The notes under the pieces were generated by a model. It ran no database searches and had not been told where the DNA came from. It saw only the letters and a list, made by a program, of their open reading frames with translations. A stretch of 64,000 bases of DNA from an uncultured Planctomycetaceae bacterium. GTDB lineage: Bacteria; Planctomycetota; Planctomycetia; Planctomycetales; Planctomycetaceae. Location: NCBI GenBank assembly GCA_903858815.1, contig CAIOKE010000133.1:1-64000 (forward strand), given 5' to 3'. The position numbers were made by a program, and so were the translations under genes. Each line of letters opens with the position of its first letter. Position 1 is the first letter of the stretch. Below, in pieces: positions 1-64,000 of the stretch.

Positions 1-1416
1 GGATAGGGGTCTCACGTTTGGATCGCCGAGCGGTTTCTTGTCGGGGTTCTTCGGACGATAGCGAGCTTGCTTATTTGTGCGTGGTTTGTATCGCTGGACG
101 ACAGCGCGAGAAAGCCAGTGCAGAAGATGATCATCGGGGGCGGGACACTTATGCAACTGACGCATGCACTTGCGTAGCGCATGCATCGTATTAGCAAGGC
201 TGCGATCCTTTGGATCATAGCCCGTATTTGTGCCCCGTTCAGTGGCGTTACCAATCTGCTGCTTGAGTGCAATCAATTCGGCAACGGCCATCGCGAAGAT
301 CGACCAGTCCAGTTCGACCAGAAGTCGCTCACTATTGCGGCATCGCAGCATGTGTTTGTCAAGCGTCTGTTTCAGGCCCCGAAATTCGACTTCAATTCCC
401 CATCTCATTTTGTAGTATTGGACTATCTGCGACTCCGACAACTCGCGCACGCTGGTCAGCATCCACATTGCTGTCTTTCCAACGACAACCTTCCTCAGCC
501 ACAGAGTCAGCGGCGGTTCGCCGGAATCCATTTGGCCTTTCGGCCAGCAGAGCACTTTACCGCCATCGCGAGCTTCGATATCGGCATGTTCGCTCAACAG
601 TTCCACATTCGCTCCGACACGTACCACAAAGTTCTGACCCTTGTTCAGAATGGCGCTCCACAGCGGATAGCCGACGAAGCCCGCATCGCCGCAAAAAAGC
701 GTCTTTTCTGGAAACTTTTTCTCAATGAGCATGGCCTTCACATGATCGCGTTCGCTTGCATTCGACGGCCCCAGTCGCCACCTCAACGGGATTCTGGAAG
801 ACATGTCAAACATCATCGTTACCCATGCCTGAGGCTTTGGTGGGTGTGGCGGATTTTTTTTATTGCGTTTGCGACGCATCCCTTTACACTTTTTCTTCCC
901 GTACTTTGCCTCCCTGCCCTTACCATAGTTCGGAGCGCATAACGCTTTTTCATTGGACTTGGTTCGTGGTGCCGAGATCCTCGACCCATCAAACCCGATG
1001 AGTAGCCAGCCATCCGTCCTGGACTGCGATCCAACCACCTCTTCGGCCAGCGTCTGAAGTCGATCTTGTAGACGGTTTTGAAACAGTGCTCGATAACGAG
1101 TGAGCGCGTCCATAAAGCCGGTGTAGGTTTTGATAGTGCCCTCGAGTTTCAGACCCTGACAAATTTCGAGCGTTTGCTGGAATGCATCCGTGACGTTTGT
1201 TGCTTCCTGCCAGGACCAGATCAGGGCTTGAATTACGACTGCTTCCGGACACCATTTGACGTTGCCATGAAATTCACTTTGGTCGAACAAAGATCCTCGT
1301 GGAACGAGGGATGTGAGTAGTGCCCGCAGCAGGTCGGAATTGTTCGTCGCGTGCGGCACCGGCGGTTCTTGCTGATTCGTCCGATTGGCGGTATCCTGCG
1401 GCATCGAGTGACTCAT
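1..1416 (-). CDS. IS4-type DDE transposase, truncated by the left window edge
   Basis: Transposase of an insertion sequence. An uninterrupted minus-strand frame runs from ATG at 1416 to base 1 (472 codons, no stop seen), so the C-terminus lies outside the window. IS4-family hallmarks are visible: the first Asp in FDGSRI (about residue 143), the second in CGDAGFVGY (about 244), and the Y-(2)-R-(3)-E-like block YYKMRWGIEVEFRGLK, where E344 would be the third catalytic residue. The C-terminus is Arg/Lys-rich, as expected for a DNA-binding protein. An AAGGAA ribosome site lies about 9 bases upstream of the chosen start and is covered by an inverted repeat. The frame is intact as far as seen, so the element may be active. 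Terminal inverted repeats and target duplication cannot be identified because one end is missing. Confidence 0.85.
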   Translation of the reverse strand, partial: MSHSMPQDTANRTNQQEPPVPHATNNSDLLRALLTSLVPRGSLFDQSEFHGNVKWCPEAVVIQALIWSWQEATNVTDAFQQTLEICQGLKLEGTIKTYTGFMDALTRYRALFQNRLQDRLQTLAEEVVGSQSRTDGWLLIGFDGSRISAPRTKSNEKALCAPNYGKGREAKYGKKKCKGMRRKRNKKNPPHPPKPQAWVTMMFDMSSRIPLRWRLGPSNASERDHVKAMLIEKKFPEKTLFCGDAGFVGYPLWSAILNKGQNFVVRVGANVELLSEHADIEARDGGKVLCWPKGQMDSGEPPLTLWLRKVVVGKTAMWMLTSVRELSESQIVQYYKMRWGIEVEFRGLKQTLDKHMLRCRNSERLLVELDWSIFAMAVAELIALKQQIGNATERGTNTGYDPKDRSLANTMHALRKCMRQLHKCPAPDDHLLHWLSRAVVQRYKPRTNKQARYRPKNPDKKPLGDPNVRPLS

Positions 1417-1470
1417 GGCCAGATTCCTTACTGACTGATTGTTTCAGTTGGTGTTGGGGGGAATCTGGCC
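1417..1470 (-). promoter_or_regulatory. Fold-back hairpin sequestering the transposase start
   Basis: GGCCAGATTCC at 1417-1427 and its perfect complement GGAATCTGGCC at 1460-1470 form an 11-bp stem with a 32-base loop. On the minus-strand transcript the 3' arm contains the GGA of the ribosome site and directly abuts the ATG. A transcript reading through from outside would fold and hide the start. Such protection is known for several insertion sequences (IS10, IS50). Its role here is inferred. Confidence 0.55.
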
Positions 1471-1743
1471 TATTTCATATTCCTCGAATTTGTGGAACCC
1501 CAGTTTTTTCTGCTCTCAAAATCCTTCACAGCGTTGCCTGAACGGCCGGCTTCCTAAAGCCGAGGTCACAAACTGCTGAATTTGTGGGTAACGACACGGG
1601 CTGAAGCCCATGCTACGAACGCCGCGCAGCAGTTTGGGGATGATGCCTAGGCTCTCCTTTGCGTATTGGTTATCAGCCCACGGAATGGCTGAGCGCCGGG
1701 CAAACAGTGCGAGGCGGGGTGGCTGTGTGTGGGCACAAGGCGG

Positions 1744-1761
1744 CCGGGCAGGAATGCCCGG
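1744..1761. repeat. Stem-loop of repeat copy A
   Basis: CCGGGCA-GGAA-TGCCCGG forms a 7-bp perfect stem with a GNRA-type loop. The matching hairpin in copy B differs at one base pair only, and both sides changed together. Confidence 0.7.
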
Positions 1762-2093
1762 TCTACATTTTGGCTGACCACTGATTACTGAGAACTGCCC
1801 ACTTCTTTCGGCTCGGCAGGAGCCTCGCCCTCCCGAGGGGGGCTTTGCCGGAACCACCGAGCACTAGCTCGGTGATGACCAGCGCGAACACCCGTCAGCT
1901 TACGCTGACGGCTTGCCTCCGGGGGGCTTGAACGCGGTGGAAGACACGGACTGAAGCCCATGCTGCGACTACCGAGCACCAGCTCGGTGAGGATGCCGAG
2001 GCTCCTCATTTGATGAGTGGTTATCAGCCCACGGAATGGCCGACCGGCCGGCAAACGTGCACCGCATCGCGGCTTTGTGTGGGCAAAAGGCGG

Positions 2094-2111
2094 CCGAGCA
2101 GGAATGCTCGG
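2094..2111. repeat. Stem-loop of repeat copy B with a compensatory pair
   Basis: CCGAGCA-GGAA-TGCTCGG. Relative to 1744-1761 the central G-C pair is A-T, with the stem and the GGAA loop preserved. This indicates that the hairpin itself, not the primary sequence, is maintained. Confidence 0.7.
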
Positions 2112-2202
2112 GCTACGGTTGTCGGCGAACAACGACAACTGAAGATTAACAATTGACTTCGGCTCGGCGGGAGCCTCGCCCCACCAAAGGGAACTTTGCG
2201 TG

Positions 2203-2235
2203 CACTGACCACTGACCACTGAACACTGAACACCG
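2203..2235. repeat. Short tandem repeat, unit CACTGA(C/A)
   Basis: Four consecutive 7-base units (CACTGAC twice, CACTGAA twice) plus a partial fifth. A degenerate version occurs near 1774-1798 in repeat copy A, at the same relative place. Confidence 0.65.
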
Positions 2236-2423
2236 TGTCCTTCGGTGAAGAAGAATCCCCAACACTCACAGCCCACGGCAACACGCCGCACTTCAGTTTA
2301 CGTCGAGCCCGTTTTCTGCGGTGCCGTGGTATCCATCGCGAAGACTCAATCGTCATCGGTCTGATGACCTGCGAACTCGGTTCGGTGTTTACCAGCGCCG
2401 AGAGGACTTTTTCAGAATTGTCA

Positions 2424-3878
2424 TCATGTCGTTCCGAAGTAATCCCGCAAAAACTGACGACGGTCTTCGCTGCGAATGTACTGCACAAGTGCATACAGAC
2501 GTTTCTGGTCATTCAGCAACTTGCTTCCTCGCGCCTCTGTATTGCGAAGTTCAACCGGCAGATCACCCTGTAACTCCAGATCCGTCAGATCATGCTCATC
2601 CTCGATCACTCCATATCGCTGCAGCAGTGACAAGACAGTTTCGATCCGACGATCATGTCGATTGCGATCACACAGACGCTCACGCAGCCAGTCAATCCCG
2701 AACGCGCGGACCTGTTCAGGGTTATGTTTTAGCAGCAGCCACGCTCGCTCGCAGAATTCGGCATCGGGATTCGACCAGCGAATGAACTCCATCTGAGTAT
2801 TCAGATCACGCTGATCGTACAGCAGCACACAGTCGGCCGGTTGGCCATCACGTCCGGCCCTCCCGATCTCCTGATAGTAGGATTCCAGCGAACCAGGCAC
2901 ATCCGCATGGATAACAAAACGGATATTGTCACGATCAACCCCCATCCCGAAGGCATTTGTTGCCAGCGCCAACCTGACTCGTCCCTGCATGAAGTCGTCC
3001 TGTATGCTGCGTCTGAGTCCTCGATCGAGATCACCGTGGTAGCAAACGTGTTCAATCCCTTCCGCCTGCAGTCGCTCACTGAACTCTTCCAGCGTCCGAA
3101 TCAGAGTAAAATAGATGATCCCACAGCCGGCAGGTCCGGTCAGCCATTTCTCAATCACCCCCTGCATCGCCTCCTGCTTTTCATCACTGCCCCAGACTTC
3201 CTGAACACACAGTTCAAGGCCCGGACGCTCGATCCCCTCGTGAAATGTCTGCACGTCCTCTGCCGGCAGATGCAGTTGTTTCACGATGTCCTGCTGTACC
3301 TCAGGAGTTGCCGTTGCGGTCAGCGCGATCGTCACGGGATTACCAAGCAGCTGCCGAATTTCCCCCAGTCGCGAGTAGTCCGGTCGAAAATCGTGCCCCC
3401 ATTCACTGATGCAGTGAGCCTCATCAACCGCCAGCAGAACGACCCTGCGTGCCTTCAATACCTGCAGGAATTCCGGTTTGCGAAATCGTTCGGGGGTCAC
3501 ATACAGCAGGCTGTAATCCCCCGACTGCAGAGCCATATAGCGCTGCTGACGTTCGGCCTTTGTCAGAGACGAATTGATGAACGTGGCTGAGACACCACGA
3601 CGTACAAGTGAATCCACCTGATCCTTCATCAGGGCAATCAGCGGTGAAACCACGACGGTCAGTGGTTGCTGACCCTGCCAGCGGGCATCCGCGGCTAACA
3701 CCAGGGCTGGCACCTGAAAACACAGGGACTTGCCCCCACCAGTGGGCATGATTACCAGAGCGTGCTGACCGCCGAGCACCTGTTCAATGACAGCGCCCTG
3801 ACAACCCCTGAAATCGCTAAAACCGAACCTCTGACTGAGAACCGATTGAGCGACAGCCAGCGAAGATTGCTGCACCAT
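2424..3878 (-). CDS. recQ: ATP-dependent DNA helicase, RecQ family, short form
   Basis: 3'-5' DNA helicase of the RecQ family, acting in recombination and replication-fork repair. Walker A is MPTGGGKS (about residues 44-51), the DEAH box lies in LLAVDEAHCISEWGHDFRPDY, then LTATATPEV, and the C-terminal helicase domain carries ATNAFGMGVD and QEIGRAGRDGQ. The frame is open upstream to 4082, which would overlap the divergent mutase gene. I chose ATG 3878, where the MVQQSSL start leads directly into the family-like N-terminus, giving 484 residues; 3941 and 4082 are alternatives. The protein ends soon after the helicase core. I see neither the four-cysteine zinc site nor an HRDC domain of longer RecQ proteins (E. 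coli RecQ is about 610 residues). Function in DNA unwinding is secure; the repair pathway is inferred. Confidence 0.88.
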   Translation of the reverse strand: MVQQSSLAVAQSVLSQRFGFSDFRGCQGAVIEQVLGGQHALVIMPTGGGKSLCFQVPALVLAADARWQGQQPLTVVVSPLIALMKDQVDSLVRRGVSATFINSSLTKAERQQRYMALQSGDYSLLYVTPERFRKPEFLQVLKARRVVLLAVDEAHCISEWGHDFRPDYSRLGEIRQLLGNPVTIALTATATPEVQQDIVKQLHLPAEDVQTFHEGIERPGLELCVQEVWGSDEKQEAMQGVIEKWLTGPAGCGIIYFTLIRTLEEFSERLQAEGIEHVCYHGDLDRGLRRSIQDDFMQGRVRLALATNAFGMGVDRDNIRFVIHADVPGSLESYYQEIGRAGRDGQPADCVLLYDQRDLNTQMEFIRWSNPDAEFCERAWLLLKHNPEQVRAFGIDWLRERLCDRNRHDRRIETVLSLLQRYGVIEDEHDLTDLELQGDLPVELRNTEARGSKLLNDQKRLYALVQYIRSEDRRQFLRDYFGTT

Positions 3879-4056
3879 ACAGAAGTTTCCAGCAGACTCC
3901 GATTCAAAACACCTGACACGCAATGCACAGCCGGCATCCATTTCCGATATTTCCGGATTCACTGTTGAAAAGCCCTGTGCAGTTATCGGAATATTCGCGA
4001 TCTTCGGACAAAAACCGAGTCTGTCAGCAGAGAATACCAGAAGTGGTGCCAGCTTT

Positions 4057-5889
4057 ATGACCATGGAACTTTCCAGCGACACAATTCACGCCATCGAACA
4101 GGCCGCTGCAGCCGGACTGCTGACTGCAGATTCGCCCGAAAATCTGAAGATCTGGCTGACTCGGGAATCACTGGCGTCATGGCGTCCCCGAATTCTGCAG
4201 CTGATTGCCGACGAAAAATGGTCCGACCTTGATGCAATGTTCTGGACTTCCATTCCTTTCGGCACGGGTGGTCGACGTGGTCCGATGGGCGAAATGGGCC
4301 CCGCCACCATCAATGACCGCACCATCGCCGAATCAGCGCACGGGATGGCCGTCTACCTGCGATCCACCGGATTCACCAATGGTGGCTCAGTGGTGATCAC
4401 CTGCGATACCCGACACAATTCGGATCGCTTCGCCAGGATTGCAGCCTGTACTTTCGCAGCTCACGGTCTGCAGGTGTGGCTGTTCGATGGTCACCGGGCT
4501 ACTCCCGTCCTGTCGTTTGCTGTGCGACAGCTCAAATGCAGTATCGGGGTCATGATTTCAGCTTCTCATAATCCGCCGGCTGATAACGGATTCAAAGCCT
4601 ACTGGAGCAATGGCGGACAGGTGATCCCTCCACATGACAAAGGAATCATCCGCGAAGTGGAGCGTGCGGAAGTCATCCCATCCGCAGACTATCAGCAGTG
4701 CCTGCAGAACGGTTCCATCCGACTTGTCGGTGCAGAACTTGACGCAGCCTACACGGCAGCGGTCGTTGGGCTGTCTGAATCGTCGTATCGTGACCTTCCT
4801 GCAGTTTTCACCCCACTGCACGGTGTTGGTGAAACGTCCGTGTACGCTGTCATTCAGGCTGCCGGATTTACCGCGGTGGACATCTTTGAGCCACAGCGAG
4901 CCCCGGATGGCGGGTTCCCGAATGTCCCCAAACATCTCCCGAATCCTGAAAACCTCGCTGTTTTTGACCCAGCTATTCAGTGGGTCGAACAAACCGGACA
5001 TCCGGCTCAGCTGATATTGGCTTCCGATCCGGATGCCGATCGTCTGGGAGTCATGGTTCGAACGGCCGAAGGTCGGTTCGTTTCACTCAGTGGCAATCAG
5101 GTGGGGGCACTGATTACTGATTACCTGCTGCGTCGTCGCAAAGCCAGCGGGCGATTCTCGCCCCGGGATTACATCGTTGAAACTCTGGTCACCACGCCAC
5201 TGACAAAGGCTCTTGCTGAACACCACGGTGCCCGCTGCTTTCATGAACTGCTGGTAGGATTCAAATACATTGCCCAAACGATGGAAGAGCAGGGCACCGA
5301 TCACTTTGTCTTTGGTACCGAAGAATCAATCGGCTTTCTTGCTGGCGACTACTGCAGGGACAAGGATGCCTCTGTCTGCGCTCTCTACATTCTTGAGCTG
5401 GCCGGTGAACTGCATGCTGCTGGTCGCACACTACTGGATCAACTGGATGTCCTGCACACGCAGTGCGGTTACCACTGCGAAGGTCAGACGTCCATCTACT
5501 GCGAAGGGCCCACGGGAAAAGCAAAAATTGACGGACTCATGCAGACTCTGCGACAGCAGCCTCCCGCAGCATTCGGCCCTGTCCGCATTGTGCAGGCTGA
5601 TGACTACCTGCTGGGAACTCGTACTGAAGTACCTGCTGGTCGCCTGATCTCCCCCATCTCCAGCCCGCGGGGGGATCTGCTGATTTACCACTCCGATCCC
5701 ACATCCTCTGTGCGAATTCAGATCGCTGGCCGACCGTCGGGAACAGAACCCAAGATCAAGTTTTACTTCTTCTGTCAGTCCGATATTGTGACCGACCTGC
5801 CAACTGCTCGTGCTGCCGGAGATGTCGCAATGAACGCAGCCCAGCAGGCACTTAAAGTGTGGGCCGACGAAAAACTCAGATCAGGCTGA
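4057..5889 (+). CDS. Phosphoglucomutase / phosphomannomutase family enzyme
   Basis: Alpha-D-phosphohexomutase of about 610 residues, probably interconverting glucose-1-phosphate and glucose-6-phosphate in the cytosol. All four signature sites are present: the phosphoserine loop SASHNPPADNGFK (about residues 168-180), the metal loop DPDADRLGV (about 324), the sugar-recognition loop FGTEESIGF (about 420) and the phosphate loop RPSGTEPKIKF (about 558). Length and the N-terminal GTGGRRG motif fit the long phosphoglucomutase/phosphopentomutase group (PGM2/PgcA-like) more than short phosphomannomutases. A second ATG lies two codons in (4063). It is divergent from recQ. The exact sugar specificity cannot be read from sequence, so no gene symbol is given. 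Confidence 0.88.
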   Translation: MTMELSSDTIHAIEQAAAAGLLTADSPENLKIWLTRESLASWRPRILQLIADEKWSDLDAMFWTSIPFGTGGRRGPMGEMGPATINDRTIAESAHGMAVYLRSTGFTNGGSVVITCDTRHNSDRFARIAACTFAAHGLQVWLFDGHRATPVLSFAVRQLKCSIGVMISASHNPPADNGFKAYWSNGGQVIPPHDKGIIREVERAEVIPSADYQQCLQNGSIRLVGAELDAAYTAAVVGLSESSYRDLPAVFTPLHGVGETSVYAVIQAAGFTAVDIFEPQRAPDGGFPNVPKHLPNPENLAVFDPAIQWVEQTGHPAQLILASDPDADRLGVMVRTAEGRFVSLSGNQVGALITDYLLRRRKASGRFSPRDYIVETLVTTPLTKALAEHHGARCFHELLVGFKYIAQTMEEQGTDHFVFGTEESIGFLAGDYCRDKDASVCALYILELAGELHAAGRTLLDQLDVLHTQCGYHCEGQTSIYCEGPTGKAKIDGLMQTLRQQPPAAFGPVRIVQADDYLLGTRTEVPAGRLISPISSPRGDLLIYHSDPTSSVRIQIAGRPSGTEPKIKFYFFCQSDIVTDLPTARAAGDVAMNAAQQALKVWADEKLRSG

Positions 5890-5933
5890 CAAGGACTCAT
5901 CCCACACACAGCAACAGCAGCAGGATATCGCTT

Positions 5934-6887
5934 ATGCAGGAACGTCTGCGTGCTACCCTTGCCGGACAGACAGTTCTGGTGCTGGTGCTGGTGGCACTGA
6001 CTGTGCTGTTTTCCATCGGCCTTGATCGATTCTTTACGGTAGCCACACTGCGGGCCGTGCTGAACCAGATTCCGGCGATCACAGTTGTCAGTATCGGCAT
6101 GACCTTTGTACTGATAACGGGTGCAATCGACCTTTCCGTCGGGTCTGTCCTCGCACTGACATCAGCCTGCCTTGGCCTGCTGATGGCAAGGCACCAATGG
6201 AGCCTGCCGGCAGCCGCTGCTGCCGTGCTGATAGTCGGCATTCTGAGCGGCGCTGTCAGTGGCAGCCTGATCACCTTTGCACGCCTGCCGTCATTTATCG
6301 TCACACTCGGCGTGCTGCAGGCCACCCGCGGACTGGCACTGCTGGCCACCGGTTCCAGACCGCAGTATATCGGAGCCCGTGTGGAGTGGCTCAGCAGCCC
6401 CCTCTCCGGCATAGGAATCTCACCCGCATTTCTGGCCGCTGCCTGCTTCGTGTGCGCTGCACATTTTGTGCTCACTCAGACAGTTTTTGGACGCTGGTGC
6501 CGGGCATTGGGTGACAATGCTGTGGCACTCTCCCTCAGTGGTGTCGACATTCGCCCCATTCGACTGGCCGTCTTCCTCCTCAGCGGATTCTGCGCGTCGG
6601 CCGGCGGGATCATCGAAACATCGCGTCTGAGTACTGGTGATCCCGGCGGAGCACGTGGCTTTGAACTGCTGGCAATTGCTGCTGCAGTCATCGGTGGAAC
6701 CAGTCTTTCAGGCGGGCGAGGATCCGTGCTCAGCACATTCCTCGGCGTGCTGATTATCGCCGTGCTGCAGACTGGACTGTCACATGCCGGTGCAGGAGAA
6801 GGTGTGCGATACCTGATCACAGGCAGCATCACCGTAGCAGCAGTTGCAGCCGATTCGCTTCGCAGCAGAACCACACGACACAGTTGA
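5934..6887 (+). CDS. RbsC-like sugar ABC transporter permease, orphan
   Basis: Inner-membrane permease of the ribose/xylose type (BPD_transp_2 family), 317 residues with about eight to ten hydrophobic segments. The diagnostic stretch ITGAIDLSVGSVLALTSA follows the second membrane segment. An in-frame extension reaches back to 5859 but overlaps the mutase gene. ATG 5934 has AGCAGGA upstream and begins a normal hydrophobic N-terminus. It follows the mutase gene by 44 bases and may be co-transcribed. No ATPase (RbsA type) or periplasmic binding protein lies nearby, so it must use partners encoded elsewhere or have been separated from its operon. The substrate is unknown; a sugar is likely from the family and the neighbour. 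Confidence 0.85.
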   Translation: MQERLRATLAGQTVLVLVLVALTVLFSIGLDRFFTVATLRAVLNQIPAITVVSIGMTFVLITGAIDLSVGSVLALTSACLGLLMARHQWSLPAAAAAVLIVGILSGAVSGSLITFARLPSFIVTLGVLQATRGLALLATGSRPQYIGARVEWLSSPLSGIGISPAFLAAACFVCAAHFVLTQTVFGRWCRALGDNAVALSLSGVDIRPIRLAVFLLSGFCASAGGIIETSRLSTGDPGGARGFELLAIAAAVIGGTSLSGGRGSVLSTFLGVLIIAVLQTGLSHAGAGEGVRYLITGSITVAAVAADSLRSRTTRHS

Positions 6888-6901
6888 TCAACAGCACTGG
6901 C

Positions 6902-8020
6902 CTACAACACACTCAAGGCCTGCTCCGATGTCACTCCGCGGACCGTTTCCACATGCCCCAGTCGGGATGGCAGAACAAACCTCAGCTCACGCCCTTCGGT
7001 CTTCTTGTCCAGCAGCATGCATTGCACGATCTCTGCAGGCCTGTCACGCAGATCCGAGGGCACATGTACCGGTAGTTGCAGGGCTTCCAGCAAGCGCTGC
7101 TGACGATCAGTGACATCCGCAGTAATTCGTCCCAGCTTCTCCGCCAGTCGCGATGCACACAGCATTCCAATGGAAACAGCTTCACCGTGCAGCAGCTGGC
7201 CATAGCCCGCCAGAGCCTCAAAGGCGTGACCGAACGTGTGCCCATAGTTCAGCACAGCTCGCAGTCCTGTAGTCTCGAATTCATCCTGACGCACGACGTC
7301 CGCCTTCAGCTCACAACTGCGACAAATGACGGCACTCAGTACCTGCGGATCGCGAGCACTGAGGCCGGTCACGTTCCGCTCAAGAAACTCGAAAAAGTCC
7401 GCGTCCAGAATCACACCGTACTTCACGACTTCAGCCAGACCACTGCGATATTCACGATCAGGCAGTGTCTGCAGCACTGCTGGATCAATCAGTACTCCCA
7501 TTGGCTGATGAAAAGCACCGATCAGATTTTTACCCCGCGGATGATTGATCCCCGTCTTACCGCCAACGGAACTGTCAACCATGGACAGCAAGGTGGTGGG
7601 AACCTGCAGGAATCGCAGGCCACGAGCGTAAGTCGCCGCCGCAAATCCCGCCAGATCACCAGTAACGCCACCGCCAATCGCCGCCACAATCGTACGCCGA
7701 TCGGCAGCCATCTCCACCAGAGCATCGTAAATTCGCTGCAGCTGTACCGACGACTTGGTAGACTCACCGGAAGGCACCTGCAACAGATGTACCTCGGGAC
7801 CACCAGCCTGCAGCGAGAGCGCGAGCGCCCTCGCATGAGTCTCGACTACCGCAGAATCTGCCACCAGCAAAAGCCGCAGTTTTCCGGGAACTTCCGGAGC
7901 GACCCAGTCCAGCAGATATTTCAGGCCCTGTTGCAGCAGTTTCGCACCGATTTCAATGCGGTAGCTGCGGGCGCCAAGGTCCACAGAAACAGTACGAACT
8001 GACAGGGAATGCGTAGTCAT
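6902..8020 (-). CDS. aroB: 3-dehydroquinate synthase
   Basis: Second enzyme of the shikimate pathway, converting DAHP to 3-dehydroquinate with NAD+ and a divalent metal in the cytosol. Motifs: GGGVTGDLAGFAAATYARG for NAD binding (about residues 115-133), PTTLLSMVDSSVGGKTGIN, the metal-binding Glu in SGLAEVVKYG, and the histidines in LNYGHTFGHAFE and LLHGEAVSIGM. Length (372 residues) is normal. ATG 8020 is preferred over 8026; the two differ by two residues. It converges on the permease gene with only 14 bases between the stops and is divergent from hisF. No other shikimate gene is adjacent. Confidence 0.95.
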   Translation of the reverse strand: MTTHSLSVRTVSVDLGARSYRIEIGAKLLQQGLKYLLDWVAPEVPGKLRLLLVADSAVVETHARALALSLQAGGPEVHLLQVPSGESTKSSVQLQRIYDALVEMAADRRTIVAAIGGGVTGDLAGFAAATYARGLRFLQVPTTLLSMVDSSVGGKTGINHPRGKNLIGAFHQPMGVLIDPAVLQTLPDREYRSGLAEVVKYGVILDADFFEFLERNVTGLSARDPQVLSAVICRSCELKADVVRQDEFETTGLRAVLNYGHTFGHAFEALAGYGQLLHGEAVSIGMLCASRLAEKLGRITADVTDRQQRLLEALQLPVHVPSDLRDRPAEIVQCMLLDKKTEGRELRFVLPSRLGHVETVRGVTSEQALSVL

Positions 8021-8172
8021 CAGCACAATCAGTCAAAAAAACGGCACCGATTCAGCGAAAGCAGCCGAAGACCGTGCCGGCTGCATTGCAACCCCCTGCG
8101 ACACGCTGTGAGATACGCGGGGTCCTGCTTTTACTTCCATAATTCCAGAGAACGACACAGGTCGCGTCCCCG

Positions 8173-8940
8173 ATGCTGGCAAAGCGTATCATTCCCTGCC
8201 TTGATGTTCACGCCGGGCGCGTCGTCAAGGGTGTGAATTTTCTCAACCTGCAGGATGCCGGTGACCCGGTGCAGGTCGCTCGCCGCTATGAGCAGCAGGG
8301 GGCCGACGAACTGGTATTCCTTGACATCACAGCCAGCCACGAACAACGTGATATCATCCTCGACGTCGTCGCTCGCACTTCAGAAGTGGTCTTCATGCCA
8401 CTCACCGTTGGCGGCGGAATTCGAAACCTCGATGACATTCGCAGGCTGCTCAATGCCGGCTGCGACAAAGTTTCCATCAATTCCATGGCTGTCCGGCAGC
8501 CGGAATTTGTTCGCGAAGCAGCACTGCGATTCGGCAGTCAGTGCATCGTCGTGAATATTGACCCCAAGCGAGTCATCGTCGATGGCCAGGAATTGTGGGA
8601 TGTCCATATCAACGGCGGACGAGTCCCTACCGGACTGCAGGCCGTGGCGTGGGCTCGGGAAGTCGAACGACTGGGAGCCGGGGAAATTGTGCTGACCTGC
8701 ATGGATGCCGACGGCACCAAAGACGGCTATGACCTTGAAATCACTCGCGCCGTCGCCGATGCCGTCTCCATCCCCGTTGTGGCCAGCGGCGGAGCAGGGT
8801 GCCCGGAACACCTGTATCGCGCCGTCACGGCCGGCGGCGCCAGTGCCGCCCTCGCCGCCAGCATCTTCCACTATGGCACGCACACAATCCCCGAAACCAA
8901 ACAGTACCTCGCTGAACGCGGTGTCCCCGTAAGACTCTGA
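8173..8940 (+). CDS. hisF: Imidazole glycerol phosphate synthase, cyclase subunit
   Basis: Cyclase half of the HisHF complex of histidine biosynthesis. It uses ammonia from HisH to turn PRFAR into imidazole glycerol phosphate and AICAR. It is a (beta/alpha)8 barrel of 255 residues, the usual length. The catalytic aspartates are visible in [15 protein letters not shown] (Asp11) and in [14 protein letters not shown] (about 177). The phosphate-binding loops GGGIRN and SGGAG are intact. HisH and HisA are not in the neighbourhood and hisB is 4 kb away on the other strand, so the his genes are dispersed here. No histidine-rich leader was seen upstream. Confidence 0.95.
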
Positions 8941-9015
8941 GACTGCAGACTGAATCCAACAGGTCGCCCACACTGCAACAGCCGCTGACTTTCCAGCCTT
9001 CACTGACGGCACCAG

Positions 9016-9546
9016 TCATTGAGCCATCTGCAGATCCTCTGCATCCGGTATGCCGATAAACGGCAAATGCCGAAAATGATCGTTGTAGTCCAACCCATAG
9101 CCAACCACGAACTCGTCAGGGATCTGAAAGCCAAAGTAATCCGGCTGAAAACTGACTTCCGTTCGAGCTGGCTTCCACAACAGAACGGCAGTCCTCAGAC
9201 TGGACGGGTTGCGCGCCCGCAGATTCTGCACCAGGCCCTGCATCGTCCTGCCCGTATCAAAGATATCGTCCAGCACCAGCAGGTCGCGACCTTCAGGATC
9301 CGCCAGCAATGAATCGTTAATCGTCAGATGCCCGGCCGTAGTGCGAGTCCCGCCGTAACTGGAGGCCGAAACCAGAGTGACCTTCAGCGGTGTCGAAATA
9401 CAGCGGATCAGATCGGCCAGCAGCACAAGACTGCCGGTCAGCACCGCGACCACTGTCAATGGTCGCCCGGAATAGTCGACAGATATTTGCCGTCCCAGTT
9501 CCTCGATTCGCTGCCTGATCTGCTGTTCTGTTAACAAAGTTCTCAT
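9016..9546 (-). CDS. hpt: Hypoxanthine phosphoribosyltransferase
   Basis: Purine salvage enzyme that attaches hypoxanthine or guanine to PRPP. It has 176 residues, normal for the bacterial HPRT family. The PRPP-binding loop is LLVLDDIFDTGRTM (about residues 95-108), the early loop LTGSLVLLADLIR contacts pyrophosphate, and the C-terminal FVVGYGLDYNDHFRHLPFIG is diagnostic of this family. It converges with hisF and is divergent from thiL. The family identity is clear; the relative preference for hypoxanthine and guanine is not readable. Confidence 0.93.
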   Translation of the reverse strand: MRTLLTEQQIRQRIEELGRQISVDYSGRPLTVVAVLTGSLVLLADLIRCISTPLKVTLVSASSYGGTRTTAGHLTINDSLLADPEGRDLLVLDDIFDTGRTMQGLVQNLRARNPSSLRTAVLLWKPARTEVSFQPDYFGFQIPDEFVVGYGLDYNDHFRHLPFIGIPDAEDLQMAQ

Positions 9547-9708
9547 AAGCTTCCTGACACTTCATCCCGCTGCCGCAAAAAACGATCTGATTTCCGGTCC
9601 CCGCTGCATTTCCGTACTCGCGAAGAATCCGCAGAATACAACAACGTGGCAGAGACTTCCTCTGTGCCCTGCAACACTACAACTACATTCCAAACCTGAA
9701 CGTCGACC

Positions 9709-10629
9709 ATGACAGAAAATGAATTCCTGCAGTCACTGGCTCTGCGTTTCCCTGCACGACATCCCGTATTGCATGGAATCGGTGATGATGGAGCAGTACT
9801 GCAGGCTGAGCCCCACGGCCGAGTTATCGTTGTGACCGACATGCTGCTGGATGGGATTCATTTCCGCCTCTCCGAAATCACTCCGGCACTGGCCGGCCGA
9901 AAAGCTCTGGCCGTGAATCTCAGCGACCTCGCTGCCATGCTGGCAAAACCAACCGCTGCCTTCATCAGCCTCGCCATCCCCCGTGCCACATCAGACTCCA
10001 CCGCTTTCCTGCAGTCACTCTACCACGGACTGCAGGAACTGGCCGACGAATTTCACTGCGTCATTGCCGGCGGTGATACCAACTCATGGGATGGTCCCTT
10101 CGCCATCAATGTTGCACTGACCGGCAGTCCACTCAGTACCTGCCTCCCGCTGAGAAGTGGAGCCAGACCGGGAGACCTGCTGTTCGTGACCGGCCCGCTG
10201 GGTGGCAGCCTTGCCAGCGGACGACACCTGACATTCCGACCCCGACTGGACATCGCCAGATGGCTTGCCGACAGCGTACGTGTCTCTGCCCTCATGGACA
10301 TCTCTGACGGATTGGCCACTGACCTGCCTCGCATGATGCAGGCCAGTGGCACCTCAGCCAGACTTACCGCAGCAGATATTCCAATCCACTCGGATGTGCC
10401 TCCGGACCTGCCTCCAGCATTACGGCTGCAGGCAGCCCTCAGCGATGGCGAAGACTTCGAACTGCTGCTGGCAGTCCCACCCGCTGCTGCCACGGCTTTG
10501 CGGTCAGCACCCGAAGGACTGGCCTTTCAGCAGATTGGATCTGTCGAAACAGGGCAGGGGATTACAATTCTGATGCCGGATGGCCAGTCCAGCAGGCTGC
10601 CAGCCGGTGGCTGGCAGCATCGCCTGTAA
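9709..10629 (+). CDS. thiL: Thiamine-monophosphate kinase
   Basis: Last step of thiamine diphosphate synthesis: ATP-dependent phosphorylation of thiamine monophosphate. It has 306 residues and belongs to the AIR synthase / ThiL fold. The N-terminal GIGDDGAVL binds metal and ATP, VVTDMLLDGIHF and KALAVNLSDLAAMLAKP follow, and the central AGGDTNSWDGPF and MDISDGLATDLPRM loops complete the site. The C-terminal DGEDFELLLAVP motif is typical. No TPP riboswitch-like sequence was recognised in the 160 bases upstream, and no other thi gene is adjacent. It converges with the S46 peptidase gene across 30 bases. Confidence 0.93.
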   Translation: MTENEFLQSLALRFPARHPVLHGIGDDGAVLQAEPHGRVIVVTDMLLDGIHFRLSEITPALAGRKALAVNLSDLAAMLAKPTAAFISLAIPRATSDSTAFLQSLYHGLQELADEFHCVIAGGDTNSWDGPFAINVALTGSPLSTCLPLRSGARPGDLLFVTGPLGGSLASGRHLTFRPRLDIARWLADSVRVSALMDISDGLATDLPRMMQASGTSARLTAADIPIHSDVPPDLPPALRLQAALSDGEDFELLLAVPPAAATALRSAPEGLAFQQIGSVETGQGITILMPDGQSSRLPAGGWQHRL

Positions 10630-10659
10630 CCCGGAAAGAACACCCGGCAGTCTCAACAC

Positions 10660-12711
10660 TCAGTGCCCCAGCTCGGCCTCCAGTGACGTCGCACCATAGA
10701 CCACCTTCAGTGCCTCACGGATCGCTCCGGAATTCACTGACACCGACCGTGACTGACGCTCGGTATACACATAGTTGCCTGACAATGACTGGATATTCCC
10801 GTCAAAAATCAGACCTATCAGCTCACCCGCTCGATTGACGACGGGACTGCCGGAATTGCCGCCGATAATGTCGGCCGTCGAAACAAAGTTGAACGGTATT
10901 GATTTGTTCAGTTTTGCTTCCGCTGCCTTCCATGATTTCGGCAGGACATAGTCCGTCTGGCCGGCATGAGCCTCTTCGTGCTGATACGCCCCACCCATCG
11001 TCGTCCACGCGGGAATCTGCTGTCCGTCCTGCTCGTAACCTGTCACCGGACCAAAGGCCAGCCTCAGCGTGAATGTCGCATCCGGGTAAACGGAAGTTCC
11101 GAGTACGGCAAACCTCGCTTCAGCGACACTGGCATACGCCTGGCGATCCTGTTCATCCAGTTCTTCAGTGACTTTGCGAATGCGACGCGATTCAGGATTG
11201 ATCGCGCGAGCCAGCTGAATCATCGGATCATCACTCTTCTCAATCGCCTCCAGACCACCAGCAGCCAGCTGCTTCCGAAACGCCGGATCTGCCAGCTTTG
11301 TGCCACGCACAAGCTCCGCCGCTCGCTCAGCAGGTCCTTTGCCAGCCAGAATCTGCTGACACAGTGGGTCGTCAAACCCTCGCTGCTCCAGCGTCTTCGA
11401 AATCGAATCCGTCAGCAGCACCTGATCAAGGTCAGCATAGATCGGAGCTTCCGAATACAGTTGCTGCAGCAGAGATTCACGTCCGGCATCCGAAAATTCC
11501 GGCAGACGCTGTTCAGATGGCAGACGGTCCTCCTCAGCCATCTGCACCAGCTGCAGAGCAATCCCGTACAGCGATGAATTGACAGAAACACCCTTCTTAA
11601 GCATCTCCGTACGCTTCTTCGTGATCTCAGCAATCACGGCCCATGCGGCAGCCAGTGGCTTCAGCTTTTCATCAGCATTCACTGCAGCCAGCAGCTCCTG
11701 CTCCGCCTTGAGCTTGTCCGCCATCACCTGCGGATCCTGCAGACCAGCCAGCATTCCGAGTCGTGCCTTGCGAGAATTCTGTACACCGAACAGATCTTCA
11801 CGAGCACGGCGGGCGTTTTCCTTCCCACGCAGCCCGTACTGCTGCAGCACAATCTCAGCACGACGCAGATTTGTCAGGGAAGCGGGCTGGGCCACGTCTC
11901 GCTGATACTTCAAGGCATCGACCGTCAGAATACGACTGGTCCGACCAGGATGGCCAGAAACAAACGCCACATCTCCCTGCTCGGGCCCCGCAGCCGACCA
12001 CTTCAGAAAATGTTCAATCTTTGCCGGCTGGTCGTTTTCATAAACCCGAAAGATACAGGCATCAAGACAGAATCGTGGATACTCAAAGTTGTCTGCATCC
12101 CCGCCGAAAAACGCAATCGCTGTCTCCGGTGCCCACACCAGTCGCACGTCCGTGTACTTCCTGTACATGTAAAGATGATAACGTCCGCCTCCATACAACG
12201 TCGTCACCGTACTCTTCAGGCCAGACTCATCAAGTGCAGCCTTTTCGATCCTTGCAATGACGGCTCGACGAGCAGCAACGGCCGCGGCAGGAGACATCTC
12301 GGCAGTGACCGCCCCCTTCACTTCGGCCGTGACATCACGAATCTGCCACAACTGATTCAGTTCCAGATCCGGAGCCTTCAGCTCGTCCGCCTGCGTCTTC
12401 GCAAGATAACCAGCCTCCATGATGTTGCGTTCAGGAGTCGACAGTTTTGCGAGCGTATCTGAACCTACGTGGTGGTTCGTCAGCACCAGTCCCGAACTGG
12501 AAATGAAGGAACCCGAACCACCCACATTGAATCGCACACTGGACTTCACCAGATGGTCGGCCCACTCACTCGTCGGTTCAAAGCCATAACGCTGCTTCAG
12601 CAGCGCGACCGGCAGGTCGTTGAACAGCCACATACCCTCGTCAGCGATGCCAGCCTCGCCAGCCAGCAGCAGACCACACACCAGTAACTGCAACTTCTTC
12701 AGCAAACTCAT
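10660..12711 (-). CDS. S46 family dipeptidyl-peptidase (DPP7/DPP11 type)
   Basis: Secreted serine peptidase that removes dipeptides from oligopeptide N-termini, 683 residues. A signal peptide covers about residues 1-23 (LLVCGLLLAGEAGIA). The trypsin-like catalytic His lies in GLVLTNHHVG (about 81), an Asp candidate in FGGDADNFEYPRF, and the nucleophile in IIGGNSGSPVV (Ser about 620). The residue that sets P1 specificity in this family lies in LIFDGN: here it is Gly (about 638), as in DPP7-type enzymes that prefer hydrophobic P1, rather than the Arg of Asp/Glu-specific DPP11. Specificity is therefore inferred to be DPP7-like. It stands alone between convergent thiL and upstream hisB. It is probably periplasmic and used for peptide nutrition. 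Confidence 0.9.
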   Translation of the reverse strand: MSLLKKLQLLVCGLLLAGEAGIADEGMWLFNDLPVALLKQRYGFEPTSEWADHLVKSSVRFNVGGSGSFISSSGLVLTNHHVGSDTLAKLSTPERNIMEAGYLAKTQADELKAPDLELNQLWQIRDVTAEVKGAVTAEMSPAAAVAARRAVIARIEKAALDESGLKSTVTTLYGGGRYHLYMYRKYTDVRLVWAPETAIAFFGGDADNFEYPRFCLDACIFRVYENDQPAKIEHFLKWSAAGPEQGDVAFVSGHPGRTSRILTVDALKYQRDVAQPASLTNLRRAEIVLQQYGLRGKENARRAREDLFGVQNSRKARLGMLAGLQDPQVMADKLKAEQELLAAVNADEKLKPLAAAWAVIAEITKKRTEMLKKGVSVNSSLYGIALQLVQMAEEDRLPSEQRLPEFSDAGRESLLQQLYSEAPIYADLDQVLLTDSISKTLEQRGFDDPLCQQILAGKGPAERAAELVRGTKLADPAFRKQLAAGGLEAIEKSDDPMIQLARAINPESRRIRKVTEELDEQDRQAYASVAEARFAVLGTSVYPDATFTLRLAFGPVTGYEQDGQQIPAWTTMGGAYQHEEAHAGQTDYVLPKSWKAAEAKLNKSIPFNFVSTADIIGGNSGSPVVNRAGELIGLIFDGNIQSLSGNYVYTERQSRSVSVNSGAIREALKVVYGATSLEAELGH

Positions 12712-12859
12712 TGTTGGTTCCTCGCAGACATTTCGGAATCTGAGCGTGCATGGACGCCTCAGGCCGTCAGTCTAACGAGAAATCGCAGTGACACACACTG
12801 CAGGCCCACGTGGAGTTGCCGAAGGAACAACATTCTTCTGAGCAGGGCGCCAGAGTCGT

Positions 12860-13453
12860 TCAGCCTGTCAGCGTCCCCTTGGAACTGGGTACACCAGGCT
12901 GTCGCGGATCCACAGTGCAGGCCATTCGCAGGGCCCGAGCGAGACACTTGAAAACAGCCTCAGAAATGTGATGGCTGTTGCTGCCGTGATGCAGCAGACA
13001 ATGCAGGTTCATCAGACCATTCGAAGCGACTGCAGTCCAGAATTCCTGCACCAACTCTGTATCGAATTCGCCGATCTTCTGCGTCGGAAATTCCACTTTC
13101 CAGACAAAAGCCATCCGTCCGCTCAGGTCCACAGCAGTGGTTGCCAGCGTCTCCTCCATCGGCAGCGTGAAGTGCCCATAGCGATTTATCCCGCGTTTTT
13201 CGCCCAGCGCCTGCAGCAGACACCGCCCAAGACAGATCCCCACGTCCTCGACCGTATGATGATAATCGACGTGCAGATCGCCCGTCGCCTGCACAGTCAG
13301 ATCCATCAGGGAATGCCGCGCGAACAGGGTCAGCATGTGGTCGAAGAAACCAATACCCGTGGAAACATCCGGGATGCCACTGCCATCGATGTTCAGAGTC
13401 AGCTGAATCTGAGTTTCCGCGGTATTGCGAGTGATCGAGGCTGAACGCGACAT
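12860..13453 (-). CDS. hisB: Imidazoleglycerol-phosphate dehydratase
   Basis: Sixth step of histidine biosynthesis, dehydrating imidazole glycerol phosphate to imidazole acetol phosphate with Mn2+. It has 197 residues, so it is the monofunctional form without the phosphatase domain found in enterobacteria. The metal-binding histidine blocks are clear: [31 protein letters not shown], and the second-half repeats [16 protein letters not shown] and [20 protein letters not shown]. It is divergent from the membrane protein gene at 13708. The gap of 148 bases to the S46 gene downstream argues for separate transcription. Confidence 0.95.
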
Positions 13454-13707
13454 GAATCCCGGCTTTCCTGTCAGTCAGGGCACCAAAATGAGTGGACAGC
13501 GGTATTATCCAACGAGCTATCCGACAACAGCCCGGAAACGGCACTCCGATTCTGCGGAAATCCGTATTCCCTGACCGCAGGCATGGAAAAACCGCTGCAG
13601 ACGCACCATGCTGCCGTCACCGCTCCGCCGGAAATCCCGTATCCACGGACACCCACACCACACTGACTGATGCAACCAAACTCGCAAATTCCAGGGGATT
13701 ACTGCCC

Positions 13708-14631
13708 ATGCCGGTAATTTTCTGGCTGCTGGCTGCGGTCGCCACCATAAACTGCGGGCAGGTCCTGCAGCAGCGTACGTTGCATCTCGGCAGAACATCC
13801 CTGTTTGCGTGGTACTGGTCACTCACAGGGTCTGTGGGTTTACTGACCGCGCTGATTCTGGCTCAGCCCGCCGTGGCCCTGACCCCGGCAACCATCTCCG
13901 GCATGCAATACCTTGCCGCAATCCTCATGCTGACTCCCGCCGTCTGCATGCTGGGAGCCCGACGGCCGGGTGTCTCGGCATGGCAGTGGTTTGTCGTACT
14001 GCCCATGATTTTTGTGCTGGCATGGCCGGCAGCAATACAGATCGTGAATTCCAACGGACGCAGTCCTGTTCAACTCAGCCTCCCCGCTCTGAGTGGTGGG
14101 ATTCTGGCGGCCATCATGAGTGCCGCTCCGGGACTGGGGCGAGGAATGACAATCCCCAGCCTGCTGCAGTTGACAGCAGCCCTGCTGGCAGCCAGCCCCG
14201 TAATCCCACTGCTCGCGCAGACAACGTGGCTGTTCGCCGCAGCGATTCCAGTCCAGTTGCTGTCCACAATCCTTACCGGAAACTGTCTGCGACACCACGA
14301 ATCTCAACTGCAGACCGCCACCACTCTGCAACAGAAAACGACCATCCTGTGGCTGCTGTTTCAGGACCTTTATGGCATGATCTGGGCTCAGCGACTGATG
14401 CAACGCGCGGCAGAGTTTGAACGCAGTGAAAAATGGAAGTGTTCACTTACCATCGACGGCTTCACCTCGCTCTCCAGTGACACCGAAACAGATTCCGCAA
14501 TTGCAGATGCTCTGCCCGCTTTTCGCTGGCTGCTGGCCCGGTTTCTTGACCCTCAGTGGGTCGACACCCAGCTTGGAATCTCCAGTGTCATCCGCCCGGA
14601 AGCTTGCCAGACCCCACAGCAACCACGATGA
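13708..14631 (+). CDS. Integral membrane protein of unknown function
   Basis: I do not recognise this family. It has 307 residues with about six hydrophobic segments: residues 2-18, about 34-55, 68-86, 93-114, 145-175 and 180-196. A soluble C-terminal tail of about 100 residues follows, containing LLFQDLYGMIWAQRLMQRAAEFE. The frame is open upstream to 13492. ATG 13708 is preferred because AGGGG lies about 10 bases before it and the first membrane segment starts there. The downstream neighbours xseB (43 bases) and a sugar dehydrogenase give no functional hint. The FQDLYGMIWAQRL segment resembles the soluble tail of some planctomycete membrane proteins, but I cannot name a function. Confidence 0.7.
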   Translation: MPVIFWLLAAVATINCGQVLQQRTLHLGRTSLFAWYWSLTGSVGLLTALILAQPAVALTPATISGMQYLAAILMLTPAVCMLGARRPGVSAWQWFVVLPMIFVLAWPAAIQIVNSNGRSPVQLSLPALSGGILAAIMSAAPGLGRGMTIPSLLQLTAALLAASPVIPLLAQTTWLFAAAIPVQLLSTILTGNCLRHHESQLQTATTLQQKTTILWLLFQDLYGMIWAQRLMQRAAEFERSEKWKCSLTIDGFTSLSSDTETDSAIADALPAFRWLLARFLDPQWVDTQLGISSVIRPEACQTPQQPR

Positions 14632-14674
14632 TGAGCGCAGATAACAACTCCTCACTCGCAGATTGACTGTGGCT

Positions 14675-15052
14675 ATGGCACGCAAAAAACTGATTCCGGA
14701 CGAATCTGACGAATCAATCGATTCAGTCGCTGAACCCGCACTTGAGATCGCCCTCGCTGAACTCAGTCAGATCGTCAGCACACTCGAATCCGGACAGGAA
14801 CCACTTGATCAGTCCCTGCAGCGGTTCGAGCGTGGTATGGCGCTGCTGAGGATCTGTCATCGACGACTTGACGAGGCTGCTCAGCGCATTGAAATCGTCA
14901 CTCGCATTGGCAGCACCGGACTTCCGGAAACGGCACCGTTCGACGGACGTGCAACCCTTTCAAAAGACTCCCAGTCGGTGTCACCAGCACGGCGAAAATC
15001 CCGTGATACGGGCGAATCACAATCAGATTCAGACAACGAACTGCTATTCTGA
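14675..15052 (+). CDS. xseB: Exodeoxyribonuclease VII small subunit
   Basis: Small subunit of exonuclease VII, which degrades single-stranded DNA together with XseA. The core LEIALAELSQIVSTLESGQEPLDQSLQRFERGMALLRICHRRLDEAAQRIEIV (about residues 24-77) matches the two-helix XseB family. Unlike the usual 60-80-residue proteins it has an acidic N-terminal segment and a C-terminal Ser/Asp-rich tail of about 45 residues, making 125 in total. ATG 14675 is chosen; a TTG at 14663 is in frame. XseA is not encoded nearby. It may be co-transcribed with the preceding membrane protein gene. Confidence 0.85.
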   Translation: MARKKLIPDESDESIDSVAEPALEIALAELSQIVSTLESGQEPLDQSLQRFERGMALLRICHRRLDEAAQRIEIVTRIGSTGLPETAPFDGRATLSKDSQSVSPARRKSRDTGESQSDSDNELLF

Positions 15053-15092
15053 CCTGCCTTCATTTCCACTGCATAATCACCGGAGAAACAAG

Positions 15093-16325
15093 ATGCTGAA
15101 ATCTGTTGCCGGGCTGCTTGCCCCGGTCTTCTGTACTCTCGTTGTCGGTACTGTCGTCTGCGCTCAGTCCACAAATCCAGCGATCTCAGACACGCCACTT
15201 GCCGTTTCAACCGAGCGGGCGTTTCCAAATCTGGACTTCCGTCGCCCCATCGTGGTTACTCATGCGGGTGATGGAACCAATCGCGTTTTCGTGGCAGAGC
15301 AGGAAGGGGTGATCCGCACCTTTCCGAATGACCAGGACTGCGAAGAGTCCACGGTATTCCTGGATATCGAGGAACGCTGCGTGTATGCAGATAACCAGAA
15401 CGAAGAAGGGTTGCTGGGGTTTGCCTTCCACCCGAAGTTTCGGGAAAACGGACAACTGTTCGTGTACTACAACTCCACAGAACAGGATCACCTCTGCAAA
15501 GTCTCACGCTTTCGAGTCTCGAAGGACAACCCTGCTGTCGCCGATCCGGCCAGTGAAGAAGAGATCATTCGCTTCCCGCAACCATTCTGGAACCACAACG
15601 GTGGAACCATTGCGTTTGGTCCGGACGGCTACCTCTACATCGCACTGGGTGATGGTGGCAGTGGCAATGACCCCATGGGCAATGGCCAGAACCTGACAAC
15701 ACTTCTCGGCTCTATCCTGCGTATTGATGTCGATCACAAGGATGCCGGGCTGAATTACGCCATTCCCAAAGACAACCCGTTTATCGGACGCGAAGTACCA
15801 GCCGGACCACGTGGCAAAATGCTGCCGGCTCGTGCTGAAATCTATGCGTATGGTGTCCGCAATATCTGGCGGATGTCCTTTGACGCTGCCACAGGACTGC
15901 TGTGGGCCGCTGATGTTGGCCAGAATCTCTGGGAAGAAATCAATATCATTCAGAAGGGTGGCAACTACGGCTGGAACGTACGCGAAGGCAAACACTGGTT
16001 CCGCCCAGACGGAAATGACGCCCCGCGCCCGGAACTGATTGATCCGGTCTTCGAATACGCACACGATATTGGCAAATCCATCACAGGAGGAACCGTTTAC
16101 CGCGGCACTGCCGTGCCGGAACTGGTTGGACGTTATCTGTACGCCGACTATGTGACCGGTCGACTTTGGGCCCTTGACTACGACGTCACCGCGGCGAAGG
16201 TCAAAGCCAATTACTCACTCACCGGTGAAAACCTGCCCGTGATGTCCTTCGGGTCTGATGAAAAGGGTGAAGTCTACTTCACAACACCATTCGGCAGCCT
16301 GTATCGCTTCAAATCTGATAAATAA
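15093..16325 (+). CDS. Secreted PQQ-dependent sugar (glucose/sorbosone-type) dehydrogenase
   Basis: Soluble quinoprotein of the GDH/sorbosone dehydrogenase family with a six-bladed beta-propeller, oxidising sugars or polyols in the periplasm. It has 410 residues. A signal peptide covers about residues 1-24 (APVFCTLVVGTVVCA). Family blocks: THAGDGTNRVFVAEQEGVIRTF, EEGLLGFAFHPKF, the HNGGTIAFGPDGYLYIALGDGG segment, RAEIYAYGVRNIWRMSFD and DVGQNLWEEIN. The longer frame from 14868 lies inside xseB and was rejected. ATG 15093 has GGAG 9 bases upstream. A 10-bp hairpin (16358-16396) follows and separates it from the convergent E2 gene. The substrate is unknown; many planctomycetes have several paralogues. 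Confidence 0.88.
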   Translation: MLKSVAGLLAPVFCTLVVGTVVCAQSTNPAISDTPLAVSTERAFPNLDFRRPIVVTHAGDGTNRVFVAEQEGVIRTFPNDQDCEESTVFLDIEERCVYADNQNEEGLLGFAFHPKFRENGQLFVYYNSTEQDHLCKVSRFRVSKDNPAVADPASEEEIIRFPQPFWNHNGGTIAFGPDGYLYIALGDGGSGNDPMGNGQNLTTLLGSILRIDVDHKDAGLNYAIPKDNPFIGREVPAGPRGKMLPARAEIYAYGVRNIWRMSFDAATGLLWAADVGQNLWEEINIIQKGGNYGWNVREGKHWFRPDGNDAPRPELIDPVFEYAHDIGKSITGGTVYRGTAVPELVGRYLYADYVTGRLWALDYDVTAAKVKANYSLTGENLPVMSFGSDEKGEVYFTTPFGSLYRFKSDK

Positions 16326-16357
16326 GCCACGACTGCTCAACAGACTGAACCAAACAC

Positions 16358-16396
16358 ACAGGCCAGCGGAATCCTGCAGTGGATCTGCTGGCCTGT
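16358..16396. terminator. Hairpin between convergent genes, probable bidirectional terminator
   Basis: ACAGGCCAGC (16358-16367) pairs perfectly with GCTGGCCTGT (16387-16396) across a 19-base loop. It lies between the stops of the sugar dehydrogenase and E2 genes. No long U tract follows on either strand, so efficiency is uncertain. Confidence 0.5.
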
Positions 16397-16441
16397 TGTC
16401 TGCGCGGCTTACGGCTGAGCACTTCAGACTGGATCCGCGGC

Positions 16442-17818
16442 TCAACCTCCGGCGACCAGCAATGCAGCTGCAGGATTCTCAAGTAACCCGGCAAGGTCCT
16501 GCAGAAATCGAGCAGCCGGAGCCCCATCGATCACCTGATGATCAAAAGTCAGACTCAGCGTCAGCTGTTGTCCCACGACAATCCGATCATCCTCCTGCAC
16601 AATCGCCACCCGACGAATGGTTCCCACCCCAAGGATCGCAGTTTCCGGGAAGTTGATCACCGGCGTGAATGCATCGATTCCCAGACCACCCAGACTGGAA
16701 ATGGTGAACACGGCCGGGGCTGTGTCGGCAGCCACCAGCCGCCCCTCACGAGCACGCTGGATGGCCGCCTGAGAATCGCGCGCCAGTTCAAGAACCGATT
16801 TCTGCCCAACACGCTGCAGGGCCGGTACCACAAGGCCCTCCGGAGTGTCGACAGCAAGGCCGATGCAGATTGATTCCGCATCCGGCAGAACGACGTCATC
16901 TTCCGCCCAGCGCGCGCCCAGCAGTGGATGACGTACCAGACATACAGCCGTCAGTTTTGCTATCAGATCGTGCCATGCAGGCACGGGAGTCGTGCCGGCG
17001 GCCTTGAACTGTTTCCGTAACCCAGCCAGATTTTCCGCGTTCACTGTCCTGAAAATTGTGACCGGCACCGTACGGTCTCGACTCTCACGCATCCGCCGAG
17101 CAATCACTGCACGACGCCCCTTCAGGACGCCGCTGCGTGCCCCAACGGCAGTTCGCTGTCCACTGCAGGTTGCAGCCGCAAGGACGTCCTTTTCACGAAT
17201 TCTGCCACCGCTGCCCGTGCCTCGCACAGTCGTCAGATCAACTCCATGCTTTCTCGCTGCACGCCTGGCGCGAGGCGTTGATTTCTGCCCATGATCTGCA
17301 GTGGCCACCGCCTCTGAAACCTCAACAGCATTTGCCTGCGTACCAGCTGCCGCCCGCACATCGTCTTCCGTGATTCGGCCACCACGTCCAGTCCCGACAA
17401 CCCGCAGCAGATCGACTTTCAACTGACGAGCCATACGACGCACAGCGGGACTCCCTGACGCGCCTTCGCCGTTACCCGACTGACCTTCATTCTCCCCCTC
17501 AGTCTCGCTCGCCGCAGACTCTGCTTTCGAACCCGATCCCTGTTCACTTCCCGCAGGCGCCGGCCACACTTCTCCCGCTGTTGTCAGCCAGCCAATCACA
17601 GCCCCGACCTTCAGGACGGCACCCACCTCAGGACCGTCGGCCGATATTCGCAGCGTTCCCTCATCAACCGCTTCAATTTCCTGCAGTGCCTTCTCACCCT
17701 CCAGTTCAAAGAGTACGTCACCCCGGCTGACAAAATCGCCATCAGGCTTCCGCCAGCCGGCGAAAATGCCCTCCTCCATCGACCAGCCAAGCCGCGGAAT
17801 TGTGATCTGCACTGCCAT
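16442..17818 (-). CDS. Dihydrolipoamide acyltransferase (E2) of a 2-oxoacid dehydrogenase complex
   Basis: E2 core protein, 458 residues. It accepts acyl groups from E1 on a lipoyl arm and passes them to CoA. The lipoyl domain is about residues 1-80, with the modified Lys in LEGEKALQEIEA (Lys43). Two peripheral subunit-binding domains follow in tandem: SPAVRRMARQLKVDLLRV (about 123-157) and TPRARRAARKHGVDLTTV (about 181-215). The usual number is one. The catalytic domain fills about 235-458, with the active-site His in LTFDHQVIDGAPAARFL. ATG 17818 has AAGG 8 bases upstream. It lies 68 bases downstream of the fused E1 gene on the same strand, so they form an operon. No E3 is encoded in the window. 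The substrate (pyruvate, acetoin or branched-chain) cannot be decided from sequence. Confidence 0.9.
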   Translation of the reverse strand: MAVQITIPRLGWSMEEGIFAGWRKPDGDFVSRGDVLFELEGEKALQEIEAVDEGTLRISADGPEVGAVLKVGAVIGWLTTAGEVWPAPAGSEQGSGSKAESAASETEGENEGQSGNGEGASGSPAVRRMARQLKVDLLRVVGTGRGGRITEDDVRAAAGTQANAVEVSEAVATADHGQKSTPRARRAARKHGVDLTTVRGTGSGGRIREKDVLAAATCSGQRTAVGARSGVLKGRRAVIARRMRESRDRTVPVTIFRTVNAENLAGLRKQFKAAGTTPVPAWHDLIAKLTAVCLVRHPLLGARWAEDDVVLPDAESICIGLAVDTPEGLVVPALQRVGQKSVLELARDSQAAIQRAREGRLVAADTAPAVFTISSLGGLGIDAFTPVINFPETAILGVGTIRRVAIVQEDDRIVVGQQLTLSLTFDHQVIDGAPAARFLQDLAGLLENPAAALLVAGG

Positions 17819-17886
17819 GGAACACACCTTGCAACTTCCGTTGTCAAACCCCGCACTTCTGAAGGCACCAACACCTCAAACCGCAA

Positions 17887-19854
17887 CTACTCCTGCATCA
17901 ACTGACGGACAGCCAGCACGATCTGTTCGATCGACGGGACCACCGCAGCTTCCAGCGACGGACTGTAGGGCGTAGGCGCAAAGACCCCGCTGACACGACG
18001 AATCGGGGCATCGAGGCTGTCAAAGCCCGCATCAGCAACTCGGGCCGCCACTTCAGCTCCAAGGCCGAATGCAGCAGGCGTTTCCTCCACAATCAGCAGA
18101 CGCCCGGTCTTTTCAACAGACTGCAGTATCAGATCCGTATCGAGCGGTGAAACAGTACGAGGATCGATAATCTCGACCGAGATGCCATCTCGCTGCAGCT
18201 GCTCGGCCTGCTGCTGCACCAGATGCACCATGCGAGCCAGAGCGACCACCGTCAGATCCGTTCCTGCCCGGACTATACGGCCTCGCCCAAATTCAATTTC
18301 ATAGTGTTCCGTCGGAACTGCCGTCTTCAGACTGAGCAATTCGCGATGTTCCAGAAACATCACCGGGTCTTCACAGCGCAGAGCTCGCAACAGCAACCCC
18401 TTCGCATCATAGGCATTCGAAGGGACCGCCACTCGCAGACCCGGCACGGCACCGTACATCGAATAGTAGCTGCCGGAATGATGAGTCGCAGCGGAATGCC
18501 CGACACCGATACAACCTCGCAGCAGAACCGGCATCTTCAGTCGCCCGCATGACATATACTGCATCTTCGCTATCTGATTGATGATTTCACCAACCGAATC
18601 CAGCACAAAGTCAGCAAACATGAAGTCAATCACAGGGCGAGTCCCCGTCATGCCGGCACCACAGGCCAGCCCCACAAATCCCCGCTCGCAGATGGGCGTA
18701 TCACACAGGCGATCCGCCCCATGCAGTTCGTACAGGCCCTTTGTCGTGACAAAGTTGCCACCCCGTTTTCCGATCCCTTCGCCCATCACGAAAATGGCCG
18801 GATTACTGGACATCTCACCCGCCAGTGCCTCCAGCACCGCCTGACTCCACGTTGCGACCCGGCTGCCCGGGTCAGGCTCGACCACAGGAGCACCTGCTGC
18901 CGGACGCGTTACGGAGTACACGTGCGTCGCCGCATCCTCAGCTCGCGGAGGCTGATCAGCCTCCGCGCGAGTCCGGGATTCAGAAACCAGCTGCGAAACT
19001 TCCGCATCAATTGCCGCAAACTGAGCAGCCAGTTCGGGGAAGTCAGCACGCAGCTTCAACAGCGGACAGCGCGTCTTCCAGAACTCAACGTCTTCACGAG
19101 TCCTGTAGGTGAAATCACCCATGCCTTCTGAGTGTGCCCGCGTGCGGTACGTCCGACACTCCAGCAGCGTGGGCCCCGCTCCCGCACGCGCGCGGCGAAC
19201 TGCCGCTTCAGCCGCCTGCGAAACAGCAATCACATCATTTCCATCCAGTTCCACACCCTCCATCCCATAACTGGCCGCCCGTCGGCCAACCTCGGGAATC
19301 CCACTGGCGTACGAGAAAGGCACTTCCGTCGCGAACTGGTTGTTCTCACAGACAAACAGCACCGGCAGTTTCCAGATGCTGGCCATGTTCAGACCCTCGT
19401 GGAACGCACCATTATTCACGGCACCGTCACCAAAAAAGGCCACCGCCACCGTTCCGTTTCCAAGGATCTTCGAGCTGTATCCTCCGCCGCAGGCCTGCAG
19501 AATACACGGCCCGACAATGCCACTGGTCCCCATCATACCAATCTCCGGGGCGAACAGATGCATGGACCCGCCACGCCCCCGAGAACACCCGGACACACGC
19601 CCAAAAAGTTCGGCCATCAGGTCCTGTGGTGCAAGCCCCTTGGCCAGAGCATGCCCGTGTCCACGATGCGTGCTGAATACGCTGTCCGCCGGATTCAGAT
19701 GAGCACAGACTGCTGTGGCAATCGCCTCCTGACCCACGTATGTGTGACAGGCACCATGCACCAGACCACGCTGATGACAGCGCGCCAGCTCCTCTTCGGT
19801 CTGACGGATGATCTGCATGGTCCGATACAGTTTGAGCACAGAGTCCGGCGACAT
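17887..19854 (-). CDS. Fused E1 alpha-beta thiamine-diphosphate dehydrogenase
   Basis: A single 655-residue chain carries both halves of a heterotetramer-type E1. Residues about 1-320 are the alpha part, with HRGHGHALAKG, GRGGSMHLF and the ThDP motif GDGAVNNGAFHEGLNMA (about 142-158) ending in CENN (169-172). Residues about 335-655 are the beta part, with GEGIGKRGGNF, TPICERGFVGLACGAGMTG, the AKMQYMSCG segment and HSGSYYSMYGAVPGL. It decarboxylates a 2-oxoacid and acylates E2. Fusion of the subunits is seen in some acetoin/pyruvate-type dehydrogenases. It sits 68 bases upstream of E2 and 112 bases downstream of manA on the same strand. The pattern fits an acetoin- or pyruvate-type complex; the substrate is not certain. 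Confidence 0.9.
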   Translation of the reverse strand: MSPDSVLKLYRTMQIIRQTEEELARCHQRGLVHGACHTYVGQEAIATAVCAHLNPADSVFSTHRGHGHALAKGLAPQDLMAELFGRVSGCSRGRGGSMHLFAPEIGMMGTSGIVGPCILQACGGGYSSKILGNGTVAVAFFGDGAVNNGAFHEGLNMASIWKLPVLFVCENNQFATEVPFSYASGIPEVGRRAASYGMEGVELDGNDVIAVSQAAEAAVRRARAGAGPTLLECRTYRTRAHSEGMGDFTYRTREDVEFWKTRCPLLKLRADFPELAAQFAAIDAEVSQLVSESRTRAEADQPPRAEDAATHVYSVTRPAAGAPVVEPDPGSRVATWSQAVLEALAGEMSSNPAIFVMGEGIGKRGGNFVTTKGLYELHGADRLCDTPICERGFVGLACGAGMTGTRPVIDFMFADFVLDSVGEIINQIAKMQYMSCGRLKMPVLLRGCIGVGHSAATHHSGSYYSMYGAVPGLRVAVPSNAYDAKGLLLRALRCEDPVMFLEHRELLSLKTAVPTEHYEIEFGRGRIVRAGTDLTVVALARMVHLVQQQAEQLQRDGISVEIIDPRTVSPLDTDLILQSVEKTGRLLIVEETPAAFGLGAEVAARVADAGFDSLDAPIRRVSGVFAPTPYSPSLEAAVVPSIEQIVLAVRQLMQE

Positions 19855-19966
19855 GAAGGTGCATTTCCTGAGTGGTAATGAGACAACCTGCGCATATCCT
19901 GATCAGCTGCGTCTCAGGACTCAAGCGATTTCCGCACTTCCACCGGCGGGAAATCAGGATGCCCGG

Positions 19967-20974
19967 TTACGGGCAGGTGATTTCCAGAATCTGCAGCCGT
20001 TCCTCCGGCCGCACCCGGATTCGCTCACAACATGCCGGCAGAAGAACAGTCCCCCCCTGCAACAGCGCCTCCGCCCCCGTGGAGGTGTCTACCGTACCAC
20101 TGCCTGCCAGCGTCATCAGGATACGAAAACGGCCGTCTGAAAGCAGAGAAAAAGCATGCAGACTCGTGTGACGTCGCACCACAAAATACTCGCACCGCAC
20201 CAATTCTTCAAATCCGTGCTCCTGATCGCACAACTGCTGAGCCACGACCGGAAATACGGGCCCTCGTGCGAAATCTGTACATGTCAGTGACTCCTGAATA
20301 TGTACCGGACGCGGCTGGCCATCGCTGCCCAGCTTTCCCCAGTCATACAGCCTGAATGTCAGATTGCTCTGCTGCTGGATTTCTGCCAGCAGAATCCCGG
20401 GCCCCAGTGCGTGAATGGTGCCAGCCGGTACGAACACGCAATCACCCGCCTCTACGGGGTAGATGTGCAGCAGATCTTCCAGCAGATGACTGGACGGATC
20501 ACTGACCGCAACTTCCAGCCCGGTCTGCAGCTGTTCTGTCGTCACCCCGCGTTTCAGCCCACAACAGATCTTTGCCCCTGGATCAGCCTGCAGAATCACC
20601 CAGCACTCCGTCTTGCCACGCTCACGCGAACCAAATTGTCGCGCAAGGAAATCATTGGGGTGCACCTGCAGAGAAAGCCAATCGTTGGCGTCGAGGTATT
20701 TAATCAGCAGTGGAAACTGGTTCATTCCGACCTGCGTACCAAGCAGCGATTCACTCGCTGTGGCGATCAGCTCCGGAAGTGAGATGCCGGCCAGACGACC
20801 ACTGGCTACCCGACTTTCGTTGCCATCCTGATCGGCGACTTCCCAACTTTCTGCATAGTCAGACTCGTCCCCAATCGGTTTGCCAAGTACATCTCCAAGT
20901 TTGCGGCCACCCCAGCGAATGCGTTTCAGCAGCGGCGCAAAAACGAGCGGCGGCAGCGGAATCCGATCGGACAT
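19967..20974 (-). CDS. manA: Mannose-6-phosphate isomerase, type I
   Basis: Zinc enzyme interconverting mannose-6-phosphate and fructose-6-phosphate; cupin fold, 335 residues. Zinc ligands are visible in SLQVHPND (Gln and His), KTECWVIL (Glu) and GTIHALGPG (His). The catalytic region is ILLAEIQQQSNLTFRLYDWG. The N-terminal FAPLLKRIRWGGRKLG and the C-terminal cupin half are typical of the short bacterial ManA group related to Bacillus Pmi. It is upstream of the E1-E2 genes on the same strand and divergent from ppnP. It likely feeds mannose into glycolysis or GDP-mannose synthesis. Confidence 0.92.
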   Translation of the reverse strand: MSDRIPLPPLVFAPLLKRIRWGGRKLGDVLGKPIGDESDYAESWEVADQDGNESRVASGRLAGISLPELIATASESLLGTQVGMNQFPLLIKYLDANDWLSLQVHPNDFLARQFGSRERGKTECWVILQADPGAKICCGLKRGVTTEQLQTGLEVAVSDPSSHLLEDLLHIYPVEAGDCVFVPAGTIHALGPGILLAEIQQQSNLTFRLYDWGKLGSDGQPRPVHIQESLTCTDFARGPVFPVVAQQLCDQEHGFEELVRCEYFVVRRHTSLHAFSLLSDGRFRILMTLAGSGTVDTSTGAEALLQGGTVLLPACCERIRVRPEERLQILEITCP

Positions 20975-21124
20975 ATGGCAGCTTCAGAAATTGGGGTTTT
21001 CAAGGGCCGTACGTTTCAGAAAAATCGGCAAATCGCTAATGTGTGAACTACCGAGTTCCTGAGGAAATTGTGGGAACACGGGCGGAACTCTGGAAATCCA
21101 GGAAGAATTTGCGGGAAAAGAAGA

Positions 21125-21436
21125 ATGAGCAGATTTACAGGGGTGGCCGTAGTGAAGGCTGCCAACATTTATTTCGACGGACGCGTCACCAGTCGCACGA
21201 TTGAGTTTGCGGATGGCACCACCAAAACTCTGGGTGTCATGCTGCCCGGAGAATACAAATTCAATACCGGCCGGCCGGAACTGATGGAAATTCAGTCCGG
21301 CAAACTGCAATGGCGACCGGCCGGATCAAGCGAGTGGCAGCCAATCCAGGGCGGTCAGGCATTCAATGTCGTCGGGAATTCCAGTTTTGAGCTGCAGGTC
21401 ACTGAAGTGGCCGACTACATCTGCTCGTTCCTGTAA
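21125..21436 (+). CDS. ppnP: Pyrimidine/purine nucleoside phosphorylase (PpnP/YaiE, DUF1255)
   Basis: Small cupin enzyme, 103 residues with ATG 21125 and GGGAAAAG upstream; an in-frame extension to 21068 is unlikely. Motifs KAANIYFDGRVTSRTIEF, KTLGVMLPGEYKF, PELMEIQSGKLQWR and FNVVGNSSFELQV match the PpnP family, which cleaves nucleosides with phosphate to free base and pentose-1-phosphate. Normal family length is about 94 residues, so only a short N-terminal addition is present. It is isolated between divergent manA and convergent leuA, and followed by a strong hairpin. Confidence 0.9.
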   Translation: MSRFTGVAVVKAANIYFDGRVTSRTIEFADGTTKTLGVMLPGEYKFNTGRPELMEIQSGKLQWRPAGSSEWQPIQGGQAFNVVGNSSFELQVTEVADYICSFL

Positions 21437-21454
21437 TCACCAGCACTCAGACAC

Positions 21455-21485
21455 CGACGAAGGCTGAGATTCTCAGCCTTCGTCG
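21455..21485. terminator. 14-bp hairpin between ppnP and leuA, probable bidirectional terminator
   Basis: CGACGAAGGCTGAG (21455-21468) pairs perfectly with CTCAGCCTTCGTCG (21472-21485), loop ATT. It lies midway between convergent stop codons. There is no U run, but the stem is long and G+C rich. Confidence 0.6.
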
Positions 21486-21515
21486 CAGACCACAGCAGCA
21501 ACTGCCAGACATCCC

Positions 21516-23069
21516 TCAGCCCAGCGGACGCACTGGCGATGTACCTGCACTCCGCGTGTCAGGGTATTGTCGGTTCAGTGCCTGCAGAAAGGCCCGCGCA
21601 GCCGCTTCAATGATGTCCGTGCTGACACCCTTGCCCTGATAGTGACGCCCCCCGAAGCCAATCGCGAGGTGCACTTCCCCCAGCGCATCCTGGCCTTCAG
21701 AGACACTGCGTACATCAAACTCTTCCAGCTTCGCCTGCATGCCGGTGATTCGCAGCATTGCACGGAATACAGCGTCAATCGGACCGTCACCTGTGGACGC
21801 ATCGCATACAGCAGACTGATCCTCAAACTGCAGTTCGACAGTCGCCGTCGGAATCGTTCCGGTTCCCGCCGATGTGTGAAAACGAATCAGCTTCCAGCTG
21901 TCCGCCGCGTCGTGCAGACGGTTGTCGATCAGTGCGGTGATATCCGAGTCATAGACTTCTTTTTTCTTGTCAGCCAGCGCGATGAAATCATCAAATGCCT
22001 GCTGCAGCGCCGCATCATCAAGTGAAAAACCAAGCTGAGTCACCCGATCACGAAAAGCATGCCGACCACTGTGCTTTCCAAGAACCAGATTCTGCCCCAC
22101 ATAACCCACATCCTCCGGCCGCATGATCTCGTAGGTGCTGCGCTCCTGCAGCACTCCATGCTGATGAATCCCAGCCTCATGTGCGAACGCATTCTGGCCA
22201 ACAATCGCTTTGTTCCGCTGCACCTTCATACCCGTAATCGAAGACACCAGATGGCTGGTGGGATACAGTTTGCGAGTATTGATTCGTGTGTGCAGCCCGT
22301 AATAGTCAGAACGCGTGCGGAGCGCCATCACGATTTCCTCAAGAGCCGCATTTCCCGCACGCTCACCCAGACCATTGATCGTGCATTCGACCTGCCTTGC
22401 ACCTGCTTCCACGGCCGCCAGACTGTTAGCAACCGCCAGACCAAGATCATCGTGACAGTGAGCACTGATGATGGCCCGATCAATGTTCGGAACATGCTGC
22501 TTCAGATGCGAAATCACACGGTGATAATGGCTGGGAGTCGCATAACCAACAGTATCCGGAATGTTTACGGTCGTGGCCCCCACGGCGATTGTCTTCTCAA
22601 CAACTTCACAAAGAAAATCCAGTTCTGTCCGTACTGCATCCTCCGGAGAAAACTCGATGTCGTCACAGAATTCCTTCGCCTGAGCCACCGAGGTGACAGC
22701 CCGTTCGATGATCTGCTGCTTGTCCATCTTCAGCTTGAATTCACGGTGAATGGCACTGGTCGCCAGAAACACATGAATGCGACGATGCTGTGCCGCTGCC
22801 AGCGCCTGCTTCGCACGTGTGATGTCCTCTTCACGACTGCGAGCCAGCGCACAGATCGTCGTCCGGTCACCACAGGCTGCGGCAATCGCCGACACAGCTT
22901 CAAAATCACCCGGAGATGCAATCGGGAAACCTGCCTCAATAACGTCTACACCCAGTTCCACCAGAGCCCTTGCGACTTCCAGTTTCTCCCGAGTATTCAT
23001 ACTGCAACCCGGCGACTGCTCGCCGTCACGCAGTGTTGTGTCGAAAATCACTATCCGATCACCATTCAT
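21516..23069 (-). CDS. leuA: 2-isopropylmalate synthase
   Basis: First committed enzyme of leucine biosynthesis, condensing acetyl-CoA with 2-oxoisovalerate; 517 residues. The N-terminal [17 protein letters not shown] carries the catalytic Arg and metal-binding Asp, then [14 protein letters not shown], and the metal histidines are in [31 protein letters not shown] and the linker motif [20 protein letters not shown] are canonical. The C-terminal regulatory LeuA dimer domain (about residues 390-510) is present, so leucine feedback inhibition is expected. ATG 23069 has GGAG about 11 bases upstream. Upstream lies a leucine-rich leader peptide and terminator (see separate entries), so the gene is probably also controlled by attenuation. 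leuB, leuC and leuD are not in the window. Confidence 0.95.
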
Positions 23070-23103
23070 CTCAGTTCACTCCGCAGTGACCATTCCCTGC
23101 CGA

Positions 23104-23136
23104 ATAAAAAAACCCTGAGACCGGCAGGCCTCAGGG
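23104..23136 (-). terminator. leuA leader terminator
   Basis: On the minus strand CCCTGAGGCC-TGCC-GGTCTCAGGG is followed by TTTTTTT (23106-23112). This is a G+C-rich stem with a U run, placed 35 bases after the leader-peptide stop and 35 bases before leuA. It is the classical intrinsic terminator of an attenuator. Confidence 0.85.
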
Positions 23137-23168
23137 TCAATTCCACACGAACACGCAACCCCGAAGCC
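23127..23168 (-). promoter_or_regulatory. leuA antiterminator pairing
   Basis: Segment 2, GGCTTCGGGGTT (minus strand, 23168 to 23157), can pair over all 12 bases with segment 3, GACCCTGAGGCC (23138 to 23127), using three G-U pairs. Segment 3 is the 5' arm of the terminator, so the two structures exclude each other. Segment 2 can alternatively pair with the leader-peptide coding region (GACCCT 23201-23196 with GGGGTT 23162-23157, and GCCTT 23180-23176 with AAGGC 23170-23166). Confidence 0.75.
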
Positions 23169-23170
23169 TT

Positions 23171-23218
23171 TCATGAAGGCAGCAGAAGAAGTCCCAGGGT
23201 CAGCAACAGTTCGGACAT
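23171..23218 (-). CDS. leuL: leuA leader peptide, leucine-rich
   Basis: A 15-codon frame on the minus strand reads MSELLLTLGLLLLPS followed by TGA. Eight of 15 residues are leucine, in two runs (codons 4-6 plus 8, and 10-13), encoded by CTG, TTG and CTT. The stop lies 3 bases before the antiterminator segment. A GGAAA ribosome site is about 13 bases upstream. When leucyl-tRNA is short, a ribosome stalled at codons 10-13 would cover segment 1, let segment 2 pair with 3, and prevent termination. With leucine plentiful the terminator forms. Leu density, spacing and RNA structure make chance unlikely. The gene symbol is by analogy with enteric leuL. Confidence 0.88.
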   Translation of the reverse strand: MSELLLTLGLLLLPS

Positions 23219-23260
23219 TTGACATCACTTTCCGATCGTTGTGCACTTGTCGAAAGCCGA

Positions 23261-23289
23261 AACCTACCGCCGAAAACTGATGTCGTCAA
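23261..23289 (-). promoter_or_regulatory. Candidate sigma-70 promoter of the leu leader and leuA
   Basis: Minus strand: TTGACG (23289 to 23284), 17-base spacer, TAGGTT (23266 to 23261). Transcription would start near 23254, about 35 bases before the leader-peptide ATG. The -35 box is near consensus; the -10 box is weaker. Confidence 0.55.
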
Positions 23290-23338
23290 CTTACAGACCG
23301 GCTAAAGCACAGTTTTCCACGTGCAACTGACAGTTCGG

Positions 23339-23548
23339 TCAGGTCTTTGGTTCATCATCCGACAGGCTGAAACCGTCGGCCTTCGGCACATCGTCGGGCC
23401 CGAGGAGAATCTCTTCACGTGCAATGCGAACACTGGGAGGCGCAGAAATCGACAGCCGCACCCGACCGCCTCGCACCTGTGTTATTGTCACTCGAATATC
23501 ACCAGCAATCTGGATCGATTCACCAACTTTTCGACTGAGCACCAGCAT
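23339..23548 (-). CDS. csrA: Carbon storage regulator CsrA
   Basis: Small dimeric RNA-binding protein that represses or stabilises mRNAs by binding GGA motifs near ribosome sites. It has 69 residues. The N-terminal MLVLSRKVGESIQI with Arg6 and the VRLSISAPPSVRIAREEI segment with the second essential arginine are intact. The C-terminus has an acidic extension (KADGFSLSDDEPKT). It is encoded upstream of the leuA leader on the same strand, but the leu promoter lies between them, so a shared transcript is not needed. No flagellar gene is adjacent, unlike the usual fliW-csrA arrangement. Confidence 0.92.
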   Translation of the reverse strand: MLVLSRKVGESIQIAGDIRVTITQVRGGRVRLSISAPPSVRIAREEILLGPDDVPKADGFSLSDDEPKT

Positions 23549-25800
<2,252 letters not shown>

Positions 25801-25889
25801 TCCGCGCAGCACGCATGTGCCATGAGTTCTCTGACTTTCGAATCCTGAACATACGGGCTGTGCCCAGTTAACAATGGAGAGTGAATACC

Positions 25890-26177
25890 ATGAAGATCAA
25901 TCCTCTGGATGACCGTGTAGTTGTTCGACCGCATGAAGCTGAGCAGACGACTGCTGGCGGCATTGTTCTGCCAGACGCCGCTCGGGAAAAGCAGCAGCGT
26001 GGCACTGTGATCGCCGTCGGTCCGGGCCGTCTGCTGGACAGTGGCTCCCGCGCTGCCGTCAGTGTGAAGGTCGGAGATGAGGTCCTGTTTGGCAAGTACG
26101 GTGGGACTGAGATTGAGATTGACGGTGAGGACGTGAAGATTCTGCGTGAGAGCGACATCCTGGCCAAACTGGCCTGA
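25890..26177 (+). CDS. groES: Co-chaperonin GroES
   Basis: 10-kDa lid protein of the GroEL cage, 95 residues. [16 protein letters not shown], the mobile loop with [12 protein letters not shown] (the GroEL-contacting IVL), GTVIAVGPG and [15 protein letters not shown] are all canonical. ATG 25890 is chosen, with GGAG upstream; a GTG three codons earlier (25881) is possible. It lies 89 bases after groEL1 and 91 bases before groEL2, so one GroES may serve both chaperonins. Confidence 0.95.
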
Positions 26178-26268
26178 GATGGGGTGCGTCATCGGGCGCT
26201 GACGGTTTATGGTTTTATTTTCCCGGCGACGATTGTTCGCCAGTGGATTGCTGTAAGGAGCCTTTGAG

Positions 26269-27885
26269 GTGGCAAAGCAACTGTTGTTCGATGATCGCGC
26301 TCGGATCAAACTGCAGCGCGGAGTGGATACGCTCGCCAGCGCTGTGGCGGTCACGATGGGTCCCACCGGACGCAACGTGATTATTGACAAGAGTTTTGGC
26401 AATCCGGTGGTGACCAAGGACGGGGTCACAGTGTCCAAGGAAGTGGAACTCGAGGATCCGTACGAGCACATGGGTGCGAAACTGGTCAACGAAGTTGCCA
26501 GCAAGACCAGTGACAAGGCTGGTGACGGTACAACAACCGCCACCGTGCTGACTCGGGCGATCTACAGCGAAGGTCTTCGAAGTATCACGTTGGGCGCCAA
26601 CCCGACGGTGGTTCGACGTGGTATCGATCTTGCTGTCGAGGCTGCGTTGAAGAGCATTGAATCTCTGGCTCGCCCGGTCGAGTCCAAGGCTCAGATTGCT
26701 CAGGTTGGTGCTATCTCCGCCAACAACGACAAATCGATCGGCAGTTTGATTGCCGACGCGATGCAGCGTGTTGGCCGCGACGGCGTCATCACTGTCGAAG
26801 AGGGCAAAGGCAGCTCGACGACTCTGGAATTCGCTGAAGGCATGCAGTTCGACAAGGGGTACATCAGCCCCTACTTCGTGACGCAGGCCGAGGACATGAA
26901 GTGCGTCCTTGAGGACTGTCTGATTCTGCTGTTCGAAAAGAAGATCAGCAGTCTGCGGGAGTTTGTGCCTCTGCTGGAAAAGGTTGCTCGTACCGGCAAG
27001 CCGTTGCTTGTCGTCGCTGAGGACGTGGACAGTGAGGCTTTGACGGCTTTGGTTGTCAACAAGCTGCGCGGCGTGTTGAAAATCTGTGCAGTGAAGGCAC
27101 CGGGCTTCGGCGACCGTCGCAAGGCAATGCTGGGTGACATGGCCGTTCTGACTGGTGGAACTCTGATCTCTGAAGATCTGGGGATTCGTCTGGAGAACGT
27201 GGAAGTCGGTCACCTTGGGTCTGCTCGCCGCGTCGAAGTAGGCAAGGACGACTGCACGATCATCGAGGGTGCGGGTAAATCTGCCGACATCAAGGTGCGA
27301 GTGCAGCAGATTCGTGATCACATCGAGAAGACGGACAGTGACTATGACCGTGAGAAGTTCCAGGAACGCCTGGCGAAGCTGACGGGTGGTGTTGCAGTGA
27401 TTTCGGTTGGTGCCAGCACTGAAGCCGAGATGAAGCAGACCAAGGCCCGTATGGAGGATGCGTTGCACGCAACTCGCGCTGCCGTTGAAGAGGGCATTCT
27501 GCCCGGTGGTGGTGTGGCACTGCTGCGAGCTATCTCCGCTGTTGAGAAACTGGAACTGAAGGGCGATGAGGCCATCGGGGCTGGAATTGTTGCTCGAGCT
27601 CTTGAGGCACCAGCACGGACGATTGCTGAGAATTGCGGCAAGGACGGAGCGGTGATCGCCGACGAAGTTCGCCAGTTGTCTGGTAATATGGGATTTGATG
27701 CAGCATCGGATGAGTATGTGGATATGCTGAAGGCCGGAATTCTTGATCCAGCCAAGGTTGTTCGCAATGCTCTTTCCAATGCGGCCTCGATCGCCGGCCT
27801 GATGCTCACAACCTCAGTGCTGGTTACGAAGATTGAAGATGCAGACGGTGGCAAGAAGCCTGCTGGTGAGGGTGTCGTTCGTTGA
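26269..27885 (+). CDS. groEL: Chaperonin GroEL, copy 2, without GGM tail
   Basis: Second chaperonin subunit, 538 residues, GTG start preceded by AAGGAG. ATP-site motifs [26 protein letters not shown] and [16 protein letters not shown] are intact, so it should be an active ATPase. It differs clearly from copy 1 in sequence and ends in [12 protein letters not shown], lacking the GGM tail. In bacteria with several GroELs, copies without GGM tails are often specialised; that is inferred here. A strong terminator follows 29 bases after its stop. Confidence 0.95.
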
Positions 27886-27913
27886 TCACCTTCTGAGTGC
27901 ATTGGATGATGCA

Positions 27914-27942
27914 GCGGGACACCGTTCAGGTGTCCCGCTTTT
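27914..27942 (+). terminator. Intrinsic terminator of the groEL-groES-groEL operon
   Basis: GCGGGACACC-GTTCA-GGTGTCCCGC (27914-27938) is a perfect 10-bp stem followed by TTTT. It begins 29 bases after the groEL2 stop and separates it from dnaJ. Confidence 0.85.
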
Positions 27943-27948
27943 CATAGG

Positions 27949-27968
27949 CGGATCGGTGACACGATCCG
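27949..27968. promoter_or_regulatory. Inverted repeat upstream of dnaJ
   Basis: CGGATCG (27949-27955) and CGATCCG (27962-27968) with a 6-base spacer, 47 bases before the dnaJ start. Possible operator; it does not resemble the groEL1 palindrome. Confidence 0.3.
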
Positions 27969-28014
27969 GCGTCGCTCCCAGGACTGACTTTCAGCAGGGA
28001 ATTGGTTTCCGCAT

Positions 28015-29181
28015 ATGGCAGCGCAGCGTGACTACTACGAAGTTCTCGGGGTATCCCGCAGTGCAGCGGCGGACGAACTGAAAAAGGCCTACAAGAAACT
28101 GGCGGCCAAATATCATCCGGACCGAAACCCCGGCGACGAAGAGGCCATCACAAAATTCAAGGAAGCATCAGAAGCGTTTGACGTTCTGAATGATCCCGAC
28201 AAGCGCGCCAGGTACGACCGATTTGGTCATGCCGGGGTGGGTGGAGCCGCTGGGGGCGGGGGGGCGGGGTTTCAGGACGTCGGTGATATTTTCAACGCGT
28301 TCGGGGATCTGTTCGAGGGGTTTGGGTTTCAGTTCGGCAATCGTCAGGGTGGTGGTCGATCGAGTGGCGGTGCATCTCGAGGAGATTCGCTGCAGGCAAC
28401 AGTCCGGATTGATCTGCCTGAAGCCTTCGCGGGCTGTCGTCGTGAATTACGAATTTCGCGACGTGAATCCTGTGAAACCTGCCAGGGTTCGGGGTGTAAG
28501 GCTGGCACAGCGCCAGCGAAGTGCAGCACCTGCATGGGTCGTGGTCAGGTGATGACCACTCAGGGCTTCTTCCGCATGCAGACAGCCTGTCCGACCTGCC
28601 GTGGACGTGGCACGGTTGTCCGCGATCCCTGCACGGTCTGCAGTGGGCAGGGACGAATGCTCAAGGAAGTGGTGCGTGAACTCTCGGTGCCCGCGGGTGT
28701 TGACACTGGTATGCAGCTGTGTCTGCGTGGCGAAGGAGAAGCGGGCCAGAATGGTGGACCACGTGGTGACCTGTATGTTGAGATTGAGGTGCGTGAGCAT
28801 CAGTTGTTCAAACGCGACGGGCAGGATCTGAACTACCGACTGCCGGTCACTTTTGCACAGGCTGCACTTGGTGCAGAAATTGAGATTCCGACGTTGAAGG
28901 GCCGTGAGATGCTGAAGATTCGCCCGGGCACGCAGCCTGGTGAAGTCAGCCGGCTCAAGGGCTATGGTATGCCTGATCCGCGTGGCGGTAACAGCCGCCC
29001 CGGAGACCTTTTGGTTGAGATTCAGGTGGAAGTCCCGAAAAAGCTGACTGTTGAGCAGGAAGAGTTGTTGCGCAGGCTGGCAGAACTGGACCACAAACAC
29101 GTTATGCCGCAGCGAAAATCCTTTTTTGAGCAGGTGCGGGAGTTCTTTTCCGGTTCGGATGAGAGCAACACTGAAAACTGA
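28015..29181 (+). CDS. dnaJ: Chaperone protein DnaJ
   Basis: Hsp40 co-chaperone that stimulates DnaK ATPase and delivers substrates; 388 residues. J domain at about residues 4-68 with [12 protein letters not shown] (HPD motif), then a Gly/Phe-rich stretch (about 75-125). The zinc domain has four motifs in order: [24 protein letters not shown] and CTVCSGQG. The substrate-binding C-terminal domains follow. The N-terminal [16 protein letters not shown] is canonical. It starts a group with grpE, an FmdB-type protein and an SDR gene. DnaK itself is not in the window. Confidence 0.95.
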
Positions 29182-29268
29182 AGCATTCGCCGGGGACATT
29201 GTTCGATGTCTGCGGCAGACAGTTACTGGTCTGACAATAAAAGGTCAGAACGCGGAGAAACGTGAACC

Positions 29269-29826
29269 ATGAGTGATGAGACAGCAAATCAGTCGAACCT
29301 TTCACCCGATGCGCTGGACCAGGCAGCGGCGTCCTTCGCCGAATCTGTTGGTACTGGTGGTGTGGCTCAGCAGACAGAGTTGCAGGCAAAGATCGATGAT
29401 CTGCAGGGGCGTCTGATGCGCAGCTATGCCGATCTCGAAAACTACCGGCGGCGGGTTCAGCGAGACCAGGATGATGCCAGAAAGTTCGAATCACTTCGAC
29501 TTGTGCGCGACCTGCTGCCCGGTTTGGACGGACTGAATCGCGCGATCAGTACGGGCGAGCAGACTGGTGACAAGCAGGTGCTGCTGGACGGCATTCGCAT
29601 GGTTGCCCAGCAGTTCCGGGATATCCTGAAGCTGCATTCGGCCGAGCAGATTGATTCTGTTGGACGACCGTTTGACCCAAATCTGCATGAGGCTCTGACA
29701 CAGATCCCGTCGGCGGATCATGAGCCAATGACAGTACTACAGGAAGTGGAGGTTGGTTACAGGATGCATGACCGCGTTGTGCGTCCTGCTCGTGTCATTG
29801 TTTCCTGTGCCCCACCGCAGGGCTGA
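29269..29826 (+). CDS. grpE: Nucleotide exchange factor GrpE
   Basis: Exchange factor for DnaK; 185 residues. A charged N-terminal helix (about residues 40-75, with LQGRLMRSYADLENYRRRVQRD) precedes the beta domain ending in VGYRMHDRVVRPARVIVS, the most conserved GrpE block. RPFDPNLHEAL is also typical. It is 87 bases after dnaJ and 21 before the zinc ribbon gene, in one likely operon. Confidence 0.93.
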   Translation: MSDETANQSNLSPDALDQAAASFAESVGTGGVAQQTELQAKIDDLQGRLMRSYADLENYRRRVQRDQDDARKFESLRLVRDLLPGLDGLNRAISTGEQTGDKQVLLDGIRMVAQQFRDILKLHSAEQIDSVGRPFDPNLHEALTQIPSADHEPMTVLQEVEVGYRMHDRVVRPARVIVSCAPPQG

Positions 29827-29847
29827 AAGAATCACCGGAGAATTGAG

Positions 29848-30183
29848 ATGCCGACTTACGAGTATCAGTGTGGTGCCTGTGAGCATAAGTGGGAAGAGTT
29901 TCAGTCGATCAGTGCGAAGCCGACCAAAAAGTGTCCGGAGTGTGGTCGTGCGAAGGCCGAACGATTGATCAGCGCGGGTGGTGGGATCATCTTTCGGGGC
30001 TCTGGTTTTTACCAGACGGACTACCGCAGCGACTCATATCGCAAAGGCGCCGAGGCGGCAAAAAAGGCATCGGACAGTGGTAGTTCCGGAAGTGGCGGAG
30101 GTGGCGGCGGTGGCAGCGGTTCAGGATCGACAAAGCCGGCAGATTCCGGATCGAAGAGCAGTAAATCGGGTGGAGGTGATTGA
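29848..30183 (+). CDS. FmdB-type zinc ribbon protein
   Basis: Small protein of 111 residues. Residues 1-45 form the FmdB/regulatory zinc ribbon: MPTYEYQCGACEHKWEEFQS then KKCPECGR supply four cysteines in two CxxC pairs. The remainder is a low-complexity Gly/Ser/Lys tail. Function in this family is unproven; a regulatory or RNA/protein-binding role is often assumed. The stop codon overlaps the next gene start (TGATG), indicating translational coupling. Confidence 0.8.
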   Translation: MPTYEYQCGACEHKWEEFQSISAKPTKKCPECGRAKAERLISAGGGIIFRGSGFYQTDYRSDSYRKGAEAAKKASDSGSSGSGGGGGGGSGSGSTKPADSGSKSSKSGGGD

Positions 30184-30980
30184 TGCCGGAATCAGACGAG
30201 CTGTTTTCCATCTCCGGGCAGTCGGTACTGATCACCGGCGGTAGTCGTGGTATTGGTCGAGCGATTGCGGAAGAGTTCTGTCGCCGTGGTGCTCTTGTGG
30301 TCATCTGCAGTCGCAGCGAAGACTCGGTCCGGCAGGCGATCGAAGAAATGCGCAGCGGTGGACTGGAGGTCGATGGTCTGGTCTGTGACGTTGCTGATGA
30401 GCAGCAGATTGACTCAACGGTGAGGGCGGCACTGGAGCTGCGGGGGCGAATTGACACGCTGGTGAATGTGGCCGGGGTGAATCGCCGAAAGCGTGCTGAA
30501 ACTGTCACCACGGAAGATTACGACTTTATCATGGATACTAACCTGCGCGGTGCATTTCTGATGTCGCAGCGTGTAGGGCGTCACATGATTGAGCGTGGTG
30601 GTGGCGGTGTGCAGATCAACATCGAATCACTGAATACGTGGATGCCACTCAAAGCGGTGTTGCCGTACGCCATGAGCAAGTTCGGGATGCAGGGAATGAC
30701 GCGGGGCCTCGCTCTGGAGTGGGGCCGGCACGGGATTCGAGTCAACAGTCTTGCTCCGGGTTTCGTCCTGACAGACCTCACGAAGGGTCTCTGGGCAGAT
30801 GAAGGAATGCAGGCATGGAACCGTGAAAACGCACCTCTGGGAAGACTGGGTGTGCCGGCGGACATGGCGGGCACGGCCGTGTTTCTGGCCTCGCGTGCCT
30901 CGGCCTTTATGACAGGTCAGACCCTGTACGTTGATGGCGGTTTCTCGGCAGGCTGGAACTGGCCGATCCCATTGTCCTGA
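30183..30980 (+). CDS. SDR-family oxidoreductase (gluconate/3-oxoacyl dehydrogenase-like)
   Basis: NAD(P)-dependent short-chain dehydrogenase, 265 residues. The cofactor loop is TGGSRGIG (about 18-25), NVAGVN stabilises the fold, and the catalytic residues are Ser149 in NIESLN, Tyr162 and Lys166 in PYAMSKFG. C-terminal LAPGFVLTDLTKGLW and TGQTLYVDGGFSAGW are standard. The overall pattern is close to gluconate 5-dehydrogenase / 2-deoxygluconate dehydrogenase types, but substrate cannot be assigned. ATG 30183 overlaps the upstream stop; a TTG lies one codon earlier. Its place at the end of a chaperone operon is probably incidental. Confidence 0.85.
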   Translation: MPESDELFSISGQSVLITGGSRGIGRAIAEEFCRRGALVVICSRSEDSVRQAIEEMRSGGLEVDGLVCDVADEQQIDSTVRAALELRGRIDTLVNVAGVNRRKRAETVTTEDYDFIMDTNLRGAFLMSQRVGRHMIERGGGGVQINIESLNTWMPLKAVLPYAMSKFGMQGMTRGLALEWGRHGIRVNSLAPGFVLTDLTKGLWADEGMQAWNRENAPLGRLGVPADMAGTAVFLASRASAFMTGQTLYVDGGFSAGWNWPIPLS

Positions 30981-31128
30981 TCGCCAGGCGTCTGCTGACT
31001 CGACTCGCAGTGCGTTTCAGCGCAGAATATTGTCGGTCGTGGACACTGCTGTCAGCGTGTCGCGGAATCAGGATCGGCTGTTGGCCGATCTGCAGGCAGT
31101 GCCTCTGCGGCCACCCGGGGCCCATCCG

Positions 31129-33537
31129 ATGCGCACTTTGCTGTTAACTGGTCGTCTGCCACAGATCGTCGTGGCGTTCATTATGATCTGTTCCGGTATC
31201 AGTATCGGCCAGGAAATTCCGCTGATCACCGGAGTCGAGCGTCAACCTTTGATGGCTTCCGTTCGGCGACTCACAGAGGCTCTGGCATATGCCGGTGCAC
31301 CACTGCAGCCCTCCGCGCTGGCTGCACTTGACAGCGCCATTGCGAATCCAAACGACCGCGAAGCCGTGGCTGCAGTGCAAAGCGTGCTCGACCCACTCTG
31401 TCTCGCGATGATTCACATTAATCCGGAGAGCCGGGTCAAGGTTTCGGAGGGTCCGGTTCGTAAGGAACTGATTCAGCAGGGCTGGCGGGCATTTCTTGTG
31501 AAGGTGCACAATGAAGCGGGGATCAATCCACCGCTGCATCTGGAAAGTCCCAATGCGTTGCCGATGTATCAGCAGGGGCGGGGTGCTCGAGAAGAGCCGC
31601 GGACAAAAGAACGGCTTGTAAACCCAGCTGAAATCCTCGATCGATTCCTCGATTTGACCGTATTGCAGCGTGAACCGTTGAAACCGGGGCTTTCCGGACT
31701 GCTGCTGGAATACCGCGTGGTCCTGCTGTTCAGTCGTGACGCCGGACAACGTGAAGCACAACTCAGTTTTCACATCGGCGCGGGAACGCAGGATCTGGGA
31801 TTCCGCAGTGCTCTCCCGGTGCTTTTTACCTGTCGACCTGCCACTCAAGTGGTGCTGAAAATCCGCGACACGGATGGTCAACCGACCACCGCCAGCTTTG
31901 TCATACGAGATCACCTGAGCCGGATCTATCCACTGCCATCTCGGCGACTTGCCCCGGACTTTTTCTTTCATGATCAGGTCTACCGAGCTGATGGTGAATC
32001 AGTCATGCTGCCACCAGGTGAATACAGCTTCGTGGTGAATCGTGGTCCGGAGTACGTGCCTCAGCGTATCGCCGTAACGGTACCGGAAGCTGAAACCCAT
32101 GAGGTTTCAGTTGATCTGAAACGCTGGATTCACATCGCCCAGCGCGGCTGGTTCTCTGGTGATCACCATGTCCACGCCGCGGGATGTGCTCATTATGACA
32201 GTCCAACAGAGGGTGTCGGCCCGGAGGACATGATGCGACATATCCTCGGTGAAGATCTGAATGTTGGCTGTGTATTGAGTTGGGGGCCGTGCTGGTACAC
32301 ACAGAAACAGTTCTTTGACGGTGCTGTTTCCCAGTTGTCGAAGTCCGGAACCCTGATGCGCTATGACGTGGAAGTCAGCGGCTTTCCTTCATCGCACGCA
32401 GGGCACCTGTGCCTGCTGAAACTGAAAGAGGATGATTTTCCCGGAACCACCCGTCTTGAACAGTGGCCCAGCTGGACTCTCCCTGTCCTGCAGTGGGGGC
32501 GTGAGCAGGGTGGAGTTGTGGGATACAGTCACAGTGGGTGGGGACTGGCCCTGCCAGATTATATGCCGGATGGAAGTCGCCAGTTTCATGGCCAGCCATG
32601 GGGTGGTGCACCACGAGGTTGGCAGGGGCAGGCAGCTGCAAAACTACCAGATCCTGCGATGCCGAAGTTTGATGGTATCGGGGCCAATGAATTTGTCGTG
32701 ACAACCGTGCATGGCGCATGTGATTTCATCTCCGCAGTGGATACGCCCGCGATCTGGGAACTCAACGTCTGGTATCACACGCTGAACTGTGGCATGACCA
32801 CTCGGATCAGCGGCGAGACGGACTTTCCCTGCATTTACGGTGACCGTGTGGGACTTGGACGAGTCTATGTGAGCCTGCCCAAATCCGGCTCACTGACGTA
32901 TGACGAATGGGTTGAAGGCCTGCGAGACGGCCGCAGCTATTGTGGGGATGGGCTCAGTCACATTCTTGACCTGAAAGTGAATGGCACAGGTGTCGGCGAA
33001 CGCACCGCAGCCGGGGTCAGCCGGCTGAACCTCGAAAAACCGGGTGAGGTGGAGGTCACATTCGATGCGGCTGCCCTGCTGGAACCTGAGCCGAACGAGT
33101 TGACTGAGTCGATCCGTAATCGCCGCCTGGATGACAAGCCCTACTGGCACATTGAACGCAGTCGCATCGGAACATCCCGCCGGGTACCAGTGGAAGTCAT
33201 CGTCAATGGACTGCCGGTTGCTGTACGAGAGCTCACAGCCGATGGTCACCTCGAATCTTTCCGGATTCCGATCCAATTGGAGGGATCCGCGTGGATTGCT
33301 GTCCGTATTCTTCCATCGGTCCATACGAATCCGATCTTCGCACATGTCGCTGGCAAACCGATCCGAGGTGGTCGCGGCAGTGCGGAATGGTGTCGAGCTG
33401 CCGTAGATGTCTGCTGGAACGCCAAGCGCGAGAGAATTCGGGAAAGCGAGCATCCGGCAGCAGAAGCCGCCTATCAGCAGGCTCGAACCGTTTATCAGTC
33501 AATTCTTGACGAGTATGACGGGGTTGGCGGACGCTGA
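31129..33537 (+). CDS. Secreted CehA/McbA-type metallohydrolase
   Basis: 802-residue exported protein. Residues about 1-27 form a signal peptide (LPQIVVAFIMICSGISIGQ). The N-terminal half (to about 330) is a beta-rich segment containing a carboxypeptidase-regulatory-like fold. The PHP-like metallohydrolase domain starts with GDHHVHAAGCAHYDSP (about 344-359), where histidines and Asp would bind metal, and continues through GVVGYSHSGWGL, DFISAVDTPAIWELNVWYHTLN and DGRSYCGDG. CehA/McbA proteins include carbaryl hydrolase, but most planctomycete members are uncharacterised. A frame extension to 30931 lies within the SDR gene and is not used. The substrate is unknown. Confidence 0.75.
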   Translation: MRTLLLTGRLPQIVVAFIMICSGISIGQEIPLITGVERQPLMASVRRLTEALAYAGAPLQPSALAALDSAIANPNDREAVAAVQSVLDPLCLAMIHINPESRVKVSEGPVRKELIQQGWRAFLVKVHNEAGINPPLHLESPNALPMYQQGRGAREEPRTKERLVNPAEILDRFLDLTVLQREPLKPGLSGLLLEYRVVLLFSRDAGQREAQLSFHIGAGTQDLGFRSALPVLFTCRPATQVVLKIRDTDGQPTTASFVIRDHLSRIYPLPSRRLAPDFFFHDQVYRADGESVMLPPGEYSFVVNRGPEYVPQRIAVTVPEAETHEVSVDLKRWIHIAQRGWFSGDHHVHAAGCAHYDSPTEGVGPEDMMRHILGEDLNVGCVLSWGPCWYTQKQFFDGAVSQLSKSGTLMRYDVEVSGFPSSHAGHLCLLKLKEDDFPGTTRLEQWPSWTLPVLQWGREQGGVVGYSHSGWGLALPDYMPDGSRQFHGQPWGGAPRGWQGQAAAKLPDPAMPKFDGIGANEFVVTTVHGACDFISAVDTPAIWELNVWYHTLNCGMTTRISGETDFPCIYGDRVGLGRVYVSLPKSGSLTYDEWVEGLRDGRSYCGDGLSHILDLKVNGTGVGERTAAGVSRLNLEKPGEVEVTFDAAALLEPEPNELTESIRNRRLDDKPYWHIERSRIGTSRRVPVEVIVNGLPVAVRELTADGHLESFRIPIQLEGSAWIAVRILPSVHTNPIFAHVAGKPIRGGRGSAEWCRAAVDVCWNAKRERIRESEHPAAEAAYQQARTVYQSILDEYDGVGGR

Positions 33538-33637
33538 ATTCCACCTGCTGCGGGTCCATCTTGAGCCCTTACCGTTCATCAGGTTAGAATTCTCGTTCAG
33601 CCGGGTACAGGATCACTGGTCAACGGGCGGTGCAAGG

Positions 33638-34552
33638 ATGTCTGTCAGTCCTGAACATTACGCGGGATTTCTGGAACGCATGGGGCATCACGTCAGATGC
33701 TCAGGCGGACTCTGGTGGTTCGACGTTCAGAATCAGGTTTACACTTCATTTCCGTTTCATCGCAGCATCGACGCCAATACCGTCCACGCCGGCGAAGTTC
33801 TGGGCCTTGACGGACTTGTACTGCGGTTTGGCTGTCCGGCAGAGCAGGGCACCCCCAGTTTTCGGGTCATGTGCTCGAATCCCGACTATGACTTCCCCTG
33901 TCTGCGCAGTCGCACGCGAACGCAGGTACGACGTGGACTTGAGGCCTGCGAAGTGCGCCGCGTGGACTTTTCTGATCTCTCCAGAGACTCCATCGCTCTG
34001 CATGCCGATACTCTGCAGCGTCAGGGTCGCCGCATCCCGGATGATCTTGAACGCACATGGCGACGTTATTACGCCGAGGCCGCACGCACAATCGGTGCTG
34101 AAGCGTGGGCTGCCTACGTCAACGGCGAGATGGCAGCCTGTCTTGTCGCCTTCGTAATAGAAGACGTATCCAACCTGCTGATTGTCAGATCATCGCTGCA
34201 GTATCTTGAGTCATTTCCGAATAACGCGCTGATCTATACGTATCTCCACACACGATTGCGGCAGGGCGATATCAGCACAGTCAGTTATGGCTACCAGTCC
34301 ATTCAGGCAGGGCTCGATTCACTGGATCAGTTCAAAACGGGCATGGGATTCGACAAAGTGCCCACCGGTCAGCGGGTGGAGTTTGCCGGGTGGCTGCGGC
34401 CAATCGTCAATCGCACCACCATTCCCCTGCTGCAGAGACTCCTTTTGTCACGTCAGGACAGCGAACAGCGAGCAAAGCTGTTGGGTATGCTGCAGTGGTA
34501 TTGCCAGCAGCCTCGACGAAGCCAGTTAAGTCGCGATCTGCGGGTCGCCTGA
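33638..34552 (+). CDS. GNAT/FemAB-like acyltransferase
   Basis: 304-residue cytosolic protein. Central and C-terminal parts match the FemAB-like double-GNAT fold: FPCLRSRTRTQVRRGLEACEV, DTLQRQGRRIPDDLERTWRRY, WAAYVNGEMAACLVAFVIED, FPNNALIYTYLHTRLRQ and SLDQFKTGMGFDKVPTGQRVEF. Such proteins transfer acyl or aminoacyl groups, for example to cell-envelope precursors or small molecules; the substrate here is unknown. ATG 33638 with AAGG just upstream is preferred over frames reaching 33407, which overlap the preceding gene. A 9-bp hairpin follows. Confidence 0.65.
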   Translation: MSVSPEHYAGFLERMGHHVRCSGGLWWFDVQNQVYTSFPFHRSIDANTVHAGEVLGLDGLVLRFGCPAEQGTPSFRVMCSNPDYDFPCLRSRTRTQVRRGLEACEVRRVDFSDLSRDSIALHADTLQRQGRRIPDDLERTWRRYYAEAARTIGAEAWAAYVNGEMAACLVAFVIEDVSNLLIVRSSLQYLESFPNNALIYTYLHTRLRQGDISTVSYGYQSIQAGLDSLDQFKTGMGFDKVPTGQRVEFAGWLRPIVNRTTIPLLQRLLLSRQDSEQRAKLLGMLQWYCQQPRRSQLSRDLRVA

Positions 34553-34558
34553 ATGCCA

Positions 34559-34591
34559 CAACCCCGGACCAGGAATACCGGACCGGGGTTG
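34559..34591. terminator. Hairpin between convergent genes, probable terminator
   Basis: CAACCCCGG (34559-34567) pairs with CCGGGGTTG (34583-34591), 15-base loop, between the acyltransferase stop and the end of the DUF1571 gene. No U tract. Confidence 0.5.
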
Positions 34592-34617
34592 CAGAAAATC
34601 CACTTCAGCCGACACAT

Positions 34618-35577
34618 TCAGTTGCGTGAGCGGGAAAAGTCAAGGTTAAAGGCCTCAGCGGCAATCTCCACGCCAAAGTTGAATTGTGAGAACATGTACT
34701 CTTCGATCAGAGTCTCTTCCGCCAGTTCTGCGGTCGACTGCTCGCCTTCTGCTGCCCACGTGTGATTGATGGCCTGCAGCGGAATGTGATAGCGGGTGTC
34801 GATCATAATTCGACTGCTTCGATAGATCGGACTGTTTTCCTGAGAGGGATAGTCGAACCGGAAACAGTAGCAGGGACGGTCATCAACCAGCACATCGGCT
34901 TCACGGGTACAGACGACAGGCACTTTGCCGTCAAGTTCCTCTCGACGATGAGTAATAATTCGTTCGGCCATCGCCAGAATTCCGGCCTGTGTCACAGGGT
35001 GGCGAGTTTCCTTCATCGCCGCCTCTCCAAGTGGATCCAGCTTTATGGCTGGAATAAAGGCCCTCCGGCCACCGAATTTCACCGCCATGCGATCGGGATT
35101 GGCTTCCACATTGTAAACGACCTGCTGCCCCACCTCCCCTGCCTTCCACTTCATGTAGACACCGAATGCCGGGATGTGACGGACTTTCATCTCAATTTTT
35201 TCGTTCCCCCGCAGGTCGCCACCGATCCGCTCCCGCTTGTGGAACGTCACTGTGTACTGACCCTGATTCCGCAGAAATCGGGCGCCATCTTCCAGCAGCA
35301 GCAGTGCGAACTTCAACGACTCTTCCTGACTCAGAGTCGTCACCGGACCCAGCGTTTCGGCCCCCTGCAGATCCAGTCGACGCGGAACCGTGGTCCCGGC
35401 ATCCGGTGGCAAAGGCACATCCGACACCGTATTACCGACAGCGACCTCACGTACCGGGTCCTCACCCGCCGGCACAGGATCAAAGGCAGAAAATGCAATC
35501 AGTGAGGAAGCGCTGACTGCAAAAATTGCAGCCGCATTCCAGCGTCGATCAGAGCGGTAGTTCGGAGTATTCGCCAT
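34618..35577 (-). CDS. DUF1571 domain secreted protein
   Basis: 319-residue protein with a hydrophobic N-terminal segment (about residues 14-32, AAAIFAVSASSLIAFSAF), probably a signal peptide or anchor. The DUF1571 domain spans about 95-310: YTVTFHKRERIGGDLRGNEK, MKVRHIPAFGVYMKWKAGEVGQQVVYN and HPVTQAGILAMAERII are recognisable. The family is common in planctomycetes and structurally related to LolA/outer-membrane lipoprotein sorting-like folds by my recollection; its function is not known. It is transcribed towards the acyltransferase gene, with a hairpin in the gap. Confidence 0.82.
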   Translation of the reverse strand: MANTPNYRSDRRWNAAAIFAVSASSLIAFSAFDPVPAGEDPVREVAVGNTVSDVPLPPDAGTTVPRRLDLQGAETLGPVTTLSQEESLKFALLLLEDGARFLRNQGQYTVTFHKRERIGGDLRGNEKIEMKVRHIPAFGVYMKWKAGEVGQQVVYNVEANPDRMAVKFGGRRAFIPAIKLDPLGEAAMKETRHPVTQAGILAMAERIITHRREELDGKVPVVCTREADVLVDDRPCYCFRFDYPSQENSPIYRSSRIMIDTRYHIPLQAINHTWAAEGEQSTAELAEETLIEEYMFSQFNFGVEIAAEAFNLDFSRSRN

Positions 35578-36064
35578 CGTGCAGAAGCCTCAGGTTCACG
35601 ATGTCACTGCAAGTCCATCGCTGCAGCAAACATCGTATGTCACCAGTCCGGCAATCGACCTGCTCGCGGTCGCTTGCCTCTCTGAAGACCGGACTCCCTT
35701 CCGGATGGAAATATCTGAAACCACTTTCGAAACTGCGTTGAATTCCGACATGGTTGTAAACTCAGACAACGGTTCTGTGTGCATCGTCAATCCCGCAGCC
35801 TGTCCTGCCGCAGGGTTCCGGCAAAAATTGCCGACAGACGGGAGCCAGTCTGGCCCGTTTTGGGAATTCGGCAGAACCCGCAGGGTCTGCCTCATATGAA
35901 AAGTTCTGCGAACTGCTGTAATCTGATCCGTAGTTCCCCGACGCCGGCAGGTGAAATTGGCTGCGAAAATGGCGTCGTCGTTTCAGAATGCACTCAGATA
36001 ACCTGCCGACCACGGGATCAGGGGGATCCTGACTCCCACATTCTTCAGGGCGAAGTGAAAGCTC
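35578..36064. other. Gene-free divergent region
   Basis: 487 bases between the DUF1571 gene and the adenylating enzyme. Frames in it have no family resemblance or ribosome sites. It probably holds promoters for both genes; none stands out. Confidence 0.5.
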
Positions 36065-37729
36065 ATGCCACAACCGCTGAATATCGCCGATCGACTGCGA
36101 ATCTCGGCACAAATAGTTCCGAATCAGCGGGCGGTGGTCTTTCCGGCATGTCGTGACCACCGCGGCCGTGTAGCCTGGACACATATCTCATTCGCAGAGT
36201 TGGACGCAGACGTCGATCGCATGGCTCGCGGGTTGATCAGCCTGGGAGTCAGGCCAGGCCATCGACTGGTCCTGATGGTCCGGCCATCCATTGAATTCAT
36301 CGCCCTCGTATTTGCTGTTTTTCGCACAGGTGCTGTGTGTGTACTGATCGATCCCGGCATGGGACGCGGCAGCCTGCTGAAGTGTCTGGATGAAACCGAA
36401 CCGGATGGATTCATCGCTGTCCCGCTGGTACACCTGATCCGCACATTGATGCCATGGAGATATCGAAATGCCCGAATAAACATCAATACCGGCAATCGGC
36501 GACTGGTGCCGTGGCTGGAATCTCTGACCAGTCTTTTGAATCGGACGACAGACTCCACTCCGTTGCCACAGACTCTGGCAACAGACCCGGCTGCCATCAT
36601 CTTTACCAGTGGCAGCACTGGTCCGCCCAAAGGAGTGGTCTTCGAACATGGGATGTTCAATGCTCAGGTGGATCTGATCCGAAACTTTTATCAGATCTCA
36701 CAGGGTGAAACGGATCTGCCAGGGTTTCCCCTGTTTGCACTGTTCAACCTCGCCATGCAGGTCACGACAGTCATACCGGAAATGGATCCCACACGACCAG
36801 CGGCCGTCGATCCCCTGAAGATTCTGGAAGGTCTGGAATCGCAGCTGGCAACCCAGGCCTATGGCTCACCAGCCATGTGGAACCGGGTTGGACGCTTCTG
36901 TGAACAGTCCGGACACAGACTGCAACGTCTGAACCGAATACTCTCGGCAGGTGCGCCGGTTCCGCTCCATGTCCTCAGAAGAATGACGTCCGTGCTGCGT
37001 CCCGACGCCGATATCTTTACGCCATACGGTGCCACCGAATGCCTGCCAGTCGCTTCAATCGGAGGCCGGCGGATTCTGACCGAAACCGCAGCCCTGTCAG
37101 CAGGTGGTCGCGGCACTTGTGTCGGTCAGGTTTTCCCCGGAGTGGAAGTTCGCATTATCCGTTCAGTTGAGACCGTCATCGCCACAATCGATCAGGCTGA
37201 GATCCTGCCCGATGGAGAGATTGGCGAGATCATTGTCCGCAGCCCCGCAGCAACGCGTGAGTATTTCCGCAGACCAGCCGCTACTGCGGCTGCCAAAATT
37301 CGTGACGGCGACACATTCTGGCACCGCATGGGTGATGTTGGATTCCTTGATGATCAGCAGCGACTCTGGTTCTGCGGAAGAAAAGCCCACGTCGTTCAAA
37401 CCAGCAGCGGCCCCATGTATTCAGTCTGCTGTGAGGCCGTTTTTGATGAACATCCACGGGTTTATCGGTCTGCCCTGATCGGATACGGCTCCGGTGATGG
37501 TGACGGGGACGTGCCGGTGATCATTGTGGAACCCGAACACGGGCAGTTCCCGGATTCGCCCGCTGCCGCCGCTGAATTCCGCAACGAATTGCTGGCCCTC
37601 GGCGCCCAGAACCCGCTGACAGCCTCCATCCGACAACTGTTGTTTCATCGATCCTTCCCGGTTGACACGCGTCACAATGTCAAAATCAACCGAGAACAAT
37701 TGCGATTATGGGCAACTCAGCAACTCTGA
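36065..37729 (+). CDS. OleC-like acyl-adenylating enzyme
   Basis: 554-residue member of the ANL superfamily. The P-loop is [21 protein letters not shown] (about residues 178-198), the A5 motif is [12 protein letters not shown], and A7/A8 are [21 protein letters not shown]. The stretches [30 protein letters not shown] and [12 protein letters not shown] are what I associate with OleC, the beta-lactone synthetase of long-chain olefin biosynthesis, rather than ordinary fatty acyl-CoA ligases. OleA (thiolase), OleB (hydrolase) and OleD (SDR of a different type) are not adjacent. The activity is therefore ATP-dependent activation of a hydroxy or fatty acid, with beta-lactone formation possible. The start ATG 36065 has GAAGTGAAAG upstream. 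Confidence 0.75.
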
Positions 37730-37866
37730 ACACGGTCTGTCACTTGCCCTGACTCCATCTCACTGCTGTAATGTTCAGTGCTCCGGCGGAATGCCCGGCG
37801 GGGTCCGGTCCGGCGGACACCGACAGAAAGTTCCTGCACGGTTTTCTGTGCCCCGACGAGCCTGTA

Positions 37867-39504
37867 ATGGCAGAGACGTCTGACAGCAGGACTGACATCC
37901 CACCCGCCCGGCTCCCGGCAGATACGGGAGTCGCCGATCGCAGTGCGGAGTCTGTGCTGCAGTCACGTACAAAGCCTGTTCGTCGTCGCCGCAGACCACC
38001 CGCATGGGCAGTGAAACTGGCAGAACAGATCCGCGCAGCGAAGTTGTTCCTGCGGACAGGACTGCCGAACCTGTTCCGCGATCGTCGCCGTGAAATCTCA
38101 ACGGTTGTCGTCAGCTTTACCGTGCATCTTCTGATCGGACTGATGTTTGCAGTCTGGATGATGCCCGATTCAACCACCGATGGCGTACTGCGGTTGCTGG
38201 GAGCGGTAGATGACGCAGCAGAACAGATTCAACCGGACGATATTCCTCAGATTGTGCAGCCGGATTCGATGCAGGATCTGAAGGTTGACAGCACCATGAA
38301 GCAGATGCTGTCTGAACTGGATCGTGGGACCCAGAGAATGAACCTCAATTCTCCTCGTCCCGAAGATCTGACGCTGCCGGTGGATAATCTGCAGGATCTG
38401 TCTGAGATCCCCGTGATCAAGGGGGAATTTGGTGGTCGCTCTGAGGCTGGTCGACGAGCGGCTGTCAAACGGTTCGGTGGCAGCGCGGAAAGTGAAAAGG
38501 CGGTCAATGCCGGATTGACCTGGCTGCAGAAGGTGCAGAAACAGGACGGCTCATGGAGCTTCGAGGCCGTAGGTCCGGCAGGGCAGGGCGGTTCGCTGCA
38601 GGCTACCCCGATGGGGGCCACATCACTTGCACTTCTGACATTCCTTGGCGGCGGACACACACACGAGATCAAGGGTGAATACCAGGAAACGGTGACTCGC
38701 GGTTTGAACTGGCTGCTCAGCAAGGCCGAAGTCACTTCATCAGGTCTTGACCTCCGCGGGACGGCACAGGGAAACTCAGGTCTCTATGTGCAGGGGATTG
38801 CCACCATCTGCCTGTGTGAGGCTGCTGCATTGTGCCCCGGTGACCGCGCATTGAAGCGTGCGGCAACCAGTGCGATTCGCTTTGTGGAAAGGTCTCAGGA
38901 CCGTCTGGGCGGTGGCTGGCGTTACACACCGAATCAACCGGGTGACACATCCGTTACTGGCTGGCAGTTGATGGCACTGCAGAGTGCCAAGGCCAATCGC
39001 ATTTCCGTCGGAGCTGATACCATGCAGGACGCGCGCTCATTCCTGCGTTCTGTCTCAGTCGAAAACGGTGCAAAATATGCCTACATGCCCCGGGGCGGAC
39101 CTACTGATACCATGACTGCCGTTGGCCTGCTCTGCCAGATGTACATGGGCTGGCGCAAGGATCGCCCGGAACTGCAGGCAGGAGTTGAGCACCTCGCAAA
39201 GGTCGGCCCCAGTCGAGAAAACATGTACTACAACTACTACGCAACTCAGGTAATGCATCACTTTGGAGGTGAGCTGTGGGACAAATGGAACCTGAGAATG
39301 CGAGAACAACTGGTCACCACCCAGCTTCGTGACGGACCGGGTGCCGGCAGCTGGGACGTCACCGATCCCCACGGCGGAGGCGGAGGTCGCATCTACCAGA
39401 CAGCACTCAGTGTGCTCACGCTGGAGGTCTACTACCGACATCTGCCGATGTACCGCAAACTGGACGAGGCCACCGAAAATTCCTCCGGTCGCCGGAAACA
39501 GTAG
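37867..39504 (+). CDS. Membrane-anchored squalene/prenyltransferase-repeat protein
   Basis: 545-residue protein: a basic cytoplasmic N-terminus with RRRRRPPAW, one membrane helix (about residues 80-98, VVSFTVHLLIGLMFAVWMM), an acidic linker, then an alpha-toroid of squalene-cyclase-like repeats (from about 200): NAGLTWLQKVQKQDGSWSFE, GLNWLLSK, SGLYVQGIATICLCEAAAL, DRLGGGWRYTPNQPGD and GGGGRIYQTALSVLTLEVYY. The catalytic DxDD of true cyclases is not evident, so I regard it as a non-enzymatic or unknown-function relative; such proteins are very common in planctomycetes. The start is uncertain: ATG 37771 is in frame and 32 codons longer; neither has a strong ribosome site. Confidence 0.78.
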   Translation: MAETSDSRTDIPPARLPADTGVADRSAESVLQSRTKPVRRRRRPPAWAVKLAEQIRAAKLFLRTGLPNLFRDRRREISTVVVSFTVHLLIGLMFAVWMMPDSTTDGVLRLLGAVDDAAEQIQPDDIPQIVQPDSMQDLKVDSTMKQMLSELDRGTQRMNLNSPRPEDLTLPVDNLQDLSEIPVIKGEFGGRSEAGRRAAVKRFGGSAESEKAVNAGLTWLQKVQKQDGSWSFEAVGPAGQGGSLQATPMGATSLALLTFLGGGHTHEIKGEYQETVTRGLNWLLSKAEVTSSGLDLRGTAQGNSGLYVQGIATICLCEAAALCPGDRALKRAATSAIRFVERSQDRLGGGWRYTPNQPGDTSVTGWQLMALQSAKANRISVGADTMQDARSFLRSVSVENGAKYAYMPRGGPTDTMTAVGLLCQMYMGWRKDRPELQAGVEHLAKVGPSRENMYYNYYATQVMHHFGGELWDKWNLRMREQLVTTQLRDGPGAGSWDVTDPHGGGGGRIYQTALSVLTLEVYYRHLPMYRKLDEATENSSGRRKQ

Positions 39505-39526
39505 GACATTCGCAGACAAAGACAAC

Positions 39527-41185
39527 TTACTGACGACGACCGAATGTCATGATCGCGATGTCATCATTCTGTTCACGGCCGTTTGCATGCTTGCGCACAT
39601 CAGCCAGCAACTCGCTGCCGATCCGGGCCGTGTCGGCACTACTCTGCCGAAAGAACTGCAACACTCTTTCTGTCGTATACAGACCACCATCCGGGGCCAT
39701 TGCCTCATCCACTCCATCCGTTCTCAGCAGAAACAGATCACCAGGCGCAATTTCCCGCTCCACAACTTCGTACTCATAATCGTCCATAATCCCAATTGGA
39801 ATGCCGATCTGGTCACCCGCAAATTCCTCAAGTGAGCCATCCTGACGCCGAATCAGCGGCGGAAAGTGCCCGGCATTCACCATCGACATTCGATTTGACT
39901 GCAAATCAATCACAGCCAGCGTGTAGGTGACAAATCTGCCAGCCACCATGTTGTGACACATATGCCTGTTGATCCGACCGATGGCGACAGCCACATCATC
40001 CGTAAACGTCATCGTGTTCTGCACAACACTGGAGACTCGAGACATGATCAGTGCGCCGGGAACGCCCTTCCCCGCGACATCACCAAACGACAAACAGATT
40101 TTGTGGTCACCAATTCTGAAGCAGTCATAGTAGTCCCCACCCACCGCCTGTGCAGCGTCATACGAAGCGTAGAAGAACCAGCCTGAGACTTCCGGCAGCA
40201 CATCGGGCAGCAGGGCTTTCTGTACTGACCTCGCAATTTTCATCTCGGCATCCTGCTTCTGCTTTTCGAGATGACTTTTCAGCAGACGCACATTCTCGTA
40301 CGCATTCGCTGCCTGACTGGCCACCGCCAGCAGCAATTCCAGATCCTCGTCCGTAAAGCGCTTCATCGGGTTCTGCGTATCCAGATTGATAACGCCGAAT
40401 GGCTTGCCCTGCAGATCCAGCATCGGCACACACATCATTGAATGCAGCTTCAGACTGGAAATGGATTCACTGGCACTGAATCTGGAGTCGTTTGCTGCAT
40501 CCGCGGACAGAATGCCGATTTTTTCGTCCAGCACCTTCATCAGAATTGTACGGCTCAGCCTAACAGACTCGTCATCACCCTCTGCCCTTCGTTTCTGCGC
40601 CACCGGCACAAGCCGATCTGACCCAACCTGTCGGATCTGAATCGTGCCACGGTCTGCCTGCGGAAAAATATCAAACAGCACATCCAGGATTCGTGGAGCA
40701 ATCTCAGTCAGTTCAACCTGCCCGGCCAGACTCTGATTGATCTTCAGAATGCCGCGCAGCTTTTCTTCAGGACGTACCTCAAAGACACCAAATCCCCGCG
40801 CCGCAGCACTGCCCATCACTGTGGCAGAACTGTTGTCAGTCACTTCAAAACCGCCGGACGTCGCTGTGATATCCTCAACTACCGGCAATTCCGATTCAAA
40901 TCGCAGTTTGACCGGCCCCAGTTTGATCCGGTCACCGTGCCCCAGTGGAACCGCACAACGCGAATTCTGCTCGATCAGTTTCCCGTTGACCGCCGTACGA
41001 TTGGCCGCACCCAGACACTCCACGAAATACTGCCCACCCTGCTCAACAATCTGTGCATGTTTGCGGGACACCTGGGCATTTGCCACGACAATGTCACACG
41101 TACCGTGCTCACGCCCCAGCAATACCGGGAACTTCTTCAACTCGTACGAAGTTTCGTCGTCCAGCAGCACAACTATCCTCGGCAT
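39527..41185 (-). CDS. FHA-GAF-SpoIIE (PP2C-type) phosphatase
   Basis: 552-residue signalling protein. FHA domain (about residues 1-95): LLGREHGTCDIVVANAQVSRKHA binds phosphothreonine. A GAF domain (about 160-310) contains RGTIQIRQ and MMCVPMLDLQGKPFGVINLD. A short coiled coil (LKSHLEKQKQDAEMKIARSVQKALLP) leads to the SpoIIE/RsbU phosphatase (about 345-552) with AQAVGGDYYDCF, LSFGDVAGKGVPGALIMSR, VNAGHFPPLI, LFLLRTDGVDEAM and NDDIAIMTF, which supply the metal-binding aspartates. It likely dephosphorylates an anti-sigma-antagonist or similar target under control of a kinase recognised by the FHA domain. ATG 41185 is preferred over 41191 for spacing to GGGGGA. Confidence 0.9.
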   Translation of the reverse strand: MPRIVVLLDDETSYELKKFPVLLGREHGTCDIVVANAQVSRKHAQIVEQGGQYFVECLGAANRTAVNGKLIEQNSRCAVPLGHGDRIKLGPVKLRFESELPVVEDITATSGGFEVTDNSSATVMGSAAARGFGVFEVRPEEKLRGILKINQSLAGQVELTEIAPRILDVLFDIFPQADRGTIQIRQVGSDRLVPVAQKRRAEGDDESVRLSRTILMKVLDEKIGILSADAANDSRFSASESISSLKLHSMMCVPMLDLQGKPFGVINLDTQNPMKRFTDEDLELLLAVASQAANAYENVRLLKSHLEKQKQDAEMKIARSVQKALLPDVLPEVSGWFFYASYDAAQAVGGDYYDCFRIGDHKICLSFGDVAGKGVPGALIMSRVSSVVQNTMTFTDDVAVAIGRINRHMCHNMVAGRFVTYTLAVIDLQSNRMSMVNAGHFPPLIRRQDGSLEEFAGDQIGIPIGIMDDYEYEVVEREIAPGDLFLLRTDGVDEAMAPDGGLYTTERVLQFFRQSSADTARIGSELLADVRKHANGREQNDDIAIMTFGRRQ

Positions 41186-41229
41186 AACCATTGTCCCCCG
41201 TCAGCGATTTTTTCCGCAGACACAACAGC

Positions 41230-42519
41230 TCAGCGCTGAATACCACCAAAAATTGACTCAACGTTGCCGCGCAGTACTCGAATACCAAGTTCCACTGCGC
41301 GCTCCGTGCTCCAGCCACGAGCAACTACAAAATCCTCCGCCAGCACCCTCGCCAGAATTCGTCGGTACATCGCAAATTTCGGCAGTGCGAATTCCAGCTT
41401 GTACATGTCGCTGTAGTATCCCACCTGCTTCGTCCCCGGCACTGCCTGCAATCGAGCACGAGTGTCACGTTCAATGAACACCGGAATGTTTGAATACCAC
41501 CAGTGCCCGCAGGTGATTACGTTCGGGAAAATCCACGCAAAACTGACCAGCTCCTGATTACTGGTCTCGGCCAGCACGGAAACCGGAAAAATCACGCCGG
41601 GAAATGCATTGAACAGTTCTCGATACTGCACCAGAGACACTCGCGAATCAAACAGATCCTGTCCCTGATACACACCCTGCTCATACACCCGACGATTCAC
41701 GCCAATCATCAGATCAAAAGGCAGCTCGTACTGATCACAGAATTCTGCCAGCATCCAGAAGACAAACTGACTCAGACAATTCTGCTCCTCCGCTGACAAC
41801 TCGCCACCTGAGAAAGCTTTGGAAACGAGGTGATTTGCAGCCACTGCCGATACGGAAGCAGGTGAAAACGTGGGTGGCAGAGAAATTGCACACGCCCGCG
41901 CGTTGTTCGCTGTAAAATGCTCGAACAATCGCCCCACGGCATCACGCAGTGATGTTGCATCCGTCACAGAGGTCGCGGCAGCCTGCTGAAGCCGCTGCTG
42001 AACCGGCGGTCGAAACAGATGAAACACCAGATCATCCGTTCTCAGACATGGTACGTAAAACGATGTGTCAAAGCCGGTCAGAGGGTCGTCAAAATCATTC
42101 GTCAGATAGACCTGATCCAAACCCGACTTCTGCAGCACCTGCTGTTCCCAGTCCGCCGCTGACATGCACTTCAGCGATGCTTCGTACAGAGACTCCCAGT
42201 TGGTTTCATCGATCCTTTCGCCCTGAAAACCAAACAGCTGCTGACTCATTTCCAGCAGCCAACTGTACTGTGCCGTGTTCTCCAGATGCTTCAGCCACGG
42301 CGCCAACCTGCGAACCTTTTCCCGCGGCTCAATTCCAGGCTCTTCGATCTGCTCCTTCGGCAAACCGGCGGAGTGTGCGAGTTCGGTGTAGTAATGGTAA
42401 CCAAGGATATCCGCCAGCGTCCGCGATGCCGCCTGATGGGGGTTGATGTGCGTATGCGGATCAATCAACCGCAAAGCCTGCAGTGGCTGAAGAATTTCCT
42501 GAACAAGACACGCTGACAT
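41230..42519 (-). CDS. Uronate-isomerase-like amidohydrolase
   Basis: About 430 residues. The N-terminal LRLIDPHTHINPHQAASRTLADILGYHYYTEL carries the HxH metal motif of the amidohydrolase superfamily and resembles the start of glucuronate isomerase (UxaC). Later blocks PFDLMIGVNRRVYEQGVYQGQD, FPNVITCGHWWYSNIPVFIERD and KQVGYYSDMYKLEFALPKFAMYRRIL match the distal part of that family. It may isomerise glucuronate or galacturonate, but planctomycete homologues are divergent and untested. ATG 42519 follows in-frame 42540. It lies 44 bases downstream of the phosphatase gene on the same strand; a functional link is not obvious. Confidence 0.7.
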   Translation of the reverse strand: MSACLVQEILQPLQALRLIDPHTHINPHQAASRTLADILGYHYYTELAHSAGLPKEQIEEPGIEPREKVRRLAPWLKHLENTAQYSWLLEMSQQLFGFQGERIDETNWESLYEASLKCMSAADWEQQVLQKSGLDQVYLTNDFDDPLTGFDTSFYVPCLRTDDLVFHLFRPPVQQRLQQAAATSVTDATSLRDAVGRLFEHFTANNARACAISLPPTFSPASVSAVAANHLVSKAFSGGELSAEEQNCLSQFVFWMLAEFCDQYELPFDLMIGVNRRVYEQGVYQGQDLFDSRVSLVQYRELFNAFPGVIFPVSVLAETSNQELVSFAWIFPNVITCGHWWYSNIPVFIERDTRARLQAVPGTKQVGYYSDMYKLEFALPKFAMYRRILARVLAEDFVVARGWSTERAVELGIRVLRGNVESIFGGIQR

Positions 42520-42991
42520 GCAAGCCTGCTTCCAACACAAAAAACCGAAAGATCAACATGGGCACATGCACAGACAGTGGCGAAGGATTCGCAACTGCGT
42601 ATGCATTACCCCGCAGTCTACCGAAGAAAAGTGGCTGTGTCACCATGGGAAGAGCCTGAATCGGCGCCCATCTTCACGGCGAAAAGGCTGCAAAATCGGC
42701 ATTTTCGAGCAATCTCACCCGAAATCACAGACGTCACCTTCGGAACGCTTTATTTCTGCTCGCCATTCAGGGAGAATTCCGGATGTCCACGGCTTGTGCT
42801 GTGGACAATGATTCACCGCCGCAGCAGTGCCAGGCATCGGTCCCGCCGCTGCCGAATCGCCGAACAACGGGTTCGGAATGCACTTGCAGGCGGTTGTCGA
42901 CCCGACATTGCTTCCACAGATTGACACCCTTTCAGCCCCGCTGTCAGGGTGACCTTGCTGCGGTCCAGTGTGCAGGTCCAAGAGCTTCTCT
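42520..42991. other. Gene-free divergent region before the potassium transporter
   Basis: 472 bases with no supported gene. Likely holds promoters for the amidohydrolase and potassium genes. No riboswitch-like structure was recognised. Confidence 0.5.
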
Positions 42992-44401
42992 ATGTACCGT
43001 CCTGTTGCCTGGTCGCGATGGGAATTAAACCAGAACGCTCGCCAGAGCTTCTGGCAGCGACTGACCCCACCGCAACTCTTCACAGCGTCCTTCGCATCGC
43101 TGATACTTGCCGGTGCTGCCGGGCTCAGACTTCTGCCAGGTATCTCGACTCAACAGTCGCTGACATGGATCGACTCCCTGTTCATGTCCACCAGCGCGGT
43201 ATGCGTGACCGGGTTGGCTGTGGTTGACCCCGGCACAAAACTCACACTGTTCGGCCAGGCGTGGCTGCTGCTGCTGGTCCAGTTCGGTGGACTTGGCATC
43301 CTGACGTTCACCAGCCTCATCATCACTGCACTTGGTCGCAGAATGTCGATTCGTGAAGAATCACTCTGCATTTTTACCTCCGATGCCGCTCCTCACCTGA
43401 CGCCCGGTCAGATCACCCGCAATATCATACGCTACACCCTTGCCTTCGAGGCCGCAGGTGCCCTGATCCTGTACTTTCTTTGGGGCCCGTCAATGGGCTG
43501 GACTGCAGCAGCGTGGCCTGCCGTGTTCCACTCTGTCAGCGCATTCTGTAATGCTGGATTCTCCACATTCACCACAAACCTCATGGACTTTCAGCACTCC
43601 CCAGGGACACTGCTGACGGTGTCCTCCCTCATCGTCCTTGGTGGCCTGGGGTTCCTGACTCACGAAGAAATCCTTGAATCCATTCGATCCCGCCGCCATC
43701 GCCGCGCCTTCCGAATGTCCATTCAGTCTCGCATTGTGCTGGTCACCACGGCAGTGCTCCTGCTGCTTGGATGGGTCATGCTGACGATGCTGGAATGGGA
43801 ACATACACTCGCAGGCATGCCAACCTTCGATCGACTGATCAACGGCCTGTTCATGAGCGTCACAGCTCGCACGGCCGGCTTCAACTCCGTTGATTACAAT
43901 CAGGCTGCAGACAGCAGTAATTTCGTCACCATGCTGCTGATGATGGCAGGCGGTTCCCCGGGCTCAACTGCCGGTGGACTCAAAACTACCACCATTGCTC
44001 TGATTTTCATGATGGCGGTTTCCAGACTTCGCGGACGTGAAACCACAACTGTCTGGTATCGCACGATTCCCGAAGCAACGACATCACGAGCCGTTGGGCT
44101 GTTCACCATCACAATGGCGGTCACCGTCTTTGGTATTCTTCTGCTGACAATTTCTGAACAGAATATCGCCCCGGAAAACAGTGACCTCCGCGTCTGTATG
44201 TTCGAGGCGATCAGTGCCTTCAATACCGTAGGACTCAGCATGGGTATCACACCTGCACTGTCCGCTGTCGGTAAGGCAATCACCATACTGTTGATGTTCT
44301 TCGGACGTGTCGGACCGCTCACCGTTGCTGCGGCCCTGACAATTCCACAAAAAGGTGCCAATGAGTTTCGTTACGCCAACGAAGACGTGGTTGTGGGGTA
44401 A
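42992..44401 (+). CDS. TrkH/KtrB-type potassium channel subunit
   Basis: Membrane subunit for K+ uptake, 469 residues with about ten hydrophobic segments. Four pore-loop repeats are visible in order: STSAVCVTGLAVVDPG, SVSAFCNAGFSTFTTN, SVTARTAGFNSVDYNQ and AISAFNTVGLSMGITP, each with the filter glycine. GGSPGSTAGGLKTTT in the third unit is typical and forms part of the gating loop. ATG 42992 is preferred; an in-frame GTG is at 42968. The downstream RCK gene starts 3 bases after the stop, so the two form a Ktr-type uptake system. The pair is closer to KtrAB than to the larger enteric TrkAH by subunit size. Confidence 0.9.
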   Translation: MYRPVAWSRWELNQNARQSFWQRLTPPQLFTASFASLILAGAAGLRLLPGISTQQSLTWIDSLFMSTSAVCVTGLAVVDPGTKLTLFGQAWLLLLVQFGGLGILTFTSLIITALGRRMSIREESLCIFTSDAAPHLTPGQITRNIIRYTLAFEAAGALILYFLWGPSMGWTAAAWPAVFHSVSAFCNAGFSTFTTNLMDFQHSPGTLLTVSSLIVLGGLGFLTHEEILESIRSRRHRRAFRMSIQSRIVLVTTAVLLLLGWVMLTMLEWEHTLAGMPTFDRLINGLFMSVTARTAGFNSVDYNQAADSSNFVTMLLMMAGGSPGSTAGGLKTTTIALIFMMAVSRLRGRETTTVWYRTIPEATTSRAVGLFTITMAVTVFGILLLTISEQNIAPENSDLRVCMFEAISAFNTVGLSMGITPALSAVGKAITILLMFFGRVGPLTVAAALTIPQKGANEFRYANEDVVVG

Positions 44402-44404
44402 ATC

Positions 44405-45061
44405 ATGAAGCGTTTTGTCGTTGTGGGACTCGGAAATTTCGGATCCAGTGTGGCTGAGGCACTGTTCAGTCAGCGACACGAAGTAATTGCCATCGATACC
44501 AGCGAAGATGCAGTCGATAGTATTGCCCCCTACTCCACTCGCGCCGCCGTCGGTGACGCCACCAGCATTCAGGTCATGGAACGACTGGGCGTACGCGGTG
44601 CCGATGCTGCAGTCGTCAGCACAGGAGATGACATCACGGCCAGCATCCTGACCACGATGGTCCTGCACGACCTCGGCGTTCGCGATGTCTACGTGAAGGT
44701 CATCTCCCGAGACCACGCCCGCGTCATGGAACGCCTTGGTGTTTCAGAAACCATCTTCCCAGAACGCGAATCCGCTATCAGCCTCGGCAAACGGATGTCC
44801 GGGTCCGGCCTGCTGAATTACGTGTCGATCGGGACCGGATTCAGCATCCAGGAAATGGGCGTCCCTGCCAGCTGGAATGGCAAAACTCTGCGCTCACTCG
44901 GACTAAGACAGAATTTCGGGATCACCGTCGTCGCTATCCACGATGTGCTGTCAGATCGAATGTCGTTCGCCTCTGATCCGGACACGATCCTGAAAGAATC
45001 CGATGCCCTGATCGTTGCCGGGCGGGACGATGACCTCGCCAAAGCCGCCGCTATTACCTGA
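44405..45061 (+). CDS. KtrA/TrkA-type RCK regulatory subunit
   Basis: Cytosolic ring-forming regulator of the potassium channel encoded just upstream; 218 residues. Single RCK_N domain with the nucleotide loop VVVGLGNFGSSVAEAL (about residues 5-20) and VIAIDTSEDAVD, followed by an RCK_C domain (about 135-215). Binding of ATP/ADP or NAD(H), and possibly c-di-AMP at RCK_C, would gate uptake; the ligand is not readable. The single RCK pair per chain fits KtrA rather than the tandem TrkA. Confidence 0.92.
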   Translation: MKRFVVVGLGNFGSSVAEALFSQRHEVIAIDTSEDAVDSIAPYSTRAAVGDATSIQVMERLGVRGADAAVVSTGDDITASILTTMVLHDLGVRDVYVKVISRDHARVMERLGVSETIFPERESAISLGKRMSGSGLLNYVSIGTGFSIQEMGVPASWNGKTLRSLGLRQNFGITVVAIHDVLSDRMSFASDPDTILKESDALIVAGRDDDLAKAAAIT

Positions 45062-45164
45062 CCAGTTTTCCGTGGTCGGTGGCAGGGCTTGATGTGGTAC
45101 GCCGCCGCACCCTCGTGAATTCATCCAAAACATCCGTCCACTCCGCCAGCGACAGTGCCACAGA

Positions 45165-45983
45165 TCAGGATCGTGGTGGCCACGGAAAGAACGCACTGGT
45201 ACGACGCACATACTCCGCATAGCCTGGTCGTCGCTCAGCAATGTCCCGCTCCAGCATCGGTACTCCGGAAACCCGCATCAGAAAAAAAGCCATGGCAGCC
45301 GGAGACAGCACTGTCCAGAGCGGTGCACCACCACTGATGGCCAACAACCATAAACCCCACCAGATACAGAAATCTCCGAAGTAATTCGGGTGCCGTGTCA
45401 GTCGCCAAAGCCCCGTCTGCAGTACCTGACCACGGTTCTCTGGACGAGCACGAAAGGACGCCAGTTGCCAGTCACCAACAGACTCAAAAAACAACCCGGT
45501 CAGCCACAACACGAAGCCAAAGATCGCCGGAATCAGATGATGGCTGGCCGACACCCGCCCCAGAGCAGCCAGCACAGGCAGCGACACAAACCACATGATG
45601 AATGCCTGCAGCAGAAACACCAGAAACAGGCTTTTCCAGCGAAAACCCGGCTGATTACGATCACGTATGGCGGCATAACGGCGATCTTCATGCGGATCAC
45701 CCAGAATACGAATACTCAGATGCAGCGCCAGCCGCACGGCCCAGATCACAACAGCCCCCAACAGGATCAGTTGCAGCAGGCTCAACTGTGACCAGCCACA
45801 AACTGCTGCCGATGCAACACCGGTTACAACAAAACCCGGCCCCCAGAATGCATCCACGATGCAGTATCGACCAACAGCCAGACTGAGCGCCCAGACGACA
45901 ACCGCCCAGACGCCAGCTGCCGCCGCAGTCACTATGATCACATCTGAAGACACCGGCCGGCTCCAGCCCCACCTCCCACTCAA
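45165..45983 (-). CDS. DUF1295 membrane protein, steroid-reductase-like
   Basis: 272-residue integral membrane protein with about six or seven hydrophobic segments. The C-terminal block LWRLTRHPNYFGDFCIWWGLWLL is the signature of DUF1295 and of the related 3-oxo-5-alpha-steroid 4-dehydrogenase / isoprenylcysteine methyltransferase fold, and MLERDIAERRPGYAEYVRRTS follows. The RHPNYFG motif binds NADPH or S-adenosylmethionine in relatives. Substrate unknown; lipid or quinone modification is possible. It is 30 bases downstream of cysS on the same strand. Confidence 0.82.
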   Translation of the reverse strand: MSGRWGWSRPVSSDVIIVTAAAAGVWAVVVWALSLAVGRYCIVDAFWGPGFVVTGVASAAVCGWSQLSLLQLILLGAVVIWAVRLALHLSIRILGDPHEDRRYAAIRDRNQPGFRWKSLFLVFLLQAFIMWFVSLPVLAALGRVSASHHLIPAIFGFVLWLTGLFFESVGDWQLASFRARPENRGQVLQTGLWRLTRHPNYFGDFCIWWGLWLLAISGGAPLWTVLSPAAMAFFLMRVSGVPMLERDIAERRPGYAEYVRRTSAFFPWPPRS

Positions 45984-46013
45984 TTATCCCCAGCCAACCG
46001 GGTATCACAGAGG

Positions 46014-47546
46014 TCAGGCGAGGCGTTTCTCTGCCAGAGTCCCGGTCGGAGACGTCTTCACATCATAGCCACGTTTCTGAATCTGTCCTCGAATCTGATC
46101 GGCAGCCGCAAAATCCTTCCTCCTGCGAGCATCATCCAGCTGTGCACACAACTGCTGAATCTCTGCCTGCTCATCAGATGCCTGCTCACCACCAGAGGTC
46201 GCCAGCGGAGCAACCCCCAGCACATCATTAACCCGCTCGAGGACTCCCAGAGCAACCGCCGGATCCGCAGGCGTCGTCGTGGCCCACGGCAGAATGGCCC
46301 CCAATGCACCGGCAATATTCAGATCATCCGCCAGCGCGGCCGCAAAGGCATTGAGCACCGGATGGGAAAGATCCACAGCCGCCTCACACCGCCCACCGCT
46401 GGCCGCCTCAAGCCGCGCACGAAACTCCGTCAGCCGCCGCACCACACCCGCCGAATCGATCAGTCCCTTGTGAGTGAAGTTCATGTTGCCGCGGTAATGC
46501 GACTTCAACAGTTCCAGACGCAGCACTGCGGGATGCACAGACACACCCGTCGGCTGCCCCTTTTCATCACGTACACGCCCCTGCAGCACATCCCGCACCG
46601 TATAAAAGTTGCCGCGACTCTTGGACATCTTCTCACCTTCCACCAGCAGAAAGCGAGCATGCATCCAGAACCGAGCAAAGGAGTTTTCACCGGTGGCTCC
46701 ACAGGTCTGAGCGATCTCGCACTCATGATGCGGAAAAATCAGATCCTCACCACCCGTATGAATATCAATCACATCCCGACCCAGCCGCTTCCGAGCCATG
46801 CACGAACATTCAATATGCCAGCCCGGATAACCGGCCCCCCACGGTGAATCCCACTTCATAATGTGCGACGAATCCGGCTTCCAGAGCATGAAGTCCGCCG
46901 GATGACGCTTGTTCGCCTGGTTCTCCTCACTGACACGACCACCGGCACCCGTCATCAGACGGTCCAGTGTATTCCCGCTGAGCCTTCCATAGGCTGGGAA
47001 ACTCTCCACACTGTAATACACCACTCCATCCGGCCCGACATACGCATGACCGCGCTGAATCAGCTGACTGATCATCGCCTGCATGGCATCAATATGCTGC
47101 GTGGCCTGCAGCACATTATCCGGATACTCAAATGCCACCTTGACTCCCAGAGTCCGCGCGTCCTCCAGAAAAGCATCCGTGAAATACTTCGCAATCTGAT
47201 AGGGATCGTCTGGATTCTGTACCGCCCCCTCAGGCACGCGCCCCGACTTCTTGTCTTCTTTCATCCGTCGAGCAGCAGCCTGCATCTTGTCTTCGCCACC
47301 GCCATCTGCACTGGCGTCGTCTGTCATGTGACCAACATCCGTAATATTCATTACGTGATGCACTCGATGGCCAAAGAACTCCAGCGTGCGACGAATCAGA
47401 TCCGCGAACAGAAACGACCGAAAGTTGCCGATGTGAGCAAAGTCATACACCGTCGGACCACAGCTGTACATCCTCACACAATCGCTGTGCACAGGCTGGA
47501 AGACTTCTGAAGTTCCGGTCAGCGTGTTGAAAAAACGGATTTCCAT
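46014..47546 (-). CDS. cysS: Cysteinyl-tRNA synthetase
   Basis: Charges tRNA-Cys; 510 residues. Class I signatures: the HIGH-like [12 protein letters not shown] (about residue 34-45) and KMSKSRGNF (about 305-313). Zinc-binding residues lie in [17 protein letters not shown] and [10 protein letters not shown]. The C-terminal DALR domain is present, and the tail [28 protein letters not shown] is diagnostic. No T-box-like leader was seen upstream. The 235 bases between it and the glycosyltransferase gene upstream hold nothing I recognise. Confidence 0.95.
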
Positions 47547-47781
47547 GATTCATGCTCGAACAGAAAAAACTCACTGAAATCATTCGGGACAATGCGAAAC
47601 ATACGCAAAATGTAAAAACCACTGCAGCCCCATTCGCCCGAACCAGACCGTTTTTCAGCCGCTCTCGAAAAGTCCGAACGTTGCACACCTCCGGGACGCT
47701 CGCAAATCTGCAGTTTTCGCCGCATCTGCTGGAATCACAGTTCGCAGACAGCGCCAGGCACCCGCAGGTTCCTCAGGCCAA

Positions 47782-49452
47782 TCACCGCTCAGGCGCAAAT
47801 TCAACAATCACATACGGCTGAACACGCAAACCCGAACGAACCCACTGAGCATAGACCACTCGACTCAATCGCGATTCCAGTGGCAGATCAAGGACGCTCT
47901 TCAGCTCCGTCGCCAGGATCGCCTGCTGGTCAGCCGGAACTGCTCGCCGATCATGAACCTGCAGCCTCCCGTACAATCCGTACTCGAGTTCATTCTCAGC
48001 ACGTTTCAGACGCACGATCAACTGCCCGGCTGCATGCTCCTGCAGCCACGCTGCAACATCCCGCTCATCCATCAGCTCGGCCACAGACCGAATTCTGCCC
48101 AGATAATTCAACTGACCGTGATAGCCACCGAACCATCCCGTCGGCCTGCCAGTCTCCCGAGCAAACGCAGCCATCGGACGCAGATCAAAGCCACTCCACA
48201 AAGTGTCTGACAGTGCGCTGACGAGTATCACCTGAAAGATCACCGCCGATGTCGCTGTCGCAGTGACAACTCCCAGCGGACGGCCACGACGCCTGAACAG
48301 CAAACCCGGGGCCACAGCCATCAGCAGCAGAGATTCCGTTGTACTGACCAGCCCCGGCAGACCGGAACCCGCAAAGATCGGCAGCGCATTGACCACGAGC
48401 GGAACCGCACCCAGCAGTACAGTTCCAATACATACCGGAACAATTTCCAGCCCCTGCAACAGGTTTCCCTGACGATCTATTGCTGCCGCCAGCAGCAGTG
48501 CAGCAGCAGGTATCGCCGGCAGGATATAATAGGGCTGCTTCCCGCTGACTGCACTCAGAATCAGAAAGGCGCCACCCAGCCAGACAGCAGCAAACCGAGC
48601 CCCTCGATCCGACAGGATCCCCCGCATTCCCCTCCAGACAGCTCCGAAAAGTAACCACGGCACCAGACTCAGAGGCAGAACAGCCAGATAAAACCAGAAT
48701 GGCTGCTGATGTGCGAACGAATTCATCATCCGGCCTGCCGTCTGACCAAACAACAACTCGCTGGCATACTCCTTACCGCCGGAAAACGCGGAAGGCACAG
48801 CCCAGGCAAGGGCCACAACCGCTGCTCCCAGAACACTCAACGCCACTCGCAGCAACCATGGCCCGCGTTTCTGCACCGGCAGACAGATCGGACCGGCCAG
48901 CAGCACCGGCAGTACAAACACCAGCAGAACGGGGCCCTTGGAAAGGATCCCCAGTCCCATACCCACCGCCATCTGAAACAGGCCTCGGCGGGCGCCGCCT
49001 GCAGCACGCAGGGCCCCCAGCAAAGCACCCTGCACACACACCGTCAGCAGCGTGTCAAACATGGTCACAGGTGAAAAAAACATCCACAGCATGCATGATG
49101 CGTGAATCAATGATGCCATGCCTGCACGCTCCAACTGCCCCGGCCAGAGTCGCAGGCTCAGTCGCCACGTCAACCAGACGCTGACCACCCCCGCCAGCGG
49201 AGCCACGCTGCGCGCTACATCATCGCCCTGACCAAATACTGCCCATGCCAGATTAATCAGCCAGAACAGCAGGGGAGGTTTGTGGGCGTAGGTTGCACCA
49301 TTGAGATGCGAAACGAGAAAGTCACCCCGCTGCAGAGACTCCCAAGCCACTGTGACGTAACGCGTCTCATCCGGTGGCAGCAGAGGACGCGACAGAATGG
49401 CCGCACAACACAGCAAAGCAGACAGAACTATGGCGACTGCCGGAGATTTCAT
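47782..49452 (-). CDS. GT39-family membrane glycosyltransferase (ArnT-like)
   Basis: 556-residue protein with about twelve hydrophobic segments. N-terminal LLPPDETRYVTVAWESLQRGDFLVSHLNG contains the luminal/periplasmic DE motif of the GT-C fold and resembles ArnT, as does HKPPLLFWLINLAWAVFG. It would transfer a sugar from a polyprenyl-phosphate carrier to lipid A or another acceptor in the periplasm. ATG 49452 lies 10 bases after the LABN gene stop and fits better than 49497. It is the third gene of an operon with a GT2 and a LABN-domain gene, a layout that suits donor synthesis, membrane handling and transfer of a sugar. Confidence 0.85.
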   Translation of the reverse strand: MKSPAVAIVLSALLCCAAILSRPLLPPDETRYVTVAWESLQRGDFLVSHLNGATYAHKPPLLFWLINLAWAVFGQGDDVARSVAPLAGVVSVWLTWRLSLRLWPGQLERAGMASLIHASCMLWMFFSPVTMFDTLLTVCVQGALLGALRAAGGARRGLFQMAVGMGLGILSKGPVLLVFVLPVLLAGPICLPVQKRGPWLLRVALSVLGAAVVALAWAVPSAFSGGKEYASELLFGQTAGRMMNSFAHQQPFWFYLAVLPLSLVPWLLFGAVWRGMRGILSDRGARFAAVWLGGAFLILSAVSGKQPYYILPAIPAAALLLAAAIDRQGNLLQGLEIVPVCIGTVLLGAVPLVVNALPIFAGSGLPGLVSTTESLLLMAVAPGLLFRRRGRPLGVVTATATSAVIFQVILVSALSDTLWSGFDLRPMAAFARETGRPTGWFGGYHGQLNYLGRIRSVAELMDERDVAAWLQEHAAGQLIVRLKRAENELEYGLYGRLQVHDRRAVPADQQAILATELKSVLDLPLESRLSRVVYAQWVRSGLRVQPYVIVEFAPER

Positions 49453-49462
49453 GGCTCTGCAT

Positions 49463-49816
49463 TCAGCCGGCTGATCGCAGTGCGGGCGGTTGCACATCAG
49501 GTTGCCGCAATGAATCCGTGCTGCTGCCCGAGTCCAGTACGACAGAACTCGCCAGACGGCGCCGCTCTTTCGAAATTAACTGCAGATTCCTCAGGTAGAT
49601 GAATGTCCCCAGCCCCTGGCCCAGCATGAAAACCGGATCCTGCTTGTGAATGGAATACACCAGCAGCATGCCACCACCCAGCAGGCTCAGATACCAGAAG
49701 GCCACTGGAATTACACTGCGACCACGTCGCTCACTGCTAAGCCACTGAACGACGAACCGCCCCATGAACACCAGTTGCCCGATCAAACCGAAGGCTATCC
49801 AGTAGTTCTCGCTCAT
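49463..49816 (-). CDS. LABN-domain small membrane protein
   Basis: 117 residues. The LAB_N domain (lipid-A-disaccharide synthase N-terminal) fills residues about 5-85: WIAFGLIGQLVFMGRFVVQW, SERRGRSVIPVAFWYLSLLGG, YSIHKQDPVFMLGQGLGTFIYLRNLQL. It has three hydrophobic segments and appears here as a stand-alone protein. In other bacteria it neighbours ArnC/ArnT-like genes; its role is unclear. Its start lies inside the upstream GT2 gene (80-base overlap), which is real because the domain begins at once. Confidence 0.85.
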   Translation of the reverse strand: MSENYWIAFGLIGQLVFMGRFVVQWLSSERRGRSVIPVAFWYLSLLGGGMLLVYSIHKQDPVFMLGQGLGTFIYLRNLQLISKERRRLASSVVLDSGSSTDSLRQPDVQPPALRSAG

Positions 49817-50543
49817 GCTCAGCCCCTTCCGGCTGTTCCAACACTACCACGGCACTACGCCGAATCAGCCACGCCACACCAGCCAGATCCACCAACCCTG
49901 CCAGCAGACGCCGCAAAGTGTCGTAGTGCGATCGCCCATGCAGACGCGGTCGATGATTCACAGCCGCAGAAATCACTCGCCCACCACCTCGAACCACCAG
50001 CGCCGGCAAAAACCGATGCATATGATTGAACCGCGGCAACTGCAGAAACGCCGCTCGATAAAATACCTTGATCCCACAGCCGGTATCAGGAGTGTTGTCT
50101 CCAAGAATGCGACTGCGAACCGCGTTCGCCACCTTCGAACTGAAAACTCGCCACGCCGAATCCCGCCGATTCTGACGATGCCCGGCAACCATCCACAAAC
50201 CACAGCCAGCATCCTCAGTCAACAGCTGGTACATCGCCGGCAGATCCGCCGGATCGTTCTGGCCATCACCGTCCAGAGTCGCTATGACCGCTCCCCGGGC
50301 TGCATCAACACCCGTCGCTACGGCCTGACTCTGGCCACAACTGCTGCGATGCCTGACAACCTTCAACTGCGGCATCGCACTCTGCAGGCTCCTCAGAACC
50401 TCCGCAGTGGAATCCGTGCTGCCATCATCAACTACCACCACTTCCCACGACGGAAAACCAGACAGGGCCACTGCAGTTTCCTGCAACAGACCCGGCAGAT
50501 TGTCCGCCTCATTATGGGCCGCAATCACTACGGAAAATCTCAT
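49737..50543 (-). CDS. GT2-family glycosyltransferase (ArnC/DPM-like)
   Basis: 268 residues, probably making a polyprenyl-phosphate sugar at the cytosolic face. GT-A features: VVIAAHNEADNLPGLL at the N-terminus, VVVVDDGSTDST (nucleotide-sugar binding), ATLDGDGQNDPADLP (metal DxD-like) and GCGIKVFYRAAFLQLPRF. It resembles dolichyl-phosphate mannose and ArnC-type transferases; there is a weak hydrophobic region near the C-terminus rather than two strong helices. First gene of the three-gene group with the LABN and GT39 genes. Confidence 0.88.
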   Translation of the reverse strand: MRFSVVIAAHNEADNLPGLLQETAVALSGFPSWEVVVVDDGSTDSTAEVLRSLQSAMPQLKVVRHRSSCGQSQAVATGVDAARGAVIATLDGDGQNDPADLPAMYQLLTEDAGCGLWMVAGHRQNRRDSAWRVFSSKVANAVRSRILGDNTPDTGCGIKVFYRAAFLQLPRFNHMHRFLPALVVRGGGRVISAAVNHRPRLHGRSHYDTLRRLLAGLVDLAGVAWLIRRSAVVVLEQPEGAEHERELLDSLRFDRATGVHGAVRRSVA

Positions 50544-51217
50544 CGAAACCCATCCCTGAGTACTTCTGGGTGAATACTACCAACGGCAGAACCGCCCCTG
50601 ACCTGCCGCTGCTATTCTCGGTAAATCAGGCAATCTCCTCCCAGCGAATTCACACTTCCTAATCCGGAATTATGGCAGATGTCTGTCTCCACGACCACAG
50701 TAAACGCGAAAAACAAGCACAAAACCAATCCCGCCACAAGCCTCACCACACACAGCAACGCCCTCAACCACAACGGACGCTCACTAACCTATCCATCCCC
50801 CCCCAAAAAAACACTGATCAAAAGAACACTTAAAACGACGCCCAAAGTTGAATAATTGTCGATTTCCAACAGTACTTTGGCCACTGCTGCGTTCAGCATT
50901 GCGGTATCACCTCGCCTCAGCAAAACTCGTTTTTTGGGCGAATTGCCCTACGTAACGAGAGTCCGATACGCGTCATAGAACTGGTGTTCAGAAACCAGTG
51001 ATCCCCTCTGGATCACTCCCTCTGCTAAAATCTGACCAAAAGAACACCACTCTCGCCTGCTGCTGCACCGTCAGCGTTGGTCAGAACAGGCTATTGCGTC
51101 AGCATTTCCAATTTTCCGAGGCTCGGGGAAGGGCGGTGACTTTGAGTTTCCACGGTTCTTGCTGTACAAAATAGGAAGTTCCACTACTTTCGCCCTCTGG
51201 ATCCGCAGGAGAGTTTC
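50544..51217. other. Gene-free divergent region before the Exb-kinase operon
   Basis: 674 bases without a supported gene. It contains a diverged 17-bp direct repeat (50814-50830 and 51032-51048, CTGA(T/C)CAAAAGAACAC plus one base, 15 of 17 identical), a perfect 8-bp hairpin (50997-51017, AGTGATCC and GGATCACT, 5-base loop) and a plausible promoter at 51142-51170. The length suggests regulation, and a small RNA cannot be excluded. Confidence 0.55.
51142..51170 (+). promoter_or_regulatory. Candidate promoter of the Exb-kinase operon
   Basis: TTGAGT (51142-51147), 17-base spacer, TACAAA (51165-51170). It is 47 bases upstream of the first gene, whose ribosome site GCAGGAGAG lies about 6 bases before its ATG. 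Confidence 0.5.
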
Positions 51218-52129
51218 ATGTCTTCGGTCAAATCGACCGGCAGTTCGCGACTGCGAATGCCGCAGATCAAACTGACCAGATATGAGGTAGCGATCTCAGT
51301 CCTGCAGACTTCTGGTATGATAGCGGTATTGACGTTTGGCGTCATGCTGATGATCTGGCTGTCGAATCTTTTACCGGCACCAATATCGAAGAAAGTGGAA
51401 TTGATGCCTGCAGGTGACGGTGGCTGGGAGGACGGCAGTGCCGACGCAACCCCGAACGTGGAGTCGCCGGAAGACGCGGTTCCCGACCCATCGATGGCAA
51501 ATGAAGAAACGGACGTCACGCAGCTTGAGGAAGTGCTTGAGCAGGTGGTTGAGATTGCCGAAAACGCGGCCGTTATAGAGGCTCCGAACGAAAACAGGGA
51601 TCGCAACACATCGGGCGTACCGGGCAGTGCTGACGGCACGGGTGGGCGACCGCTTGGCAGTGGCGGCCCCGGGCGTGGTGGTGCTAAGCGAGAGCAGGGC
51701 TGGATTGTGGAATTCGCGGACAAGGGTGACCTTGACAGCTACGCTGCCCAGCTCGATTTCTTCGGTATCGAACTGGGTCTGCTGTTGAAAGAGGATTCTC
51801 GCCTGATTTACCTCAGTAACGTCAGTCGTCCTGTGCCGACCAAACGCGAGGTGCGTACGGGAGACGCTGAGAAGCGATTGTTCCTGAAGTGGCAGGATGG
51901 CAGCCAGGACCGTATTAAGGCGGACATGGAGCTGTTTCAGCGGGCCAGCGAGGACGCGAGCAATGGTGTGATCCTGCATTTTTATCCGCCGGCGACAGAG
52001 CAGATGCTTGCTCAGCTCGAGGTATCGTACGGGAATCAGCAGCCTGCCGCGATTCGCCGCACGTATTTTCGAGTCCGCAAGACGGGTAGTGGTTATGAAT
52101 TTGTTGTGGATCGTCAGGTTCTGAAATGA
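51218..52129 (+). CDS. TonB/TolA-topology membrane protein of unknown family
   Basis: 303 residues. A short basic cytoplasmic N-terminus is followed by one membrane helix (about residues 26-50, VAISVLQTSGMIAVLTFGVMLMIW), an acidic coiled linker rich in Glu/Asp (about 60-120, ETDVTQLEEVLEQVVEIAEN), a Gly-rich hinge (about 125-155, PLGSGGPGRGG) and a C-terminal domain of about 145 residues ending in VVDRQVLK. This layout is that of energy-transducing proteins of the TonB/TolA type, and the next two genes encode an ExbB/TolQ channel and an ExbD/TolR stator. The C-terminus lacks the TonB YP motif and I cannot place it in a known family. Proposed role: coupling partner of the motor. Confidence 0.7.
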   Translation: MSSVKSTGSSRLRMPQIKLTRYEVAISVLQTSGMIAVLTFGVMLMIWLSNLLPAPISKKVELMPAGDGGWEDGSADATPNVESPEDAVPDPSMANEETDVTQLEEVLEQVVEIAENAAVIEAPNENRDRNTSGVPGSADGTGGRPLGSGGPGRGGAKREQGWIVEFADKGDLDSYAAQLDFFGIELGLLLKEDSRLIYLSNVSRPVPTKREVRTGDAEKRLFLKWQDGSQDRIKADMELFQRASEDASNGVILHFYPPATEQMLAQLEVSYGNQQPAAIRRTYFRVRKTGSGYEFVVDRQVLK

Positions 52130-52187
52130 TGGCAGCGCGGTCCTGAATGGGCACTGCCGGGGCGACTTCTTCAATCTGGGTTCAGCT

Positions 52188-52916
52188 ATGACAAGTGTTT
52201 CTGAATTGGTGAGTTTGATCGGGATCCTTGCTCAGGATGCTGCGGCTGCTCCGGCTGCCGGACCGTCCACCTTCATGAAGGTCATTGAGAACTCGATCTG
52301 GGCGGGGATTGCAGCCTGTGCAGCAGGTGGTATGTACGCGGGAATCCTGCTGATGCGTCGGGTGAAGCAGAAGCAGTTTCCGGGTGCTGCATCAGAACAG
52401 GCTTTCCTGACAGAACTCAGCGAGTGCCTTGAGCGTCGGGATTTTGATGGAGCTATTCAGGTCTGTGACAATCCTGCGATCTGGAACAAAGCTCTTGCTC
52501 AGCTTGCTTCGCTGGCAATTCAGGCTCGCGAGCAACCTATGAAGAAAATTCGGCAGATGGTTGGCGAGCGATTTGAGCGAGATATTCTTGGAAACCTCGA
52601 TCGTACGAACGCATGGGTGGGAACCAGCATCAAAACGGCTCCTCAGCTGGGCCTGCTTGGAACGGTACTTGGGATGATCAACGCATTTGCCAAGATTGCC
52701 GGTGCAGCTGCGACTGGTGTTGACCCCAAGGAACTTTCGGCGGACATCAGCTTTGCTCTCTGGACTACAGCCGCGGGAATGGCCATCTCAATTCCCCTGA
52801 TCGTGCTGCAGGGCTCAGCGTCAAACGGGATTAAGAAGCTGCAGGAGAACATTGACGAAGGAACGGGCATTTTCCTCGACAGTCTCGCTGAGGCGAAGAG
52901 TCGCGCTGGCGTCTGA
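52188..52916 (+). CDS. MotA/TolQ/ExbB proton channel protein
   Basis: 242 residues. Three membrane segments: about 27-50 (SIWAGIAACAAGGMYAGILL), about 140-165 and about 178-205 (FALWTTAAGMAISIPLIVLQG). The TM2 block TAPQLGLLGTVLGMINAFAKI and the TM3 block are the conserved TolQ/ExbB elements lining the proton path. It forms the pentameric channel driven by proton motive force, with ExbD-type proteins. It lies 58 bases after the TonB-like gene and 66 before the first ExbD gene, in one operon. Confidence 0.9.
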   Translation: MTSVSELVSLIGILAQDAAAAPAAGPSTFMKVIENSIWAGIAACAAGGMYAGILLMRRVKQKQFPGAASEQAFLTELSECLERRDFDGAIQVCDNPAIWNKALAQLASLAIQAREQPMKKIRQMVGERFERDILGNLDRTNAWVGTSIKTAPQLGLLGTVLGMINAFAKIAGAAATGVDPKELSADISFALWTTAAGMAISIPLIVLQGSASNGIKKLQENIDEGTGIFLDSLAEAKSRAGV

Positions 52917-52982
52917 CCCTGGAAGCATCTGACCATTCCATGTTTCACATCACTCCAGCCTGAGCAATGACAGAGCAGAACG

Positions 52983-53438
52983 ATGGCAGCCGAAGAGGAA
53001 GATGATGCCCCCTATCAGAAGAAGCCTCGCCCCGCGGAGGACACTGAAATCGACATTACTCCAATGATCGATGTGACCTTCCAGTTATTGATCTTTTTCA
53101 TGGTGACTTCCACGATGCAGGGGAATCCGCCGGCCATTGTTCCTCATTCGCTGTCCGGCGGTTCGACAGAACTTGCAAAAGTTGCCTTCAAGCTCGTTAT
53201 CAAAGCGCCTGTCGAAAAAAACACAGATCCGGTGATGGAGATCGACAAGAAGCCGATCACGATGGAAGAGTTACGTGCCAGACTGAATGAGGAAGCGGGG
53301 GCACGTCCGAACGGGATCGATCTGATGATTATGGGCGACCGAGCTGTACCCAACAGATTCACCGGCGAAATTGAAACGATGATTTCGGAAATCCCGAACG
53401 TCGGCTTCCACTACGCGGTGCAGGATCGACGGGAATAG
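52983..53438 (+). CDS. ExbD/TolR biopolymer transport protein, copy 1
   Basis: 151 residues. A charged cytoplasmic N-terminus (AAEEEDDAPYQKKPRPAED) is followed by EIDITPMIDVTFQLLIFFMV (about 22-41), with the essential membrane Asp in IDV, then the periplasmic domain. It pairs with the ExbB-type gene 66 bases upstream. The periplasmic domain differs from that of copy 2 in length and charge, so the two could form a heteromeric stator. Confidence 0.9.
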   Translation: MAAEEEDDAPYQKKPRPAEDTEIDITPMIDVTFQLLIFFMVTSTMQGNPPAIVPHSLSGGSTELAKVAFKLVIKAPVEKNTDPVMEIDKKPITMEELRARLNEEAGARPNGIDLMIMGDRAVPNRFTGEIETMISEIPNVGFHYAVQDRRE

Positions 53439-53536
53439 TCAGGTGACGACAGAGCAGCGACAGGAAGGCTGAAAGTCCGGATTGGTGAACGACAGTCAGA
53501 AGAGTACATCAGAGTACAATTGAAATCCCCGGTGCC

Positions 53537-54601
53537 ATGAGCGATCTGACGGACAAAAAACTTGGTGAATTTCACCTGTTGCGGCCATTGGGCAGCGGCG
53601 GTATGGCCGAAGTCTACCTTGCAGAACAGACTTCCCTGCAACGCTATGTGGCCGTCAAGGTGATGAAACCGTCCCTGATGGCTCACTCGGGCCAGGACAT
53701 GCTGTTAAGGTTCAAGCAGGAAGCCATGATGGCGGCCGGCCTGAATCACCCGAACATCGTGCAGGTTTACACGATCGGTGAAGAGCAGGGCCTGCACTAC
53801 ATCGCGCAGGAATTCGTTCAGGGCAGTGACCTTGCCACTCTTCTGCGGGAACGAGGCAAACTGGACCTCGCCTCGATCCTGCACGTGATGCGTCAGGTGG
53901 CCGGGGCTTTGAAGGCATCCGGGCGAGCCGGTATTGTGCATCGGGACATCAAGCCCGAGAACATCCTTGTGACGAAAAAAGGCGAGGTCAAAGTAGCAGA
54001 CTTCGGCCTTGCACAGCTCGGCGAGAATACTCAGGGGAAAGATGGCGTGACGATGGGCACGCCACTCTACATGAGCCCGGAGCAGGTCGGTGGAAAGGAA
54101 CTTGATCCGCGTTCCGACATCTACTCCTTTGGTGTCACGTGCTACCAGCTGCTGTCAGGTGAGCCGCCATTTCGTGGAGCAACGGCAATTCAGATCGCCA
54201 TGCAGCACCTGAAGACTGCTCCTGCCCCCCTGCATGAAAAAAATCCCCAGCTGCCCAGAACGTTGTGTCGCCTGGTGCATCGCATGATGGCCAAGCGGCG
54301 CAGTCTGCGTTATCAGTCGGCAGAGGAAGTCTCGGAAGACATCAAAACGCTGATCGCTGCTCAGAAGCAGGGCAGGTCACTCGATCTGGTCAGATTGCCC
54401 AGACTTGAGGAACTCGAGCGTCTGGCCGAACAGGAACGTCAGCGGCATCTGCGAAATCAATCGTCGGAGCTGCCGGATAATGGAGAGGATGGTGGTGAAC
54501 TGCCATTTGAGGCACCTGCTGCCGCGGCAGGAACGCCCCCTGAGCCTGCCGCTCGTGCAACGGATCGCCCTCGCAGGCCTGAACCGGCACCTGCACCATA
54601 A
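53537..54601 (+). CDS. Soluble serine/threonine protein kinase
   Basis: 354 residues, Hanks-type. The glycine loop is GSGGMAEVYLAE (19-30), the ATP Lys is in YVAVKVMK (Lys41), the catalytic loop is IVHRDIKPEN (Asp137), DFG is in VKVADFGLAQ (Asp155), and the activation segment ends MGTPLYMSPEQVG. The kinase core ends near 290, followed by a charged and Pro/Ala-rich tail with no membrane helix, unlike typical receptor PASTA kinases. The last codons CCA-TAA overlap the next gene start (ATAA). Position between two ExbD genes suggests it phosphorylates a component of this machine; Thr/Ser-rich cytoplasmic segments of its neighbours are candidates. Confidence 0.9.
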   Translation: MSDLTDKKLGEFHLLRPLGSGGMAEVYLAEQTSLQRYVAVKVMKPSLMAHSGQDMLLRFKQEAMMAAGLNHPNIVQVYTIGEEQGLHYIAQEFVQGSDLATLLRERGKLDLASILHVMRQVAGALKASGRAGIVHRDIKPENILVTKKGEVKVADFGLAQLGENTQGKDGVTMGTPLYMSPEQVGGKELDPRSDIYSFGVTCYQLLSGEPPFRGATAIQIAMQHLKTAPAPLHEKNPQLPRTLCRLVHRMMAKRRSLRYQSAEEVSEDIKTLIAAQKQGRSLDLVRLPRLEELERLAEQERQRHLRNQSSELPDNGEDGGELPFEAPAAAAGTPPEPAARATDRPRRPEPAPAP

Positions 54602-55056
54602 CCGAATCGGACGACGACGACCCGCCTCCTCGCAGGGCTCGCCCTGACGACAGCGCCGCAATCGACCTGACTCCAGCCGTGGACGTCACATTTCAGCTGC
54701 TCATCTTCTTCATGGTGACGGCCTCATTCAGCATGCAGAAGGCCTTTGATGTGCCTCCTGCGAAGAATACAGACGGAGTTTCCACGGCCGTTGTCGTGCC
54801 TCAGGAATCGGAAACCTCGGCCGTGAAAGTTCAGGTCGATGCTGACAACACAATGTTCGTTGAAGAAACCAAAAAGGCTACGACCTTCCGAGAACTCCTG
54901 GAACTGCTGAAGCAGGAAAAAGGCTCCAGCAGCGATGTCACCGATGTGGATCTGGAACTGCATCCGGATTCCACCCATGAGGCTCGGGTGATCGTCATCG
55001 ATGCAGCAACTCAGGCCGGATTTACTCGAGTCAGGAACAGAATCATCGAATGGTAG
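54598..55056 (+). CDS. ExbD/TolR biopolymer transport protein, copy 2, apparent AUA start
   Basis: About 152 residues. The conserved IDLTPAVDVTFQLLIFFMVT is in frame, and the reading frame extends upstream of GTG 54679 to a stop at 54580. The GTG would remove the cytoplasmic segment and the conserved DLTP. Aligned to copy 1, the missing N-terminus TESDDDDPPPRRARPDDSAA matches the charged copy 1 N-terminus in length and charge, and places the start at 54598, where the codon is ATA overlapping the kinase stop (ATAA). No ATG, TTG or GTG lies upstream in frame. I propose coupled initiation at AUA; a G-to-A change of an ancestral ATGA would produce exactly this. The end is 3 bases before an alternative start of the next gene. 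Confidence 0.75.
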   Translation: MTESDDDDPPPRRARPDDSAAIDLTPAVDVTFQLLIFFMVTASFSMQKAFDVPPAKNTDGVSTAVVVPQESETSAVKVQVDADNTMFVEETKKATTFRELLELLKQEKGSSSDVTDVDLELHPDSTHEARVIVIDAATQAGFTRVRNRIIEW

Positions 55057-55146
55057 CGAATGCCCTGCCTGCAGCGGGGCCTGCTGATTCAGCTCAGCTT
55101 TCAAAACCATTCGGCAAACACGGGAAAACACAGACGGGACAAGACT

Positions 55147-58100
55147 GTGGCAGACAAACCTTCTGATAAATCGGATAAAGACCCGGAAAAAGACCGGCAG
55201 CAGATTGCTGAGCGTGCCGCGCAGCAGCTCAAACGTGGCCGACTGTCCGCCTTCTCTGATCGCCTGACCGGAGGGCCTGTCAGGAACGAAGATCAGAAGA
55301 TTTCCCGGTCACCGGCCGTGCTGCTGCTGACTGGAACCACTGTCGTCTGTTTTCTGCTGGCCGGAATCTTCTGGTTCATCAACCAGAGCAATGTCGAAGA
55401 ACGCCTGCTGAAGGAAGCCCAGGGCTTTCTGGAACAGCAGAAGTACCTCGACGCAGAAGCGCGTTTCATTCAGTTTATTGCTCAATACCCCAAAACTGAC
55501 TCAACAGCTGCTGCTCGGATCGGCCTGCACAGAACTCGAGTGGAAAAGTACATCCGCACTGATACTCCCGATGTCATCAAAGGAATGGCGGAATTCCGTG
55601 AGCTGGAGTCAGAGTGTCGGGAACTGCCAGGTTTCAGCGAACTGCAGGATACGCTCAGGCGGTATACAGACCGTCTGTCGTATGCAGCGGCGATTGTGGC
55701 TGAATTGACACAGTCTGAAGAAGCGTTGACTGTCAGCCGCGAGGCCCTTGACCTGCTGAAACGCTACACACCTGACGGTGTTCCTCAGTCCCGTGAACAG
55801 TTCCTTGTTGATCGGCAGCGTATCGCCGAAGGCGCCATCGCTCGTAAACTCACGTTCCAGGCCACCACTGAGAAAATCGCAGCATTACTTGCTGCCGGCG
55901 ACACCGCGTCCGCAATCGCGACTCGGGAAGAACTGATTCAGAGATTCCCGACTCTTGCTGAGGACAAGGATGTGCGGAAGATGCTGACCGACATCCTGAC
56001 TCGCGAGAAGGAACTTGTGGTAAGGACAGATCTTGGACGCGATGCAGTCGCTGCCGACCCGGCCCGGGAGCAGCTGCCCGCTCTGACTCTCGCTCTTCGT
56101 ACTCAGGCAGCTTCTGACCTGACATCGCAAAGTCGTTTTCTGGTGACATTCGGCAGAGATTCCTGCTGGTCCGTGGATGCTGACACCGGAGATCCTCGGT
56201 GGCGCCGCGTAGTCGGCTCGAACGCACCCTTCGCCCCCCTGCCCGTCGAAGGATCTCGCCAGGGTGTGCTGGTCTACAGCACTCAGTTCGAACAACTGCA
56301 GATGCTGGCTGAGGACACCGGTGAGGTTCTTTGGCGACAGACTCTCGAATCCCGGCCGTCCGCGCCGCCAATTGTCGCCGCAGGTACAGTTTTTATCACC
56401 ACGGCAAACAACGAACTCTGGCAGGTTGCCGCTGACACCGGTCGGGCACTTGCCAAACTCAAATTCCCGCAGGCCATCACGGGGCCACCGGCTGTTTCAC
56501 CTGATGGTCAGTTCATGATCATTCCGGGAAACCAGATCATGGTGTACACCGTTGCTCTGAATCCTTTCGGATGCCTTGCCGCCTCTCAGATCCCTCATGG
56601 CCCAGGCAGCATTCGCGTGCCCCTGGTTACCGCGGGAGAGTACTTCCTGATGTGTGACAATCAGAGCGCAGCCAAAGCTCGGGTTCAGGCGTTGCAGCTC
56701 GATGAACAGTCCGGACAACTGACGGCAGTCTCTGAGAATCTGGTTGATGGTCAGGTACAGGATCCATTGTTGCTGCGTGGCTACGAACTTTTTGTTCCAT
56801 CCACCCCCCAGCGAGTCACGGCTTTTCGAGTCAGCGATGAACCTGGACAGCCTCCGTTGTCGCTGGTCGGATCAAATCAGCTGGAAGACGGTCTGCAGAC
56901 AAGAATGTTCCTGATGGCCGGTCCCGGTGGACAGGTTTGGCTGGCCGGCAGAGATCTTCGCAAATTCCGCACTCTGGCGAACGCCGTGGAGCTGGATTCC
57001 GGACTGACCGCCGAAGGTATTCATACTCAGCCAATTCGTCTGCTGGAGGATTCCGCTTTCCTGACGACTCGTACGGCCGTGTCCGACTCGACATTTTTTA
57101 CTCGTGCCGACCGCGAGCAGATGCAGGGGATCTGGCGCACGGCGATCGGATCCCGGATCGTCGCACTTGCTCCCTCAGCCGGTGGAGAATCGCTGCTGGC
57201 CATCACCGATTATGGTGAATCCTATCGCGCACCGTTTGCAGACATGCAGAAGCCGGGCTTCCTCGTGGAGTCGGTCAGCCGTTTTCGGCTGCCGGATAAA
57301 CTGGCATCCACTATCGATGGACTGGTACTGAACGATGGTCGTCCCGCTGCCTGGGCCGGTCTTCCTGAGCCTTCCATGTGGACGTTCACAACGACGGGAC
57401 AGCTGGAACAACGCTGGGTCCTTCCAGGTGCACCGCAGGTTCCTCCTGTGACAATTAACGCTGGTGCTGTCTTCGCTTTACCCGGTCGACTGCATATCAC
57501 GGGACTCTCAGGTGGTCGCACAGCCGAGGATTATCTGTCAGCTCAGACTCAGGATAAGCAGCAGCCATGGAAGGCGCTGGTAGCCCTGTCTGGGACACAG
57601 ATACTGGCAGTCACAGCTGCGAACGAGTTTGTTCGCGTGGAGTATCGTGATACGCCTCGACCGCAGCTTGCGGAATTGAGCGTGACAAAGTTTCCCCACA
57701 CGATCGAAGTTTCTCCGACTGCCACAAACGGATATCTGTTTGCAGCCACGACGGACGGCAGGTTGCTGATGATGCAGGGTGGCAGCCTCGAAATCCTGGC
57801 AGAGGCTCCGCTGGGTGGTGCGCCATCGGCCACGCCACGATCTGCTGGCGACGTCGTGATTGTAGAAGTCGCCGGACAGGCGGCAAAGGTCTTTCGCATG
57901 CAGGGCGGGTTGATGCAGACGGCTGAACTTCCGCTGGATGGTTTTGCACTTGCAGGAAACCCACTGGTGGTTGATGACGGCCTGCTTGTGGCACGAACCG
58001 ATGGCATGCTGGCAAAGCTTGACGCGGCCGGCGTTCCAACTGGTGTTTCCATGTCGCTCGGGCAGGCTGTGCAGTCCGGACCGGCACGATTTGGAAACCA

Positions 58101-58161
58101 GATCGTGATCACAGGCATGGATGGCAGCATTTACGCAGTTGATCCGGCACTCCGACGATAA
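55147..58161 (+). CDS. Membrane-anchored TPR and PQQ-like beta-propeller protein
   Basis: 1004 residues from GTG 55147. A charged cytoplasmic segment (residues 1-55) precedes one membrane helix (about 57-79, AVLLLTGTTVVCFLLAGIFWFI). A TPR-like helical domain follows (about 83-330, with LDAEARFIQFIAQYPKTDST), then a long PQQ-type beta-propeller (about 345-1000), with DTGDPRWRRVVGSNAPFA and repeated VxGxW-like strands. Such propellers act as scaffolds (BamB) or bind quinone. By analogy with BamB or with TolB of Tol-Pal, it could be the periplasmic platform of the machine, which is an inference. ATG 55060, only 3 bases after the ExbD stop, would add 29 residues lacking family resemblance. Confidence 0.75.
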   Translation: MADKPSDKSDKDPEKDRQQIAERAAQQLKRGRLSAFSDRLTGGPVRNEDQKISRSPAVLLLTGTTVVCFLLAGIFWFINQSNVEERLLKEAQGFLEQQKYLDAEARFIQFIAQYPKTDSTAAARIGLHRTRVEKYIRTDTPDVIKGMAEFRELESECRELPGFSELQDTLRRYTDRLSYAAAIVAELTQSEEALTVSREALDLLKRYTPDGVPQSREQFLVDRQRIAEGAIARKLTFQATTEKIAALLAAGDTASAIATREELIQRFPTLAEDKDVRKMLTDILTREKELVVRTDLGRDAVAADPAREQLPALTLALRTQAASDLTSQSRFLVTFGRDSCWSVDADTGDPRWRRVVGSNAPFAPLPVEGSRQGVLVYSTQFEQLQMLAEDTGEVLWRQTLESRPSAPPIVAAGTVFITTANNELWQVAADTGRALAKLKFPQAITGPPAVSPDGQFMIIPGNQIMVYTVALNPFGCLAASQIPHGPGSIRVPLVTAGEYFLMCDNQSAAKARVQALQLDEQSGQLTAVSENLVDGQVQDPLLLRGYELFVPSTPQRVTAFRVSDEPGQPPLSLVGSNQLEDGLQTRMFLMAGPGGQVWLAGRDLRKFRTLANAVELDSGLTAEGIHTQPIRLLEDSAFLTTRTAVSDSTFFTRADREQMQGIWRTAIGSRIVALAPSAGGESLLAITDYGESYRAPFADMQKPGFLVESVSRFRLPDKLASTIDGLVLNDGRPAAWAGLPEPSMWTFTTTGQLEQRWVLPGAPQVPPVTINAGAVFALPGRLHITGLSGGRTAEDYLSAQTQDKQQPWKALVALSGTQILAVTAANEFVRVEYRDTPRPQLAELSVTKFPHTIEVSPTATNGYLFAATTDGRLLMMQGGSLEILAEAPLGGAPSATPRSAGDVVIVEVAGQAAKVFRMQGGLMQTAELPLDGFALAGNPLVVDDGLLVARTDGMLAKLDAAGVPTGVSMSLGQAVQSGPARFGNQIVITGMDGSIYAVDPALRR

Positions 58162-58177
58162 CAGCAGGCTTGTGTTC

Positions 58178-60742
58178 ATGACACGCAGATTCCTCAGACT
58201 TCTGAATTCCCGAAACAGCATCGTCGCGTGGCTGCTGACTATCGCTGCAGCATTGCTGTTCGGACCGGACTTACGCGCCGACGAAAATGTTGCAAAAACA
58301 GAACTGCCAAAGCTTGCAGAAATGCCTTTGCCGACCGCTGAGGCTCTGTTGCGGGCGGACCTTGACGATAAGGAATTTGACTGGGTGGTCCTGAAGGCTG
58401 GAACTCCGGAAGACCGCCGAGTCGTAGTTGTGAATCCTCTCGATTCCCGGCCCGACATCCTGGGCAAGCAGGACGAGGAATATAAGAAACTGGAGGCATC
58501 TCGCCCGCAGAACGCTAAGGAACGCGAACAGCGGCTGAAGCGACTGAAAAGCCTGAAAAAGCTGATGTTTACGTTGCCCGGCGACCTGACGGAATACGCC
58601 GTGCCGGTGGAGCAGGTTGATCAGATCCTGTATTTCGAAGATCTGATGCTGCTGGTTGTGGATCAGTTGCTGGAAAAAGCAGACTACAGAACTTCTTATG
58701 AATTGCTGCTGCGTGTTGAAACCGAACTCCCTAAATGGGAGAAAGCTGTTCCTCGATTCGAGCGTTTGCTGTTGAATGAAGCCCGCACTCGCGCTGCAGC
58801 AGGCGAGATCTATGCGGCACTCGCACTGCTGGACCAGGTTTGGCAGCGCAATCCACAAAGTACTGAGTTGCCAATCCGCCTTGGTGAGTTGGTACGCCCC
58901 ATGATCAATGAGGCTGTGGGAAAGGAAGACTATCGAAAAGCCCGCTATCTGATTGACCGTGTACGCAAACTCTTTCCACAGCATGAGGTTGCTGTCGCTG
59001 CTCAGTCAGAACTGGAAACCCTCAGCCAGAGTCTGCTGGACAAGGCTGCTGCCAGCAGTCAGCAGAAGCAGCATGCAGAAGCGGCCTCGCTGGCACGCCG
59101 CGCTCAAGCGGTCTGGCCCACAAAAGGAAATGGACGTGCTTCCTTTACGCAGTTGTTTGCCCGCCATCAGGTCCTGAGGGTTGGTATCAATGATCCGCAG
59201 GGGGCTTTCATCCACCCGGCTCCACTCGAAACAGCGGAACGCCTTGATGAGCTGGCACAGGTTAGTCTGTTTGAACCATCATCAGCAGATGAACTAACCT
59301 ATTTCCGCTCGGGCTTCTTCGAAGTCTGGGACCCCACAGACCTCGGCCGTGAGGTCGTATTCACTCTCCGCGAAACCAAACCTGCATGGCAGACTCAACC
59401 ACTGTTGACAGCCAATCAGGTAGCAGAAGCCATCGGACATCGAATTGATGCTCGCAGCCCGCTTTACAGCTCCCGTCTGGCGTCATTCGTGTCTGAAATT
59501 TCTGTCCGGTCTCCAACGCAGCTGCGAATCCGCTTTTCCCGTGTCCCACTCAGCATCGAATCTCTGCTGCGTTTTCCGGCCACCGAAACAGCACGTCCCG
59601 GCAGTGAGCCAGCAACTGCAACCCCGAGTAATACAGCGCCACGAATGATTGCAACACGCTTCGGCCGGCAGCCGGAGTCGGACAACAAGTCCTCGTGGCT
59701 GCGTGGGATTCCGGAGCCCGATGGGCTGGATGCCAGCAAGTACCACGTTGCAGAGATTCAGGAACAGAAATTTGACGACCGCAATCGCATGATTCAGGCA
59801 TTCATACGAGGTGATCTGGACTATATTCCTCGGCTGTTGCCATGGGAAATTGACGCCTTCCTCGCTTCAGACTTTCAGGTGAAGAAATACGCACTGCCGA
59901 TGACACATGTGCTTGTATTTAACCCACGATCAGAACGCATCACAAACGCTCAGACGCGCCGAGCCCTCTCATTTGCCATTAACCGAGAAGGTATTCTGCG
60001 ATCGACTGTGCTGCGTGATGATTCCATGAAGCATGGACGACCGACCAGTGCCGCGTGGCATCTGCGAAGCTATGCAACCGAACCTCGCGAGCCGGCGCCA
60101 CGATTCAACCTCAGACTGGCCTATGCACTGCGGTTCGCCGCCGAGCAGCAGCTGAGAATCGCTGAGCTCATGAAACTCACTGACGAAGCTCGGGAAAAAG
60201 CCCGAGTCGAGAAGATCAACTTCGACTCGGAACTGTTCCGCAAAAACACCAAAGTCGATTACATCAGGCTGCCTCGACTGCGATTTGTTGTTGAGCCCGG
60301 AGAAGTTCCAAAGGCTGTTGCTGAACGAATGGTCGCATACTGGAGTAAGATCGGATTTGAAATTGATGTCATTCAGGGGGATCAGCCAGGGAAGCCCCTC
60401 GCCGACACAGAGTGGGACTTCTGTTACCGTCAGGTAAGAATGGAAGAGCCTCTGCTCGAGCTCTGGCCCGTACTGGCAAACGATTCCACATTTGATATGT
60501 CGCGACTGGGGCTGTACCCGGACTGGATGCGACAGGAACTGGTGGGGCTGGACTACGCGTCCAGCTTCCTTGATGCACAGGAAAAGCTGTTCACAATCCA
60601 TCGACACATCGCTGCTCAGGCCTTCCTGATTCCGCTGTGGGAGGTGGATGAATACGCGGTGATGCAAAAGAACGTTTCCGGGGTACCAACCGAACTGATG
60701 TCGGTCTACCACAACGCAGAGCGATGGATCATCAAGCCATGA
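58178..60742 (+). CDS. TPR-fused family-5 solute-binding protein
   Basis: 854 residues. Signal peptide at about 1-34 (ends LRADE). Residues about 60-330 are helical with TPR-like repeats (ELLLRVETELPKWEKAV, AALALLDQVWQRNPQSTELP). From about 335 to the end is an SBP_bac_5 (oligopeptide-binding) domain: VLRVGINDPQGAFIHPAPL, YFRSGFFEVWDPTDLG, VVFTLRE, and MTHVLVFNPRSERITNAQTRRALSFAINREGIL, the family hallmark. No ABC permease or ATPase is encoded in this operon. I infer a scaffold or sensor role rather than transport. It starts 16 bases after the beta-propeller gene, and its stop overlaps the next start (ATGA). Confidence 0.8.
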   Translation: MTRRFLRLLNSRNSIVAWLLTIAAALLFGPDLRADENVAKTELPKLAEMPLPTAEALLRADLDDKEFDWVVLKAGTPEDRRVVVVNPLDSRPDILGKQDEEYKKLEASRPQNAKEREQRLKRLKSLKKLMFTLPGDLTEYAVPVEQVDQILYFEDLMLLVVDQLLEKADYRTSYELLLRVETELPKWEKAVPRFERLLLNEARTRAAAGEIYAALALLDQVWQRNPQSTELPIRLGELVRPMINEAVGKEDYRKARYLIDRVRKLFPQHEVAVAAQSELETLSQSLLDKAAASSQQKQHAEAASLARRAQAVWPTKGNGRASFTQLFARHQVLRVGINDPQGAFIHPAPLETAERLDELAQVSLFEPSSADELTYFRSGFFEVWDPTDLGREVVFTLRETKPAWQTQPLLTANQVAEAIGHRIDARSPLYSSRLASFVSEISVRSPTQLRIRFSRVPLSIESLLRFPATETARPGSEPATATPSNTAPRMIATRFGRQPESDNKSSWLRGIPEPDGLDASKYHVAEIQEQKFDDRNRMIQAFIRGDLDYIPRLLPWEIDAFLASDFQVKKYALPMTHVLVFNPRSERITNAQTRRALSFAINREGILRSTVLRDDSMKHGRPTSAAWHLRSYATEPREPAPRFNLRLAYALRFAAEQQLRIAELMKLTDEAREKARVEKINFDSELFRKNTKVDYIRLPRLRFVVEPGEVPKAVAERMVAYWSKIGFEIDVIQGDQPGKPLADTEWDFCYRQVRMEEPLLELWPVLANDSTFDMSRLGLYPDWMRQELVGLDYASSFLDAQEKLFTIHRHIAAQAFLIPLWEVDEYAVMQKNVSGVPTELMSVYHNAERWIIKP

Positions 60743-62463
60743 ACGTACCTGCTGTCAGTCTCACAATTCTGCTGGTACTTTCAGACGCCGTACTGTCAGT
60801 TTCGCGCGCTCAGGAAACGCCCGCAGCAGCCACTGCACCGAATGCTGCAACTGCACCTGCGCAGAATGGCACACCGGTGGCCCCCGCAGCAACTCAAACT
60901 GTGGAAACTTCGGGAAAGACTGCTGCCACGACAGATAAGACACCGTTGCAGCAGCGGCCATATCGCGTCACTGTTGAAATCGGTTTCAGTGGTGCCGAAG
61001 CCGGTGACCCACAGCTCAGATCGGAAGTCGTACGCCAGATTCGCGACGGATTCCAGCGGATGTATGGGGCCATGTGGAAGGCCGCTGTCACAGAATCAAA
61101 CTGGTTTGTTCCCGGTACCGCCGAAGCTCTTGAACGACTTGAAGTGTCCCAGCTTGAAACTCGTTACAAAGAGAAAGACGCTGAAAAAGTGCTTCTGATC
61201 GCGGTGGAATGCCATCGCCACGGATTTGATGTCAGTTGTCGGGAGCATGATGTACGGATTCAGGAATTGACCCCACTGATTTCTCGAAGTGTGTTTACCG
61301 CGGATGCCGTGGCCCATGCCGCCTGCGAACTCGGGCGAGACAGCTTTCGCCCAATCCTGCTCTACACAGCCCAAACTCTCGATAAGACAGAACTCGAATT
61401 CATCGTTCAGGCAGGAATGATTACTCCGCCGGATCCCAGTGCCGCACAGTTGCGCGAAGGCGATGTACTGCGTACGTTCCTGCGGCAGATGGATCGTAAG
61501 AACCCTGATAAAGTGAAGCTGTTGCAACGACTGGACCTCTGCTACGTGCGTATTACTGCATTCAATCAGGTGCTTGGAACCGCTGGGCTGCCGATTGATG
61601 AGCAGGCGGTTCAGGCGGAAGGTGTCGAAAGTGCTCCATCACAGGGCTGGCAGGACTCATCGCGAGCGCGAGGGGTGCTGCTGTCCCATGGTCTGGTACC
61701 CTTCGGTACCAAGGGACGCAATCTGCAGCAGATCGGTGTGCGGCAAAGACCCATCGCCGACTCAAGCCGAGTGCGACTGGTGCTGCAGAATCGCCCCGAC
61801 AGACCATTGATCTGCCTGCGAGTCGATCAGGTGGCAAAACTGCGACAAACCGACGCCAATGCAACTCCACCAGTGCGCATCCTCACTGATCGCCGCGGTG
61901 AATTGATCCTGAAGACTGACCCTCAAAACCCGACTTTCTGGCTCTATGCCTACAGCGGCAGCACTCTGCTGGCTCGTGTGCCCTACGCACCCGGACTGAT
62001 CCCCATGGACACCGTAAAGCTGCCTGATGACTCGATACGACTCGGAGTGGAAGGCGACCTTTATCTGCTCCGCGACGAACTGGTCGACATGGCAGCTGAA
62101 AAAGCCGTACACATGAGCCTTGCGAAGAAAGCCTCGGAAGCAAAAAATGGAACAGGATTCCTCGAGGCTGTCGCTGCTATGAACGAGTTGCCGGGAAAGG
62201 AAACTTTCGGCCTGAAACTGAATGAAATTCGAGCACCGGCAGTCGATCGCGCCGTGCAGACAAAGAACTCGGCAGCCAAACGACGAATTGAATCGCTGAT
62301 CGGGAAAATGTCGGAATCGCTCACTAAGTATTTCGCTCCCGAAAAACGCGTGGCGGAGGCTGATGAACTGGTGAAACTGAGAAAGGCGGCGGGATTGCCG
62401 GAAGAAGAACCGACCGGGGCCTCAGCCCCAACGCCTGTTCGCCCCCCCGGCAGCACCCCCTGA
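60739..62463 (+). CDS. Secreted protein of unknown function
   Basis: 574 residues with a signal peptide of about 24 residues (SLTILLVLSDAVLSVSRA). An Ala/Pro/Thr-rich linker (about 25-75) is followed by a long mixed alpha/beta region without domains I recognise, and a Pro-rich C-terminus. ATG 60739 overlaps the solute-binding gene stop (ATGA), so translation is coupled. I could not assign a function; it is probably a periplasmic subunit of the machine encoded by the operon. Confidence 0.7.
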   Translation: MNVPAVSLTILLVLSDAVLSVSRAQETPAAATAPNAATAPAQNGTPVAPAATQTVETSGKTAATTDKTPLQQRPYRVTVEIGFSGAEAGDPQLRSEVVRQIRDGFQRMYGAMWKAAVTESNWFVPGTAEALERLEVSQLETRYKEKDAEKVLLIAVECHRHGFDVSCREHDVRIQELTPLISRSVFTADAVAHAACELGRDSFRPILLYTAQTLDKTELEFIVQAGMITPPDPSAAQLREGDVLRTFLRQMDRKNPDKVKLLQRLDLCYVRITAFNQVLGTAGLPIDEQAVQAEGVESAPSQGWQDSSRARGVLLSHGLVPFGTKGRNLQQIGVRQRPIADSSRVRLVLQNRPDRPLICLRVDQVAKLRQTDANATPPVRILTDRRGELILKTDPQNPTFWLYAYSGSTLLARVPYAPGLIPMDTVKLPDDSIRLGVEGDLYLLRDELVDMAAEKAVHMSLAKKASEAKNGTGFLEAVAAMNELPGKETFGLKLNEIRAPAVDRAVQTKNSAAKRRIESLIGKMSESLTKYFAPEKRVAEADELVKLRKAAGLPEEEPTGASAPTPVRPPGSTP

Positions 62464-62473
62464 GTAGTGACGC

Positions 62474-63190
62474 ATGCAGGTCCTCTACGAAGACAATCAC
62501 CTGTATGTAGTGAACAAGCCCGCTGAACTGGCGACGATGGGGGCACTGCCAGGAGTACCAACGGCGCTTGCAGTTGCCAAAGCGGACATTGCTCGAAGGT
62601 ATCAAAAACCCGGCGCTGTCTACCTGGGAGTTGTCAGCAGGCTGGATGCAGCTGTGTCGGGCGTACTGATCTTCGCTCGCACATCCAAAGCCGCCGCAAG
62701 ACTCAGCGCACAGTTCCGAGAGCGAAGTACAGAAAAAACTTACCTCGCCTTGACCAGTCAAGCACCACCGGAAAAGTCATCTACCGTGCGGTGCTGGTTG
62801 AAAAGAGACGAACGCAGAAAACTAACCGTTGCCGCTTCACAGAAAGACTCTGACGCCCAATTCTGCAGTCTTCGTTACTTAACTATCGCAGAACGGGATG
62901 GAGTTCACCTGCTGCAGGTTTCACTTGAGACAGGACGCAAACACCAGATCAGAGCACAGTTCGCCGAGCTGAACATGCCGATCTTAGGCGATCGCCGATA
63001 TGGCAGCAGTACGTTCTTTCCCGCTGGTATCGCACTTCACGCAGTCACTCTCAAAATTCAGCATCCTGTACTTCTATCCGAATGCAACTTCGTTGCTGAA
63101 CTGCCAGCCTGCTGGCCACGATGGATTATCCCCATTGTGCAGTCAACATTTCAACCGGCTCTTCCGCGTCAACCAGGAAGTCCAGATTGA
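62474..63190 (+). CDS. RluA-family pseudouridine synthase
   Basis: 238 residues. The catalytic Asp lies in VVSRLDAAVSGVLIFARTSKAA (the RLDxxxSG motif; here Ser-Arg-Leu-Asp instead of the usual His-Arg-Leu-Asp). Other family blocks: ALTSQAPPEKS, LLQVSLETGRKHQIRAQFAEL and ILGDRRYGS. No S4 domain is seen. Substrate, rRNA or tRNA, is unknown. It starts 10 bases after the secreted protein gene and probably belongs to the same transcript. Its end overlaps the convergent sigma factor gene by 65 bases. Confidence 0.85.
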   Translation: MQVLYEDNHLYVVNKPAELATMGALPGVPTALAVAKADIARRYQKPGAVYLGVVSRLDAAVSGVLIFARTSKAAARLSAQFRERSTEKTYLALTSQAPPEKSSTVRCWLKRDERRKLTVAASQKDSDAQFCSLRYLTIAERDGVHLLQVSLETGRKHQIRAQFAELNMPILGDRRYGSSTFFPAGIALHAVTLKIQHPVLLSECNFVAELPACWPRWIIPIVQSTFQPALPRQPGSPD

Positions 63191-64000
63191 ATTCAGCCGC
63201 GTTCAGGAACGGACGCAGTTTATCCAGAGCCTTCAGCTGCAGTTGACGGACCCGTTCCTTCGATACACCAAGATCAGCGGCGATCTCTCTCAGAGTGCGA
63301 GTATCGCCATTGCTGCCACCCAGACCGAAACGATGCATCAGGATTTGATACTCGCGAGGATCAAGCACCTCTGGAGCCTGACGCAGCAGTTCTTTGACAA
63401 CGGCCTCGGGATCAGCACAGATCGGTTGCTCCATATACTCCTCCGGAACCTCGGTCAGAATCTCTGCCGACGTGACAGGAAACCGCTGCAGTCTTCGCTG
63501 GCGGACTTTCCACGCCCGGAAAAAGTGGCGTTGTATCGAATGAGTCGCGTAGGTGCTGAAGCGGAACTTACGGGAATAATCAAATCGGTCGATTGCTCCA
63601 AGCAGAATCATGCTGCCATCACTACTGAACTCTTCAACATCGTGCACGGATGTCGAAAACTTCCGAGCAATGGAGGCCACCAATCGCAGATTTGAACGCA
63701 CCAACTGACTGCGGATCTGCTCCGAAAGATCGAGCATGCCGCGAATCTGCCGCACCACTTCGGCGGTCGCATCATCCGGATTCAATCGACTTCGCAGGCA
63801 GTTCGCACGGAAACGCAGCAGATTCATGGCCCGAAACAATATCTGCTCCTGGGCAAAAGTCAGCAATGGGTCGCACGACATCAACATCAGACTGTTGTTC
63901 TCGCCGCCCGATGTAGTCGCAAGCCTCGCCGATTCTGTGGCCGAAGTCTTCAGAATGTTCAGCATCTGCTGTGCTGCCGTGATCGGCTCCTGGTTACCTT
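63126..64000 (-). CDS. RpoD-like sigma-70 factor, 5' end beyond the window
   Basis: RNA polymerase sigma factor of the sigma-70 family. Visible parts: region 1.2-like DPLLTFAQEQILFRAMNLLRF, region 2 with NLRLVASIARKFSTS and DGSMILLGAIDRFDYSRKFRFSTYATHSIQRHFF (core binding and -10 recognition), and region 4 with LDPREYQILMHRFGL and TLREIAADLGVSKERVRQLQLKALDKLR (helix-turn-helix for -35). An ATG at 63965 is possible, but the frame stays open to base 64000 and the codons before it look protein-like (QEPITAAQQ), so the true start probably lies outside. The protein is smaller than the housekeeping sigma and likely an alternative group-2/3 type. Confidence 0.85.
   Translation of the reverse strand, partial: GNQEPITAAQQMLNILKTSATESARLATTSGGENNSLMLMSCDPLLTFAQEQILFRAMNLLRFRANCLRSRLNPDDATAEVVRQIRGMLDLSEQIRSQLVRSNLRLVASIARKFSTSVHDVEEFSSDGSMILLGAIDRFDYSRKFRFSTYATHSIQRHFFRAWKVRQRRLQRFPVTSAEILTEVPEEYMEQPICADPEAVVKELLRQAPEVLDPREYQILMHRFGLGGSNGDTRTLREIAADLGVSKERVRQLQLKALDKLRPFLNAAEFNLDFLVDAEEPVEMLTAQWG

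Follow-up and report, generated by a model that had tools for sequence, protein, structure and literature searches.

The attenuator of the enteric leu operon is leuL, which we take to be the element represented by the Rfam family Leu_leader. The leaders described below resemble it in their Leu-rich leader ORF, in their mutually exclusive antiterminator and terminator, and in their use of the CUA codon (PMC1183508). In Corynebacterium glutamicum, attenuator leaders precede leuA, ilvB, trpE and aroF, and the likeness lies in four consecutive Leu codons before leuA and a Phe-Tyr-Phe run before the DAHP synthase gene aroF (PMC4046766). The actinobacterial LEU element also places an ORF with a run of Leu codons upstream of leuA (PMC1262725), and ribosome-mediated trp attenuators have been predicted in the Chlamydiaceae, which belong to the same PVC superphylum (PMC3937554). 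Given leu attenuation in enterics, the Corynebacterium leaders and the Chlamydia trp predictions, the mechanism itself is already known. For the Planctomycetota, no amino-acid attenuator was found in a premature-terminator study, in a 26-genome RNA search or in text searches (the subscription literature lay mostly outside these), and the sequence-only reading that we followed up had likewise known of no described case in this phylum. This negative does not extend to the possibly relevant 2010 attenuation survey of Lopatovskaya et al., represented here only by its citation in PMC4833913.

The leucine leader upstream of leuA

We analysed a window of 64,000 nucleotides (the whole stretch of DNA under study) from an uncultured Planctomycetaceae bacterium (assembly GCA_903858815.1, contig CAIOKE010000133.1). 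Its minus strand carries, in this order, a csrA-like gene, a promoter-like pair, a Leu ORF, the 5' half of an antiterminator (arm 2), a terminator and leuA, the parts being:

23261..23289, minus strand: candidate promoter, TTGACG-17-TAGGTT, 8/12 to consensus
23228..23233, minus strand: possible ribosome-binding site GGAAAG of the leader ORF, inferred from sequence
23171..23218, minus strand: leader peptide ORF ATGTCCGAACTGTTGCTGACCCTGGGACTTCTTCTGCTGCCTTCATGA, encoding MSELLLTLGLLLLPS, stop codon included, 8 Leu in 15 codons
23191..23201, minus strand: arm 1, the protector inside the ORF, GACCCTGGGAC, pairing with arm 2 (by folding)
23157..23168, minus strand: arm 2, the 5' half of the antiterminator, GGCTTCGGGGTT (by pairing with arm 3)
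23127..23138, minus strand: arm 3, the 3' half of the antiterminator and 5' half of the terminator, GACCCTGAGGCC (by folding)
23111..23122, minus strand: arm 4, the 3' half of the terminator (by folding)
23106..23112, minus strand: U-tract of the terminator, T7, of which the first two T close the stem (by sequence)
21516..23069, minus strand: leuA, 2-isopropylmalate synthase, the gene predicted to be regulated

The intrinsic terminator (23138-23106) comprises 12 pairs (23138-23127 with 23122-23111), a 4-nt loop and the T7 tract. Arms 2 and 3 pair at 12 of 12 positions, G-U pairs being allowed (z = -4.7 against shuffled regions), and because arm 3 is common to the antiterminator and the terminator, the two structures are mutually exclusive. 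Most of these parts had been claimed by the sequence-only reading: the 15-codon minus-strand frame with 8 Leu was present at 23218-23171, the intrinsic terminator plus seven U was found as described (T7 at 23112-23106), and the 12/12 pairing of 23168-23157 with the 5' arm of the terminator was reproduced, its partner being 23138-23127. That segment does lie directly after the ORF, but the gap is 2 bases and not the 3 given. The -35/-10 pair assigned to 23289-23261 exists as well, but it is weak and falls under the threshold of our promoter scan; arm 1 (23201-23191) had been missed. The pair is, moreover, missing in G010, the closest relative, and a weak promoter that is not conserved there counts against attenuation. 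A promoter pair of at least 9/12 lies within 110 nt upstream of 47% of the 53 family leaders, against 2.6% in shuffles.

As regards the neighbouring genes, the csrA-like gene (23548-23339, minus strand) ends about 120 nt upstream of the leader ORF on the same strand. The plus strand carries, at 24100-27885, a groES-like gene (25881-26177) between two groEL-like genes (24100-25800 and 26269-27885), recognized by eye from the translations only.

For the folding model, the ribosome was given a footprint from 15 nt before to 14 nt after the first base of the A-site codon, and the window leader transcript was terminated just past arm 3. With the A site at codons 4-13, codon 13 being the last Leu, 11-12 antiterminator pairs form in silico, whereas an A site placed on Pro-14, Ser-15 or the stop codon (codons 14-16) yields 0 such pairs and leaves the terminator free; the switch point computed for the window leader lies directly behind the last Leu codon. 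The unconstrained full-length transcript folds into 1:2 plus 3:4, that is, protector plus terminator (-54.6 kcal/mol, z = -2.6). Without a ribosome, the transcript ending at arm 3 prefers the 2:3 antiterminator, a result that counts against attenuation, since the untranslated state is then not clearly terminating. Most family leaders have their stop codon within arm 2 (GGTCTTAGG pairing with CCTGAGACC), so that arm 2 would be masked directly by the terminating ribosome. Alignment A2 also contains (columns 24-46) a local hairpin where the leader ORF ends (e.g. CCTCC-TTGT-GGGAGG in L025); it seems to recur although its sequence changes, and it may serve as protector of arm 2.

We consider it highly probable, in the absence of any transcript or expression data, that the window element attenuates leuA transcription through a ribosome-mediated mechanism. 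Clustered end-product codons, a terminator before the gene and an exclusive antiterminator are all observed, and the choice between structures by ribosome position is met in silico only. A ribosome, which we infer to run close behind the polymerase, would translate the Leu-rich peptide during transcription of the leader by RNA polymerase. With enough Leu-tRNA, it would reach the stop codon and cover arm 2, whereupon arms 3 and 4 would make the terminator and transcription would stop near 23106. With scarce Leu-tRNA, it would stall on a Leu codon and cover arm 1, leaving arm 2 free to pair with arm 3 before arm 4 exists, in which case no terminator would form and leuA would be transcribed. Such a switch should turn leuA on only when leucine runs short; readthrough has not been shown, and translation of the ORF as well as leucine-dependent termination and readthrough are inferred.

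Conservation and spread of the leucine leader

leuA was present in 119/119 relatives searched, and upstream DNA was sampled from about 110 of these 119 and from another 60 genomes in the phylum. An automatic scan required an ORF 7-40 codons long, in which Leu numbered at least 4 and made up at least 20%, and a terminator 5-95 nt past the stop codon; it detected such a Leu ORF plus terminator before leuA in 55 of the 61 family genomes and in 76 of the 106 class genomes, compared with 2/318 dinucleotide shuffles, 0/27 ilvB and 0/24 trpE loci (0/51 for the two genes). Two points here count against attenuation: roughly 30% of the class does not pass the automatic scan, and the hairpins of families f2 and f3 have a broken U-tract. 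Many of the misses, mainly in these two families, show a leader on inspection, with a hairpin whose U-tract is interrupted.

In an alignment of 27 family leaders, pairing in the terminator is 95.6%, with two-sided changes at 5 pairs and in 20 cells, a covariation reached by 0/500 shuffles; pairing in the antiterminator is 90.7%, with two-sided changes at 4 pairs. Over 76 leaders, the duplex between a leader's own arm 2 and arm 3 had a mean of -18.2 kcal/mol versus -14.6 kcal/mol when arms were permuted among genomes (0/5000), a comparison inflated by shared ancestry. Against attenuation, the antiterminator has just 7-8 pairs in several relatives of the same genus. A covariance model of 27 leaders, none from the genus of the window, matched 41/41 family genomes, the best match lying before leuA in nearly all (in G041 and G050 it was weak and lay elsewhere), and its best match in the whole genome of the window was 23206-23104 on the minus strand (E = 6e-13). 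The next full-length match in that genome scored 23 bits; the weaker matches there (e.g. C318, 23 bits), being without a Leu-rich ORF, were dropped as leaders.

Ribosome-mediated attenuation of leuA, as put forward by the sequence-only reading, is thus supported by a leader and stems that are conserved across the class and covary. That reading would have been refuted by orthologous leaders without Leu codons or paired stems, which is not what the comparison returned. The fold that it proposed gave the two exclusive structures, ribosome position selecting the antiterminator or freeing the terminator in silico, and the search that it proposed of leuA upstream regions in other Planctomycetota led to the 76 class genomes above. 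This class-wide spread had escaped it, as had the Ile and aromatic counterparts presented below.

Leaders are present in class families f1 to f9 and also in other classes of the phylum. Family f3 groups with a Limnoglobus MAG (77% leuA identity to G098) and is therefore regarded as Gemmata-like, f5, f7 and f9 group with Pirellulales, and f1 groups with Schlesneria. The f3 leuA hairpin has a poor U-tract (GATTTCGTTT), and several f3 citramalate synthase leaders have normal terminators. Long GC-rich leuA hairpins with interrupted U-tracts (e.g. ATTTCGTTT) were seen in f3 (L097, L101, L104, L085) and f2 (L066, L070), and the Gemmata-like and related families possibly use a different termination signal at their leuA leaders. 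In family f29 (L174, L175, L176, L177; genomes G221, G192, G234, G159), two tandem units of Leu ORF plus hairpin precede leuA, apparently two attenuators in series. Outside the phylum, a Leu-rich ORF plus terminator was seen before leuA in two Verrucomicrobiota records (L199, L255), and a Leu ORF plus terminator in one gammaproteobacterial record (Dyella).

A rival reading is that the leader controls leuA by another RNA route: the hairpins are bound by a protein or a small molecule, or leuA is regulated at translation, as has been put forward for the LEU element of actinobacteria. In its favour, some Leu-rich leuA leaders of actinobacteria do not behave as classical attenuators (PMC1262725), and the f2/f3 leuA hairpin, with its broken U-tract, can stand close to leuA. 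Such a route is improbable in view of the strong intrinsic terminators with U-tracts found in the family, the leuA start lying downstream of them, of a switch predicted in silico by ribosome position alone, and of the absence of any matching Rfam family: with Rfam 15, Leu_leader included, no family reached its gathering score and none of relevance appeared at E<=10, in normal and permissive searches. Nor did the T-box covariance model give a match.

Codon usage in the family's leaders is a further point in favour of attenuation. CTA accounts for 16.5% of family leader Leu codons versus 0.5% in 24 leuA genes (about 30-fold enrichment), and CTT for 26% versus 9%. The CTA codon is absent from the window's own leader, which counts against attenuation there. 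Elf and Ehrenberg single out CUA as the Leu codon best suited to control in E. coli; CUA is also used in the Salmonella leu attenuator, where, as they note, changing it to CUG lowers sensitivity (PMC1183508).

Isoleucine and aromatic leaders

In other genomes, the covariance model gave weaker full-length matches upstream of two further genes: citramalate synthase, where the ORFs are Ile-rich (...AGIIIINTTC), and DAHP synthase, where they are aromatic-rich (...NWWRFYFGFPRRDF). A short ORF plus terminator was found at 21 of 27 family loci of citramalate synthase and at 14 of 30 of DAHP synthase. The best Ile count per 12 residues averaged 4.1 before citramalate synthase versus 0.9 before leuA, and at least 5 Phe/Trp/Tyr in 12 residues occurred in 13/14 DAHP synthase leaders versus 0/54 before leuA. 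The codon-to-pathway match was 531, compared with 340 +/- 17 when gene labels were shuffled (0/5000), with the reservation that related sequences inflate permutation tests; the own-arm fit for citramalate synthase and DAHP synthase pointed in the same direction and was weaker (63/2000 and 34/2000, respectively). The Ile-rich citramalate synthase leaders of the family, with their terminators, are listed as L334-L360 (e.g. L353, L328, L329, L332), and Gemmata-like genomes have Ile/Val-rich ones with canonical terminators (L424, L426, L431). L361-L390 (e.g. L326, L362, L364, L371) are leader ORFs of DAHP synthase in which Phe, Trp and Tyr are abundant together, likewise with terminators; these mixtures possibly make a mixed-aromatic sensor.

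Attenuators were found neither before ilvB (0/27) nor before trpE (0/24) in the family genomes scanned, and hisG yielded one short ORF plus terminator pair in 30 family loci, not His-rich, and no attenuator; not every amino-acid gene is therefore under such control. Neither the citramalate synthase model nor the TIGR01361 DAHP synthase model matched the genome of the window at the cut-offs applied, no leader was found at its two other genes of the DAHP_synth_1 family, and leuA is the sole instance found there by these searches. Overall, three branch-entry enzymes (leuA, citramalate synthase and DAHP synthase) carry leaders with codons of their end product, and we lean towards the view that these entry enzymes form an attenuation regulon in Planctomycetes, Gemmata-like cells among them, with leuA answering to Leu, citramalate synthase to Ile and DAHP synthase to aromatics.

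These matched versions also bear on whether the window hairpin might be a mere terminator of the csrA-like gene and the Leu-rich frame a chance intergenic ORF. Terminators between genes are common, and this one follows a same-strand gene at short distance, but the suggestion is even less probable than another RNA route, given that ORF, antiterminator and terminator recur before leuA (55/61 in the family) and not in shuffles or before ilvB and trpE, that rare Leu codons are enriched in the leaders, and that versions with matched codons precede other genes. That the short ORF encodes a small hydrophobic protein with a function of its own, or a peptide that causes arrest as a nascent chain, and does not act via tRNA supply, is scarcely tenable, for although poly-Leu peptides resemble membrane peptides and Pro-Pro precedes the stop codon in many leaders, the peptide is poorly conserved across the class apart from its Leu content, the last codons vary in peptide yet keep the RNA pairing, and the Ile-rich and aromatic-rich versions follow the pathway, not one peptide property.

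Coupling and comparison with known systems

Ribosome-mediated attenuation requires that the leader be translated while the polymerase is still inside it, and transcription-translation coupling in planctomycetes is disputed. Gottshall et al. (2014), as far as the citation in PMC6212462 conveys it, held that Gemmata obscuriglobus separates transcription and translation in space. Gemmata-like family leaders occur at leuA and, with canonical terminators, at citramalate synthase. Together with the conservation, covariation and evident selection of the attenuator in the class, they provide genomic grounds for coupling. Bacteria for which a separation of the two processes was once suggested thus appear to depend on their being coupled. 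The main value of attenuation as read here is that planctomycete coupling becomes directly testable, with the leader as a simple reporter; as far as we could find, it is also the first predicted regulation of leucine, isoleucine and aromatic synthesis in Planctomycetota.

Compared with the described systems, the predicted Chlamydiaceae attenuators respond to Trp and not Leu, belong to another phylum and are contested for some species. The LEU element is a pseudoknot in which the Leu codons pair with the Shine-Dalgarno sequence of leuA (PMC1262725), whereas the minimum-energy fold of the leader in the window, which does not cover pseudoknots, displays a classical intrinsic terminator, and an antiterminator is also present. 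Relative to enteric leuL, the planctomycete leader has a shorter peptide with a higher share of Leu, comes from another phylum and has no Rfam covariance match, and across the family the stop codon lies mostly inside the antiterminator arm (GGTCTTAGG). In contrast to C. glutamicum, no leaders were found at ilvB, trpE or hisG in the genomes scanned, while the planctomycete leaders stand at leuA, citramalate synthase and DAHP synthase, and those of the aromatic pathway are longer mixtures of Phe, Trp and Tyr.
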